Positions 1 to 64,000 of a DNA stretch of 64,000 bases are shown piece by piece; the first letter of the stretch is position 1; each line of letters starts with the position of its first letter. The DNA comes from Thermothielavioides terrestris NRRL 8126 (taxonomy: Eukaryota; Ascomycota; Sordariomycetes; Sordariales; Chaetomiaceae). The position numbers and the translations under genes are program-made. The DNA lies in NCBI RefSeq assembly GCF_000226115.1, contig NC_016460.1, forward strand, positions 1,550,001 to 1,614,000, given 5' to 3'. The notes beneath the pieces were generated by a model. That model did no database searches, had not been told where the DNA came from, and worked only from the letters and a program-made list of their open reading frames with translations.

Positions 1-998
1 AGCAAGCACTTTGGAACAGAAAAAAAGGGGAAAAAAGGGAAAAAAAGGAAAAACAAAACCGCCAGCCAGCCGCCCTCTCCTCCAATGCCGCCGCCTATGT
101 CAAACCATGAGAGAAAAACAGGAAGAAAAAGAGAACAATGGAAACAAAAAGGACCGCACCGCCGATGCTCCCGTCGCCGACAGCCCTCGTAAGCCCGCCA
201 TGCAACCAACCCCGAATCCTTGAGAACACGTTCAGAGCTTCATCCCAGATGCAACAACACGATGGCACGAAGGTTACATCCAGGCCCATCCACTCCAGCA
301 GCGGCCTGTCCAGTCCGGTCCGGCTCTGTCCATCTCATCCCCGTCCTTGTCCCATCCGCATCACCAAGTGCACCGTGCCGAGTTGCCCCACTGATGTGCA
401 AAAACCGCCGAGTGCTCGCAGTCGGGGCCGAACCTTGGCAGCGGGGCTTGGCGTTTCGGCGACTCGGGTCCGACCGACTCTCGGGGTCGCGAGTGTTGGC
501 CGGCGTCGCAATTCAATTTCCATCACATCAAATTCCGGGCAGAGGATGCTCCATCCCTCCCATGGAGCAGGTGGGTTGATCAACAGCAGGCCCCCCAAGA
601 GGGCAGCTCCCAATGGCCCGATAGCTTGTGTAGGTAAGCAAGACCCGGTCACCGCAACGACATTGATCCCGCCAGGCTCACACCCGCATACCAGTCAGTT
701 AGCCCCGCACAGTCGAAGATGCCGATCGACGAAGCAAACACCTGTGTCCGCATCCACCACAAACGTTTGCACGCGCGATTTCGTCTAGGGCCCGAGGATA
801 CGTGCCCGCTCGTAATGCTGAGCACCGACTGCACAGCACCTATCACCGATTGCCGCTCACAGGAATCCAGACTCGGCCAGGACTCTGGAAAAAACAGTCA
901 CGTTAACTCGCCGTTCACGAGGCATTGCGAAAGACGGAAAGGGAAAAAAAGAAAGGGAAGAGAGAGAAAAAAGAAAAAGAGGATCGATGAGAGACGAA
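1..998. other. Left-edge intergenic sequence, no gene recognised
   Basis: The first 130 bases are purine-rich with runs of A and G. The rest has open frames (for example 138-788 plus, 335-652 minus) without recognisable domains, splice structure or a convincing start. It lies downstream of the RasGEF stop codon, so part of it is probably that gene's 3' untranslated region. A second A/G-rich stretch at 935-985 sits just beyond the RasGEF stop. Confidence 0.5.
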
Positions 999-3900
999 TT
1001 AGAAACCGCCCAGTGATACGGACCTCACGATCTTCTCGTCTTCCCGCTCCCGCGGCTCGATCTGCAAGCTCTTGTCGTACATCTCGTGCACGTCGCCCGC
1101 GGCTTGCATGTTGCTGAGGATGTAATCCTGCAGCTCCGGCACGGGCTGCAGCGAGTAGACCACGTTCTGGTACTGCTGGATGTCGCGGATCACCTCCGCC
1201 GTCTTGGCCCGCTTGGCAAAGTTGATGAGGTTGGTCTTCTTGATGACGGACGGAATGCCGTCCTCGATGAAGGTGAGGTCTGTCAGGTACACGCCTGTCG
1301 AACGCCCACAGCGTCAGCACCTCCGGGGAACAACTCCGGGCGGGCGCATGAGGTGGGGGGCTTACCGAAGAAAGGAATGCACGGCGGGTTCGCGGCGTGC
1401 AGGGTCTCCCTGTACTCGCCAAAGTTCTTGGTGCTCGCCATAAGCTTGCGCATGGTTTCCAGCGTGGCCTGGATGCGCTGCGGGACCTGATCCCACGTCC
1501 GCTTGAGGCGGGCGATGGGGGCGGTGCCCAACGCCGAGATGATCGAGGTCAGCGTGGAGAAGTTGTTGAGCATCCGGCATTTCTGTTTCTCAAGTCAGCC
1601 GAACCGTCGTCGAGAAATCAACCAAGCAAGGAGAACAAGTGCAGGCCTACATCAGCCACTGCCACAAAGTGCTTGATGACGACGACACGCTTCCGGACGT
1701 CGGTCTGTGACAGGATCATCTCGGCCACCCAGTTGGTCATCTGGTTGGAGTGAAGAATGAGCGCCTTGACATTGGGTGCCGGCTCCGGTTCTCCTTCCGC
1801 GACCTTCTTCTGCCACGTCTTGTTGAGGCATTCTGTCGCCTTGATCTTGCTGTACAGCCGCGACTCGATGATGGTGAGCTGCCGTGCAAACTCGGTCACG
1901 TCGATGTCGAGGAACTTGAGCTTCTTCATGTTCTTGGGCATGATGGGCGGCGGTGCGTTGTGATTGACGGTCTGGATCATGCGCCGGCCCCCGTCGCCCT
2001 TGCCATTCAGCCGCTGCTCGATAATCGCAGTCAAAGGGCCCGAGCCGGGCGTGTCCGACGACTTGATGGTCTCTCTGGCGAAGGTGAGCACGTCGCGGAT
2101 GAGTTGTTTGTTTTCTTCGGTTGGTTCCTCCATCCAGAAAGTGTCGAACCAGCTCTTGATGATGTTGACGACGCGGAACCGGACCGGCTTCAGCTTCCTA
2201 TCTTTCCATAGCTCGTACTCCTCCTGGGTCAGCCCTTCGGGCGGCTGGATGGTGAACCTCTTGACCAGCAACTCGAACAGCTCCCGGGCCGTCGTAAAGG
2301 AGCGGTACGTGAGGAGGAACGTGTTGTTAAAGCTCGGGTCCAACTTGTCGTGCCTTGTCAGCTGCTCGGTTAGGGCAAGCAAGGAACCTCCCTTGACGGC
2401 CGGAGGGACGACTTTGTAATCCCACGACAAATCGCTCTCGTGGTCTAATCTTAAGAAGGGCGGCACCTCTTCTGGGCTCTGCTGGGGTTGCACTGGCGCG
2501 GGATCCTCTCCAAAGAAGCGCTTCATCTTGGAAGGATCTCCCTTCCGGTAATTGGGTGGCAGAGTATCGCCTTCTGAGAAGGATTGAGAGCCGATCGGCA
2601 ACCCTGGTCTTACCAACCCGCGTGATTCGGTCCGCTGATGCGGCCGCTCATAGGGCATCGTCTCTGTCCTCCTGAGCTGTTCCCGCTGGACGACTTCTTC
2701 GCGCACATGCAATTCTTGCTGCTGCTGGAGAACCATCGAGACTTGCTCGGAGAGGAGCTGAAGAGAGAATCCGATGTGGGACGAATTGGTCTCGAGCGCC
2801 CGCGCACACTGCCGGACGTACTCCAATCTCTCTTCCAGGGCCTGGCCTCTCACCTCGGACCACTCATCGGCCAGCGGCCCGGCGACGGCTTGGCACCCAA
2901 GGAGGAGGTCGGAAATGTTGTCGTAGAGGCTTTGCTTGTTCGTGCTGAAGTCGGAGAGCTGCGGGGTCTGGAAGCTGTTGCCGAGCAGTGAGAGATCGAT
3001 CGACTCGATCATGGCGATCCAGGGCTTGAACGTGTCGAGAACCTTGCCCCCGGCGGTGCAGATATTGTTGCCGATGACTTCGTGCCTGTACGGCGTGACC
3101 ACCTTGTCAGTCACCACGAGGTTCTTCTCCAGCTCGCGAATGCTAGACACGAGCATCCGTTTCAGCTCGTCCAGCCTTTCCAAAAGCTTTCCATCAAGGA
3201 TGGCCGTGGGCTCGGCGGGGCCTTCTTCGTCTTCGAGGAAGTTGGACGTTAAAGGGTCGCGCGGTGCTAGACCGTTGTTTTGCCAGCTTCCACCGGCGTT
3301 CGACCCGATGACGAACCCGGGGAATAGCCGGGGGATTTCTTCGCCGCGCTGCTGCCTCGCAACTTCGACGTAGCTGAACACGCCCAACATGACGCCATCG
3401 GCTTCCTGCAGGCACTTCTGCACGGATTCGGCATTCGGCCAATCGGCAGCTGCGATATGTGAAGAGATGACCAGCTTGGAAAACTTGGACATCATGTCCC
3501 GGAAGTGAGGGTAGAGCGCCTTGTTCGAGGAGATGATGGATGGCTGTCCGGAATGGTTGTCGGTCGTTCCCGAACCAGCAGCCAGGAGCAGGCGCAGATG
3601 GTCCGAGATATCCTCTGCCCGTGCCACGTACTCGGAGCGGTTTCCGCTCTCGATGGCGAGGCGGTAGCGGTCGACCGACTTCTTCATATTGGAAACCAGT
3701 CGGGTCCAGGTCAGCGATGGCGTAGTGCCGTCGTCGAAAAAGGAGCGCGGCATGGTTGCGGCAGCCGGTAGATTGAACGCAGAGCTGGTGAAGGAGGTTG
3801 CTGACCCAAACATGGGGGCGTGGTGGAGGTTGCCGTTTGTAAACGTTTCGCTCCGCCCTCTTGTGCTGAGGGATTGGCCATTCATCGAATCCATTGACGT

Positions 3901-4776
3901 GGCAGGCGACACGCCATCCTTGGCACCTGGTCGGCGTTTGGCAGCCATCGAGGCGCGCGATGCGTTCATCAGGGCCTCTCCCTCAAGTTCGGATGCGGAG
4001 TTCACGTCGGACTCATCTTCCTCGTCCCGAGTCAATCCCCTCGCAATCATCTCTGGGGGCGGCCTCGTCCTGTCCGGCACGCTGACGTTCATACGGTCTC
4101 GTGGACCAGTCTCGTGTAGCGAAGATGGCGACTCGAGCGGCAACTCCATGCTGCTTTCGCCAGTCATGGTGTTGTAGTAAAAAAGCCTCCCATCTGGGGT
4201 GGCTTGCGGAATCCAGAAATCAGCTCTCGACCGGTCCGCGTCATTTCCCTCGAGCGGAAGGCCTTCCTCGTGGTCGGATAAGTCGTCCTCGTCAACCCCT
4301 TCTTCGTAGCCCTCTTGCTCGTCGTTCTCGTCATCCATCCGCTCTGTGTCGGCGCCCTCTTCTAGCTCCGGCAGCTCGTCGGGGCTCTGAATGATCTGGC
4401 AGTAGTTGCTTGGGAACCAGCCTCTGACGCCGTTGATGACGCCATCCCACCATCCGCTCTCCAACCGCGTGATGACCTGGATAATGTCTCCCTCGTGGAA
4501 GCTCAGACTGGTCCTGTCGTCCGCCTCGTAGTCGTAGAGCGCACGCACGTACATGGCACCGGGCGGTGCCGAGCCGACAATCCCGTTCATGATGAAGTTC
4601 GTGTCCGCCGTGAGGTATGAAGTGTAGGCGGAACCGTCGCGGCCGGCGCTTGACGCGTCCAACGACGCCGAGCCGGTCGAATCGCTGCGGTGGTGATGGT
4701 GGGGTGCCGAGTACGCGGACGCTGTGGAAGAACTCTGACCCTGAAGTGCCGACACAGGCGTCCGCGTCACTAGCAT
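999..4776 (-). CDS. Cdc25/Ste6-type Ras guanine-nucleotide exchange factor (SH3, WW-like, REM, RasGEF)
   Basis: Predicted to load GTP on Ras at the plasma membrane and so feed cAMP/PKA and MAPK signalling. Three exons: 4776-1651, 1582-1366 and 1294-999. The joins restore the family sequence around VAD-KCRMLNNFST and PFFG-VYLTDLTF. The product is 1212 aa. An SH3 domain lies at about residues 76-128 (ALYDYEADD, GWWDG, WFPSNYC). A WW-like motif at about 186-212 keeps the first Trp and the YYN core but has no second Trp. Low-complexity Ser/acidic sequence follows, then a RasGEF N-terminal (REM) module at about 800-920 and the catalytic domain from about 970 to the end. The start at 4776 is the first ATG of this frame and precedes the SH3 domain; an untranslated upstream exon cannot be excluded. 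Architecture and length match fungal Cdc25 proteins. Confidence 0.93.
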
Positions 4777-7700
4777 GTTGAGGCTCTGGTCAGGACGGGC
4801 GACGGCGGCATCGAAAGGGCTTGCGCGATGCCAGCCTCGTGATTGATGCGTCTCTGACTGACGGCCGGCCGAGTATCGCCGTTTCAGAGCAAGCAGCCTG
4901 ACGCTCTCGAGGACGGCCGGCGGGGTGTCGTTCGTGTGGCGGCGCTAAACCGTTAGCTGGATAGGCAGCCTGCACAAGGAACGACGAGGGCCGCGATTGG
5001 CGATCTGACTGGCCGATCGAGTCGCAGGCGACACGCCTCGAGGCTGGAAAAGAGGGAAGGGAAGGAGTGCAATTCGTCCAATTAACGGCTCTGCGCCGAC
5101 AGGCGGGCCGCTGGAAGGATCGGCCTGTTTGTTCGCTCTTTCCGGCAGACTCGCTCCCTGCACGAATCTGAGGCTTCGAATTTCACTTGCGCCCGTCTTT
5201 CGCGGAGTCCCTGATGATGGATGACGGGCATGCAGAGCGTGGTCTTGTTTTCTGCTGCGATCAGAAGGTCGGATGGAACTCTAAGGGCAGGGTCGAAAAT
5301 AAAAGAGCGAGGTTGACAGTCGGGGATTGGCAGAAGGTTGAGGGTCCTGTTTCGTTGGCCACAACTCTCCTGGGGCGGGGTGGACAGGGTAGGCAGGGTA
5401 GGGAGGCATGGTTGGGTACGGTACCGCATAACGTTAGTGTACGCCGCCAGTCACCCGCACAGGAGGGGCCAGCGGGGCGCTCGTCAACTCCTTCGAGGGG
5501 TTCTCCCGCAACGTCTGATCTCTGCAATGGAAATGGAATCTGGAATCTGATGGAAAGGCCCAGTAAGAGGTAAGAGCCGGGAAGTAACATAGATAAATAA
5601 CTCAGGTACCTACCTAGTAAGGGAGGTATCGGAACAAGCAAAGACACGTCATTTTCCTCTTCATCTATGCCACTATTTTCTGTGCCCCTTGGGTTCGTAT
5701 GCTCCCCGACTTGCTGGGATGGTAACCTTCGGCGGACGATGCCTTGTGCGGTCCTGGGCTCTTGCTCTTTGCCGCGAATTACTGATGGGGCCGACAGGCT
5801 TGGCGCAAGGTTGCCCCTCACCCCCCACCGTTGGTTTGGTGCTAACTCGTGTACGGAGTACGGAATAGTGTAGCCCCTTTTTATGCAGCTGTTCCCGGTA
5901 ACAATGGAAGCGATACAGATTCCCAACGGATATTCCGCACTGAAGCAGCCGACTTTCCTTACGCATCTGCGTTACACTATTATTGTATCGTACTGTCACC
6001 TAGTGTACAGTACATACGCGAAACTTTCCAGGTCTTGATGTTAGTTACGCGTACATTCACCGTACACTTCGCACACAGTCAGGAACCTGAATGCAACCCG
6101 GCAGTGTCTCCTGTTGATCTCTGTCAAACAGCGAGCACTGCAGCAACAACTGCAAACCAGGAACTTGGGAACTCCAAAGATGGCACCCCATTTCCCCAGA
6201 CGGAAGGCAGCTCGCCAGCCCGGGCAGTGCTACGCTATAAAATCGCGCTACTCCCGTCGCGGAGGGGCATTTCATTGCCATTGTTGCTTCGCAACCCCCG
6301 GCCAGGGATCCCTCGTTGAAACCGCTCCCGTGAGACCTCGGGACTCCAGAGGAGATCAGCCCATGGCGGCGATCGAGTCATTTGCCCACGCACCTATCGT
6401 CTATGATCGCCAACAGCCGGTCGGTCCTCGCCAGTGACGGCAACAAAGGGTGCAAATCATGGGGTACACAAGCCCCGGACTCGGATCTCAAAGAAGCAGG
6501 TAGCTAACTGACTCGTCCGGGAACGCGTCTTGCCGACATAGGTAGTCAAACTGTGTGCACAACGAGTGCTACTGACAACCAAACACGACCGTCTGCATTG
6601 GTCAGAGCTGATAAACATGGCACCTCAGAATGGGATCTGCCGTGAGTTGCTGCTGGATGCGCGATGGCCTGACCACAGTTCACTTCGCCTTGACAAGCAC
6701 GGCATAGTACGGAAATACAGTACAAGAGGACGCGAGCGACGTTAGCCTGGATTGGCACAGACGGTCCTGCGCACACACCAAATCCTGAAAATGCCTGGTG
6801 TTCCACTTTCCTTCGTCGGCATCCATCAATTGACTCTGTTTCACGTTGTCGAGCCTTTGCCGCGCCAGTTCTTTTCCACAAACACGTTCTTCGTTGACTG
6901 GACAGCATGGTGGGTATCAGCGAGATAAAGCCCCGCCTCCTGCCATTCCCGGTGACCGAGTTGCCAGACCGAGGCCAAGGATGTGGGCTTCTACGATCGC
7001 GAGACGTCCTGCTAGTCATTTCAGACGACGGTTGCTTCTGGTGCCATACCTGCTTGACTGTGTCTCTCCAAATTTCTCCTTGGTGGCAGCCCTCAAGGAC
7101 GGAGGATTGGATGGGAGATTGAAAGGTCGCTGGCCCAGTCAATCGCGGTTACCGGCTCGGTGTTTTCGCGGGAGCGCCCGTGTGAGCTACGAGAGTTAAA
7201 GAGAATGCTATCCTCGACAGCACATGTGCTGCGAAGGGGACGATTTAACTCGGCCCCCTTCTCCAGGCAGCGTTGGCGAGCTATTATACGATCCGGACGG
7301 CTCATGGGGGATGCACCGCGACGTCCTTAGGAGGCGTGCCTACATCGCTGGTGCTCTTTGCTTGATTCCAATCCTGCAAGAGCGAATCAGATAAGACATC
7401 AAAGCTCAGGCAGCAACCGAACCACGCAAGGCACGCACGTGTTTCTTCAATCGACGGCTCCGGAAGATCCCTGCCGCCAGGCGCCGGAGTGGCGTCGCCT
7501 CCGGGCCTGGGGAGTCTCGTGACCCGCTCCTCGGCACCGGCTGTGGGGTTCTCGTAAGGCGGATCCGTTCTCTCCGCCAGCCGACGCGTCGCCGTGGGAC
7601 CGAATCCCACGCTGCCCTGGTACGTATGTATGCACACGTATGTATGCACATACACTACCGTACATAGGACGGACGGAATATGTAGTGTAAATATGTACAA

Positions 7701-10700
7701 CCAGAGGCTGGGTAACACGTGTACTGTACCCCTGACCAGACGGCGGTCAGCCGGGCTCGGATGATGAAGAAGCACGCATCACCGCCGGCTTTGTTTGCAG
7801 AAGATAGGTAGTTAGACCGGAACCGGTTGCATCAACCGAACCCCTGACAACCACCGCCGGGTTGAGGGGAAACAGGCGGCCATGCCGAGCAAGGGATCTT
7901 CCCCTCCATTGCTCCTCCTTCGAAATGTGCGGTGAAGCCCTTGACCCCCCGCGAGGAGTGGCGCTTGCGCTTTGCTTGTTGCCCCTGCGCGCACACTATC
8001 AATTGATAGGTAAGAAGTGGCTCGATTTTTGTCAATTCCGAGACGTTCCGACTAGTGAGGCAATCGCCGGGTCTCAGGGCATTGAGACGCCCTCATCTGG
8101 AGCTGGTGCGAGACGAGAACGTCGTGTCGTCCTGAGAGCATGAAATATAGACAGGGTTAGTTGGCGAGAAACAACAAAACTCGATGGAGTCAATTTCCGA
8201 ACCCTTGGTCTCGGGCCGTTGCTGACGCCCGGATGCGACCCGGATGGAGACCAGGTCCCACCTCCAACGCTTCATGCCAAACGCTGGGAGCTCATAACGT
8301 TACAGCAGTGAGAGCAAACGGGGCACGCTCGTGCAATCAAGAGACGAGTTTGACAGAGCCTGCGAACAAAGACAACGGCGGCGTCCGGCGTGTCCGAGAT
8401 AGGATACAGGTATTTCAGCAGCATGCTGTGGACGTCGTGCGTATTGAACCAGCGGATGGCCATCAAGGACTGTTTGAGAGCGACGAACCTTGATGGGATG
8501 TCTCAATGGTCACCGGCGAGGGAGGAGGCAGGAGGCCCTGGGATCGTTTCCTCGTCCATTCTTCGAGAAGGCTTCCCCATTGCCAGCCGCCATTTTGCCC
8601 GGGAATGTCGTCAAAAAATTTGTGACTGGTCTGTGGGTTTCGTCTCGATCAGGCCTGTATCCGGTTAAGGACACTTATTAGGGGGATCGGTCCCAAGATC
8701 ATCCCCTGCTCATCACGAACCACTGGCTGTTGTTCCGTCGTTATTTGTGGTCCCGCTGGCGCAAATGCAGGGGGTCGAACGGCTGGACCGCCACAGTCCC
8801 GCCATTCCGAAACTTACACACAGGAGTTATCAGATTTCCAGGCTGGCTCATTGGCACCCGAAGATTCAGCGTATGTACACGCCAAGCTCAGGAAAAAGCG
8901 CCTGCGCGATTTGCTGAAATAAAAAAAAAGGAGGGCAATCAACAACCTGCTGGGGTAGTTTGGTCCGTTCGACCATCGCGATCGGTCATATCCCTGCCTA
9001 TCAAACTGGCTCCATCATGAGCCCACTCGATCGCGAGAAACCGGAACCAGGCCTTGGCCTCGCACGACGCAGAACGCGGAGGGAAACGCGTGCCGACTGG
9101 CTGCGGGCCGGCCGCTCTTGCGGCCGTGCTCCACTTCCCCTGTCAAGAGAGCAAACGGAAACAACACCCGGCTCCGAATGCTCTCTTATGCGGGTGGGGA
9201 GAAGTGGGGGGGCTTCTCTCATCGAAGGTTCGACAGGAGGGAGGAGGGGATGCATTTCCCAAAGCCGGGGACCGCCAATGTGGCTAGGGAGCCGGCTTTG
9301 ACTTCCGCCCCTGCTAGCGCAATTTTGCTGTTGGCACTTGGCAGGCTGAGGGCCACCGTGCGCCGCAATTTCAGGGGGAGTGAAAATTCTGTTCATCCAA
9401 ACATTCGGTCGCTCGGTTGGCCCGTGGTTCCGAGATCTGCACAGGTACTGTGTAACTGGTGTATTTGCTGCGATGCTAGCTGTGGTCCTGTCATTACCGC
9501 AGTAGCCTCGAAGAACCGTTCTGTATCCGTACTTCCGTATTGTGCATAGCACATCCAGCAGCTGCTGTGGGTGGAGCGTGGCGTGGAGTTAACAAGCCTG
9601 CGATTCTGGGTGGATGCCTCCAAGCTGAGCTCAGACGCCAAGCCGCTAACTGATGTTATCTCCGCAGGTCTCCGCCAAAGCGGATTGCGGAGCGCAGCTG
9701 ATGTTCTGCTGACTGATCACAGCCCAAGCTGAGGAGGGAGGGGGCTCGAGAGCTTGTCGCCTTAAGATTCGATTGGCGCTTGTTACTCTCCTTCCTCATT
9801 CTTCTTCTGTTTCCTTTTTGACCTTCTGCTGCCTTGCCTTTTTCCAAGTGTGCAGGAGGAGGAATGTTACTGCGCTGGCGATACAGCCGCGATTTTGGTA
9901 GGCTGGATTGTGGTCACGGGGACACTTCAACCGTTTGTCGATGTGGCATTTCGCGATGCCACGACAAGCAGCTCCGCACCGGGGAGCTATTGGCTATGAA
10001 GCGCTGCCTGCCGCAGCCCTACTTGCGGCATTGCTGTGCATAGAGAGCACCTCAACTAATGCGCTGTCAAGAGACGGTTAGCTACCTATTTTAGGCATGG
10101 CTGGACGGAGTTCCTCCGGACGGAAAAACGTGTTTCAGTGAACCTGGAAGTGTGAAGTTCCCCTCTCCTTTGTGTTCGCGATGCCCCGCGGCGACGGCGA
10201 CGCAACGCTGCACCAGCTAGCAGACCCCACTGCGTCCCAAGCTCTTGCAGCTCCCAACTCCACCGTCTGTCTTCGCCAAAGGAGTCACGCTGTACTATTT
10301 AACGTTAGCGGTCAGTGACGTGTGTGCAGCGAACAGCGTCGAGTGCTTGGGCAGCGGAGAGATGATTGTTTGCAGACCGGCCACTAAATAGATTCTGAGC
10401 GTTGAGGGCAGGAATGGCACGCCCCGAAAAAAAAAACAATTGTGTGGGGGGGGATCAAAAGACGTGAACGTGGCCAATTTCCGCTCTTCCCAAACGCGAG
10501 GCCGGAGACTCCGTTCTCCAACGCGTTAAGAGAAAAGGTTTACCCTGATAAGCAGACAGCGGAGGCGACACCCGTTTGCTTAGGACAAGTGACCTCCTTT
10601 TCTATTCAATTGCAGTTCTGCCCCGCGAACCCCCCTTTAGTGTAAATCTTTCAACCCCACCTCGCGGAGCGAGTACCTGCACGAGACCTCGAGAGCCTCC

Positions 10701-11476
10701 TTTCAACACGTTCCCAGAATCCACAAGTGCGGCAAAGGACGCGGAAACAGAGAGCACAAACTTTGTCGAGGTTTTCAACAGCGGTCACACCGCTCTCTCG
10801 AGGGCGGCCGCCGAGACAATCGCCGCAGAGTCCAGCGGGCGTGCTGCAACGCAGGTCGATGCTTGGTTGTGGGCTCCCAACCTCTTGGTGGGTCCCGCTG
10901 TGCTTCTCGCTCCCGGCCTTAGCTGGGGACACGAGGCGCTAGGCCTATTTAGGACAGAGCAAAATTGTCCCACCTTTCGCCTACAGGTTGCTGGGGCGGG
11001 CAACACCCCCACCTGCGCCTGCCAGTTTCCAGTCCCCCTCCGCAGCGCAGCCCATTTTTCCCCTCTTGTCCCCCCTTCTTTCCGGTCATCAGCCATTTCA
11101 ACAACCCCTCCCGCTTTCCCACTTCGCATCCGCACCGCGTCTCCCCGATCGCATTTGCGCCCGCGCACCACGTCTTTGCTCTCAGCAGCAAGACGATTTT
11201 CACAGTCCGATTTGGCGTCAGGCCATCTAATTCCAACTCAACCCAGTTATTTTTTCCATGATCATATCACCAATGAGCAGCTACACGACGCAGAGTCCGA
11301 AAGACACGCTTTAAATCCCACGGGAGCCCGCGAGCGAGCGAGGAAGGAGTCAGGCGATCTCAACTATCGTGCTGTGAGGAGGGTCCCAACACCGCTTCCG
11401 AGCGCCGTTTCCATCGTCGTCACCGCCCAATCCACGTTGCAGCCGCCTTCAAACGCGCCCGGCAATCACCTCCAAG
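4777..11476. other. 6.7-kb gene-free divergent intergenic region
   Basis: This lies between the minus-strand RasGEF and the plus-strand C2H2 regulator. I see no ORF with domain character. The 335-codon frame at 10576-11583 is proline/serine-rich leader-like sequence that runs into the next gene in another frame, so I read it as promoter and 5' untranslated sequence. The region holds three copies of TAACGTTA (5429, 8295, 10300), one TACGGAGTA (5852), and a short TATGCACA/TACGTATG-rich patch near 7621-7660. No tRNA with a convincing B box was found. A long noncoding RNA or a decayed gene could be here but cannot be shown from sequence alone. Confidence 0.5.
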
Positions 11477-14046
11477 ATGCCTGGCGCAAGCGTGGCAGTC
11501 GTGCCGTCCTCGGCAGCGTCAACTCCGACACCGCGGAAGGCCTCGCTCGCCCCAGAGAGGAAGTACAAGTGCCAGTTCTGTAATCGGGCCTTCAGCAGGA
11601 GCGAGCACAGGAGCAGACATGAGCGATCCCGTACGTCTATATCCCCGCCCTTCTGGTCACCTTCTGCCATCCTTGCTTTGTCGCCCGCTAACCACCAGAT
11701 GCAGACACCAAGGAGCGGCCGTTCAAGTGCATGAAATGCCGCAGCACGTTTGTGCGGCGCGATCTGCTCCTCCGCCATGACCGTACTGTCCATGCCAAAG
11801 ATGGAGGCGTCCCTCTCCACAGCGACGGCAAGCGCCGTGGCGGACCCAAGACTGCTCGGCCCGTCGGCGGCCCCTCCAAGCCTGCGATTGCCATCGACGC
11901 CTCGGCTCTCGAGCAGCTCGAAGCCAGTGCCGACGGCATACTCGATGTGGAACATGCTGCCATGGTCATCACCGGCTTCCAGCACAAGACGGCCGCGGCG
12001 GCCGGAGCTCACGGTGGCCACTTCGACGGCAGCTCCGGTATGGGGTTCTCGCAGGACGGGTCGACGATGATGAAGCCGTCGATGACGTTTCCCAACGGTG
12101 CGATCGGTCTGCCGCAGTGGGATGGCTTCATTGGCCAGTCAGAAGCCAAGGCGCACTCGATCAGCCCGGCTGCTTCGACCCCGCTCGATGCTCAGAATCC
12201 GAGTCAGCTGTCTCCGCTCGCTGCGCAAGCCGCCAATGTCGCTCCATCGGGTCTGCAGGCCATGATCAATTCGCTGCCCGCTTCGGCCGCTGGCACCCCC
12301 ACTCCTCAGTCGCCGTTCCCGCAGCAGCGTGCGCATACCCCGGCTGACAGCTCTCAGCCCGCACCGGGGTTCAAGGCCCCTCAGGTCAGCAACGACGAAG
12401 AGCGGAACATGATCTTGGACAATATCCGCAGCCATGACAGCGAACATGCGATCCCGGAGGGCTTCCGGGTCCCTAACCTGCCCTCCCTGAATCGCTACCT
12501 CGCCACGTACTTTGGCCTGTTCCACCATCACCTGCCGTTCTTGCATCCGGCTTCGTTTGAGCCGACTCGCGTGTCGCCGCCGCTGCTCCTGGCTGTCCTC
12601 TCCATTGGCGCTCTGTACGCCTTCGACCAGGAGCACGCGTACATGCTGCACATTGGGTCCAAGGTGCTCGTCAACCAGTTCCTGCAGAACAAGGAGAACT
12701 TCAGCTCTCGGAAGTGCCCGCTGTGGACGATGCAGAGCTCGCTGCTCAACATGATCTTCGCCAGCTGGAGCGGCGACCCCAAGGGCCTCGAATGGGCGTG
12801 CTCGATCAAGAGCCTGCTTGCCAACATGGTTGCCGGGAATCGGTACGAGTTGAAGCTCCGGCAGGAAGCTCGTGAGGGCCGCACTCCGACCCGCGCGGAG
12901 TGGATCGAAGATGAAGGTTGCCGCCGTACATATTACGCCGTCTACATCTTCTTTGGTCTCCTGACCCTCACGTACAACCACACGCCGGCCATGAGCTTCA
13001 ACGAGTTTGAGGATCTCCAGCTGCCGTCCACAGAGGCTCTGTGGAACATGAAGGTCTCGGAGGAGGCCTGGCAAGACCACCTCAGGGTCTCGCCAATGGT
13101 CACTTTCATGGAGGCTCACGACAACCTCTTCCAGGGGGAAACGCTCAAGTACAGCGCCTTTGCTACGCGCGTCATGATCAACGCGCTCTTCCTCGAGGTC
13201 TGGTACCACAAGCGTAGCCCCGAGGCCCTCCAGGATGTGGTGACCGAGTACAAGCTGCGGCTCGCGCTCGAGACGTGGGAGAAGTCCCTGGATCTCTGCG
13301 AACCCGAGGCGTTCTCGGTGCCGCTGAGCGCGCCTCACAAGGGCCATCCGCTGATCTTTAACGCCAAGGCCATGTTCCGCAACGCGCGTGCTCGGCTGGA
13401 AGTGGACCTTAAGACGGTGCAGGAGGCGCTCAGGTACCACGACTCGTACGAGGTGGCGGCGGCCATGTCCAACGCGAGGGACCGCGTGAAGCGCTCGAGC
13501 GAGATGCTCAAGGTCATTCAGGAATGCTACAACTGCATCGAGACGGCGGTCCTCCAGGGCGTCCGCTGGGTGGCTCGCACGTCGCCGACGAACTGGAGCA
13601 TCGAGCATCCGCTGTGCGGCATGGACCTCATGATCATTCTCAGCCTGTGGCTGTATCGTCTGGAACATGACGAGGAGAGCTTGACTGAGGAGGAGGAGGC
13701 CATGTACAAGCGTGTCCGCGCGCTGTTTGACAAGGATCTCGAGGACGCCTATGTCACTCACCTGAGCTCTGTCGTCGCCCGTCTCTGGGGCTCGATGTTG
13801 GACGAGGTGGTCGTCTGGGGGTGAGTCTTTTTGCTCTTTTTTCGTTCTCGTTCTTGTTGTTTCTCCCCACTTCTCGAAGGGCCGGCCGACTAACATTCCG
13901 ACCACAGCATCACCCGTTTGATGGGCGAGTCGTTCCGCCTCCACTCGCAGGCTCTCGTGGGCTACGTGGACGATATTGCTGCTTCCTCCAGCGTCTCGAC
14001 GCCGTCCATGACCTCTCAAGGCGCGGACGAGGACAGCGTGTATTAA
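11477..14046 (+). CDS. C2H2 zinc-finger transcription factor with fungal-specific TF domain (AmdX/Adr1-like)
   Basis: Probable nuclear DNA-binding regulator. Exons 11477-11630, 11705-13820 and 13908-14046 give 802 aa. Intron 1 splits the codon of the last zinc-binding His of finger 1 (c|ac) and intron 2 has a CTAAC branch site. Finger 1 uses C32, C35, H48 and H52; finger 2 uses C60, C63, H76 and H81, joined by the linker TKERPF. The middle domain, about residues 310-490, has the Fungal_trans pattern (PFLHPASF, WTMQSSLLNM, EDEGCRRTYY). Between them lies about 230 residues of Ser/Ala/Gln-rich sequence. The tandem N-terminal C2H2 pair plus Fungal_trans resembles the AmdX class, but the exact orthologue is not certain. 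Targets cannot be told from sequence. Confidence 0.9.
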
Positions 14047-15853
14047 AATTATGACGTCGATGATTTCCTTTGTTGGTTGTCTGAGTACGGACGGGGGAGT
14101 CTTCCATGGGCATATACCTCTCTGCGTTTGCTTCCTTTTTCTCATCTCCTTGCGTTTTTCCCTTATTTCCTTGCGGTGACGGTCCATCGCTGGTCTGGTT
14201 AGGCGCTGGCGGTGTTGTTGGGGGTCTTCTTTCCGCGGGGATTGTGGTTTCCTTTGCTTGGGTTGCTGCATTTTCTTTCGCTTCCGCATCGTTCGTGGGC
14301 TCGGCAAATGGGGGCAGGTTTGGTTCGGTACGGCATTCACAGTGGTCCAGTGGGAGGACCACCGCTCCCGCAAACCTTAATATCTGCACACTGTTGGCTG
14401 GTCCATGTGGAGGGTTCTTTTTTTTTTCGTTCTCGCCGTGTTTCATTACCCCCGCTTACTCATATTTTAATCTTGCCTTCTCACCCTCTTCTCTCTGGTT
14501 CTTTTCCCCCTCTCTCTTTCTCTTTCCTTCGCTTCGTCTCGGATACCTTGTTCGCAATACTGTTTGTCTCGTCGTTTTCCGCGCGCTCTCTCTTTCTGCT
14601 TTTGCGTATCACCCTCGGCGTGATGTGCGTCTGCTTTGATTTCCCCATCTGTTCTACTTCCTGTACTAGATACGGGCGGGATCTAGGGAAGGAGGTACTT
14701 GAGAGGATGGATGGGCGGTTGGGACTGTTGTCGTTTGGGCATGAAGTGGTTTCCTCGGGTAGTAGTTTATTCGAGCTTTCCTTGGCGCCGGAGATAGCTG
14801 CGCAGAGCTCGTCCAACAAGATTGATAATTCTTTGTTTTTTTCTTTAACTCGAAACTCGTTTGTTGGTTTATTAATGAGGTGGACGATACGTAGTAGACA
14901 TTCGCCTAGCCGCCCGCGACTCTCGAAGGTCCATCTCCACTACCCCGTGTCCTCGTTCCTCTTCTCGTAATGCCTATTCAGGTCATATTAACTTCATCTT
15001 AGCTTCTACCCGCGAGGCTGCTGCCTCACGTTGGGAGGAACAGTGGTAAAAGAACTTGGACCGCCCGCGCTGAACTCGGCTTTTTTTGTTCTTTGTTTTC
15101 TTTGTTTTCATGCAACTAGCCAGCCGTTACTCACTAACGACGGGTTCCTGCAGGCAGTGACCCCCTTTTACCCATCTCTACGCCGTTATCAACGTTCGGG
15201 TACATACCTACTTGCGTCTCGCTCACGGCTTCGATGGCCGGTTCCCAGTGCCCGAGGTCTTTGCTTCTTCTCCGCCTTTGGCAGGAGATGATGGCCTGCG
15301 GGCTTCGGGGTCGAGCCTATGACCTGCTTTTAAATCGTTGATCTCTCCCCGAACCTGATCCGTGAGACTACTCCGCCTGGGATCGCAGGGCTGCTGAACA
15401 TTTGCTTCGATTTGACACCATGGAGAGGCACGTACGTACATCCAGTCCCAAAGCGAGTATTTATTTCCTTCTTTCGGAGGCTTCTTCAACCTCGCTTTTG
15501 GTCTTTTCCTTCCTGTGGGGTGGTTTGTTTTCTGTCGCACCCAGCCCGCTTGCCCATGTGCTCCTGCATTGTGCCCACAGCCCATTTCCGGCCTTCCACC
15601 ACCCCCTGTGTAACGCAAGCTGAGCTTATCCCTCGCTTACTCGAAGCGCCGTCCTCGACTGACTTGCTGACTTTCTTCCCTACAGTAAGCAGAGAGACAA
15701 AACCAAAAACCAGCCAACCTCACAGCCCCTTCCTCACCGGGCTCGGTCCCATCCAGCCAGACTTCGAATCGCGGCCATCTCCGTCTTGGAAGCCACACCC
15801 TATCTATCCCCCCAGCCACGCCCCCATACCTACCCGCGCAAGCCTTTCATGCC
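14047..15853. other. Intergenic: 3' UTR plus pyrimidine-rich promoter region
   Basis: Strongly C/T-rich from about 14130 to 15850, including a run of T near 14416 and long CTTT/TCTC tracts. This is usual for 3' ends and core promoters of filamentous fungi. The 252- and 181-codon plus-strand frames here (14212-14970, 15412-15957) are Leu/Ser/Pro-rich by-products of the pyrimidine bias. Nothing else is recognised. Confidence 0.5.
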
Positions 15854-17184
15854 ATGTTCCATACCCAGCCATCCCGTGCCCGCCTCTCCGTCCCCCTCCC
15901 CCTGCTCCTCCTCCTTTCCCTCTCCTTCATAACTCGCCCCGCCCTCGCCGACTGTGAATGCGGCTACCTCTCCAGCATCGGCATCAACGGGACCGCGGGG
16001 ACCCAGATCGGCCAAGCGCTCTTCACCGACCTGCTCGAGACGGACTTCACCCGCCTGGGCGGCGGCAGCGGCAGCGGCAGCGGCGACGGGGCGGCGGAGT
16101 GGGTGCCGCAGGCGTTCAACCTGACGCGCGACCGGGCGCGGGGCGAGTACGGGGAGATGTTTGCCGTTGCGGGGGTTAGGTATGCAAAGGGTGATGCGGG
16201 TGGTGGTGGTGTCGGCGGCGGCGGCGGCGGTGGTGGTGGTGGTGATCAACAACAGCAAGATGGGGAGAAGGGGGTCCTCGAGCTGGTCGTGCGCAGCCAG
16301 ATCGTCGACGGCATGGTGCCCGTCGCGGAGCTGGACACGCGCCGGCTGGACGTGGGCTGGGGCACGTTCAGGGCGTCGATGAAGGTTAGCCAGGTGCCGG
16401 GGACGTGCGCGGCGTTTTTCTGGGTGAGTTAGCTCGTTGGCTGTTTCTTGTTCATGCTGTTTCTGTTCTACCAATCTCTTCTGGTAGACAGAGGTCAGAC
16501 CTCGCTCAGCTGACCGGGCCAGGGCAGTACTTCAACGACACGCAGGAGATCGACATGGAGTTCCTGTCCAAGGACTTCAACGCGTCCAACGGCAGCTACC
16601 CGGTCAACCTGGTGCTGCAGTCGCGGGAGGCGGCGTTGGCAGGCTACAACGCGGCGAAGTCGGGCAATTTCATCCGCGCAGACCTGCCCTTCGACCCGAC
16701 CGGCGATTTCCACGAGTACCGCATCGACTACCTGCCGGGACGCGTGTTCTTCTACGCCGACGGCGAGGCGCTGGCCGAGATGACGGGGTCGGCGGTGCCC
16801 TCGTCGCTGGGACACTTGATCCTGCAGCACTGGAGCAACGGGAACAAATACTGGTCGGGTGGCCCGCCGTCGGAGGACGCCACGCTGGAGGTCCGCTATG
16901 TCAAGGCGTACTTTAACTCGTCCGTGGCGCAGGGGCAGCAGGGCTGGGAGAGCCGATGCCGGGATCCAACTGCCGCGAACGCCGTCTGCGTGATCCCCGA
17001 CGTGACGCGGAGCAACTCATCCGCTGCCGGCTGGTTTTTCACGGACCATGGGAACATGACGGTCAACCAAACAACGTCGGAGGAGAGCGCGGCGTCGAGG
17101 CTGGCGAGGGCCGGATGGCTGTCTACGTGGTCGACTTTGGGCTTGCTCTGGGTAATAATGGGGGGGCTGGCCGTTGCCTCATGA
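15854..17184 (+). CDS. Secreted GH16 family glucanase/transglycosylase-like protein, probably GPI-anchored
   Basis: Likely acts on beta-glucan of the cell wall. Two exons, 15854-16423 and 16528-17184, joined at FFW-YFNDTQ, encode 408 aa. The N-terminus is a clear signal peptide: a basic start, a Leu-rich core and A-x-A before DCECGY. The GH16 catalytic motif E-x-D-x-E is present as EIDME (Glu197, Asp199, Glu201), followed by HEYRIDYLPGRVFFYADG, which is typical of the fold. N-x-S/T sites are frequent. The last roughly 20 residues are hydrophobic after a small-residue stretch, which suggests a GPI signal. A run of Gly residues near position 115-130, followed by a short Gln run, lies before the GVLELVVRS strand and looks like a recent low-complexity insertion. 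Which GH16 subfamily cannot be settled here. Confidence 0.88.
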
Positions 17185-18077
17185 TGAGAATTGATCTGGT
17201 GCTTGATGACCGTGTCCATATGATTTAACGCGTCTAAGTGACCCCTTAATTGCCCCGCGCCTATATGACACCAGCAACTACTACCGGGCCAACTACTCTC
17301 TCCTTCCTACTGCAGTTACGCATGCCTACCGCTGCTGCGAACGTGCGCCAGCCCCCTTCCCCATCCAACAGGTGGCCGAGCAGGGAACGAGAAAACTCAC
17401 TCAGCAGAGGCAAACATATAAATAGCCACATACAGTTGAGAATGAAGCTACTTAAGCTGTCTGTTGAACCATAATGCTGTGACCATGAGCCGTCCTCAAC
17501 CGACACGGCACCGAAGATATGACTACATACAACACGTCGTAACACTATCTGAATCTCCTCCCCCAGCACGGGGAAAAAATCGTAACGCAAGGTATCCAGC
17601 AAGAGCAATTTTCAGCGCAGCAGCAGGAGTAGCTATCCGCAGTAGCAGCTATCCCGTCCGCTCAGCTGGGCAAGACGAGATACAAGAGCCCGGTATGGAG
17701 GAAGGCCAAGGCCTGCAGCTGCTTACAACAGAGCAGTCCGGCAGCAAACATGGAACACATCGCAAACAACACAACTTCATTATCACCGTCAAAAATAGAA
17801 ACGGACGAAAAAAAGACGAAAGACGATGCCACCAAGACACGGCCATCCATCCACCCATCCATCCACACCAGAGACGTGAGGAGCATCACCAGCCACCCAT
17901 TCCAACGACCGACTTGCCCGTCCCGCCACCCCCACCGCGACCGCAACAAACCGAAACTTGCCAACTACACACACACCGACATCACAGCTAAAAACGATCT
18001 CCTCATCCAGCGCACGCACACAGACTGCCTCAAAAGCACGACTGCCACCACAAGACATTCTCATCGTTGGGAATCAT
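17185..18077. other. Convergent intergenic region
   Basis: Shared 3' flank of the plus-strand GH16 gene and the minus-strand Pds5 gene. It contains a short ATCC-type tetranucleotide tract (about 17843-17866) and A/C-rich sequence. No gene is recognised. Confidence 0.5.
17843..17866. repeat. ATCC-type tetranucleotide tract
   Basis: Repeated CATC/CACC units in the convergent intergenic region between the GH16 and Pds5 genes. It is a simple microsatellite with no apparent function. Confidence 0.7.
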
Positions 18078-21000
18078 TCACTCATCCCCATCTGCACCAG
18101 CCTTCTTCCTGCCGCGGGTCACCCTCCCCGCCGCCGGCGCCGCAGCCGCAGCTTTGCCCTTAGCTGCTGAAGCGGCTTTCCCCTTGGCAGCAGCAGCGGC
18201 GGCGGCAGGCTTCGCCTTGGACGCGGCACCAGCGGGAATTGTTGCTGCTTTGGCCCTCCGGGCATTGCGCGTCGGTGGCGGCGACGGCGAGGGTTCCTTC
18301 TCTTGTTCTTCATCTTGTTCCTCGTCTTTGTCGTCCCCATCCTCATCCCCACCATTGTTGTCGCCGTTCGTTTCTCCATGATCGTCAGCATTTTCCTGCT
18401 CCGCCGGCTCCTCATCCTCGACACCCTCCGCCTCGCCCATCTCGACATCGCCGTCTCCTTTCTCACCAACCTCCGCCGCCGCTTCCTCTTCCTCAGCCGG
18501 CGCCCGTCTCCGAGCGGACGCCGCTGCCCGGCCCTTCTTGGCATCTGCCTTCCTGCCACGGCGCGCAGCAACCTTCCTCTTCGCCTCCTGCCGCGCTGCC
18601 TCGGAAACATCGTCTTGCTCTGCTCCCTGCTCCTCCTCCTCCTCCTCCTCCTCCTTCTCCGCCTCTTCTTTCTCCTCCTCGTCTCCCCTGTCACCCTCCT
18701 CGGCAGATCCCTGCTCTGCATCCTCCGCTTCTCCCTCCCCCTCCTCGCCACTACCGCCACCTTCGCTGAGGTACTCCCACTCGGCCACCCCGTCCAGCAT
18801 CTCCTCGTCATCGTCTTCCGAGTCGCGCTCGGCGTACGACAGGTCGTTCCTGCGCGACCGGCTGCTGCGCCGGCGCTCCGACTCGGGCACGGCCGAGCGG
18901 CCCTCGGCGTCGTCGTCGGATTGCTTCTTGGGCTTGGCTGGTTTCTTCGGCTTTGGGGTGGTGGTCCTGTTACCTGCGGTGCCGGATTTCTTGTGTGCAG
19001 AGGCTGCTCCGGTTTTGTTGGAAGAGGAGGCGGTAGTGGTGGAGTTGGACTTGGGTTCTTTGGATTGGATGCGGACCTTTTTGGATGGGTGGGATTCGGC
19101 GCGGTCATCGACGGATTTGCGCTTCTACGGAGGCAGAAAAAGGGGATTGTGTGAGCATGGTATGGTTAAGTTTAGGAACGACTGGGGATGAGGGCGATGA
19201 TGGGGTTGGGAGGAATGGTGTAGAGGGGAGCTCACCTTCTTGCGATCCATCGCGCGAAAAAGCTCGTCGAGCTTCTCGTCGATGCCGTCCGGCACGAGCT
19301 GCTTCTCGGCGATCGCCTGCGCCTCGTCGTGCGACTTGAGCGCCGTGTACAGGCCGACCGGCAGGCCGACCTTGCCCGGGTACGCGCTGAACACCCAGTT
19401 CTTCTTTTCCTGCCACTTCCGGATGACCGCCTGCGCCAGGTCGCTCAGCACCTGGTGGTTGTCGCTCCCGGGGTGGAGCGCGTCCTGCGTCTGCTTGACG
19501 CGCTCGGCGTACTTGTAGATCAGCCCGAGGTTGGACTCGGTCGCGACCAGGCTGACGTAGAAGTGCAGGTACCGCGCGTGGTCGACCAGCTCGTCCGGAT
19601 CCGCATTGTAGTCAGGGTGGTGAGCGAGCAGGGAGAGCAGACGCGCCATGACGGCCTCGAGAACGGGCTGCTTGTTGTCTTGGAAATAGCGCGCCCGCGA
19701 CCGGATCCACGTCTCGGTTCGTTGCTTGAAGTCGGTGCTCGGCTCGAAGGCCATCAGGAAGATAATGGTATAGAACCGGGATCGTAACTTGTTATCCGCC
19801 AGGTACTTCTGCAGTTTCCTCACGAACCCGTGACGGACCTCTTGGACGGCATCTTGGGTCGTGAGAGCGAGCGCATCGAAATCTTCGGCAGAGAGCACCT
19901 CGTCAAAGTGTTTTTGCCTGCATAGCTTCAACAGCAGCTGTGCAGCAAGCAGCCGCAACCGCGAGCGGTGATGCTTCGGCGTCTCCTTCGTCTTGGAGAG
20001 CTCGCCCTTGGACTTTATCAACTTCATCAAGAGCTTCCAGACCGGCTTGGCCTTCTCCTTCGCCTCGTCGGCATCCTCCATGCTTCTAAGCCGGTTGGCG
20101 AGCGTTTTGAGTGCCAAACATTTAGCCTGGCACTCCTCGTCCAGTTCCACGTCGTCGACCCAGTCCGGGTCTCGGTCGCTGGCTGGTTTGCGGACCTCGA
20201 GAAGGACCTGTTGCACGACAATGTTGAGGATCTCGTCGTCTGCCGCTTCGGTGACCTTGGGTGCGAGAAGCTCCAGCTGGCTCACGGCGGCAAGCTTGTT
20301 GAGAAAGCGTGGTGACCCATATGTCCAGTCTTTCAGGACCTTCTGGAGAAGGGCGGTCGCGCTGATGCGGCTCTTGTCGTCTTTCTTTGCGAGCAGGATG
20401 TTCACCGCATACTTGGCGGCCCTGGCGGGTTGCCCGTAGAGCGCATAGTCGGTCATGGTTCGCGTGAACTCGCGGTCCATCGGCACCTCCTTGGGGTACT
20501 TCTGGGCATAAGTAGAGCAGGCCTTCAGCGTCTCGACCACGACTGGATCGTTCTCCTGCGTTGACGTGGGAGCTTGGTCGACCAGGTCTTTGCAGAGCTG
20601 CCCGATGTGCGCCTTGAACAGGTCCGGATTTCGTTGCGATATCTCGTTTAGGATCTCGTGGGCGGCCGCTCCCATGCCGTCCTTGTCCGTTCTTGAATAT
20701 TCCATGATGGTCGCCAGGTGGCTGCGGTTGAACATCAGACAGCCGGACCGGTAGAGCAGAGGCAACAACGTGTCTCGGATGCCGGGGTCCTTGCTGGTCT
20801 GAATGCGTTTCATCAGCTCCTTAAGCGCCTTGTGAACCGTCTTGAAGTCGTGCTCCTGGCCCGTGACATATTTGATCAGGTTGTAACTGCGCCGATCGTT
20901 GGCCTTGGCGAACCTGTAAAGGTCCTGCTTGGTTTTGGCCTCGTCGGGGAGGAACTGGGCGATGTATTGGGTTGTCTTGTTGAGGCTGGCCGTCTTGTGA

Positions 21001-23091
21001 GTCGCATTGTCGTCCATGACGCCTCCGTTGAAGAGATCGCATTGCTTGACGTAGGTCTCGAGGACATGGGCGAACTGTGGCTGTCTTGCTTGCATAGCAA
21101 AGAAGGCCTTCTTCCCTGGATTGTCCAGGGAGCGGACGAGTAGCAGGATCCTTTCTGCGCGAATCGCGTCCGGATCAAAGGCCGATGCCGCTAGACCTGG
21201 GGACTGGGAATTCCCGTTGGCGCCGGTATTTTTGGGGGCCTTCTTTGGGGATGGTGGATACGAGAGCGGCACGAGGCACTCGTAAATTACGCGATCTAGC
21301 AGAACGTTCAGCTCGAGATCGTTGGCGTAGAACGAGTTGTAGATGCGGCTGGGAACGGCCCCGAGCGCTGCCGTGACAGCTTCGTTCCGCGCGAGCAGTT
21401 CTCCAGTCGCGACGCCCCAGAGCTTTCCCAGCAGGGACATGGCCGCCACTCTCACGGCCGGCTTCCTGTCGCGGCAGCGGTCGGCCAGCGTGGACAGGAC
21501 GGAGCCCTCCTTGGCGACGCCCCCATTGGGCCCAAGCTTCAGAATGACATCTCGGAAGCTGAAGCACTCGATGGCTTTCACAGCGGACAGCCTGACCTTC
21601 TCGTCGCTATCGGAGAGTTTCTCGCCGATCCCCTGGATTAGTGCTGTCTCGTCCTCGCGACCGAGTCCAATGCCGCCTGCTGACGTAGAAAGGATGTAGC
21701 CGGCAGCGGTTGTCCAGGCAGCACGGATGGCCGCGGCTTTGTCATTCTTCCTGCTCAGGAAGTTGTGGAAAGTCGTGTTGTGTGTTTGGGAAAAGGAGAT
21801 GGCCGAGAGCGGCGTAGTCAGAATGTTGGCCGGGGGAGCCTCCGGCTTGTCATCGTCATCTAACCTTAGAGGAGGGTACGCTGCTGGGTCTAGCGCCGGA
21901 GGAGGCGGCGGACCGGCTGCGCCGATTCCCGATATCATGTCGCCCAGCGTTTCCGTCGCAAGCTGACGCAGGTGCACATTGTCGGCAGAAAGCTCGGCAT
22001 CGACCTGGGGGACCACGTTCTGGAGGATCTGGGGAGCCGCCTTCCAGATCTCCCGGATAAGCGTATGCGCTTTCCTCAGTTCCCTCAAATCCGACTCGGA
22101 CGGGCCGGAGTGGCCTTCTTCGCCGTCCTCGGCATCGCCGTGGAAGTCAGACCTCCCGTCAAAGCTGGTCGCGTCGACAATAACGTCGCTGAAGTACTGG
22201 CTGACGAAGCGGGCCATCTTGTCGGGGTAGGCTTGGCAGAGGTGCTTCACGATCTGGTAGGCCTCGGGTTCCTCCTTGGCCAGGAGCGTCGCCTGGTTGT
22301 CGTCAAGCTGCACGTGATTGTGCCGTTCCCTGCCGGTCCCGGGGGCAGCCGCTCGAAGAAACTGGGCCATCATCACATCGACGACCTTGGCGGGGAGGCT
22401 GGTGGCGTCCTCGACAAGCACGCCCAGCAGTTCTTGCATGCTATACTCGACGTCCTTGGCAACCTGTTCCCCCGAAGCGGACTTGGAGCCGGACACGCCG
22501 TCGAATATGGTGGAGAAGAGGCGCAGAAGTAGGTTTTCGCTTCCATCGACGTCCAGCAGCAGCACAATGCTCTTGATCTCGGCAAGCGAGCGCAGGACAT
22601 ACTTGTGCTGGTTGTTGTAAGGATTCGAGGGATCAAAGAGGGAGGGGATGATGGAGGTGACGGTGAGATTAAAGACGTCCTGAAAATGGCGGAGTCAGTA
22701 ATGGCAGCAAGCCACCACCTGCGAAAGGCGGGGAGGGGGCAAGGGGCCGAACCTTCAACTGGGACGGGGTAAAAGGCGCATCGGGGGCGCATAGTCTGAG
22801 GATGTCGACGACGCAGCATGCCGTGTGGGCCCTCACGCCTTTGTCCTTGTGGTTCAGCAGCTGATGCGATGCGACCTCCTTGGCGACCTTGGTGAGCGAG
22901 CTCGGATCGGTGGTCTCCTGGTCCATCTCGGCCAATTCCTTGGTCAGGCGATCGAGCCGCTTCAGGAGCGTGTCGAGGGGAATTGGCTTTCCAGGGCGCC
23001 ATGTCAGCGGTTCGTTGAACTGCAGCTGCACTGTTCCAGCCTCCGGATCCTGCTCCTCCGCCTCGGCGGCAGCGCTCCGGCGAGGCGCCAT
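18078..23091 (-). CDS. pds5: Sister-chromatid cohesion protein Pds5/Spo76
   Basis: Pds5 binds cohesin and controls its stability on chromosomes; the Sordaria orthologue Spo76 is needed for meiotic chromosome morphology. Three exons, 23091-22753, 22679-19236 and 19124-18078, give 1609 aa with every join in phase. The start is the first ATG (MAPRRSAAAEAEEQ). The body from about residue 30 to 1250 is an all-helical HEAT-type array with Pds5 signatures such as LLDVDGSENLLLRLFSTIFD, the AIRAAWTTAAGYILST block and LSDSDEKVRLSAVKAIE. The last roughly 350 residues are disordered: a basic KRKSVDDR patch, then very acidic Glu/Asp tracts, then Ala/Lys-rich sequence and R-G-R-K motifs that could contact DNA or histones. 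Such charged tails are known in Pds5 proteins of animals and plants. Confidence 0.95.
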
Positions 23092-25543
23092 GGCGCGCAG
23101 CGATCTGCAGCGCTGTCGCACGACAGGTTCTGAACCGAAAGCCAAGTGCGTGGGATCAAAGGATGAATCGGACTCAAGACCAGCGCCAGGCGGACGGAGA
23201 GAGAGGGATACGGGTGCGACAAGTGGGCGAGTCGACGGAGGGCAGGGCGAGTGCGTGTGTGTATGTGTGCGCGTTTGTGTGCGACGTCGTCGGCCTCGGC
23301 TAGGGCCTCAAGCTGGGAACTGGCGATGCACCCGCAGAACTACCAGCTGCCGAGATGAAGGACAGCAGCGGGGCCCGACCAGCCTTGTCGCAAAGGGGCC
23401 GTAACCTGACAATCGCGCAGTCCGCGTCGCCAGTGCTGCATACGCCACTGTGTTTCGTGGTGGGATTGAGTGAGATATGATGCTGGGGATATCCGCTGCT
23501 AATAATTGGAGAAGCGGTCGGGTGCTACTACGCGCTCCTTGTCGCGTAAGTGCATTTGATGGGGGGAGCTTGGATCACCGGTGGGGCCCGCTGCCACGCG
23601 AATAATTACGGTCCTTACGCAGCCGATACTGTGATAGTTACTGGGGACCCGCCGATACACTTAACTCCTCTGTAAGATAACGCACCGCAGACCCAGTCGC
23701 ACCCACCCCATCCCAGGCAACCAGCAACCAGGCTCCTCAACCTGAAGAAAACATTGAACTGGCCGCCAGCCGACAACACCAAACCCCCAGATGTCAAGGT
23801 GCAGGATTTCTCAATAGGCACATTTTCGGAGCCGCGGAGACGAACCTCCACAATCTACAATTTGCAGTCGAGCCACGCTTACCACATAGAGACAAAATGT
23901 AACGTTACCAGTCATGCTAGTAATCCGACTTGGAGACCCTGAGATGCCAAGACTCAGGGGCAACTGTTTACTTTGGATGACCCGGGGCCAGAATTGCTGT
24001 CTCCTGAGACTCGGCATGATGATCAGACGTAACTATCTGTTGGGCGCATTCGTCTTTTCTAGTCGATGGAGCGCTATCTTTCTCTGCTATGTATTTACAC
24101 ACGAGACGATCTGGATCTAAGCAGAGTATTTGGGTGATCCATGACCAAGTGTCCCGTCAAGCCACCAAGGCTGCCGGCCAGGCCAGGCGAAGCAGTCTAC
24201 CTCTACACCTCTCTGTTTTGCGAGGCGTAACCAGGCTATAAGAGACAGCGGAAATAGATTCTCGGCCTTTGCTTGGTTCATCAGCGAGAAGTTAGGCGTG
24301 GGTTAGGCCCTGCGCTCTCGTTTAGAACAAACTCTTGAGATCAAAGGCTAGGCTGTTGGATCAGCACTTGTCGGGCTCTCTCTCGGCATTACATGACAAT
24401 AATGGAGTTTTGGGGTAGAAGTACGTGTTGGATCAAGCCATCTTTCTCCATCCAATTTTGTGTTGACTACCAAGCGTGCCAGAAACCTGATCTGAGCTTC
24501 TGTTGCCTGATCGTTCTCAACGCAGAGTATGGTTGCGCGAATTTCCAGTCTTCAATGACCGGAATTCGAGCAACTAGTACGATTGCTGTATGTCTTCTTG
24601 GGATTTCACTGTGGCACTCTCTTTTGGCCGTTGCTAGCCGTTGGAAGAACAGTTTCTGGACCAGCAAACGATAGGTTCAACGATGGGTTATTGCTCCTCT
24701 TAGAATCAGCGGCTGGGTGCTATGAAGCACTCAAACTCCAGGCTAGGGGAACAGCCTTGTTGGGAGCCAAGCAGAATGAAGCTGTTGCCTAAAAATCATG
24801 GCAATATCTTTGAATTCTGAACTCCAACAGAATGTGCGCGAGGGGTATCTCTGAGGAGGAGAGCAGCAAGGTGACTGATGGGCCACCTAGACCTGGGTTT
24901 CTCCGGTTTTCTGCTTGCCTTCCAGTGTTAATGTCTGAAAATCAGCTCCGGGAAGGTGCTCGATTTCATCCCAAGTCTCCCAACCTACCGCGAGAATCGT
25001 TGTTTTTGTTCCCCCTCCCCCTTCCCGGTCGTGATCGAGTAGGCGCGTTTATTTTTTTCGAATCACTCGCCCGGCCGACCAGCCTTTAAATACCTCCCAC
25101 TTCTGCCTCTCTTCTCCCCTCTTCCTCTCTTCCATCAACACCGCATCTCACAATCGCTCTCTCAGCGACTGCAAGATCGCAACATCGGCACTCCTTCCAC
25201 ATCCGCGCACGCAGCCCTCATTGTCTACCAATTCCAATCCAAGCTCTCAGGAGTCGAGTAAGTCTTGCTGTTTTGAATCCTACTTTACCGAATTGTTGGC
25301 GCGCACAATCGCTGGTCGCCGCAGCGATGAGGCCAAATCCCCCGCAACTTTTCTGCTCCGAGCGAGGACAGCCGGTTGTTCCGGGAACTTTGATTTGCCG
25401 TGAATTACAATCCGTGATAATCACGCCGGCGTAACACCATCGCAGATGCTTCATCGCTCCGACTTTCTTGTCTGGTCAACAGAAAGCTCGAGTGTGAAGT
25501 TGGAATCGCTAACCATGGCACAATTCTCCAGAGGTCACTCACT
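23092..25543. other. Divergent intergenic region (Pds5 / membrane protein)
   Basis: Holds a GT-rich microsatellite at about 23253-23290, one TAACGTTA (23900) and a comparatively AT-richer stretch from 23450 to 24830 in which no transposon or gene could be recognised. The right end is the promoter and leader of the gene starting at 25544. Confidence 0.5.
25085..25092 (+). promoter_or_regulatory. TATA-like element with C/T-rich initiator region
   Basis: TTTAAATA followed by about 45 bases of C/T-rich sequence and a TCAACACC-like stretch, a common fungal core-promoter layout. It lies about 460 bases upstream of the ATG at 25544, a distance explained if a leader intron is spliced out (donor GTAAGT at 25258). 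Confidence 0.5.
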
Positions 25544-27084
25544 ATGAACATGGATTCTAGCGAGAATTCGAAGGCCGCCAAGGCTGGCAGTAAGGCCCAG
25601 AAGGTCTTCACTGCTCTCCTGAGCGCTGGCCTTCTTCCCAACAAAGGCGCCGGCAGTGCCAACAACGTGCAGATCAAGCAGGAGGACCAGAACGCCCAGC
25701 AGGACCATGGTATCCACCAGGACCATGGCATCCAGCAGGACCACGGCATCCAGCAGGACTATGGCCATCAGGGCTATGGCATCCAGCAGGTCTACTTCAT
25801 GCCGGAGTACAACGGCCACAGCTACTTCGGCCACCCGAATGACCCGGATTACTATGGAGACGACTACAGCATCCCGGCGAACTCTGGCATCCAGGAGAAC
25901 CGCAGCAACCAGGACATGGAGAACGGTCATGACAACAAGGATTGCGTCCGTGCTCGTACCCTGAAGAAGCACATTCTTGTCAATCTCGCCTTGGTGACCT
26001 TCCTGGTCCTCGCTTGCATTGCGGTTCACGTTGCCAGTAAGTCCTCCGAACACTTTGTTCCGCTTGGCACTAACATCCCCTTAGTCACTGTCACCGGCGT
26101 CTCTGCCGCCAGCGTCCACGGTCACGAGACGACCGAGGCTCTGACGGCCCAGACCACCCATCTTGTTGCTCGTGACATTCAGGCCAACAACACTCCCTTT
26201 CTCTCCGACCCTGCCTGTGCTGTCACTTCCGCCAGTCTCTATCCAGCTCCCTCGTCCCCTGCCGCCCGAGAGAGTGTGGGAAGCAGCACTGGCAATATGA
26301 CTGTCACTCCGATCTCCGTTGAGACTACGTAAGTACCGCGTGACCCGGAAGGAACTCGCCAACCTCAATCGGCCAGCCCGAAGTTCATACTAACACGCAA
26401 CTCTGCCCCTTTAGCTCGGAGTCCTCTTGCCCTGCTCCCCAGACCGTGACAGTCACAGTTACCACCACAGCTAGCGTTGGCGTTGCGCATGTGACCGGAA
26501 CCACGAGCGGTGCAACTCCGCAGTCGAGCTCGACCACCACAACCACGACTTTCGCAGCCGAGCTGACCACCGCTACCACCACAGTCACGGCAAAGAACAA
26601 CCTGACCACCACGGATGTCACCTCCACGGAGAGCGGCATCATCACTATCGGTCGCACCGCGACCGCAACCTACTACGTGACGGTCAACAACCCGGCGACC
26701 GCGAACACCATTGCGACTGCTACATCGACTATGCTCGTGGTCACCGGCACCGTTGTCCAACTGCGCACCACGACATACTACTACACCCTCGCCAGCAGCG
26801 TCGGCAGCGCCACCAGCATCTGGACCGTTACTGGCAGCGGCGCAAGCGGTAGTGTCGTCGGCCCGACCAACAGTAGCATCAGCTACCACCTGCCGTCAGC
26901 GACCAGCTCGCAGCCGCTTGGGACTCCCATCCCGAACAGCGGCAGCGGCCGCGCCGGCCGCCGCAGCACCGGCAATGGCGGCGGCGGTGATAGCAAGAAC
27001 GGCCATGGCGGTGGTACCTGGGGCGGGTTCTACTGCGTTGTGATGGCTTTTGCCACTGTGCTGTTCACCGCTGTCTTAGGCTGA
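25544..27084 (+). CDS. Single-pass Ser/Thr-rich membrane protein with Q-D-H-G-I repeats, function unknown
   Basis: Not recognised as a known family. The preferred model has exons 25544-26036, 26085-26328 and 26415-27084 (468 aa). Residues 1-142 are hydrophilic, with an imperfect pentapeptide repeat (DHGIQ-like) at about 53-80 and Tyr/Gly/His-rich sequence after it. RARTLKKH precedes one transmembrane helix at 143-164, so the N-terminus is probably cytosolic. The outer part is Thr/Ser/Val-rich, with T-x-T-V-T patterns, many possible O-glycosylation sites and several N-x-S/T sites. It ends with a second hydrophobic stretch resembling a GPI signal, GGFYCVVMAFATVLF. Intron 1 (48 nt, GTAAGT...CTAAC...TTAG) is in frame and stop-free, so its retention would add 16 residues. 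A wall-anchored or wall-sensing role is a guess. Confidence 0.8.
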
Positions 27085-27954
27085 TGAACGGCGCTCACCC
27101 GATATATGGGTATGGAGATGGGGTAGGTATGGCATGGCATGGCATTGTTCACGGTGGGTTTTTCTTTGCGTTTTACGGGTATATAAGGGTTTACTGGGCT
27201 TGATTGCCTGGGGAAATGGCGTCAATGGGTTTACCCTTTCTTTTGCGGTTTGCTCTTGGGTGTTTTTAGTAGTAGCCTGCCTGCCTGGAAGGATGGATGG
27301 ATGGCCAGAGAGCCTCCCACGGTCAGAGGGGTAGCTGAATGCCTGACCGAGTTCACTCTGTTTACTGACTCTTGCTATTTCATGATGTGACTTGTCAATG
27401 GGGTCAGGACTGGTGTAGATCAGGAAGTTCATGTCTAGCTTGGCTTGATCACATGCTGTGGTCGGGCTAGCTGGCTGGCTGGCTCCTGTTGATCTGGATG
27501 CACCAAAATCCCAATGACACACAAATTGTTTTTTTATTGATTTTCCCTAAATTCTTTGTGTGATTACTGTGCCGTGCCCTGATCCTCCCACTGCGTGGCG
27601 CGACGCGTTAAAGCACAGTCAAGCACATGCCTGCCGCGTGTAGCCGGATGAGATTTACAACATCGAATGCAGACCCTCCAAGGTCGATGAGCTCAGCGGT
27701 GCTCTCATCCCCTGGCACGATTTCACCCGGAATCGATTTATGCTGTGAAATTGGTTACCCTACCGATGTCCTCTCCCAACGCCCATGGCCCAACGTGAGG
27801 TATCTTCCCGACTCCAGATCCAGAGCTCAGCCCACTGAGCAGAAGCAAACACCATGCCGGCCCTGAAAAAATGTCTACAGAAGAGAGAGCGAACAGTCAT
27901 AACCAACAACGCCATAACCAGAAAAAAATAGAGGAAAAGAAGAGAAAAACAAGG
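27085..27954. other. Convergent intergenic region
   Basis: 3' flanks of the membrane-protein gene and the capping-enzyme gene. It contains short GGAT, GGCAT and GGCT repeats (around 27130, 27290 and 27470). No gene is recognised. Confidence 0.5.
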
Positions 27955-27965
27955 TCAATGATCAC

Positions 27966-28013
<48 letters not shown>

Positions 28014-29245
28014 TCATCTTCCAGCCATCCTTGATGCTCTTGGCGGCGGCCATCAGCTCAGTCTCGCTGACGGCGTCCTTGATGCTCTCCAGGACGCTGT
28101 TGACGGTGCTGACGTGGTTGGCCTCGGTCTTGTCGTCGCGGAAGCGGTACAGGCGCCAGCGCTTCTCCTCGTCCAGCGAGCACTCGATGATGCGGTCCTG
28201 CAGCGGGTCGCCCCAGCTCTTGAGGGTCTCCCACTCGTCCTCGGTCAGGTACAGCGGCTCGCGGAACTCGTCGTAGGCCGGCCCGCCGCGCTCGTTGCCC
28301 GTGAACACGAGCAGGCGCGCGTCCGGCAGGCTCTCGTAGTCGACGAACGGCTCCGTCTGGCCCTCGGCGCGCTCCACCTCGTTGGGCTCCACCACCGGGA
28401 AGTGCAGGCGAAGCCGGAAGTCGACCGTGTTCTCGTGCGGCGCCTTCCACTTGAGGATGTGCGGGTCGGTGCCGAACTGGTACGGGCTGGTGCGGCAGGT
28501 GAAGATGAGCCCGTCGTTCTGGTGCTTGAGGTTGGGCAGCACCGAGCGGAACATCATCTCGATGCCGTACGAGTACTGCATCTCCTTCATCTCCACCTTG
28601 AACGCCTGGTACTGCAGCTCCTCGGGGAAGGCGGTGAACAGGCTCTTGTACGGCTTCATGACGTGCTCCTTGAAGTAGCCCAGCCGCTTGTCCAGCGGCT
28701 TGGACAGCAGGTCGGCCTTGCCGTCGAGCGCGAGCAGGTCGAAGACGAGGAACTTGGGCTCCTTGGTGCCGTCCGACAGCGAGTCCATCACCAGCTCGCC
28801 GTCGATCAGCGTGTCGGTGTGGAAGGCGGCGCGGTCGTGCGCCATGGGGAAGTGCAGGTTGCGCTGGTGCAGCCACCAGTAGTCGTTCTTACGGTCGATC
28901 AGGTAGTGCACCTCGGCGCCGTTCTCGTCGGATGTCAGATAGAGCAGGTAGCGGATGCCGTCTGATTTCTCGCAGACGTAGTAGCTGGATGGATATGCGC
29001 GGGTCAGCTTCGCATAGCAAATACACTATAAACAACGCCCTTGACTGTCGAAACTTGACTCACTCCTCGCGCCGCAGCTCGTCCAGATGCCGCCGCGTGA
29101 AACTAACCGGTTGCGCACCGGGGAAGCTGTGCGAAGAGCGGCCGAGCAGCCTCGCCACCTCGGCGCGCAGCTCCCAGAGCAAATTCCCCTCGGCTTTTAA
29201 GCCGGGGTTCGCGATGTCGCGGAGGGGCCGCGAGGTCTCGTCCAT
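27955..29245 (-). CDS. mRNA capping enzyme, GTP:RNA guanylyltransferase (Ceg1-type)
   Basis: Transfers GMP from GTP to the 5' diphosphate end of nascent RNA polymerase II transcripts in the nucleus. Two exons, 29245-29064 and 28984-27955, give 403 aa; the intron splits the Asp codon before YYVCEKSDG. The nucleotidyltransferase signature K-x-D-G is present as KSDG, making Lys67 the predicted GMP-accepting residue. Further motifs follow in order: TLIDGELV, FLVFDLLALDG, NDGLIFTCRTSPY and ILKWKAP, then the C-terminal OB-fold. There is no triphosphatase domain, as expected for fungi, where this is a separate protein. The extreme C-terminus carries 15 Gln codons in a row followed by RDH, an unusual tail for this enzyme. 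The ATG at 29245 is the only good start. Confidence 0.95.
27967..28011 (-). repeat. CAG trinucleotide repeat (polyGln at capping-enzyme C-terminus)
   Basis: On the minus strand, 14 CAG codons and one CAA lie just before the Arg-Asp-His end of the capping enzyme. The run is almost pure, so its length is likely to vary between strains. Confidence 0.95.
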
Positions 29246-29863
29246 GGCGGAGGGCGGCGCAGAACTAGGAACTGGCGAGTAGACTGGCCGGCGGCTGGCG
29301 TCAGAAAGCAGGAAACATGCCAGGGCTGGTTTCTCTGTGTTGGAGAGTTAAATGCGCCTGGCTGAGGATGGCAATGCATGTGCCTCTGTGGTTGACCCTC
29401 GATGCATGTGCCTGTCTGTGGTTGGCCCTCGATGCATGTGCCTCTTGGTTGATCCTGTTCCTCGACAGTTCAAATCACTTATCTTATCGGGCTCCGGGGT
29501 CACACAGTAAAGCACACAGTAACATGCACAGTGTTGAATATCGAGTATCTCAACGCTGAGGTGATGCGTGTTGACACCGAGGACATAACGTTGGTCGGTA
29601 CATAAGGCAAGTACAATCATCATCGGACAGCAGCACCGGCAGACCAGGGATCACCAACTCACGGTGCCCAGCTGATGCAATCCCACAGCCGGGATCGCTT
29701 GCATCTATTGATCCATCGCTTTTTCATTAACACATTACAAGCGTAGGCCCGATGCTAGTTGGACCTCGAAAGAGGGGAGGGGGCTGCGGCGCCGCTCCTT
29801 GGGACGTTGGTTACCTTAACGCAGGCATGAGCATGAGTGCATCACTGGCCCTGGCCCCGGCCC
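29246..29863. other. Intergenic region with a minisatellite
   Basis: Upstream region of the capping-enzyme gene and 3' flank of the snx41 gene (both on the minus strand). A three-copy minisatellite lies at 29373-29455; no gene is recognised. Confidence 0.5.
29373..29455. repeat. Three-copy 28-30-bp minisatellite
   Basis: Units begin ATGCATGTGCCT and continue with a variable CTGTGGTTG-CCCTCG half. Copies start at about 29374, 29402 and 29432; the third is shorter and diverged. The array sits about 130 bases upstream of the capping-enzyme ATG. Confidence 0.85.
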
Positions 29864-32067
29864 CTAGGACTCGTCGATCCTCTCCACCTCGGCCTTCGCC
29901 TCCTCCCACGTCTCCTTATTCTTCTTCGCCCACTCAATCTGGCTCTTGGCGTAGGCGAGCTAAAAAATGCGATGTCAGCCACTCTGGAAAAAGAGTTACA
30001 GCACTCCTAGGCTTAGGTAACTCACCATGTAACGCTTCAAGTCTTCCTCCTTCTCCCGCTGGAACCTCTTCAGGTCTTTCAGGATGCTTGCACTGGCATC
30101 CTTGACGTCCTGGGCCGAGGCGATCTTCGCCTGCTCGAGCTGCGCGATCGACTCCCGAGTCTTGGTGATGGTGTCGCGCCGCGTCTTCTCCGGGTCCGCG
30201 TCGACCACCCCCTGGACGGCGTGACGAAGGGGGCCGAAGATCTTGTTCGTGATGGACGCCGCGCTCGGGGCCTTCCGATGGCTGGGCGCCGCGGCCGTCC
30301 TTTCCGGCGCTCCGACGTTAGCGGATGGCGCCGACGAGAGGTCGCCGTGGGTGGGTGGGAAGTCCGAGTCGATCGACGCTGTGTCTTCGTTACTGCCATC
30401 GCGCCGATGCGTCTGCGGTTCCCTCATGCTCGCCGATCTCCTCGGAGGCGGCGGGGTCGCCTGATTGGCGGCGAGGTACTGCTCGATTCTCCTTGCCTCC
30501 GCCTCGCTTCGCTCCAGCTGGTCCAGCAGCGCCTTCTTCTTCGCGAGTTCATCCGCCGTCATGTCTTGTTGCACCCTCTTCAACACCCTGTATCGCAAGA
30601 CGCTTCTGATGACCCCGGCAAACTGCGCGTTCTCGCGCATCGGCTCGGCGAAGCTTGCACCCAGCGAGCTTGAGAGCTCCTCGGTGGCAATGTACGACGC
30701 ATCCGCTGCCTGCCCGATCCTTTCAATCGCGGGCGCGAGCGACGGAGCTGGCTCTGAAAGTGCAAAGGCGTTATATTTAGCGCCCAACTCAGCCAAGTCC
30801 GAGCCCAGAGAGGACAGATGGCTTAATGTGCGCCGGTTGACCTTCTCCATGGGCCCCACGAGGAGCGACTCAAGCTCCCTGATGGATGTCTCGAAGGCGG
30901 TGAAGTAAGGGTCGAGTTCTTGCTCGCTCAGGGAGCTGCTCTCCGGCGGAAACCGAGCAAAGACCTGGGCGCCGGCCGAGCTGTCCGCCACCGGCGGCGC
31001 CGGCACCGACTTTAGCTTTGCAGAATTACCCGGAGTGGGGAGATAGTCGTGTCCGGGTGTGGGGTTGGCGGGATCCAGCGGCGGCGCCTTCATTATCGAT
31101 TTGGGAATGGACGCTACCGGGTGAGAGTGTAGCACTTCAGACTAGTGACATTTAGTCGAAGGGACTCTCCCTTGCGCAAGACGGCGGCAACTCACCCAGC
31201 TCGAATTCGGGTCGAGAAATCTCCACCAAACACCGTCTGTCCGGACCTGCTCCATCCTTCGACACCGGTTCAGGAAGACGGCCAGCATGCGCTTCCGCAG
31301 GTCGATTATCTGCTGATCCTGCTTTGCGTTGGTCGGGTTGGCGGCGTAGTCGGCCATGGTATGCTTCTCAGGGATCGGCGGTATGATGAGGGTCGGGTGT
31401 AGCCTCGTAAGCGCATCTCTGAGCGATGCGAACTCCGAGTAGCGCCGGCGCACTATAAGCTCCTAGAAGGCAGCGCGCTAGTCAGGGTTTGGTCACTTGA
31501 CAGCGGCTGAGCGACAACAGCCGACATGAATACGGAAAAGGACTTAGCCTTACTCCCGTCTTGATCGTGTAGACGATGTATCTCCCGCTCTCCGAGCTCT
31601 TCCCGGCATCTGTAATCAAGATGGGGAGGTCCGGGTTCTCGTAGAGCATCTGCTCGACGCGGCTGTCATATCCACCAGGCTTGCGCCGCGGCACCAGCTC
31701 GCCCTGCGAGCGGGCATTTTCCTCCTCCTCGCTCTCGGCGTCCGAGGACTGGCGACGGGCAGGTTCGTCGCCTGTGGAAGATGGCGTGTTGGGGGCATCG
31801 TATCGGGGATCTACGTCCACCCAGTCCAGATCAGTATCCTCGTCGGGCGAGTCCAGCGGGATATCTTCGAGCCCGGCAATCGAGTGCATCATTTTTGCCG
31901 ACAGCAACGAGGCCAGAGCTGCATGCAAAATGCCTTGGGGGAAGTGCCGAAAGAAAAGCAAACTCACAGTCGCGCGTGACGGGGGAAGATGGGTTCGCAG
32001 AAGATGCAAAGGAGTCTCGGCGCTCAAAGCTCCCGCCGTAAGGGTTGTTGTCTTCGTCATTCCACAT
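29864..32067 (-). CDS. snx41: Sorting nexin Snx41 (PX domain plus BAR-like region)
   Basis: Endosomal PI3P-binding protein that recycles membrane proteins; Snx41/Atg20 proteins of fungi also serve selective autophagy. Exons: 32067-31968, about 31918-31554, 31462-31196, 31141-30026 and 29959-29864, about 647 aa. It opens with the family hallmark MWNDEDNNPYG. The PX domain holds RRRYSEFASLRDAL, PTLIIPPIPEKH and DLRKRMLAVFLNRCRRM, with the PI3P-contact Arg of RRYSEF in place. The C-terminal half has long helices ending in LAYAKSQIEWAKKNKETWEE, as in the BAR-type module. The acceptor of exon 2 is uncertain: a second in-frame acceptor near 31866 would remove about 17 residues. Atg20 is the closest alternative, but the N-terminal motif favours Snx41. 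Confidence 0.88.
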
Positions 32068-33457
32068 GATGCCGGAAACCTATGCGGTGCTTGTGACAAA
32101 GATGAGATCTAACACTGCCTGCAAGCATAGGTATGATGAAAGCAGCAGGGCGCAAGCACCAGCACCAGGGCACCGCAAACACAGCTCGGCGCACGGGGAT
32201 GATGGGACCGCGGGGTTGCGCGGGGCTTGGGAAACTGCTGTTTTGCACAATGTGCGCCGTGACTGCAGGTAGGCCTGGGAGCTGTTGAGGTTGTTCTTCC
32301 AGATGCGCACGCAATTGCGTAGTCGTCCCGGCACACGGTCAAATGCGGTGAAAGTCGGTTCGCTGCTTGTCTTGAGATGTTGTTGTAGTTGCGCAAGAGT
32401 GGGCCGAAGCTTGGAGCCCTGCGCAGCGCAGCCCGCCAAGAGGATGACGACGGTGGCCGCACAGGCCAGTGAGCCTTTACGTAAGCAGTGCTAAACCCAC
32501 ATCTCTGGGATCGATCTGGGGAACCTTGCATATTCTTTGCGTTGGGTGCCTTGCCGTTCACTCACGGGGAGCAACAACCTTGCGTTCCCCATGAGGATGA
32601 GGATGCGGCCCCATGGGTATATTCTTCTAAAACACGCGCCATGCTTTTCTCGTCTGGGCCAAATTACTGAACCATCTGCCCTTGTGCAAGCTCCCAGCCT
32701 TCCTTCGTTTTGGAGCTTTGGGGCTGTGTGATGTCATATATCAGCTCAGCTTGTCGGCTGAAGACTCGGATCGGGTTCACAAATTGGGACCTGGGCTAGA
32801 TGCGTTGATATAGCGTAAACGCCAAACCCTTGCTGTGTCCATGAACATCATGATGAGAAGTGTCTTTCCGAGAACACTCATGGGCCGGAGAACTGAACTA
32901 ATGTAAATCATCGTACCAGTATGGGCATGTTCCTATTTCATCCTTCGCTTAGGCAGGCAAGGTAAGCAGGCAAGGAGTACACTTTATGTTCTGATGACGT
33001 GTCTCCCTCTGTCATGCGGAGACAGCCGGGGCTATCTGATTTACTGTGCTCATCTGCCTCTTCAAACTGATCATTTGAAGTGTAATGGTCTCCAAGAAGC
33101 TGCGACTTTGCTGCGCACAGAAAATGATGATTGTGGTTACCCCTTTAATAGCTCACCGTGTGCACCTTGGTCGTGTTTTGAAATGGTATTGCGCGGGCCG
33201 CCGAACATAGTTCAGGGACAAGAGAAATCGCATCGCTCGAGCAAGCATGGTACATACAATACACCAGACAACAACCAAGGTGCACACAATACACCATACA
33301 ATACACCATACATGCCTTCCTTCTCCAGGTTTCCGCCAGATTTTCTGCTGCAACTCCTGGCCGAAAAGTAAAGCGGTCTATCACCGAGCTTTCTGAACTT
33401 CACATAGCCCATCACAAGTTACCCTGGCTCGTTGAAGGCGATACATAGCCGCGTCTG
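32068..33457. other. Intergenic region, nothing recognised
   Basis: Upstream of snx41 and downstream of the next minus-strand gene. A short tandem ATACACC-ATACA motif lies at about 33280-33315. The minus-strand frames at 32080-32561 lack an ATG and a domain. Confidence 0.5.
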
Positions 33458-34981
33458 TCAATAACCGCCTCGCAGCGCCCGACGCATCCGATAGAACATC
33501 TCAGACACGAGACCGGTCAGTCCACCCTGCTCTTGGTCCGACTTAGTTCGCCGACGCCGCCCACCTGCGTCTTCATGACCGCTCGTGCGAAAGTGTCGAC
33601 CCTCAAATTGCCTCCTACCTTCCGAGTTTCCCAGTGAAGGTACAGACGCATCGCCCCTTTCAGCCGGAACGGAGAACGACACCCGCGGCCGACGGCGTTC
33701 AGGGCTGGGGAACTGTATGTCTGGGCTCGGTTCCCTCCTTGCAGGTCGAGAAGGGCGGTGCTGCCTGGAAAAGGAAGAGAGGGGAATGTCGCGTCCACCG
33801 TCACGGCGACCGCGTCGCTCCGGAGAGGGTGACTCGTAGACCGGATACCGGGCCTCCTGGTTATTGTACACTGCTTCGATGCTCGAATTGAAGTAGTCAG
33901 AGCTGCAACTGAGCTCCGACGGAGACAGCGAGTCGCTGTAACCTTGGGCCCGTGCGCCACGGTGACGGTCATGCCTCGAGAAGCGCTCGTGGTGTGGTGC
34001 CGGATCATATCTTGGCGACGGGGTTCGCACCCGCCCACTGAAAGGGTGCCCCGGCCGACCTCTCGCCCCGCCTGGCCTTGGTGACGGCGACCGGGACCAG
34101 GTGGTGATGGAAGACGAGTCAGGAATGGTGCTGGCGTGACCAGGCGATGGATGTCGAGCCCTCATCGGAAACCAACGGCGCCGCTGACCTTGGTCTCTGG
34201 CAGGCGGAGTCCCTGAACTTGCCCTGTCATGACTTCTTCTTGGAGGGGCCGACTGTCTGGCTGGTTGAGGCGGATCAGCGGGTCGATGATTCTCCTCTTC
34301 GCTCGGCCTTGGACCCTGGGTATGAAGGTTTTGTGGAGGCGGTGGGCCAGAGCAGGGAGGCGGCGCATCTGGCGGGTACGAAGCAGCTGCTGTGTTGAAG
34401 CCCAGAGGGCTTGGTTGAAATGGAACCGAGCTATGTCTGGGAGGAAAGAGTGATAAGGTTGACGGAGGAGGACACACAGTTGGAGCAACGGTGTCTGTCC
34501 AGAAAACTGGAGGAGGTGGCGGTGGCGGGACCAGATGGATATCCGGGACCCAAGCAGTGACGGGTTGTGTTGTTGCCATGCCGGCAAGACTTCCTTCGAC
34601 TTGATTGAGTGCAGTGCCTCCTTTCATTTGCCTTGGGCCCCGGTTGTCGGTGCGTCCAAGCTCCAAATCATCATTGGTCGGGCTTGGTTCTCGATAGAGG
34701 GTGATCGAGACCCTGTTGGGACCGTGCCGGGTGACTTCCCAATAGCCATTGGGAGGAGGCTGACTGTTTCTTCGAAGGTCAAGATTGGGCTTGATCTTGA
34801 TTCTCCAGTATGTGTATCCCAAAACCCCCACAAAGGCGACGATGACGAGGATGATGCCCGTTTGCGCAGCATCACTGAGGCAGTCCCATCCAGAACAGTG
34901 CTGGTTTGTCGCGTGGTTTGTCGCACGTCGACCGAGTGTTTTCTTCCCGTGGAAGGCAGGGGAGTACGGTGCCGTTGCCAT
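33458..34981 (-). CDS. Orphan single-pass membrane protein with Pro-rich and Arg/Ser-rich tail
   Basis: 507 aa, no recognised family. The first ATG of the frame (34981, MATAPYSPAF) is chosen; the open frame extends upstream to 35071 but without an ATG. The N-terminal 38 residues carry two Cys and basic residues, followed by one hydrophobic segment at about 39-58 (QTGIILVIVAFVGVLGYTYW). The remaining roughly 450 residues are low-complexity: polyproline near 165-180, more Pro/Ser, then many S-P and R-R-x-S motifs, ending in an Arg-rich amphipathic stretch (MFYRMRRALRGGY). The layout, with a short outer part, one helix and a long disordered cytosolic tail, suggests a membrane-tethered adaptor or kinase target. 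That is inference only. No intron is needed. Confidence 0.72.
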   Translation of the reverse strand: MATAPYSPAFHGKKTLGRRATNHATNQHCSGWDCLSDAAQTGIILVIVAFVGVLGYTYWRIKIKPNLDLRRNSQPPPNGYWEVTRHGPNRVSITLYREPSPTNDDLELGRTDNRGPRQMKGGTALNQVEGSLAGMATTQPVTAWVPDIHLVPPPPPPPVFWTDTVAPTVCPPPSTLSLFPPRHSSVPFQPSPLGFNTAAASYPPDAPPPCSGPPPPQNLHTQGPRPSEEENHRPADPPQPARQSAPPRRSHDRASSGTPPARDQGQRRRWFPMRARHPSPGHASTIPDSSSITTWSRSPSPRPGGARGRPGHPFSGRVRTPSPRYDPAPHHERFSRHDRHRGARAQGYSDSLSPSELSCSSDYFNSSIEAVYNNQEARYPVYESPSPERRGRRDGGRDIPLSSFSRQHRPSRPARREPSPDIQFPSPERRRPRVSFSVPAERGDASVPSLGNSEGRRQFEGRHFRTSGHEDAGGRRRRTKSDQEQGGLTGLVSEMFYRMRRALRGGY

Positions 34982-37531
34982 CGCCAACTCGTGACACCGA
35001 GAGACTAATAATCCAATATCGGCGGTGGATCGCGACTGTGATGCTGTCGCTCTGCTGCAATGCCAATACAATCGCTGTGAGTTAAAGAAGGGGAAGAGAA
35101 GAGGAAAAACCGCGGGACGAAGCAGATGAGAACTGACCGATAATAGTCAAGCATGAAGTGCATATCAAAGGCAGTTCCAGGTTGAGTTAAGTCGGTTGCT
35201 GGGCAGCGGTTCCCAGGACCGTGCCTTCCATCCGATGGAGAGCAGCAGCGTGTGTACAGCAAAGAGGCCGGCCATCACACAACCACCACTGTGCATCAAC
35301 CAGTGCGAATACTACGGTTCATATGAACCTCAGAGTGTCTTGCTAGCTCGAGTCCATTGATTTGGGGTGCAAGTTTCGGGCTTCTCACCAAGGGACTGGA
35401 CAAAAACGCTGGCCTCCTGCTCACGATGGCAGCAACAAGTGGCTACTTAGAATACGGAGCCGGACATCAGCATACATGGAGATAATGGAGACCCAGCTTG
35501 AATGAAAAGTATGTCACAATCCATGAGCTGTGTCTATCTGGGACCGAGGAGGAAATCTTGTCGGGTGAGGCTGGTGACCGGAAACAGACCAAAGTTGTTG
35601 TTGCGAGCCCAAGGCAATTATACTGCCACAAACTGCTGAATGAGATTCATGGCACCGCAGAGTATGAATGCCGCAAAAATGCATCAAGGCAATCAAAGTC
35701 AAGGCTCCATTTTCTTCTTTTCATTCCAGAAAAGTGATTCGATGCTGGCCTGGGATAGTTGGTGGGTGGTCTGTCCTGGCCCGAACTCTACTCTCCGTCC
35801 AACCCGACTCGCAACCTCAGCCACGACATCTTGATCATCGTCGCCGCGTCTAGGCAATCGAGTTCTTTTCCCAATGTCCAGAACAGAGCCAAACCGCTTG
35901 GTCGGTTTCCAACACGAAAGCAGACACACATCCCCACGCCGTCCAGCAATGAGGCCCCTCGAGGCCATTCACCCCGTACCAGACAGTGCCTAAGCAATAT
36001 GGCCCGTACCAACTCTCCTGCAAAAGGAGTGCTCTCTCATCCCCATCTCCGGTCCAGCACTGCACTTTCCATCAGGCAGCTGCCTCAGAGGTCAACTGGT
36101 GGCCGCAGGCAAAGTTCCAACCCCAGCGTGTTCCTGAGGGCTGTTTCAAGCAAGCAGCGCAGACACCGCCGGCCAGAGACGGTCTGGAACTAAAATAGTT
36201 GAGCACTGCCGATCCAGCGTAACACCCCTTGCACCTGCTAGTACCCTTCACGGCGTTTGGATTGCAGCCTCCAGCTCACATTCAGAATGACCGCTCGCCC
36301 AATCCCCCCACCGCACCTCCATACAACTTGAACGTTGCTACTCGGCGCCAGGCATTGTGACACTTCCAAGTGGAAGCTACAAGTACGTTGTGGCGCGATC
36401 GTAAGCAGCTCGCCTAGCATGGACGCGGGGGTGTGGGATCGCAGCGACTGAAGCGTCCCTGAATGTTGCAGTAGCTCTTTCTCCACGACCTCTTGATCCT
36501 TCTCAGACCTCCATTATACGGACGCCTTGTACAAAGACCATCGCCGGATATATAGCACCATCATCCTCGAACACGGGAATGCGGGTAGAGGCATCTTGAA
36601 GTGTTTGCGTAGACTCTGCTGGATGGCTTCGCCGGCTCGGAACGCTCGGGCAAGGCAGCAGAAAGCTTCAAGATGCAGGTTTCACCCAGGTGCGAACACT
36701 TGTGCCTCCGAAGGGTGCGCTTGACAACAGCTCCTGAGAGAGTATCTTTCCGATCGGCGAAGACAGCCGAGCAACAGGGCCCAAAGCCACGGGAAAGGAG
36801 ACTTCCATTCTGTGTGGGGCTCTTGTCAGAAACAGCCAGCCACACGTAAATGTTGCGCAGATAACAGTGGCTTGAAGAAGACACGGCAAACTGGAGCCTT
36901 GACGCCTGCTTGTTGGTTCCCGCGGTGCGGGCAGAAGCCTCGGGAGATTCCAAGTGCAGTTACAGTACCAGGTAAGCAGCCGCAAGCTGGAGTCCTCACG
37001 GAGCGAAGTGGGGTGGGGCGTGGATCCTGCGGGATACTCCGTGCGCTGCAAGCTCAGTCGCATTGGCAGGGGTAATGACGGGAGCCAGTCAGAAGACGGA
37101 AACCATGCTTTGCAGGCCCAATGTGGCCAAGCCTTTCTTTCAGCCTCGTCGCTTCGTGCGCAGCTCCATTCAAGCATTCAAGCCTCGCCTCAATAGCCGA
37201 TTCGCCAGGGAACAACAATAGGAATCCCTCCTTTATTCATTGCCATCCTTCTATACGCAACAGCAACTCGCAATGCGATGCTAGTGACTGGATCTCGACC
37301 GGCTCGCACTCCGTCTCGACATCCAAAATCCGAATGCTGAGTCGGTCAAACGCGTTGCGCCAACGGCAAGTCTGATCTGCTGCGTGCCGCGCCCTCGGCG
37401 ACGGAGAATAGAGCGACCAGAGCAACAACGCCTTCTTCTTTGCCGCATCGCCCGTTTGCAACGGCTCAACATCTGGACGCTTGCCCTCGCCCCCGTTCGG
37501 CCTCACGCCAGTCGCGTCAGCACCGCCCACC
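34982..37531. other. Divergent intergenic region upstream of Ctr9
   Basis: About 2.5 kb between the minus-strand orphan membrane protein and Ctr9. Several short frames occur, none with an ATG start plus domain character. The last 250 bases before 37532 are probably the Ctr9 leader. Confidence 0.5.
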
Positions 37532-40500
37532 ATGGCTTCGGCTCTTGTGAGCAGCCAGGCCAACGGCGCCTTGGATGGGCTCGCCGATGGCGCTCCCAAG
37601 AGCAAGCGCTTCTCCGATATCCCGTCCACGATTGATATTCCCATGCAAGACGAGATCGAGGTGGAAATCGACCTCCAAGTGCTTCCCGACGACCCCACCG
37701 AGCTCTGCGCCGTCTTCGAGAACGAGCATTCACCGCGGATATACTGGATGACGGTCGCCCTGGCCTACGCGAAGCAAAACAAAGTCGACTTTGCCATCGA
37801 GATGCTCACCCGCGGCGCTAATGTCCTCCAGGCCAACCAGCGCGAGAAGCTCAGCATCATCACCTGCCTCTGCTGGCTATACCTGTGGAAGAGCAGGGAG
37901 GCGCCCCGGGTGGCCCCCGAGGGCTCGCTGGCCTCAGAGGCCAAAACAAAAGAGTACTACCTGCAGCTGGCGACCCAGAGTCTGAACGACGCGTCGCGGA
38001 TCAACCCGGCCTTTCCCCCGCTCTTTTTGGCGCGTGGTGTCCTGATCCTCCTGAGAGCCTCTCTCCAGCCGCCTTCCAAGGCGCCGGGAGCCGTCGACTC
38101 GCACAAGGCAGAACAGCTGCGCAACGCTCTGAAGTCGTTTGAGGAAGCGATCCGTGTCTCTCAGGGGAGGAACATGCTGGCCGTCATGGGCAAGGCGCGG
38201 GTGCTCTCCTCGCTCGGCAGGTATCCTGAGGCGCTGGCTGCCTACCAAGACGTGCTAGCCAAGATGCCCGACATGGTTGACCCAGACCCGCGCATCGGCA
38301 TCGGCTGCTGCTTCTGGCAGCTGGGCTTCAAGGACGATGCCAAGGCCGCCTGGGAGCGCTGTCTCGAGATCAACCCCGAGTCCAAGTACGCAAACATCCT
38401 GCTCGGCCTCTACTACCTCGACGCCAGTGGCCACGTGCCAACCCACAGCCCCGAGTTCATCCGGCTGTACAAAAAGGCCATGACCGAGTACACTCAGAAG
38501 TCCTTCAAGCTCGACAAGAACCTCCCGCTCACCTGTGCCACCTTCGCAGGCTACTTCCTTTCCCGGAAGCAGTTTCCAAACGTCGAGGCGCTTGCCCACA
38601 AGGCCATCCAAAACACCGATGTCAACGCTATTGCCAGCGACGGCTGGTACCTGCTTGCCCGCAAGGAGCACTACGACGGCAACCTGGAGCGTGCGAGCGA
38701 CTACTACCGTCGCGCCGATGACGCCAGGGGTGGTACTGAGCGGGGCTTCTTACCGGCGAAGTTTGGCATGGCGCAGCTCTCGGTGCTCAAGAACGATCTC
38801 GGCGAGGCGAAGCTCCGTCTGGAGAAGATGATCCAGCAATCCAAGAACTACGAGGCCATGGTCTTGCTCGGCACGCTGTATGCCGAGGAGGTGTTCGCTA
38901 ACCAGTCCGCAGCGGTCAAGGAGGACAAGTCTGCAGAGGCAAAGAAGGCTATTGGCCTCTTGGAGGGCGCGCGTTCCGCATGGAAAGACCCCAAGAAGAA
39001 CCTTGCGCCGGACACGGCCGTGCTGCTCAATCTCGCACGTCTCTACGAGCAAGACAGCCCCGATAAGGCGCTGCAGTGTCTCCAGCAGGTCGAGCAGCTG
39101 GAGATCGAACAGATTCCCCAATCAGAGTACCCTGCGGACCGCGAGGACGAGGCGGCCACCCGCGCTGCCATCCGCAAGCTGTTGCCACCCCAACTCCTCA
39201 ACAACATCGGCTGCTTCTACTCTCAAGATGGGAAGCACCAACTTGCTACAGAATTCTTCCAGGCTGCCCTTGATTCTTGCGCTCGCATTAGTCAGACTGA
39301 AAGCGAGCTGGACACCGATGCGCTTCTGACGACCATCTCATTCAACCTCGGCCGCAGCTACGAGTCCGAGGGCGAGGTCGACAAGGCGGTCGAGACGTAC
39401 GAGCGCCTGCTGAGCCGCCACAGCGACTACACGGACGCGCGGACGAGGCTTGCCTACATCAATCTGAGGAGGAATCCGAACAAGGAGGGCCCGGACGGGG
39501 TAGCCAAGCTCTACCAGGAGAATTCGGCCGACCTGGAGGTCCGCGCCCTGTACGGCTGGTTCCTGGGCAAGGTCAACTCCAAGAAGCGGCCGGCAAATCT
39601 CGCCGAGGACCCTGAGCAGCGGCACTACAAGCACACTCTGCAAAACTACGACAAGCACGACCGCTATGCGCTTGTGGGGATGGGCAACCTGCACCTGATG
39701 TCGGCGCGCGAAATGCGCCGCGAGACGGAGCAGGACAAGCAAAAGCGGAGTGCTGCGTACAACCGAGCTGTCGAGTTCTTCGACAAGGCGCTGCAGCTCG
39801 ACCCGAAGAACGCGTACGCTGCGCAGGGAATCGCCATCGCGCTCGTGGAGGACAAGAAGGACTACAAGAGCGCCCTGCAGATTTTCCTCAAGGTGCGCGA
39901 GACCATCCAGGACGCGCACGTCTACGTCAACATGGGCCACATCTACGCGGAGCTGGGTCAGTTCACCAAGGCGATCGAGAGCTACGAGATTGCGCTCTCC
40001 AAGGAGGGCAAGGCCAACGACCCGGGCATCCTGTCGTGCCTCGGCCGGACCTGGCTCAACAAGGGCCGGACGGAGCGCAACCTGGACGCCTACAAGATGG
40101 CGTTGGAATATGCCAAGAAGGTATGAAGGCCCAACGCCAGTCCGATCGTCATCTCTCTGCTTATCCCCGATGCTAAACCATCCCAGGCTCTCTCCGTCGC
40201 GCCGGAGCAGCTCCACCTCAAGTTCAACGTCGCCTTTGTCCAGATCCAGCTCGCTCTCACCCTGCACTCGATGCGCGACAGCGAGCGCACATCGTTCCAG
40301 CTCGAGGAGGCCGCCGAAGGTCTCGAATCCGCCATCAAAGCGCTCGACGAAATTGCCGCCTCCCCGTCGCCGCCCTACCCGAAACACGACATCGAGCAGC
40401 GCGCCAACATGGCGCGCAACACGCAGCGCAAGCAGCTGGAGCGCGCGCTGGCGAGCCAGCGGGAGTACGAGGCCAAGAACAAGGAGAAGCTCGCGGCGGC

Positions 40501-41443
40501 GCTCGAGCAGCGGCAGGCGGAGCTGCGGCGGCGCGAGGAGGAGCGGCGCAAGGCCGAGGAGGCGGAGCGCGAGCGCCAGGCCAAGATACGCCGCGAGCGC
40601 GAGGAGATCGCCGCGCGCGACCGCGCCCTGGCCGAGCAGCGCGCCGAGGAGGAGCGCGCCCGCCTCGCCGCCGAGATGACCACCGACAGCGAGACGGGCG
40701 AGAAGGTCAAGCGCAAGAAGAAGGCCGCGCGCGCCAGGGAGCGCGACTCGCGCTCGGGCGAGCCGTCGGCGGGGCGCGGCGCCAGGGGCGGCCGCCGCAG
40801 GAAGAAGGCGGGCGCCGCGGCGGACACGGACGGCGAGGACTCGGCCGCCGGAGGCGGCGGCGAGAAGCGCCGGCCGCGGAAGAGGCAGCGCCTGGCGAGC
40901 AGGAAGGAGTCGGCCAAGTACAAGTCGGCCGAGATCGTCGTGGACAGTGACGAGGAGGACGACGACGCCGAGGCCCGCGGCGAGGAGGATCCGCTCGAGA
41001 AGGCCGAGCGCGCGCTGGAGCGGTCGCGGCGGGAGTCGGGGACTCGCAGCCTCAGCCGCACACCGGCGTCGGCGTCGGAGGGAGAAGGGGAGGACGAAGG
41101 CGAGGGGAAGCGAAGACGGCGCCGTCTGCGGCGCAGGAGAGGGTCCTCTGGTTCTGGCGAGGCGGAGGCTGAACAGATGGATGTCGATGAAGATGGAGGC
41201 AGTCGCGATCGCGGCGGTCAGGATGAGCCGGATGACGAGGAAGATGAAGAGGAGACGGTCGCGCGGCGGTCGCAGGTCAAGAGGTCGCGTCGCGGGCGGG
41301 TCCTTGATGACAGTGATGAGGAGGAGGAGCAGGAGGAGGAGGGTGCGGCGGCCCATGCGGATGCGCCGACTCCTGGCGCGGCGAGCGGTGGCGAGGAGGC
41401 TGAGCGGGCTGATACCAGCATGGCTGATGCTGACGATGAGTGA
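37532..41443 (+). CDS. ctr9: RNA polymerase II-associated Paf1 complex subunit Ctr9 (TPR protein)
   Basis: Scaffold of the Paf1 complex, which travels with RNA polymerase II and supports histone H2B ubiquitination and H3K4/K36 methylation. Two exons, 37532-40120 and 40187-41443, encode 1281 aa; the intron has a GCTAAAC branch-like site and joins ALEYAKK to ALSVAPEQLHLKFNVAFVQ. The start is ATG in the context CACCATGG; the frame extends upstream only through a TTG. From about residue 50 to 940 the protein is a chain of TPR helices (for example AYQDVLAKMP, AAWERCLEINPESKYANILLGLYY, FFDKALQLDPKNAYAAQGIAIAL). Then a long charged coiled coil follows (EERRKAEEAERERQAKIRRERE), and finally an acidic/basic disordered tail with SDEE motifs. 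This order is typical of Ctr9. The gene converges with the next one, 374 bases apart. Confidence 0.95.
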
Positions 41444-41817
41444 GGGGCGGCGGTGGGAATTGCAGGATGCGAATGGGGAGGGGTTGGCGAGATTGAAACC
41501 ATGTATTACGGATCTGGGAATTGGTGTCTCGGTTTCTTTTAATCGGATAGATGCCATGCGCAGGGAACGACATCTCGTCATAGGCGGGGGCTTGTAACAC
41601 TGCAACTTGTTTCCATGCATGAACTGCGACCATCTATCTGCCCGGCGGTGTCCTGCCCGCATAACGTGAGTCGACATCCACCGAGTTTTGGCTATGCCCT
41701 CCAGGGGCGCACAATGCCCGTGCCGGCAATCATACCTATACGACCACACATACTGGATGTGCAAATGCCAACCTCATCCCATGCGCACCATCATGCCGCC
41801 CATCCACCCATCTCCAC
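41444..41817. other. Convergent 3' flank region
   Basis: Short region between the stop codons of Ctr9 and the next minus-strand gene. It must hold both 3' untranslated regions; no other feature is seen. Confidence 0.5.
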
Positions 41818-44395
41818 CTACAACTCGCCCCTCCCTCGCAAAACACCCCTTATCACCGCCCGCCAATCCCACCCCCCGTCCTCCTCCTCCTCTTCATCTC
41901 TATCCTCCTCGACCTCCATCCGCTCTCCCGCCGTCATCCTTCCCTCGCTCCCCGCGCCAAAAACCGCCCCAAGAGGAAACAGCCCCTGTTCCCCAGCCAG
42001 CATCTCCACCGCTCCGTCCAGCCCGTGCTCAATATCAATATCCCCTCCATCCAACGCCATATCCGCCGACATCCCAAACCCAGTCTCCACGTTCCGGTCC
42101 CCGCCTCGGTCCCAGTCAAAGCCCCCCGCATCGGCATCGGCATCCGCATCCGCATCGGCATCCGCATCCGCATCCGCATCCGCATCCGCATCGATATCCA
42201 TATCATGGCCCCGCCAACCCAGGCTTTGCTCCCCCTCCCGACTGGCATGTTGGGGACGTAATGTCCGTCCCCGTCCCCGTTCCCACCCCCGTCCCTGCTC
42301 CTCGTCCGCTTGCTCAAACTCAGACTCAGACTCTGACTCTGACGCAGACTCGTCGCCGCCGACGCCGACGACGACGGCCCGCAACACCGCACCGTAGATG
42401 CCGCGCGGGTGGCGCTCGTCGGGTGAGGTGCGGCGCTCGGCTGTGTCGGCTTGGGACGAGGCGAGGATGCCAAGGAGGGCGAGGAAGGTTAGGACTGTCC
42501 TTGCGGGGGGCAGCGCGGATGTGGCTGGTCCTGGTCCTGGTGATGATGATGGCCGTTGGGGTTGGTGCGATGGTTGCGGTCGAGAGGTGAAGTGTGACTC
42601 GGGCTGCAGCGGCGGGCGGCGGTTGTGGCCGCGGGCGCGGGCGCGGTGTTGGCGTGGGCCGTAGTCGTAGTACTGGCGCAGCGCCTCGGCCAGGTGGTGG
42701 CGGAGCAGGTGCAGCAGCACGCCGTAGCCGCCCAGGTTGCGCGGCCAGTCGGGCAGGAGCTCCTTCAGGTACAGCAGGCCGGCGATGCGCAGGGCGGGCT
42801 CGAGCGGGGAGGCGCTGCGCGCGGCGGGGGAGGTGGCCGGGAGGATGGGCACGGACGGCAGCAGGCGGTGGTTGGCCATGTACCGCTCTGTCGGCGACGG
42901 GGCCGGCGAGGCGCCCGGCGGGGACTCGGTGTTGGGGTTGGGGTTGCCGGTTGTTGCGTACGGGTTGCTGGCCACGGGGTCGGAGTCGGCCGCGCGGAGG
43001 GGCCCGGGCCGGCAGAGCAGGGCGTGCGTGATGGCCTGCCATTCTTCGGTGAAGGCGTGCGGGTCGAGCGTGACGGAGCCGGCGGACTGGCGGGCTAGGC
43101 GGATGGCCGACGCGAGCAGGGAGAGGGAGGTGAGGGCGGCGACCACTTCGGGGCTGATGTGCAGCGGGTTGAGCAGGGCGGCGATCGAGTCGGACGTGTG
43201 GCGGCGCACTTCGGGCGGCAGAATGCCCGCGATGGACTCGTATAGCCGAGTGAAGGGGAGGTAGGGGCGCGAGGCGAGCGCGACTGCTCCTTTGAGATCG
43301 GCCCTGGCGAACGTTGTCAGCTAACTACGATTTCCCCCCTTGCCGCCAGAGACAAACGGGTTCGGCGCACTTGTATATCTCGGCCCGCAGCCACGGCGGC
43401 AGCCCGTCCAAGCCTCCATTCAGGTCCAGCACCTTTTTCAGGCCGCTCATATGGAGGTGCCAGTGGTCGAGACGCCCGACGTAGCACTAGTCGCACCGTC
43501 GGTCAGCCGCGCCCCAAGGGTGGTGGAAGAAGTGTCAGTAGTCAGGGGTCAGGGGCAAGGGCCAACGTACCCCCATCCACGCCAGCGTGGCGATGCAGTG
43601 CAGCGTCACGGGGTCGGCGGACCGGTTCTGGCCCAGCTTCTTGTTGAGGATAGCGCATATCTTGCATATGTGGTAGGCAAGGCAGTCCGGGCGCGGGTCG
43701 GAGTTGATGATGGCGTCGGCGATGCCCCCGGCCATGATGACGCAGTGCCGCGCAGCTTCGTCGCTGGCTACCACCGCGTAGAAGTCGCTGTCCCTGGCTG
43801 GATTGTGCGTCAGGAGGTCCTCGTACGGGTAGAGGCTGCGCGGTGTCGACCGGAAGAAGCGCTCGAACTTGGTCCAGTCCTCGCGGCCGAACGGAGCCTG
43901 CGGTTCTGGTGCGCAGAGAGAAGGGTGGTCGAGACACGGGTCGATCTGCAGCATGTCCTCCTGATGCGCGTACGAGTGGTGCTCGAACTGGAACGCTTGT
44001 CCTTCACCCAGCGCTGGAGATGGTTGCGATGGTGTTCCCGCTCTGGATGGCGCGGGTGACCTCCGCCGTCGGGCGGCCCTCCGTCGTCGCCTCGTCTCCT
44101 GCGACGATGCGTCCGAGAGCTCTGGATGTTCGGCATCCTTTCTGTTGCCTTCTGGTCCTTCGTTTCGCGGTCGGCCTTCCTCCTCCACGAATCTAATCTC
44201 GGGCTGAGGCGTTCTTGACGTTTCTGTCGCCGTCGAGGGGCCTGGGCCGGAAGACGTATCCTGTGGAGACGCGTTGACGAAGGAGAGCCCGTTGAACTTC
44301 TGCTTCGACACCTGCAAGCCGCGTCGAGTCCTGACCAGTTTCCCGTCCTTGACCGTAGCATTGAAATGGTCCATGACTTCGGCTCTGCGAGGCAT
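41818..44395 (-). CDS. Fungal_trans_2-type transcriptional regulator-like protein without a zinc cluster
   Basis: Exons 44395-43571, 43486-43371 and 43303-41818 give 808 aa, all in phase. The central part matches the Fungal_trans_2 (PF11951-like) regulator domain: EHHSYAHQEDML, SLYPYEDLLTHNPARDSDFYAVVASDEAARHCVIMAGG and, across the small middle exon, GRLDHWHLHMSGLKKVLDLNGGLDGLPPWLRAEIY. The start at 44395 is the first ATG. No Cys6 cluster is seen before the domain, only a basic patch of about 14 residues rich in Arg near 115-130 that could bind DNA or act as a nuclear signal. The C-terminal third is low-complexity, with an Asp-Ala repeat and an acidic Glu-rich end. The target is unknown; it could act as a co-regulator. 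Confidence 0.82.
42128..42193 (-). repeat. Hexanucleotide repeat encoding (Asp-Ala)n
   Basis: About eleven copies of GCATCS on the plus strand. On the minus strand they read GAT-GCx and encode alternating Asp-Ala in the regulator-like protein. Third positions vary between G and C, so the array is not perfectly homogeneous. Confidence 0.93.
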
Positions 44396-45231
44396 TCCGA
44401 CGGTCCCAAAGGGGAAAGAAACCAACAAACACGGCGCTCGAAGGGATTCTGCTGCCAGAGCGCGGCAGCCATTCCCGAAGCAGGCATGGGATGGGAAGCA
44501 AGATAAATGATTTCGGAGCAGAAAAAAGATGCTACGGTAGCTAGTAGTCTGGCGTGTGTTTGCTGTTCTCTTCCGCTGTCAGCGGCGAGCCAGCCCCGTC
44601 CGGGGCCATCGCCAAACGCCAAAGACATCGATCCCAGAGAGGCTTTGTGATGCCTCGTTCTAATCATAGTGAATCGTATCCTTACTCCGTACACTGCAGA
44701 ATCCAGATCCCACGGCCGACACCGGGGTTAACTACACGAGTCAGCCCTAGGGATGTGTCGAGGTTGCCAGGGCTCGGCCCGCCAGACTGGTTTCCGAGTC
44801 AGCGTGGCTATGCTATACGAGGTAATACTACCGGATAGAGGAACCTCGCGCACCTCGCGCACCTCGCGCGAATTTCTTTCTCCCAGGAGCTGTTAAATTA
44901 GCATCCTGACTATGAGGAATCCCCACGCCAAGCGACCGTACTCTGTTCGGATTACTCAGTATTAATGCTTGCCCCGTCTGGCTGAGCGGTGGCTGAGTAG
45001 TACGAACAATCCTACGGGGTAACGTTATCCCCTGCCCACTCCCATCAAGCTGGGTCTCCCCAGACCTGACTGGGAACGTTGAACTCGATCGTCCTCATCG
45101 ACCGACGTTTAACGTTACCAGGACTGCGGGTCCTCACGTCAGCGTGCGCTATAACGTGATACTGCCGAGCGTTCCCGCACATGTCCCAAACTGCGCCTGT
45201 TGCTCGCTTGCCAGCCGCCTGAACGGTGGGA
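44396..45231. other. Intergenic region with clustered short motifs
   Basis: Upstream of the regulator-like gene and downstream of the PrpF gene. Contains TACTCCGTA (44683), a three-copy ACCTCGCGC repeat (44843-44869) and two TAACGTTA palindromes (45020, 45110). No gene is recognised. Confidence 0.5.
44843..44869. repeat. Three tandem copies of ACCTCGCGC
   Basis: Three perfect 9-bp units about 450 bases upstream of the regulator-like gene start. Possibly a chance slippage product. Confidence 0.9.
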
Positions 45232-46458
45232 TCAGTAATACACCTCGCCTCTCATCAAGACGCGAGCGGTTCTGTACAGCTCCGCCGAGAGGACTTCGCC
45301 ATTCTCGACTGCTACGCCGATGTCCAGCCTGCCGCTCGGATGGCCAATCACAACAGCGCCTGCATCCTTCGATGCCCCGGACGCCAGTTGAAAGGGTATC
45401 GTCCCCGGCAGCTTCGCGGCGGCGGCCAGGCACAGGGCCAGCGTCAGCGGCACCGCCTTGTGTGCCTGCCCCATCGACAGCGCGAGGCACTTGACGTCGA
45501 CTCCCGGGCTGTGCCGGGCGACATCCGGGGGGAACACAAGGACAATCTTGGGCACGCTCTGCGTCTGGGGATCCAGACCCATCATGGCGGCGCCGGCCTG
45601 GCGGATCTGCTCCAGACGGGCCTTGAGCGCCACGTCCGCGTCGACCGCGGCAGGTGTCAACAAAGCAGTAGCAGCATCGCCGACGCCAAAGCCGACATCA
45701 GACGCGCGCACGAACACACCGGGGTTGGACACGTCGACGAGGGACGCCTCGATGGTGGCGCCGCCGGGCAGGGCGAGGGCGTCGACGGGGTTGCCCGTGG
45801 GCAGCGTCCTGCCGGTCTTGGCGCCGCCGGGGCCGAGGAAGCGGAGGGCGATGCGGGCCTGCTTCCCGGGGACGCCGTCCATCTCGTAGTCGCCGTCGGG
45901 GCAGTACCTGGGCGGGTCTCCGACGACGGGGAAGCGCGCGTGCACCACCTTGGACGTGTTGGTGTTCAGGATGCGCACGACGGCCGTGCGCGCGCCGGTC
46001 GCGGGATCCGCTACCCCCTCGACGCGGCCCAGCGGGACGGGCGCGTCGTCGAAGGCGACGGGGCCGACGACGGAGAGCATGTTGCCGCAGTTGCCGGCCA
46101 TGTCCAGGCTGCCGTCGCCGACCCCGACTTGCACGAAGGTGAACTCGACGTCGGCGACGCCCGGGTCCGAGCACGGCGCGAGGACGCAGATCTTGGACGT
46201 GGACGAGATGCCTGAGCCCATGCCATCGAGCTGGCGGCCGTACGGGTCGGGTGACCCCATGACGGCGGGCAGGACGCGGTGCCACTCGGACATGGGCGGC
46301 AGATGGTGTCTCCAGAAGACGAGTCCATTGGACGTGCCACCTCGGGCGAAGACGGCCGGGAGAGGTCTCTGGTGCGAGTCTGCATGGATGCCCCTGGCGC
46401 CACGCGACGTGGCGGCCGGGCGCCGAAACAAGCTTGACCTGAGCCCCGGGCGCCACAT
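45232..46458 (-). CDS. PrpF-family protein (aconitate/methylaconitate isomerase-like), probable mitochondrial leader
   Basis: 408 aa, intronless. The start is the first ATG (46458). PrpF proteins adopt a diaminopimelate-epimerase-like fold and isomerise methylaconitate or related tricarboxylates. Features seen here include ARGGTSNGLVFW, DGMGSGISSTSKICVL, DMAGNCGNMLSVVGPVAF, LPTGNPVD and GHPSGRLDIGVAVENG, all in family order. The first roughly 26 residues (WRPGLRSSLFRRPAATSRGARG) are Arg/Ser-rich without acidic residues, as in mitochondrial presequences, which would fit work near the methylcitrate cycle. The precise substrate in fungi is not settled; 4-oxalomesaconate tautomerase-like activity is an alternative. 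The neighbour upstream on the same strand is the six-hairpin enzyme. Confidence 0.9.
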   Translation of the reverse strand: MWRPGLRSSLFRRPAATSRGARGIHADSHQRPLPAVFARGGTSNGLVFWRHHLPPMSEWHRVLPAVMGSPDPYGRQLDGMGSGISSTSKICVLAPCSDPGVADVEFTFVQVGVGDGSLDMAGNCGNMLSVVGPVAFDDAPVPLGRVEGVADPATGARTAVVRILNTNTSKVVHARFPVVGDPPRYCPDGDYEMDGVPGKQARIALRFLGPGGAKTGRTLPTGNPVDALALPGGATIEASLVDVSNPGVFVRASDVGFGVGDAATALLTPAAVDADVALKARLEQIRQAGAAMMGLDPQTQSVPKIVLVFPPDVARHSPGVDVKCLALSMGQAHKAVPLTLALCLAAAAKLPGTIPFQLASGASKDAGAVVIGHPSGRLDIGVAVENGEVLSAELYRTARVLMRGEVYY

Positions 46459-47052
46459 CGTATTCAACCGTGTGACCGGTTGCTTTGCCGGAGTTGACGA
46501 GGACCAACTGTGACGAAGGTAAGACTCTGGAGAGATTAGTGCACGGATCACAAGGTGGAGTATTCCATGCTCCGAGACAGGCCGGCTTGAGTGGAGTTGA
46601 GCATCGCCGCGAAGACACGAGCGGGTCGCGATTGAGTAATCCAAAAATAACGTGAGTAATCAAACGGTGGCCAGGGAAAACGAGGTAAGGATCGTAAAAT
46701 GCAAGGTAAAAATGGCAAAAAATGGAAAGAATGGTGGCTGATGATCGATCGCGCAATCCTATGTGGCATAGCAAACACCAAGTTTGTGCACCCAAGCTTT
46801 CTTCTCCCCGACAAAGGAGCTATGAAGCTTAGCTCGGTATCTCTGAAGGAACCGCCAACGCAGGCTGAGAGGTACAGCCGGCCCGTCGATATGTTTCCTG
46901 CGCTTACCGAACAGCAGGGGCAAGGGCCGACAAAGACACAGCAGATACCTCCTGCCATGGACAGGCATCCGCGGTCTTGTCGCATCGTGTTCCTAGCTCG
47001 ACCCATCATCTCCTCCTCTGTCATACACTACACTTGCAGCCCCAGCGCCACG
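46459..47052. other. Intergenic region
   Basis: Promoter side of the PrpF gene and 3' flank of the six-hairpin gene (both minus strand). A/T-richer around 46640-46800. Nothing else is recognised. Confidence 0.5.
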
Positions 47053-48309
47053 CTACCCGGGGCCGAGATATCCATCCCGCCAGGCTATGGCACCATCAAG
47101 TTAGCCAGCCAGCTCTCACTCAGCAGCATACCTACCCACAGACAGTGAACACTCACCTCCCGGTATCAGCGCCGCGGCATACATGGCCAGCGAAATCGGG
47201 CGCAGATCTTCATCTGTCGACCGCTCGATGTGCTGCTGCCAGAAATTGACGACCGCCTCCACGCCCCGCCTGGTCTCCTCGTCGGCCCCGTAGCACTGCA
47301 GGCCGAGGCAGGTGCCGAACTCGCGGAAGGCCAGCCGGCGCGACGCATCCCGCGCCATCAGCCCGCGCTTCTCGTCCAGCATGGCGCGCGCCATGTCGAG
47401 GCTCTGGCTGCCGAGCGCGGCCGCCCAGGGCTCGTCCTTGAAGAAGTGGCACATCCACAGGCCCATGCCCAGGTCCAGCGGGTCGCGGCTGGCGTGCATC
47501 TTGCCGCCGCGGCCCATCAGCCGCCGGTAGTCGGCGATCTCGCCGCTCAGCGGCCCCGGCGTGCCAGGCGGCGCGCCGTGCATGTGCTCCGCCGTGCGCT
47601 GCAGCAGCCGGTACACCACGTAGCCCGTCGCCGCGTCGAGGTGGCCCTCCGATGGGACGAGCACCGTGTCCATGTCGGTTGAGATCTTCCAGACCATGCG
47701 GACCGCCTGGCTGCCGCTGCTGCTGCCACTGCCGCCGCCGCTGCCGCTGCTGCCTTCGCTGTCGTCGTCCTCGCGCCGCCGGATCACGAAGTGAGGGTGG
47801 ATGGCCTTGGCAAGCTGCACCGCCAGCTGGTTGTACTCCTTCTCGCCGGTGGCGAGCGCCAGCCGGTTCAGCGCAAACATCCAGAGGGTGAGGTAATGGT
47901 GATACTGCCCGTCGCAGTCGCTGCCATGCTCCGAGAGCTTGCCGATGCGGAGCCCGCCCTTGAGCGGCTCGGCGTCGGTTGCTCGCGGCAGCCGGGCGGT
48001 GCCGTCGCGCGTGCGGCCCAGGACGTCGTGCACCGTCTCGGCGAGCCGCTTTGCCAGGGCGAGGTAGATGGGCGACGACGTCTCCCTGGACAGGGTGATG
48101 AAGTTGACGACCCCGAAGGCGTCCGTCCACAGGTACCTGCCGCGGTGTCCCCCGGCCCCGGGCTTGTCCGGGGCGGTCCACCGGCGGGCGGCCTCCTCGG
48201 TTAGATGGTCGAAACTCCCGTAGACCAGCTTCATGGCCTCGGTAAAGTGGAGCACGTTCATGTTGGTCGCCATCTTCGTCGTCGACAGGGATCGCACTCG
48301 ACCAAACAT
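47053..48309 (-). CDS. Predicted six-hairpin (alpha/alpha)6-barrel enzyme, function unknown
   Basis: Two exons: 48309-47157 and a 32-base last exon 47084-47053, adding AWRDGYLGPG and stop after LIPG. The product is 394 aa, or 382 if Met at 48273 is used. The pattern of helices with conserved aromatic/acidic residues (GRYLWTDAFGVVNFITLSRET, CDGQYHHYLTLWMFALNRLALATG, TGYVVYRLLQRTAEHM, LGMGLWMCHFF) resembles six-hairpin glycosidase-like proteins. I cannot name the family or substrate. A Ser/Gly linker (about 205-225) interrupts the barrel between HFVIRRRE and VRMVWKIS and is probably a surface loop. There is no signal peptide, so it is likely intracellular. The short open frame upstream of 48309 has no ATG. 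Confidence 0.75.
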
Positions 48310-48877
48310 GAAGCGGGCTGCGGTGGTGGTGCTCACGATTGAATTCGTGCGACGAACTGCCGCCACGATGGCTTCCGGAACAAGAGTGCGATGGGCGATG
48401 GACGTGACGCAATTCACGACGTCACGATTACAGATGCTCGAGTCGCGGGTCGCGGGTCGCAGGGCTCAAGTATCGGCGGCGGATATTCCGTAACAAAAGT
48501 AATCTGCCCGCCCTTTTGGGCTTGCTGTTGGGACATTGTAGGGCCTTGCAGAGCGTGCTTGCTCGTGCTTGCTCTGGAGTAGCTTGCGAGGTGAGACTAT
48601 GCCCGCCATAATACTTGAAGAGTTTATAGAGTTCGCTCTGTGGCAAATGTCGCGATTGAACAAGCACTGTGTTCCGTCCATTACGTATCCCGTGCTACAC
48701 GATGGAGAGTTATTCCGTATCCGATCTCTGGTTGCCTGCGCCGCCAGCTTGGCTCAGACCCATGTCATGACCTCAAGGGTCCAGGGTGGCCAAGCCTCGT
48801 ACTAGTCCGTATATGACTAGATCCGTTTATTGCCCCTCGTTGCCCGCGATCAGTTGCTGCCCCGCATTGTGTTGGCC

Positions 48878-48902
48878 TGAATGTTCGAGCTGCTTCTGGA
48901 GC
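48878..48902 (+). promoter_or_regulatory. Candidate heat-shock element for hsp104
   Basis: Five contiguous 5-bp units in strict phase: GAA at 48879, TTC at 48884, GCT at 48889, TTC at 48894 and GAG at 48899. Three units are perfect and one has two of three bases, matching the alternating nGAAn/nTTCn arrangement bound by Hsf1. It lies about 410 bases upstream of the hsp104 ATG and about 570 bases from the divergent gene. A CCCCT stress-type motif is at about 48833. Confidence 0.65.
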
Positions 48903-48950
48903 CTTGGAGATGAGGTGATCGCCAACAAGGCTGCGACTCTGGCTGCGGCC

Positions 48951-48990
48951 CGCTCTTGCCCGCTCTTGCCCGCTCTTGCCCGCTCTTACC
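48951..48990. repeat. Four tandem copies of a 10-bp unit
   Basis: CGCTCTTGCC occurs three times and then once with one change (A for G), in the hsp104 promoter about 50 bases downstream of the heat-shock element. Function unknown. Confidence 0.93.
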
Positions 48991-49208
48991 AGTATCATCC
49001 GTCAACTGCGGTCTCCCCACTGACTGTTCACCATATATTTGTGCTTCCATTCTGTCGAACAGTTTGTTGTGTGCTTTTTCCTTTTTGCTCATACAACGAA
49101 CAGTGTCCCAAACAAAACGGATTAACTACCTGTACATACAATCGATTCGCCAGAGCGCGGAGACACACCTCCCACTGCCCCTGCGCAGAATCGATATAAC
49201 TTGGAGCC

Positions 49209-49216
49209 TGACGTCA
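49209..49216. promoter_or_regulatory. CRE/ATF-type palindrome TGACGTCA
   Basis: A perfect 8-bp CRE site about 95 bases upstream of the hsp104 ATG. It could be used by stress-linked bZIP factors of the Atf1 type. The position may be within the leader. Confidence 0.45.
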
Positions 49217-49310
49217 CTCAAGTTTTGACGCACCGAGCTTCCCAGCCGATTGAGCATAACGAAACACACCACAAGAGCCGAGACGTCGGTCTCGCATCCA
49301 CAGATTCGCC

Positions 49311-52094
49311 ATGAATTCGAAAATGGAGTTTACCGACCGGGCCAAGAAGGCGCTGGAGGACGCCATGGCGTTGGCCGAGCAGTATTCCCACTCGCAGCTT
49401 GTGCCGGTGCACTTGGCCGTCGCCCTCCTCGACCCTCTCCCCGACCAGAGCAAAGACCAGCAGAATGCGCCGCCGGGCACCACGAGCTCGCTCTTCCGCC
49501 AAGTCGTTGAGCGTGCTAACGGCGACCCCCAGCTCTTCGACCGTGCCCTGAAGAAGAGCCTCGTGCGTCTGCCGAGCCAGGAACCCCCACCCGAATCCGT
49601 CTCGATGGCCCCGTCGCTCAACACGGTGCTGCGCAAGGCCATGGAGCTCCAGAAGGTGCAGAAGGATACATACATTGCGGTCGACCACCTCATCACCGCG
49701 CTGTCGGAAGACCCCTCTATCCAGGTAGCCCTCAAGGAGGCCAACATTCCCAAGTCGAAATTGGTGCAGGATGCCGTGACGGCCATTCGGGGCACCAGGC
49801 GCGTTGACTCGCGCAATGCCGACACGGAGCAGGAGAACGAGAACCTCAGCAAGTTCACCATCGACATGACGGCCATGGCAAGGGAAGGCAAGATCGACCC
49901 CGTCATCGGCCGCGAGGAGGAGATCCGCCGAGTCATCCGCATTCTTTCCCGCCGCACCAAGAATAACCCCGTGCTCATCGGCGAGCCTGGCGTGGGCAAG
50001 ACAACCATCGTCGAGGGCCTGGCCCAGCGAATCGTCAATGCCGACGTGCCCGACAACCTGGCCGCCTGCAAGCTGCTGTCGCTGGACGTCGGCGCCTTAG
50101 TTGCCGGCAGCAAGTACCGCGGCGAGTTCGAGGAGCGCATGAAGGGTGTCCTCAAGGAGATCCAGGAGTCCAAAGAGACGATCGTTCTCTTCGTCGACGA
50201 GATCCACCTGCTGATGGGCGCCGGCGCCACGGGCGAGGGCGGCATGGATGCCGCCAACCTGCTGAAGCCCATGCTCGCCAGGGGACAACTTCACTGCATT
50301 GGCGCCACCACCTTGGGCGAGTACCGCAAGTACATCGAGAAGGATGCGGCATTTGAACGCCGCTTCCAGCAGGTCCTCGTCAAGGAGCCCTCCATCCCGG
50401 AGACCATCTCGATCCTTCGCGGTCTCAAGGAGAAGTACGAAGTGCATCACGGCGTCACCATCGCCGACGCCGCCATTGTTGCCGCCGCCAACCTCGCCGC
50501 CCGGTATCTGACCAGTCGCCGGCTCCCGGATTCGGCCGTCGACCTGATCGACGAGGCCGCCGCCGCCGTGCGCGTCGCCCGGGAGTCGCAGCCCGAGATC
50601 ATCGACTCGCTCGAGCGCCGACTGCGGCAGCTGAAGATCGAAATCCACGCCCTCTCGCGCGAGAAGGACGACGCGTCAAAGGCGCGCCTTGCCCAGGCGA
50701 AGCAGGACGCCCAGAACGTCGAGGAGGAGCTGAGGCCGCTCCGCGAGAAGTACGAGCGCGAGCGGCAGCGCGGCAAGGACATCCAGGAGGCCAAGTTGAA
50801 GTTGGAAAACCTCCGCGTGAAGGCGGAGGATGCCAGCAGAATGGGCGACCACGGCCGCGCCGCCGACCTTCAGTACTACGCCATTCCCGAGCAAGAGCAG
50901 GTCATCAAGAGGCTCGAGAAGGAGAAGGCGGCGGCCGATGCGGCACTGAATGCCAACGGAGCCGACGTGGGCGGTTCTATGGTGACCGACGTCGTCGGCC
51001 CCGAGCAGATCAACGAGATCGTGGCGCGCTGGACCGGCATTCCGGTGACGCGTCTGAAGACGTCGGAGAAGGAGAAGCTGCTGCACATGGAGCGGGCCCT
51101 CTCCAAGATCGTCGTCGGCCAAAAGGAGGCCGTCCAGTCCGTCTCCAACGCGATCCGGCTGCAGCGGTCCGGCCTGAGCAACCCGAACCAGCCGCCGAGC
51201 TTCCTGTTCTGCGGTCCCTCCGGCACCGGCAAGACGCTGCTCACCAAGGCGCTGGCCGAGTTCCTGTTCGACGACGCCAAGGCCATGATCCGCTTTGACA
51301 TGTCCGAGTACCAGGAGCGGCACTCTCTTAGCCGCATGATCGGCGCTCCGCCGGGCTACGTCGGCCACGACGCCGGCGGCCAGCTGACCGAGGCACTGCG
51401 GCGCAAGCCGTTCTCGATCCTGCTGTTCGACGAGGTCGAGAAGGCCGCCAAGGAGGTCCTCACGGTGCTGCTCCAGCTCATGGACGACGGCCGCATCACG
51501 GACGGCCAGGGCCGCGTCGTCGACGCCAAGAACTGCATCGTGGTCATGACGTCCAACCTCGGCGCCGAGTATCTCTCTCGGCCCAACGGCAAGGACGGCC
51601 AGATCGACCCGACGACGAAGGAGCTCGTCATGAACACGCTGCGCAACTACTTCCTGCCCGAGTTCCTCAACCGCATCTCGTCGATCGTCATCTTCAACCG
51701 CCTGACGCGGCGCGAGATCCGCAAGATTGTCGACCTGCGCATCGCCGAGATTCAGCGGCGCCTGTACGACAACGACCGCAACGTCCAGATCGCCGTGTCG
51801 GAGGCGGCCAAGGACAAGCTCGGCGCGGCCGGCTACTCGCCGGCATACGGCGCCCGGCCGCTGCAGCGCCTGCTCGAGAAGGAGGTGCTCAACCGCTTGG
51901 CCATCCTCATCCTGCGCGGCAACATCCGCGACGGAGAGGTGGCCCACGTCGACCTGGTCGACGGCAAGGTCACCGTCCAGCCCAACCACCCCGACAGCGA
52001 AGGCGAGGACGAGGAGATGATGGTGGACGAAGACGAGGCGCTCGAAGAGATCGCGCCGGATTCCATGGACGAGGATGATATCTACTCGGGCTAG
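49311..52094 (+). CDS. Hsp104/Hsp98 protein disaggregase (ClpB family AAA+ ATPase)
   Basis: Hexameric ATPase that threads aggregated proteins with help from Hsp70/Hsp40; it provides induced heat tolerance. 927 aa in one exon, the usual length. The N-terminal Clp domain starts [23 protein letters not shown]1 has Walker A GEPGVGKT (about 224-231) and Walker [11 protein letters not shown] coiled-coil middle domain (about 420-540) is rich in Lys/Glu. NBD2 has Walker A GPSGTGKT (about 635-642) and Walker [10 protein letters not shown]. The tail is acidic and ends MDEDDIYSG; it differs from the yeast DDLD end. The first ATG (49311) has a second Met four codons later that could also serve. Heat control is supported by the upstream heat-shock element. 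Confidence 0.98.
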
Positions 52095-52739
52095 GCGCGG
52101 GACGCTCAGACCGTCTCAAACATGACGGGGTGATGATGACCAGATGATGATGGATGGTTAAAGTATGGCGTTTGGAGCGTTTTGGCTTTTCTTCTTGTTC
52201 ATGTAGAAAATAGTTGAGCGTTGGTATTGGCTTTTTTTGTTTCTCTTCTTCCTGTTGTACGGAGTAGTGGAAGAGCGTGGTATCTGGGCTGTTTCCAGTG
52301 TGCCCAGGAACAGATAGATTTCTTGGATCCTGGCGCGTACAAAATGCGAGGTCATCAGGTAATGATTTATCCTTGACTTCCCGCGTGTAATGTGCCAAAT
52401 TGAAGTTGGGCAGCGCCAAACCGTGGTTACTTTGTGCCAAACAAGCTTGCGCTGAGGGACGAGGCGTTTGCAAGAGGCACTGCGGTAGCCCCACAATTCC
52501 CAGCCAATCGGCGGTTCAATTGGCCCTGCCCCTGTACTCCAAAAAATATTCTGGGTCCGGCGCCGCGAACTCGTCCATGGACGCAACCCGCATCACGGCC
52601 TTTGTTCACCACACACTAGATCCCGAACCCCCATATCCGAACCGTGTCGAGCCTGCCCGACAGCTTACCCGACTTTCCGTCGCTGCAGGACAAGCGAGCC
52701 GCTGCCTCAAGGGGGCAGCCGGCGACGAAGACTACGACC
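52095..52739. other. Intergenic region
   Basis: 3' flank of hsp104 and promoter of the Mhr1 gene. Includes TACGGAGTA at 52258. No further gene is recognised. Confidence 0.5.
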
Positions 52740-53941
52740 ATGAACCCGCTCCGACCGCACGCGGCGCCCCTGCTCAGCCGCCTCCTCCTCCTCTCCCTCA
52801 GCCGTGGCGCACGGTCGACAACGGCGCCAGCAACAGCAGCAGCAGCATCAACAATAGGCGGCGCGCGCTATGCCAGCACAAAGGCAGCGGTGCCAGCGAC
52901 GGCGCCAGGGAAGGCTCAGGCGCAGGAGAAGCAAGCAGAGGAAGGCGCCGGCGGGCGTAGACCTCGTGGGATTCCGCCCCCGGGCCACGGCGAGCGCATC
53001 TGGCTGTTCAACCACATCACGGATAACCTTGTCCTCTATTCGCTGACTCCGGAGTTGAGGGTAAGTGGCCGCTCAACCCCTATCTAACCTCCCCCTCTTT
53101 TTTGCTCCCATACCCTTCCACCCTCCCAACCCATGACCCCAACCCCGATCCCTCTCTGCCATCGACTCAATTCCTCTCAAGATTACAGACCCAGACTAAC
53201 CAAACCCCAAAAAAACAGAGCAACAAAGCCTTCCGCCAGCTCATCTTCACCGGCAAGAAACTCATCCCGGCCAAGATCCGCAAGGACTACTGGCGGCCGC
53301 TGGCCGTGGTCGAGTTCGGCCCCGGCCTCGGCGACGTCGGCCGCAGCGTGTTCCAGAAGCTGCGCGAGCTCAAGCGGCGGCACCTGCTCGAGTGGGACCG
53401 CGAGACACACGCCGACCCCCCCGTCGTCGACGTCAGCACCATCGGTAACGTCGAGGGCACCAACGGCGCCAACGGCGAGGGCGCCACCGGCGCCGGCGGG
53501 GCGGCGCTGCTGCGCATGCCGCGCCACGAGCGCGGCAAGGCGCTGAACGACCAGCGCGGCAACTCGGTCGCGGACCTGGCCGCCGTGCTGGGCGGGCTCG
53601 GCAAGGGGAACCGCATTGTCGTTGGGAGCGGAAGAGTTAGGGGGAGGCGGGGCAGGGCGGCGGCGAGCGGGAAGAAGGAGGATGGGGGGCAAGCGGCGGT
53701 GGCGGTGAAGGAGGCAGAGGAGGGGAAGAAGAAGGAGGAAGGTGGGGACGGGGCGAAGAAGGTCGCGCTGCATCCTGCCACGGTGTACTGGGCCAACGAG
53801 CAGGACAAGTACTATGCGCAGGCGTGGTCGGATAATGTCACGCATGTTGTGGGCCTGCCGAAGAAGGGGGCAGAGGAGACGCCGGCGGCCCCGGTGGAGG
53901 GCGAGGCTGCGCCGGAGGCGGCTCAGGCTGAGGCGGCGTAG
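52740..53941 (+). CDS. Mhr1/mL67, mitochondrial ribosomal large-subunit and DNA-recombination protein
   Basis: In yeast, Mhr1 is both a mitochondrial homologous-pairing protein and subunit mL67 of the mitoribosome. Two exons, 52740-53060 and 53219-53941, give 347 aa; the intron has a GACTAAC branch site. The family core is clear: GHGERIWLFNHITDNLVLYSL, then SNKAFRQLIFTGKKLIPAKIRKDYWRPLAVVEF, then GRSVFQKLRELKRRHLLEW. The N-terminal roughly 60 residues are Arg/Ser/Ala-rich with a Leu core and no acidic residues, as in a mitochondrial presequence. The C-terminal part has Lys/Gly/Glu-rich insertions before the conserved VYWANEQDKYYAQAWSDNVTH block. The frame reaches upstream to 52644 only through a GTG, so ATG 52740 is chosen. 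Confidence 0.92.
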
Positions 53942-54171
53942 TGAAGTGTCTGATTTGAAGGGATAGGTAGCGAGGGCAGTCAAAGCCCTGCGGATGGTGT
54001 ATCTGTATTACTGTATGTACATTGTGTATCACACGATTGAAATGGGGGATTCACAGGAGCACGTTTACTCGGGAACAGTGGTACCACGCGTGTATCTAAA
54101 AGACGGCCGCTTCACTCTGGTAACTAATCCAAAACGCTGTCTCCGTACCCCAACCAACGGCCATTAGTTAG

Positions 54172-54679
54172 TTACACTTGGATCGCAAACGACTTGAGAT
54201 ACTCGTAGTCAGCCACATTGGCGTCGACACACGCCCGGATCACCTTCTGCGCCTCCTCGCCGTACTTCTCCCGCCACTCCTCGTCCTCCTCTTCCTCCGT
54301 GGGAGTCGCCTAGCCCGCCTGGAGTCAGCACACACACACAAACACACACATACAGCACGGGCCACTCAGCAGATGGAAAGATAAACAAATAAACAATAAG
54401 ATATATAAAATGAATGATATAATGTGAGAGGGAAAAGGATGAGAGACTCACCTTCGCATGCCCCCGCGCCCGCAGCTCGCAGCTCGCGATCGCGTCGTCG
54501 TGAAAGCCGTCCCACTTGGCGAACGCCGCCTCGGCCAGCCGCTGGCCCTCGGCGTCCCCCGCCCACCGGAGCATCGCGTCGCGGTAGTCGATCCCGACGG
54601 CCGCGCAGAACGCGCGCACCACCTCGGCCGGCTTGTCCAGCAGGTCGTCGGCGTCGATGACCGTGATTGGCACGCTATC

Positions 54680-54719
<40 letters not shown>

Positions 54720-55568
54720 GGCCCGTTGACGATGTTGGCGGTGTTGGCGGGTGCTGGGACATCGTCATCCCCGTTTTGTTGTTCGTTCTTGTGTGGTTGC
54801 TGCTGCTGAGGTTGCCGCCGGCCTCGGCTGATCACGCCCTCCTGCAGCAGGTAGTCGAACAGGCGGCGCAGCTCGTCGTAGCCGGCCTCGGCGGGGATGA
54901 ACTGGTGGAAGCCTGTCCTGGCGGAGAGCGGGGGCACCGTGCAGCGGTAGTAGGAGGGGATGGCGCGGCGCGGGTGGCGGATGAGAAAGGTGAAGTGGAA
55001 CTTGCGGAGGACCTCGAGGGGGATGACTGTTGGGTTGGGAACGGCGGGCGTGGAGTGCGAGGCGCCGCCGGCACCGGCGCTGTTCGGGGCTGTGCCGTCG
55101 GCGAGGGCGCCAGCATGACTCTCGCGGAGGGACGGGGCGATGCTGGCGGGCTTCTGGTTTGGCGGGAGCAGGTAGTGCGCAATATCCTTGATGAAGACCC
55201 GCTTGCCCTGTGCTGCGTTAGTGTTGCTTCTGATTGCTCGGTGTCGAGTCGAAGGGAAGCTGTTTGCTTGGTCGACCCGCGGCAAGGGCTGACAGAGACA
55301 CGGGAGGTTGCCTTGCCTCATTATCAGTTGGGCTCAACAGCCGGTCAACCACGTCCTTGAACGTGACCTGGTCGAAGCCACTCGCCTTCCTCGCGGCTTC
55401 GTCCTTCTCATACCGCTCGCTAAGCCGCTCGGGGCCGAAGTAGAAGGCATCTCCGAAGGGTTCGTGGACACAATGGAGAATATCGCGCCGGGTCATGAAG
55501 ACACGCTCGAAGGCTGTCGAGCAGGCCCGCGGATGCGTGGCCACAAAGATAGGCTTGCGGCCTGACAT
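54172..55568 (-). CDS. Sulfotransferase-like P-loop protein
   Basis: Exons 55568-55317, 55207-54452 and 54309-54172 give 381 aa. The first intron appears to use a GC donor (GCAAGG) with a TAACGCAG-type branch and CACAG acceptor; this joins LLSPTDNE to GKRVFIKDIAHYLLPP in phase. The N-terminus, IFVATHPRACSTAFERVFM, is the 5'-phosphosulfate-binding-like loop of sulfotransferase-fold proteins, and FTFLIRHPRRAIPSYYRC resembles the 3'-phosphate-binding Arg/Ser segment. Fungi have several proteins of this kind, many of unproven activity. A run of Ser codons (AGC) and Gln/Asn-rich sequence in the middle is species-specific low complexity. The substrate is unknown. It converges with Mhr1, with 230 bases between stop codons. 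Confidence 0.8.
54684..54716 (-). repeat. CTG/CAG trinucleotide repeat read as polySer
   Basis: Eleven CTG units on the plus strand. In the minus-strand gene the frame is AGC, giving a run of Ser. The same repeat family gives polyGln in the capping enzyme because the frame differs. Confidence 0.92.
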
Positions 55569-56745
55569 GGTTCTTAGAGAATACTCAAGATAAGGCAGAT
55601 AGATGATACTGATAGCCGGATTAGGAACGGGAAAGTTGAGAGGGATTAAAAGACAAAGCTGAATTGGAACGAGAGAAGGGCCAGGACTGCCGCCAGCCCG
55701 TCTTCCCCCCTTGGCTTTAAATAACAGCCATCATGGCAGCCAGCTTTCGCTAACCACTACTAGCCAAGATGCCTCGCGCCTCCGTCTCTCGAAAACCTTG
55801 TGCGTCGGCCGCTCTTGCACACCCAGGGCGACCCACGCAGATCAGGAAAACCAAGGCAGGTAGGTAACACTGGAATGCAAACCCACACACCGAGGATGCG
55901 GAGAGCCCGGCCGGCCACGCACATGTCCGGACAGTCATCAGGCAGCGTTAACCGGTATGTATGTAGCTCCATACGTCAAACAATGATAAACTGCCTACTG
56001 AAACCGGTAAGATCAGGACACAGGACCCCGCAGCGCCGAGAAACCCCAGGATGTCATTGATCCTGCAACCGCCTTGCCCTGCGGGCTTGCTGTGGGGGTG
56101 GACGCGAGATCTGGGACCAGTGAGCATCCACATCGGAGCCCACGGGCGGCGGCGCCTGGCGGGTCATCTACACGTGCACGGCGGGCTCGCACCAGCCAAG
56201 GCCGGAAACGCGGGGAAGACGAGGGGGTTTCCAATTGGAATTGGTTTTAGGGAGGGAGTGTTTTAACCATTGGTTCGCTGCACTCCAAAGCACGGATTAC
56301 ACTGTGCTGTCTGTGTGATGAATCACCGAGCTAATCCTCGGGGACCCTTCAAGCTCGAGGTCAGGGTGCGGAAGAGCGGATGGGGTGACGTCACGCGACC
56401 CCACCAAGTCCGGGTGCACGTAGACCCCTGTTACTCCATAGCGTAATCATACAGTTCAACTTACATGTCGATGATAACCCTGGGGCTAGGTACCAGTCGG
56501 TGCTGTGAGGTGCGGCTTTCTTGTGTCCGAGGTGGCCCAAAACCCCAAGCATTTACCTCCAGGCGGCAAGAGCTGGCCGCTCAGCATGGCAGCCCCTCGC
56601 TTCTGTCGTAACAACCGCGAATGCTCCGTAAACCCAGCGGCCCCAATTAAGAATTCGGGATGCCACCGCCACATTATAACCCCAGTTGATCTGTCCATCT
56701 GCCGATTCCCAAACCCAAACCCAACGTAGCACGCATGTTCTGCCA
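55569..56745. other. Intergenic region
   Basis: Promoter side of the sulfotransferase-like gene and 3' flank of Pbn1 (both minus strand). Holds one TGACGTCA (56386). No gene is recognised. Confidence 0.5.
56386..56393. promoter_or_regulatory. CRE/ATF-type palindrome TGACGTCA
   Basis: A second perfect TGACGTCA in the window, about 820 bases upstream of the sulfotransferase-like start. Functional relevance is unproven. Confidence 0.3.
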
Positions 56746-58413
56746 TCACTGCCTCTTCTTCTCTCCCTCAACCTTCCTCCCGGCCCCGTAGCCGTCACGC
56801 AAGTAAACCCCCAGGAGCTTCCACGCAACCCAGACAAACCCGGCCAGCACCGCCGCCGCCGTGCCCGCACTGACCCATCCGGCCTTGTCCACGTCCAGCA
56901 CGGGCACCGTCAGCGAGCTCACCAGCAGCCGCCCCTCCGCCGGCCGCGGCTCCACGTGCCAGAACACCGTCCTCGGGCTAAACAACGCGTCGTAGCCGAG
57001 ATGGGCCTTCTCGAACGGGCTCGGCGGGAACTCGACCCCCTCGTCGGCCTCGCACGCCCAGAACACGGCCGGGTACGGGACCCGGATGGTCGAGTAGCCG
57101 CCCGGGGCCGGCGCGAGGTAGCGCAGGTGGAGCGGGATCTCGGCCGTCCATTGTTCCAGGTGCTGCTCCTGCTTCTGCTTCTGCTTCTGCTTCCCCCTCG
57201 GCTGTAACCCCGAGGGCGGGGAGAGTTGCACCAAGACTGCTGAGCCCCACTGCGGCGTGACGTACTCGGGTGCTTCGAGGTCCACGGGCTGGGTGGTGTA
57301 CCGCAGGGCGGTCAGGTTCTTGGACGCGAGGAACAGCGGGTCGGAGAGCTGGTATTTGTCGGCGAAGATGGTTCGCGGCAGGGTGAGGTAGGCGTAGGGG
57401 GCACAGCGGCTGTCAGCATCGTCGGCATCTTCGACGTCAGGAGAGGGTGACAAAGCAGGAGGCTTCCTGGAGTCGAGACGGAGCTGTAAAGTTGGGTGGA
57501 GCCCCGTTGGGGAGAGAAATTGGGCCGAGAAGCTTGACTCGGCGTCGCGGTGTCGCGAGGCGAAGGCGAACATGGTCGGGGACGGCTTGGAGTCCTGGCC
57601 GAGAACGGTGAGGAGACCCGAGATGCCGACTTCGTGCGGCTCGAGGGTCTGGGGCTGGTCTGTCGAGAGAATGCCCACTTCGGTTCGGAGTCGTGCGTCT
57701 GACGTGGCGTGCACCAGTTGGCGCTGGTAGGGCCAGAGAGCCGTGATGCGTAGGACCTGCTGAGAGGCGTCGTATGAGATGTCCAGTGAGGCGGCCTTGG
57801 ACAGGCTGTCTAGCCTGGCGGCACACGAGGAGCCAGATCCTCGACATAGTTGATCCTTGGCATACTGGATAAAGTGAGACAGGCTATCGAGCTGCTGATA
57901 GTACTGCAAGCGGCCTTCTGGCAGCGATGTGAACGATTCCTGGATTCTTGTCAGCGAGACATTCTCTGCTGAGCTCCTACGTGGACGGCTCACAGCAGGG
58001 CCGGAGCATGAGATGTCTCCAAATATCTTCACCAACGTGGCGCATAAACTGCCCCTGAGCGCAAGTCTTAGTGCGTGCTTCTGCGTGGACCGAGGCAGTT
58101 TGATGACGTACGATGCAATATCATCGACTATTGAGGGGATGGGGGGGAATAGCACATGGAAGCCAGGCGGCAGTCGCGCAAGCAACGGGCTCACGGCCTC
58201 GTAGGCGACGGTGCCGACCCATCGGATGTGCAGGCCCTGGGTGCTCCTGAGAAGTGCCCGCAGCTCCGGGGGCAGCTCGTCTAAGGCAATGGTCAGCCTG
58301 TCTTCGCGGGCCGCATGCACCTCCGGGCCGCGGATGGTGCCGCCGTCGACCGTGACTGCCGACGGTGCCAGCGAGTCGCCCAGCTTCTGCACGTAGGTGA
58401 TCCGTTCTCGCAT
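56746..58413 (-). CDS. pbn1: Pbn1/PIG-X, accessory subunit of GPI mannosyltransferase I
   Basis: ER membrane protein that stabilises the Gpi14/PIG-M mannosyltransferase, which adds the first mannose to GPI precursors. 555 aa, intronless. The frame runs further upstream without an ATG, so Met at 58413 (MRERITYVQKLGDSLAP) is chosen. The N-terminal half is fungal-specific. The C-terminal PIG-X domain shows EIPLHLRYLAPAPGGYSTIRVPYPAVFWACEADEG, a strong family signature, then one transmembrane helix near the end (about 515-540, SAGTAAAVLAGFVWVAWKLLGVYL) and a short basic cytosolic tail. A stretch of repeated K-Q codons (about 435-445) is low complexity. Its function fits GPI-protein production in a wall-building fungus. 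Confidence 0.93.
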   Translation of the reverse strand: MRERITYVQKLGDSLAPSAVTVDGGTIRGPEVHAAREDRLTIALDELPPELRALLRSTQGLHIRWVGTVAYEAVSPLLARLPPGFHVLFPPIPSIVDDIASYVIKLPRSTQKHALRLALRGSLCATLVKIFGDISCSGPAVSRPRRSSAENVSLTRIQESFTSLPEGRLQYYQQLDSLSHFIQYAKDQLCRGSGSSCAARLDSLSKAASLDISYDASQQVLRITALWPYQRQLVHATSDARLRTEVGILSTDQPQTLEPHEVGISGLLTVLGQDSKPSPTMFAFASRHRDAESSFSAQFLSPTGLHPTLQLRLDSRKPPALSPSPDVEDADDADSRCAPYAYLTLPRTIFADKYQLSDPLFLASKNLTALRYTTQPVDLEAPEYVTPQWGSAVLVQLSPPSGLQPRGKQKQKQKQEQHLEQWTAEIPLHLRYLAPAPGGYSTIRVPYPAVFWACEADEGVEFPPSPFEKAHLGYDALFSPRTVFWHVEPRPAEGRLLVSSLTVPVLDVDKAGWVSAGTAAAVLAGFVWVAWKLLGVYLRDGYGAGRKVEGEKKRQ

Positions 58414-59174
58414 GCTTGCAGCAGACCAGCACGTGCGTGCGAAATGGGCCTCGCTCAAAGCGGTGATGGGGGATGCCGAACCGGGAAGGAGGGCAGCTTA
58501 GCTGGGCGGGAATGTGCTGCGTACCGAGTGTCCGGATTCCTGCCCGTACACTTGGAAAGCTGCCAGCCCTGTCGAGCCCAGCCAGCTGTCTCTGCCATGC
58601 CGGCAGCGCAAGGTCCCAGATGCTGAGCTGCAGCAATCCGATTGGCCGCATGGCGCGGGCAGCCCGCAGCGCCGGAGATCTCCCCTGGCTCCTTCCCAAA
58701 CCAACACCGGGGCGAGCCGCGCTAAACCCAAATTGGTGACCGGGAGGCAGCCGCTCAGCCCTTCACTCGGCGTCGCCAGACGGAAAGCGCCCTCAAGTTG
58801 GAACTGGCCGCCAACGACAAGGGCCGCCTCAACTTCGCTCCCCTGATGTGGCCACAGATTGTCTGTCCTCCTTCCCAAGCCTTGACTGCCGCATCCGAGA
58901 TTGGACAAACGAGCGATGAACAGACCGACGCAGCGCCGATAGCAACGCCGGGGCGACTCGATAATCTGCCAATCGCAGAGTCGCTGAGTCGTTGAGTCCA
59001 GTTCCGAGTGCGTCTGAGCGCCTGTGTGAGTCCAAGTGGCAGCCCGACCGACGCCTCTGCTGTATGGAGTAGCTCTGTAGTTACTTCCGTACTGTACTCC
59101 ATACTTTGTGCGACCTCCGGCTTGTGAGATCAAACATTCTTTAACCCCGGTTCTGGTGCCTTGAACGATCCACC
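58414..59174. other. Divergent intergenic region (Pbn1 / caspase-rhodanese gene)
   Basis: About 760 bases. Contains TACTCCATA/TATGGAGTA variants around 59060-59105 near the plus-strand gene start. No gene is recognised. Confidence 0.5.
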
Positions 59175-62100
59175 ATGGCCGAGTCTCCGTCCTTCATGAC
59201 CCTCCGGACACGGCGGCCCGCAAACGACGAGTGCAGCATGAGCAGCGCCGACTCTGCGGTATGTGAACTCGCAGTTGGTTGTCTCGGTCTCGCCAAGTCA
59301 ACAACGTCGTTCCGGCTGACCTCCTCCATTCTAGTACGGCTCGGGCACCGAGGGCTCTCCGTTGGCAACCCACGACATCAGTCGTGTGAGCTACCATGTG
59401 AAGAACATCGACAGCTTCGCCCAAGCTCTTCAGGAAGTGAGTCAGATCCTGTGTGCCCGCGGCGGTGGCAGCCTCCATGGATGTCGCTCCTAACGTGAGG
59501 TGCCTTGAAGTCCGCGAGCAGGGCGTTCCCGAACCGCGGCCGTGCAACCCAGAGGTACTCCAAGGTGCATGCTCTCATGCTCCACTGGGGTTCTGATGAC
59601 CTGTTTGTGCTGCCCGAGCTTGAGGACCTGGAGAAGTGCCTGCGTGAGCACTACAACTATGAGACCGACATCTTCTCCATCCCCTCCGAGAACTCCCATC
59701 TGGAGCTGATGCTCAAAATTGGCGACATGGTCAAGAAGCACGAGTCCGAGGACACCCTGCTAATAGTGTACTATGGCGGTCACGCCCGGATAGACGAGTC
59801 GCGTCAAAGCACCTGGTGCGCGTAAGTGTTGTGTGTCCGCGCCTCCCCCGTCGATACCGTCCCCTGACGCTCAGCAGGAACCGGCGTCCTGGGTCCCCGT
59901 GGCTCCAGTAGGTTCACCCCACCATCCCTCCTCCCCTTCCTATCTTCGCAACTCCCGGCGTAACCGTGTTCAACAGATGGTCAGCCATTCAAACTCTCCT
60001 CGAACGGTCCGTCTCGGACGTCTTGATTCTCCTCGACTGCTGCGCCGGGGCCGCAAGCGCCAGCTTCCCCACCGGCCAGAGCATCACCGAAACCATCTCT
60101 GCTTCCAGCTGGGATGCCATCGCCCCCGACCCGGGTAGATATTCCTTTACGAACGCCCTGATTGAAGTCCTCCTAGAGTGGCGCCAACGGACGTTCTCGG
60201 CCGCCATGCTACATGCCGAGGTCCTTGCTCGCCTGAAGCATCCGCGCCCAATCCTCATCAATGGGAAGCAATTTGAAGCGCGTTCGACCCCAGTCCACTT
60301 CATGATGACGTCGAACCACAAGGCTCCCAGCATCGAGATCTGCCGACTAGTCCCTCCCAACCGGCTGCCTCCATCACCCCCGAATGAGTTGGCCTTCTGG
60401 AACCGCCCGACTCTACCGAGGATGATCGAAGGGAGGAACCCCGCCGAGCCGTACCCTCGTGCTCCCGATTTCCGCATTCCCGCCGCCTCGGACCCCAACG
60501 AGGACGAGCCTCACGTGCTCATCTCCTTAGCCCTTGAGGATGACCAACGATTAGATCTGAATGACTGGGAAACTTGGCTGGCCGCGTTTCCCGCCATTGC
60601 AAAATACGTCAAGGTTCAAGGCGTTTTCAAGAGCCACTCGACTCTGCTCTTGTTATCACTGCCCGTGATGGTCTGGGACTTCCTGCCTGACGATCCCGCA
60701 TGCTCTTTTGTAGCCTTCATCCGGTCAAACAACCTCCTCCGACCTCAAACCTCGGGCTCGGAAGCGGCGGCAGACTCGCGCGTCCATGTCACCAGCGAAG
60801 GTCCCGTATCTACCCCGATGCGCGACGACGCCGAGTCATGCCTGTCGGGCACTACGTATGGACCGACAGAGAGTTTCAACCTGGCCAGACGGGGCATCGT
60901 TGGCCCCAACATCAGCCGAAACCCATCTACTGCTTCTGCGCCATACCGAGACCCGCCTGCGGACTACAGGTTGCCTCAACGGGCAGGAACATCGGGAGGA
61001 GGTTGGCCTGAATATGCCCCCGCGGACGTGCTCTCCCAGCCGGGACCGAGTGCAGGACTGAGAGTCCAGCCATCAATGGGCAGTCTTGGCGGGTCTCTCC
61101 GGAACGTGCCTTCCACGGCTTCTCTGGCCACGCTCGAGCGACGCCAACTCGGCCCGTTGGCTATGTCAGCTGCCGCCGGCCACGATTTGCCAGCGCCCGG
61201 TGAAGGGATAACAAGAACAATGATCCTCAACCAGTCGCGGAGCTCCAAGAAATCCGTCTTCTTGTCGGATCAGGACGTTCCCCAGGGCCAACAGATGGCT
61301 CCGCACGTCCTTCGACGCCTGGAGTATTACTTCCAGAAGGATCCGGACCCAAGCATCGGCGTGGTGGAACATCTCGCTTCGAATCTTGGTGTCGAGACGT
61401 CGGATATCCACGTAAGTCTGCGCGCAAAATACTGCATAGGAACGGCCCTTGCTGACGGGAACAGGTGTGGTTCCATCATCGTCGGGAGCAGGAGCGGATG
61501 ACATACAACCTGCAAAACCTCAAAATCGAGCACCACCACGGCCAAGCCCAGGATGGCGCCGTCCACATGATTCTCCCTGGTCATCTGAACAGGCTTCTCG
61601 AGATATATCCATCCAAGGGCGTCTTGCTCGTTGACCTGCGATCTTCGACAGACTTCGAGAGGTCGCACATCCACGACGCCATCAACCTCCGCGCCCCGGT
61701 GAGCTTCGTCGAGCATACCTCGCTGGAGATGATTGAAGACACCTTCATGGACGACCAAAGCCGGCGCAGCTTTAGCAAATGGTCTCAGTTCAAGTGCATC
61801 GTCTTCTACGACCGCGTCATCGAGTTCGACTGGGAGTGCCCCGTCGCTGAAGCCTTGTACACGAAGTTCAGGCGAAAGGGCTGGCAAGGCCAGTGCTTCA
61901 TTCTCAAGGGCCATTACCGGGAATTCTCGGCATCGTTCGACAAGCACATCAGCGGCGCGAAGATGACCGGTGAAGCCAAGGAGTATCTGGACAGTCTGCG
62001 ACAGCAATCCAGCCCAACGGAGGTAAGCTGATCAAAATCCCGTGGATCCTGCGCTACGATGGAGCCTCACACCATATTACACAGGGAGAGGCGCGTAGGC

Positions 62101-62789
62101 GAGACGAGGAGTACCGCGAATTCTTGAACCTATTTACACTTCAGCACCCTGTGCCGATAGTCGACCTCATCCCTGCCCGGAAGCTCGAGCGGTTGAGGGC
62201 AGTGGAACAGAACCAAAAGGAGCTCGAGGTCGAGTTCGAGACGCGCTTCCCAGCACTATACAAGAAGGCGCAAGCAATGCGCCCTGCTCCGGCCATGGAC
62301 GAACCGCCGAGTCCAGCGCACCCATCTCCCCCGCCCCCATTCTATAGAGATCTGCGGACGGGCCAGTCGTTCAAGGATGTCGACTGGGCAGGCGCTGGGA
62401 AAGGTGACGAGGACGATTTCACTGCCAGGAAGGCAGCCCTGGTTGAGCCGCTTGCGAGTGGGCTGGAGAAGATGCGCGATGCCAGCAATCTACAACGCGC
62501 AGATTCCACAACATCCTCCCGAGGCCACCATGAAGATTACCCGGAGAAATTCAGGAGAGACTTCTACGCTGATGATTACGAGCACGACTTCGACGAAATC
62601 GATCCCAAGAGCGAGGGCTTGAGGAACGATCCCGGATTCCAGAAGGCCGGAGCGCCGAGCCCTGCTGGAATTGAGCCCGGGACGGCTGTGAAGGCGCACG
62701 AGCGGGCGGGAGGTGAGGACACGTTGAAAAAGGGGTCAAAGAAGCGGCCACAACTTTGGGGTCGGCTAAGGAGCGGCGCCACAAAGTGA
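59175..62789 (+). CDS. Caspase-like domain fused to a rhodanese/MKP-CH2-like domain
   Basis: Seven exons: 59175-59258, 59335-59436, 59511-59821, 59878-59907, 59977-61411, 61465-62022 and 62085-62789, giving 1074 aa with every junction in phase. The caspase-like (clan CD) part spans about residues 78-250: strand HALMLHWGSDD, then LLIVYYGGHA (predicted catalytic His153), then VLILLDCCAGA (predicted nucleophile Cys198). Residues about 320-640 are mostly Pro/Ser/Arg-rich. The second domain, about 690-820, reads HLNRLLEIYPSKGVLLVDLRS, FERSHIHDAINLRAP and FKCIVFYDRVIEF. It is the rhodanese fold in the form seen in MAPK phosphatases; the usual Cys after the fourth strand is Asp, so it is probably non-catalytic. 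The C-terminal roughly 230 residues are charged. Exon 4 is only 30 bases. Similar fungal proteins are often named tyrosine phosphatase-like; the true role is unknown. Confidence 0.85.
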
Positions 62790-63467
62790 TATCTGTCAAT
62801 GAGAAGGAATGACGGAAAAGCTTTTGTGTTTCTTTGGATACCACAACATTTTTGCATTTTCTGGTCTTTGTCTGAGGCCACTTTCGAGATTCCAACTGGT
62901 GGGAAGGCGTTTGGCCATGTACATGTATTCCGTACACCTCTCCTTTCGTTCCAATACCCGGGGCTCGATTGCATAGCGAATACCTGCACAGTAGCAATTC
63001 TGCTTCTTCTTTGTTTACTGAAGTTCATACGACAGGTAACTAGGTACACGAATAACTGGCATAACCACGCCTCGTGCCTTACTTCGCTGGTCCGCCTGTC
63101 CCTTGACAACCCCCTGTTTTGCCCCTGAGGGTAGATTAAGCACACGCGGCCAGGCCGAAGCGAAGGCAACGTCCCGGTCCCACCGCACTGCTTGGCAGTT
63201 TGCCCGGAGCAGCAATGACGTTCCTCAGTCAAAAAAAGAGAGCAGCGACGGTTGCGAGCTGACCCCCACTTCCCGACCGAGTTCCCAATGTGACCGCGTG
63301 GCGGCCTGTTATTTCCGTCAGGACACCGGCATACGCGGCGCGATGACATGACTTGCGGCTGCTATACTATCATCCTACTAATGTAGAAGCGAGACGAGAA
63401 AGTGATTCACGTCGGAGTAGTTAATTATCCTCGCCTCACCCGTTCATCTCCGCCTGCCCGGCCGTCT

Positions 63468-63490
63468 GCGAGCGAGCGAGCGAGCGAGCG
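63468..63490. repeat. GCGA tetranucleotide repeat
   Basis: Five to six GCGA units in the right-edge intergenic region. A simple microsatellite. Confidence 0.9.
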
Positions 63491-63865
63491 GAGCGCTTGA
63501 TGCTGATGCTGACGCTGAGGCTAGGGGTATCCCAGCAGCACGGGAAGACGGGACGGGATGAGATGCATGGATGGGCATGAGGGCCCCGCCATCCCTCGCG
63601 GCACGGAGATAACTACAGTACACTTACGGGCTGGGTCCGTCTTTGCCTTGTTTTGCTTCCAGTCTGTGCGGAGCACGGAGTACGGGGCCGGGCCTCGGTA
63701 AAAGCTTGTCAAGATCCCAGATACATAAACCTGTCATCATCACAGCCCTGGAGGAAACGTCACGGGCCGGCCTGTGACAGGGGGACTGCGCAATAATATC
63801 TCGCATCGGCATGGCATGTTATATGCAAGGAGGTCGCGACAGCGTGGACATGGTCCCTTACTACT

Positions 63866-63894
63866 ACACACACACGCACACACACATGCACACA
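63866..63894. repeat. AC-rich dinucleotide microsatellite
   Basis: Mostly CA units interrupted by G and T. No function is apparent. Confidence 0.85.
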
Positions 63895-64000
63895 TATGCA
63901 ATACTTGTACGGAGTATGTACAGCAGAGACGGAACCTTGTTTTGGAGCAGGTTGTTGGTCACGGACTTGTTGTTCCCCTTACCTGACAGACTTGTTTTCC

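Follow-up and report, generated by a model that had tools for sequence, protein, structure and literature searches.

A PAH7/MoHOX4-class homeobox gene of Thermothielavioides terrestris: a putative developmental cysteine protease whose homeodomain is degenerate and whose rhodanese is a pseudo-enzyme

The closest described proteins form the PAH7/MoHOX4/NCU00100 homeobox class. In the available parts of Coppin et al. 2012 (PMC3360767), PAH7 was given as the ortholog of MoHOX4 (MGG_06285), a non-canonical His was remarked in its homeodomain, and pah5 and pah7 were described as tightly linked. Class knockouts published in three fungi concern, according to the accessible text, perithecium pattern and conidium size (PMC3360767, PMC2779367, PMC8406175): deletion of Mohox4 gave small conidia (PMC2779367) and deletion of Cshox4 large ones (PMC8406175), and the Mohox4 deletion altered the expression of other transcription-factor genes (PMC3675110). 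A rhodanese domain was ascribed to the class, with no ortholog in Aspergillus flavus (PMC5666362, available part), and a homeobox protein with a rhodanese-like domain was reported from Ustilaginoidea (PMC6596325, likewise). An earlier note, made from the present DNA sequence alone, had proposed a caspase-like protease joined to a rhodanese domain, a pairing perhaps already known under phosphatase names. The homeobox-plus-rhodanese part was indeed in print (PMC5666362, PMC8406175, PMC6596325), whereas no mention of a caspase fold was found in the open-access literature searched: the term "caspase" does not occur in the main text of any of PMC3360767, PMC5666362, PMC2779367, PMC8406175 and PMC6596325, and searches combining caspase, rhodanese and homeobox returned no paper on a fungal protein by title. 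The note knew of no described function; the gene belongs to this class with published knockouts.

The window, i.e. the whole 64,000-nucleotide stretch that was analysed, lies on contig 4 of the six-contig, 36.9-Mb genome of Thermothielavioides terrestris NRRL 8126 (Sordariales). Judged by sequence comparison, its gene at 59175..62789 is the T. terrestris ortholog of PAH7 (Podospora) and MoHOX4 (Magnaporthe). Sequence matches included MGG_06285 (P0060) and proteins named pah7, and the homeobox class formed a single clade (support 100/100; 15 of 38 tree rows). Some 9 kb downstream, about 8 kb beyond the window end, there is a homeodomain-like coding stretch (L004:8098-9100; WFTNFRRRKW, with Asn51 retained on visual inspection), in agreement with the published pah5-pah7 linkage.

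The single in-phase gene model of the earlier note was reproduced, including the numbering of His153 and Cys198: the reading phase is kept across all seven exons, and the introns are of the GT/AG type (Table 1). The rebuilt protein is matched over 92 % of its length by THITE_2118892 of the same strain (99 % identity); the public model (P0001) takes Met85 as its start and so misses part of the first caspase strand. Skipping of the 30-nt exon 59878-59907 would keep the frame; a model without it was ruled out by its SPxLQW residues, which were present in 114 of the 120 listed relatives, missing in four and read otherwise in two. By a loose pattern, a branch-like motif was found in five of the six introns (that of 62023-62084 far from the intron end), and none in intron 59908-59976. 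In intron 61412-61464, the branch-like CTGAC begins 13 nt upstream of the intron end. Because this intron interrupts the homeodomain, the domain requires the joining of the flanking exons.

Table 1. Features of the homeobox-class gene in the window (rows: 121-row protein alignment).
Feature	Position	Strand	Details
HOX4/PAH7-class gene	59175..62789	+	7 exons, 1074 aa
Exons	59175-59258, 59335-59436, 59511-59821, 59878-59907, 59977-61411, 61465-62022, 62085-62789	+
Caspase-fold domain	59550..60355	+	exons 3-5
His153 codon (YYGGH), presumed catalytic	59781..59783	+	H in 120/121 rows, 1 gap; 58/58 in the outside family
Cys198 codon (second C of DCC), presumed catalytic	60041..60043	+	C in 121/121 rows
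Conserved alpha/beta module after caspase fold, no Pfam name	60494..60715	+	48/74 columns ≥90 % conserved; strand-helix pattern in model
Variable linker, low model confidence	60716..61234	+	pLDDT mostly <50; mean majority fraction 0.32
Degenerate homeodomain, split by intron 61412-61464	61295..61497	+	PF00046, E 9.6e-10; 69/69 orthologs
Intron at caspase-rhodanese junction	61412..61464	+	GTAAGT..CTGAC..CAG, 53 nt
Homeodomain position 51, His	61477-61479	+	N51 in 9/121 rows
MKP-type rhodanese domain	61564..61947	+	PF00581, E 5e-8; 69/69 orthologs; best PDB matches DUSP6/16/10
Positions aligned to DUSP6 Arg-Arg, here Glu-His	61711..61716	+	alignment; 121-row columns
Rhodanese catalytic position, Asp	61810-61812	+	D in 112/121 rows

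The fusion itself was borne out by comparison, since homeodomain and rhodanese both matched in all of the orthologs scanned with Pfam in two parts (69 proteins, a diverse selection of the 120 listed). A two-gene reading, with a transcript ending between the domains, was ruled out, as the junction falls inside the homeodomain and both domains recur in these 69 proteins. Counter to the fusion, P0134 (427 aa) and P0130 (625 aa), both annotated gene models of Colletotrichum graminicola, stop before or within the homeodomain. Among the short class members listed (P0121-P0201; n=81; 402-637 aa), 78 matched the homeodomain profile and only two the rhodanese profile; most of these, from metagenome contigs, fit gene models halted at the intron.

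The caspase fold with an intact His/Cys dyad, also claimed earlier, was supported by residue conservation, by predicted structures, which were those of orthologs and not that of the window protein, and by fold comparison, which ruled out chance caspase motifs. Both Cys residues of DCC are invariant in the 121 aligned rows, and Asp196 lies two residues upstream of Cys198. In the wider family outside the homeobox class, D-x-C was present in 58 of 58 proteins, the middle residue being C in 46, T in 10 and A in two. In the model of P0134, His140 lies two residues past strand 131-138 and Cys184-185 immediately past strand 177-183, so that the pair sits after adjacent core strands; model confidence is lower for the Cys-bearing stretch and the loop that follows (blocks 181-210 of an ortholog model, pLDDT 64-67). 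The full-length Foldseek list placed the unrelated PatB under 0.001 as well (7.8e-4), and homeodomains appeared only at ≥0.025. When the PDB was searched by sequence with the caspase part, no useful match emerged, metacaspase-4 being listed only at E 1.2. Of the two Pfam profiles proposed as a check, Rhodanese matched, and Peptidase_C14 gave no match in the window protein at E ≤ 10 and matched only five of the 69 orthologs; a match to this profile would support membership of the C14-like peptidases but does not define it. The pattern probably explains why such proteins are annotated as homeobox proteins (or, by name, as a "tyrosine phosphatase") and seldom as caspases.

The caspase fold is the most constrained part of the protein: in the unweighted 121-row alignment, conservation reaches ≥90 % in 149 of its 213 columns, but in only 12 of the 50 homeodomain columns and 44 of the 128 rhodanese columns. 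The alpha/beta module of about 74 aa comes close to it in conservation, and the VIA fold comparison, which barely covered the module, listed no match for it. By analogy with MALT1, which is controlled by its Ig3 domain, the module might control the protease. The linker that follows is probably disordered, going by the model.

In the reading that we prefer, with a probability of about 0.55, the PAH7/MoHOX4 ortholog is a putative developmental cysteine protease aimed by its degenerate homeodomain and pseudo-enzyme rhodanese. The caspase-fold domain would be an active C14-like cysteine protease and, with an Asp two residues upstream of the Cys, would have a basic P1 preference, i.e. cleave after Arg or Lys as metacaspases and MALT1 do. 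The homeodomain would place it at a nuclear or chromatin partner and the rhodanese at a phosphoprotein or a component of a kinase pathway; by cutting a small number of nuclear or signalling substrates, the protease would tune fruiting-body position and spore size. The reading is supported by the fold comparison, the invariant His/Cys pair, the strong constraint on caspase fold and module, the Peptidase_C14 matches in 34 of 58 wider relatives (E ≤ 0.001, best 4.7e-18) and in a few orthologs, the general lack of Asn51 in the homeodomain and the knockout phenotypes. Counted against it were the missing Peptidase_C14 match in the window protein and most orthologs and the low pLDDT around the Cys, together with the rows that retain Asn51 and the expression changes in the Mohox4 deletion, both of which fit DNA binding. 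The knockouts in three fungi were interpreted as loss of a transcription factor in the available texts; if the caspase fold is active, these phenotypes report a protease, and the roles in fruiting bodies and spores may rest on proteolysis instead of, or besides, gene regulation. Filamentous fungi would then gain a caspase-fold regulator of normal development beyond metacaspases.

The homeodomain, which was absent from the earlier account, lies between caspase fold and rhodanese, giving three domains rather than two; its Pfam match and that of the rhodanese both exceed the cut-off. Asn51 of the recognition helix is the chief base contact of a homeodomain. Across the 121 rows, position 51 is H in 83 and N in nine; W48 is kept in 116 and R53 in 109. 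Because six of the nine Asn51 rows belong, as we take it from their names, to Podospora or close kin, DNA binding could persist there. A basic C-terminus was dropped as a conserved nuclear signal, W-x-R-L-R being present in just 53 of 117 long rows. These data bear on the usual view of a homeobox transcription factor, in which DNA is bound through the homeodomain, while the caspase fold serves for dimerisation or as a scaffold, with no need of proteolysis. We consider this unlikely: the homeodomain profile matches every scanned ortholog, W48 and R53 are well kept and the Mohox4 mutant shows transcription-factor expression changes in the available text (PMC3675110), but Asn51 is rare, the homeodomain is much less conserved than the caspase fold, and an invariant His/Cys pair is hard to square with a mere scaffold.

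The claim of an MKP-type rhodanese in which Asp stands in place of the catalytic Cys was upheld. A profile of ten orthologs run against solved structures found DUSP6 first (1.6e-8), then DUSP16 and DUSP10, and DUSP16 also appeared in the full-length Foldseek list; the catalytic position is D in 112 of the 121 rows, A in seven, S in one and a gap in one. The sole CX5R of the protein (CIVFYDR) falls in this domain; it was ruled out as a phosphatase loop, its Cys lying at the start of a strand in the model, five residues ahead of the Asp position. The earlier note had further proposed that the rhodanese tethers the protease to a MAP kinase and so links stress signalling to proteolysis or cell death. 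This was not borne out and we regard it as quite improbable. In its favour, the domain is nearest to MKP rhodaneses among solved structures and lacks the catalytic Cys. In DUSP6, an arginine pair serves MAPK docking; the columns aligned to it are basic in only seven and 27 of 121 rows, which weakens the docking idea, Pfam found no dual-specificity phosphatase domain in the window protein (E ≤ 10), and the phenotypes in the available literature are developmental, with no link to stress or cell death found there. Docking through other surfaces, as MKP-5 does, would be possible by analogy. Least probable of all is that the protein acts in cell death or self-defence, in the manner of the NLR and CHAT proteases, its homeodomain and rhodanese serving as decoys: relatives do bear differing tails, and activation of a gasdermin by a CHAT protease is described in a fungus (PMC12881547, available part), but the class is one clade in the 38-row tree with one member found in the T. 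terrestris genome rather than a variable repertoire, neither NACHT nor NB-ARC, as found in fungal NLRs, was detected (Pfam, E ≤ 10), and the mutant defects in print are of patterning and size.

Relatives of the putative protease extend well beyond the homeobox class. A caspase-plus-module query found 428 proteins at E ≤ 0.01, among the 120 listed some of 41-46 % identity, from what we take by name to be Leotiomycetes, lichen fungi and Fusarium; a search from one of these found 746 (120 listed). From 135 such proteins (P0202-P0336), the 58 of ≥540 aa were scanned, excluding class member P0227. Among the 25 of 80 Pfam families shown, Raptor_N was found in 22, C2 in 10, DUF3295 in five, RA and Zn_clus in two each and WD40 and TPR in one each, besides Peptidase_C14; C2H2 fingers were listed for P0288. 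Some relatives are unreviewed metagenome gene models, and odd tails may be artefacts. In P0312, P0319, P0323 and others (Fusarium and a relative), the caspase chassis is joined to a C2 domain, possibly a membrane- or calcium-linked branch.

The T. terrestris genome holds at least four further relatives. One (L017; G000:C1:330778-331963, minus) has a caspase-like part, the alpha/beta module and, by eye (Pfam under cut-off), C-terminal C2H2-type zinc fingers, so that the same genome has a second instance of this chassis coupled to a tail of DNA-binding type. In L018 (G000:C2:4128507-4129308, minus), the His position reads YYSGC, perhaps a dead protease; L016 (G000:C5:640733-642095) carries YYAGHA/YDSC and L019 (C4:4317747-4318522) YYHGHG/LDCC.

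Because the homeobox class is one clade, a single gain of the homeodomain-rhodanese tail on the stem of that clade is probable. More tentatively, and with some doubt, the HOX4/PAH7 protein may be one branch of an undescribed modular caspase family, in which an invariant caspase fold and alpha/beta control module are aimed by swappable tails (homeodomain-rhodanese, C2, Ras-association, zinc-finger, WD40 or TPR), a nuclear protease in this branch carrying out what has been ascribed to a homeobox transcription factor, perhaps by self-release or cleavage of developmental regulators. If true, this would point to a fungal family with exchangeable aiming domains.

Set beside known systems, the protein shares the caspase fold and D-x-C motif with MALT1 and the metacaspases, including the DSC of the T. 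terrestris metacaspase, but is only 14-16 % identical to MALT1 in the fold-comparison rows. The profile alignment to that metacaspase pairs the two His residues, through a weak link (probability 19.8, E 0.0012, 55 columns). Metazoan Asp-specific caspases carry a Q-A-C-type motif, in place of which every aligned row has D-C-C. The closest PDB relatives of the rhodanese are those of DUSP6/10/16, and an Asp stands at the Cys position in the DUSP6 alignment too; unlike MAPK phosphatases, the T. terrestris protein has kept neither the Arg pair nor a dual-specificity phosphatase domain. Fungal caspase-fold proteins with C2, RA, DUF3295 or Zn_clus tails have the same caspase-plus-module chassis, His and D-x-C, but no homeodomain or rhodanese (0 of 58 each, by profiles built from the homeobox class). 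The PAH7/MoHOX4/NCU00100 class, to which the gene is orthologous by sequence, is called a transcription factor in the available literature; to this, a caspase fold is now added.
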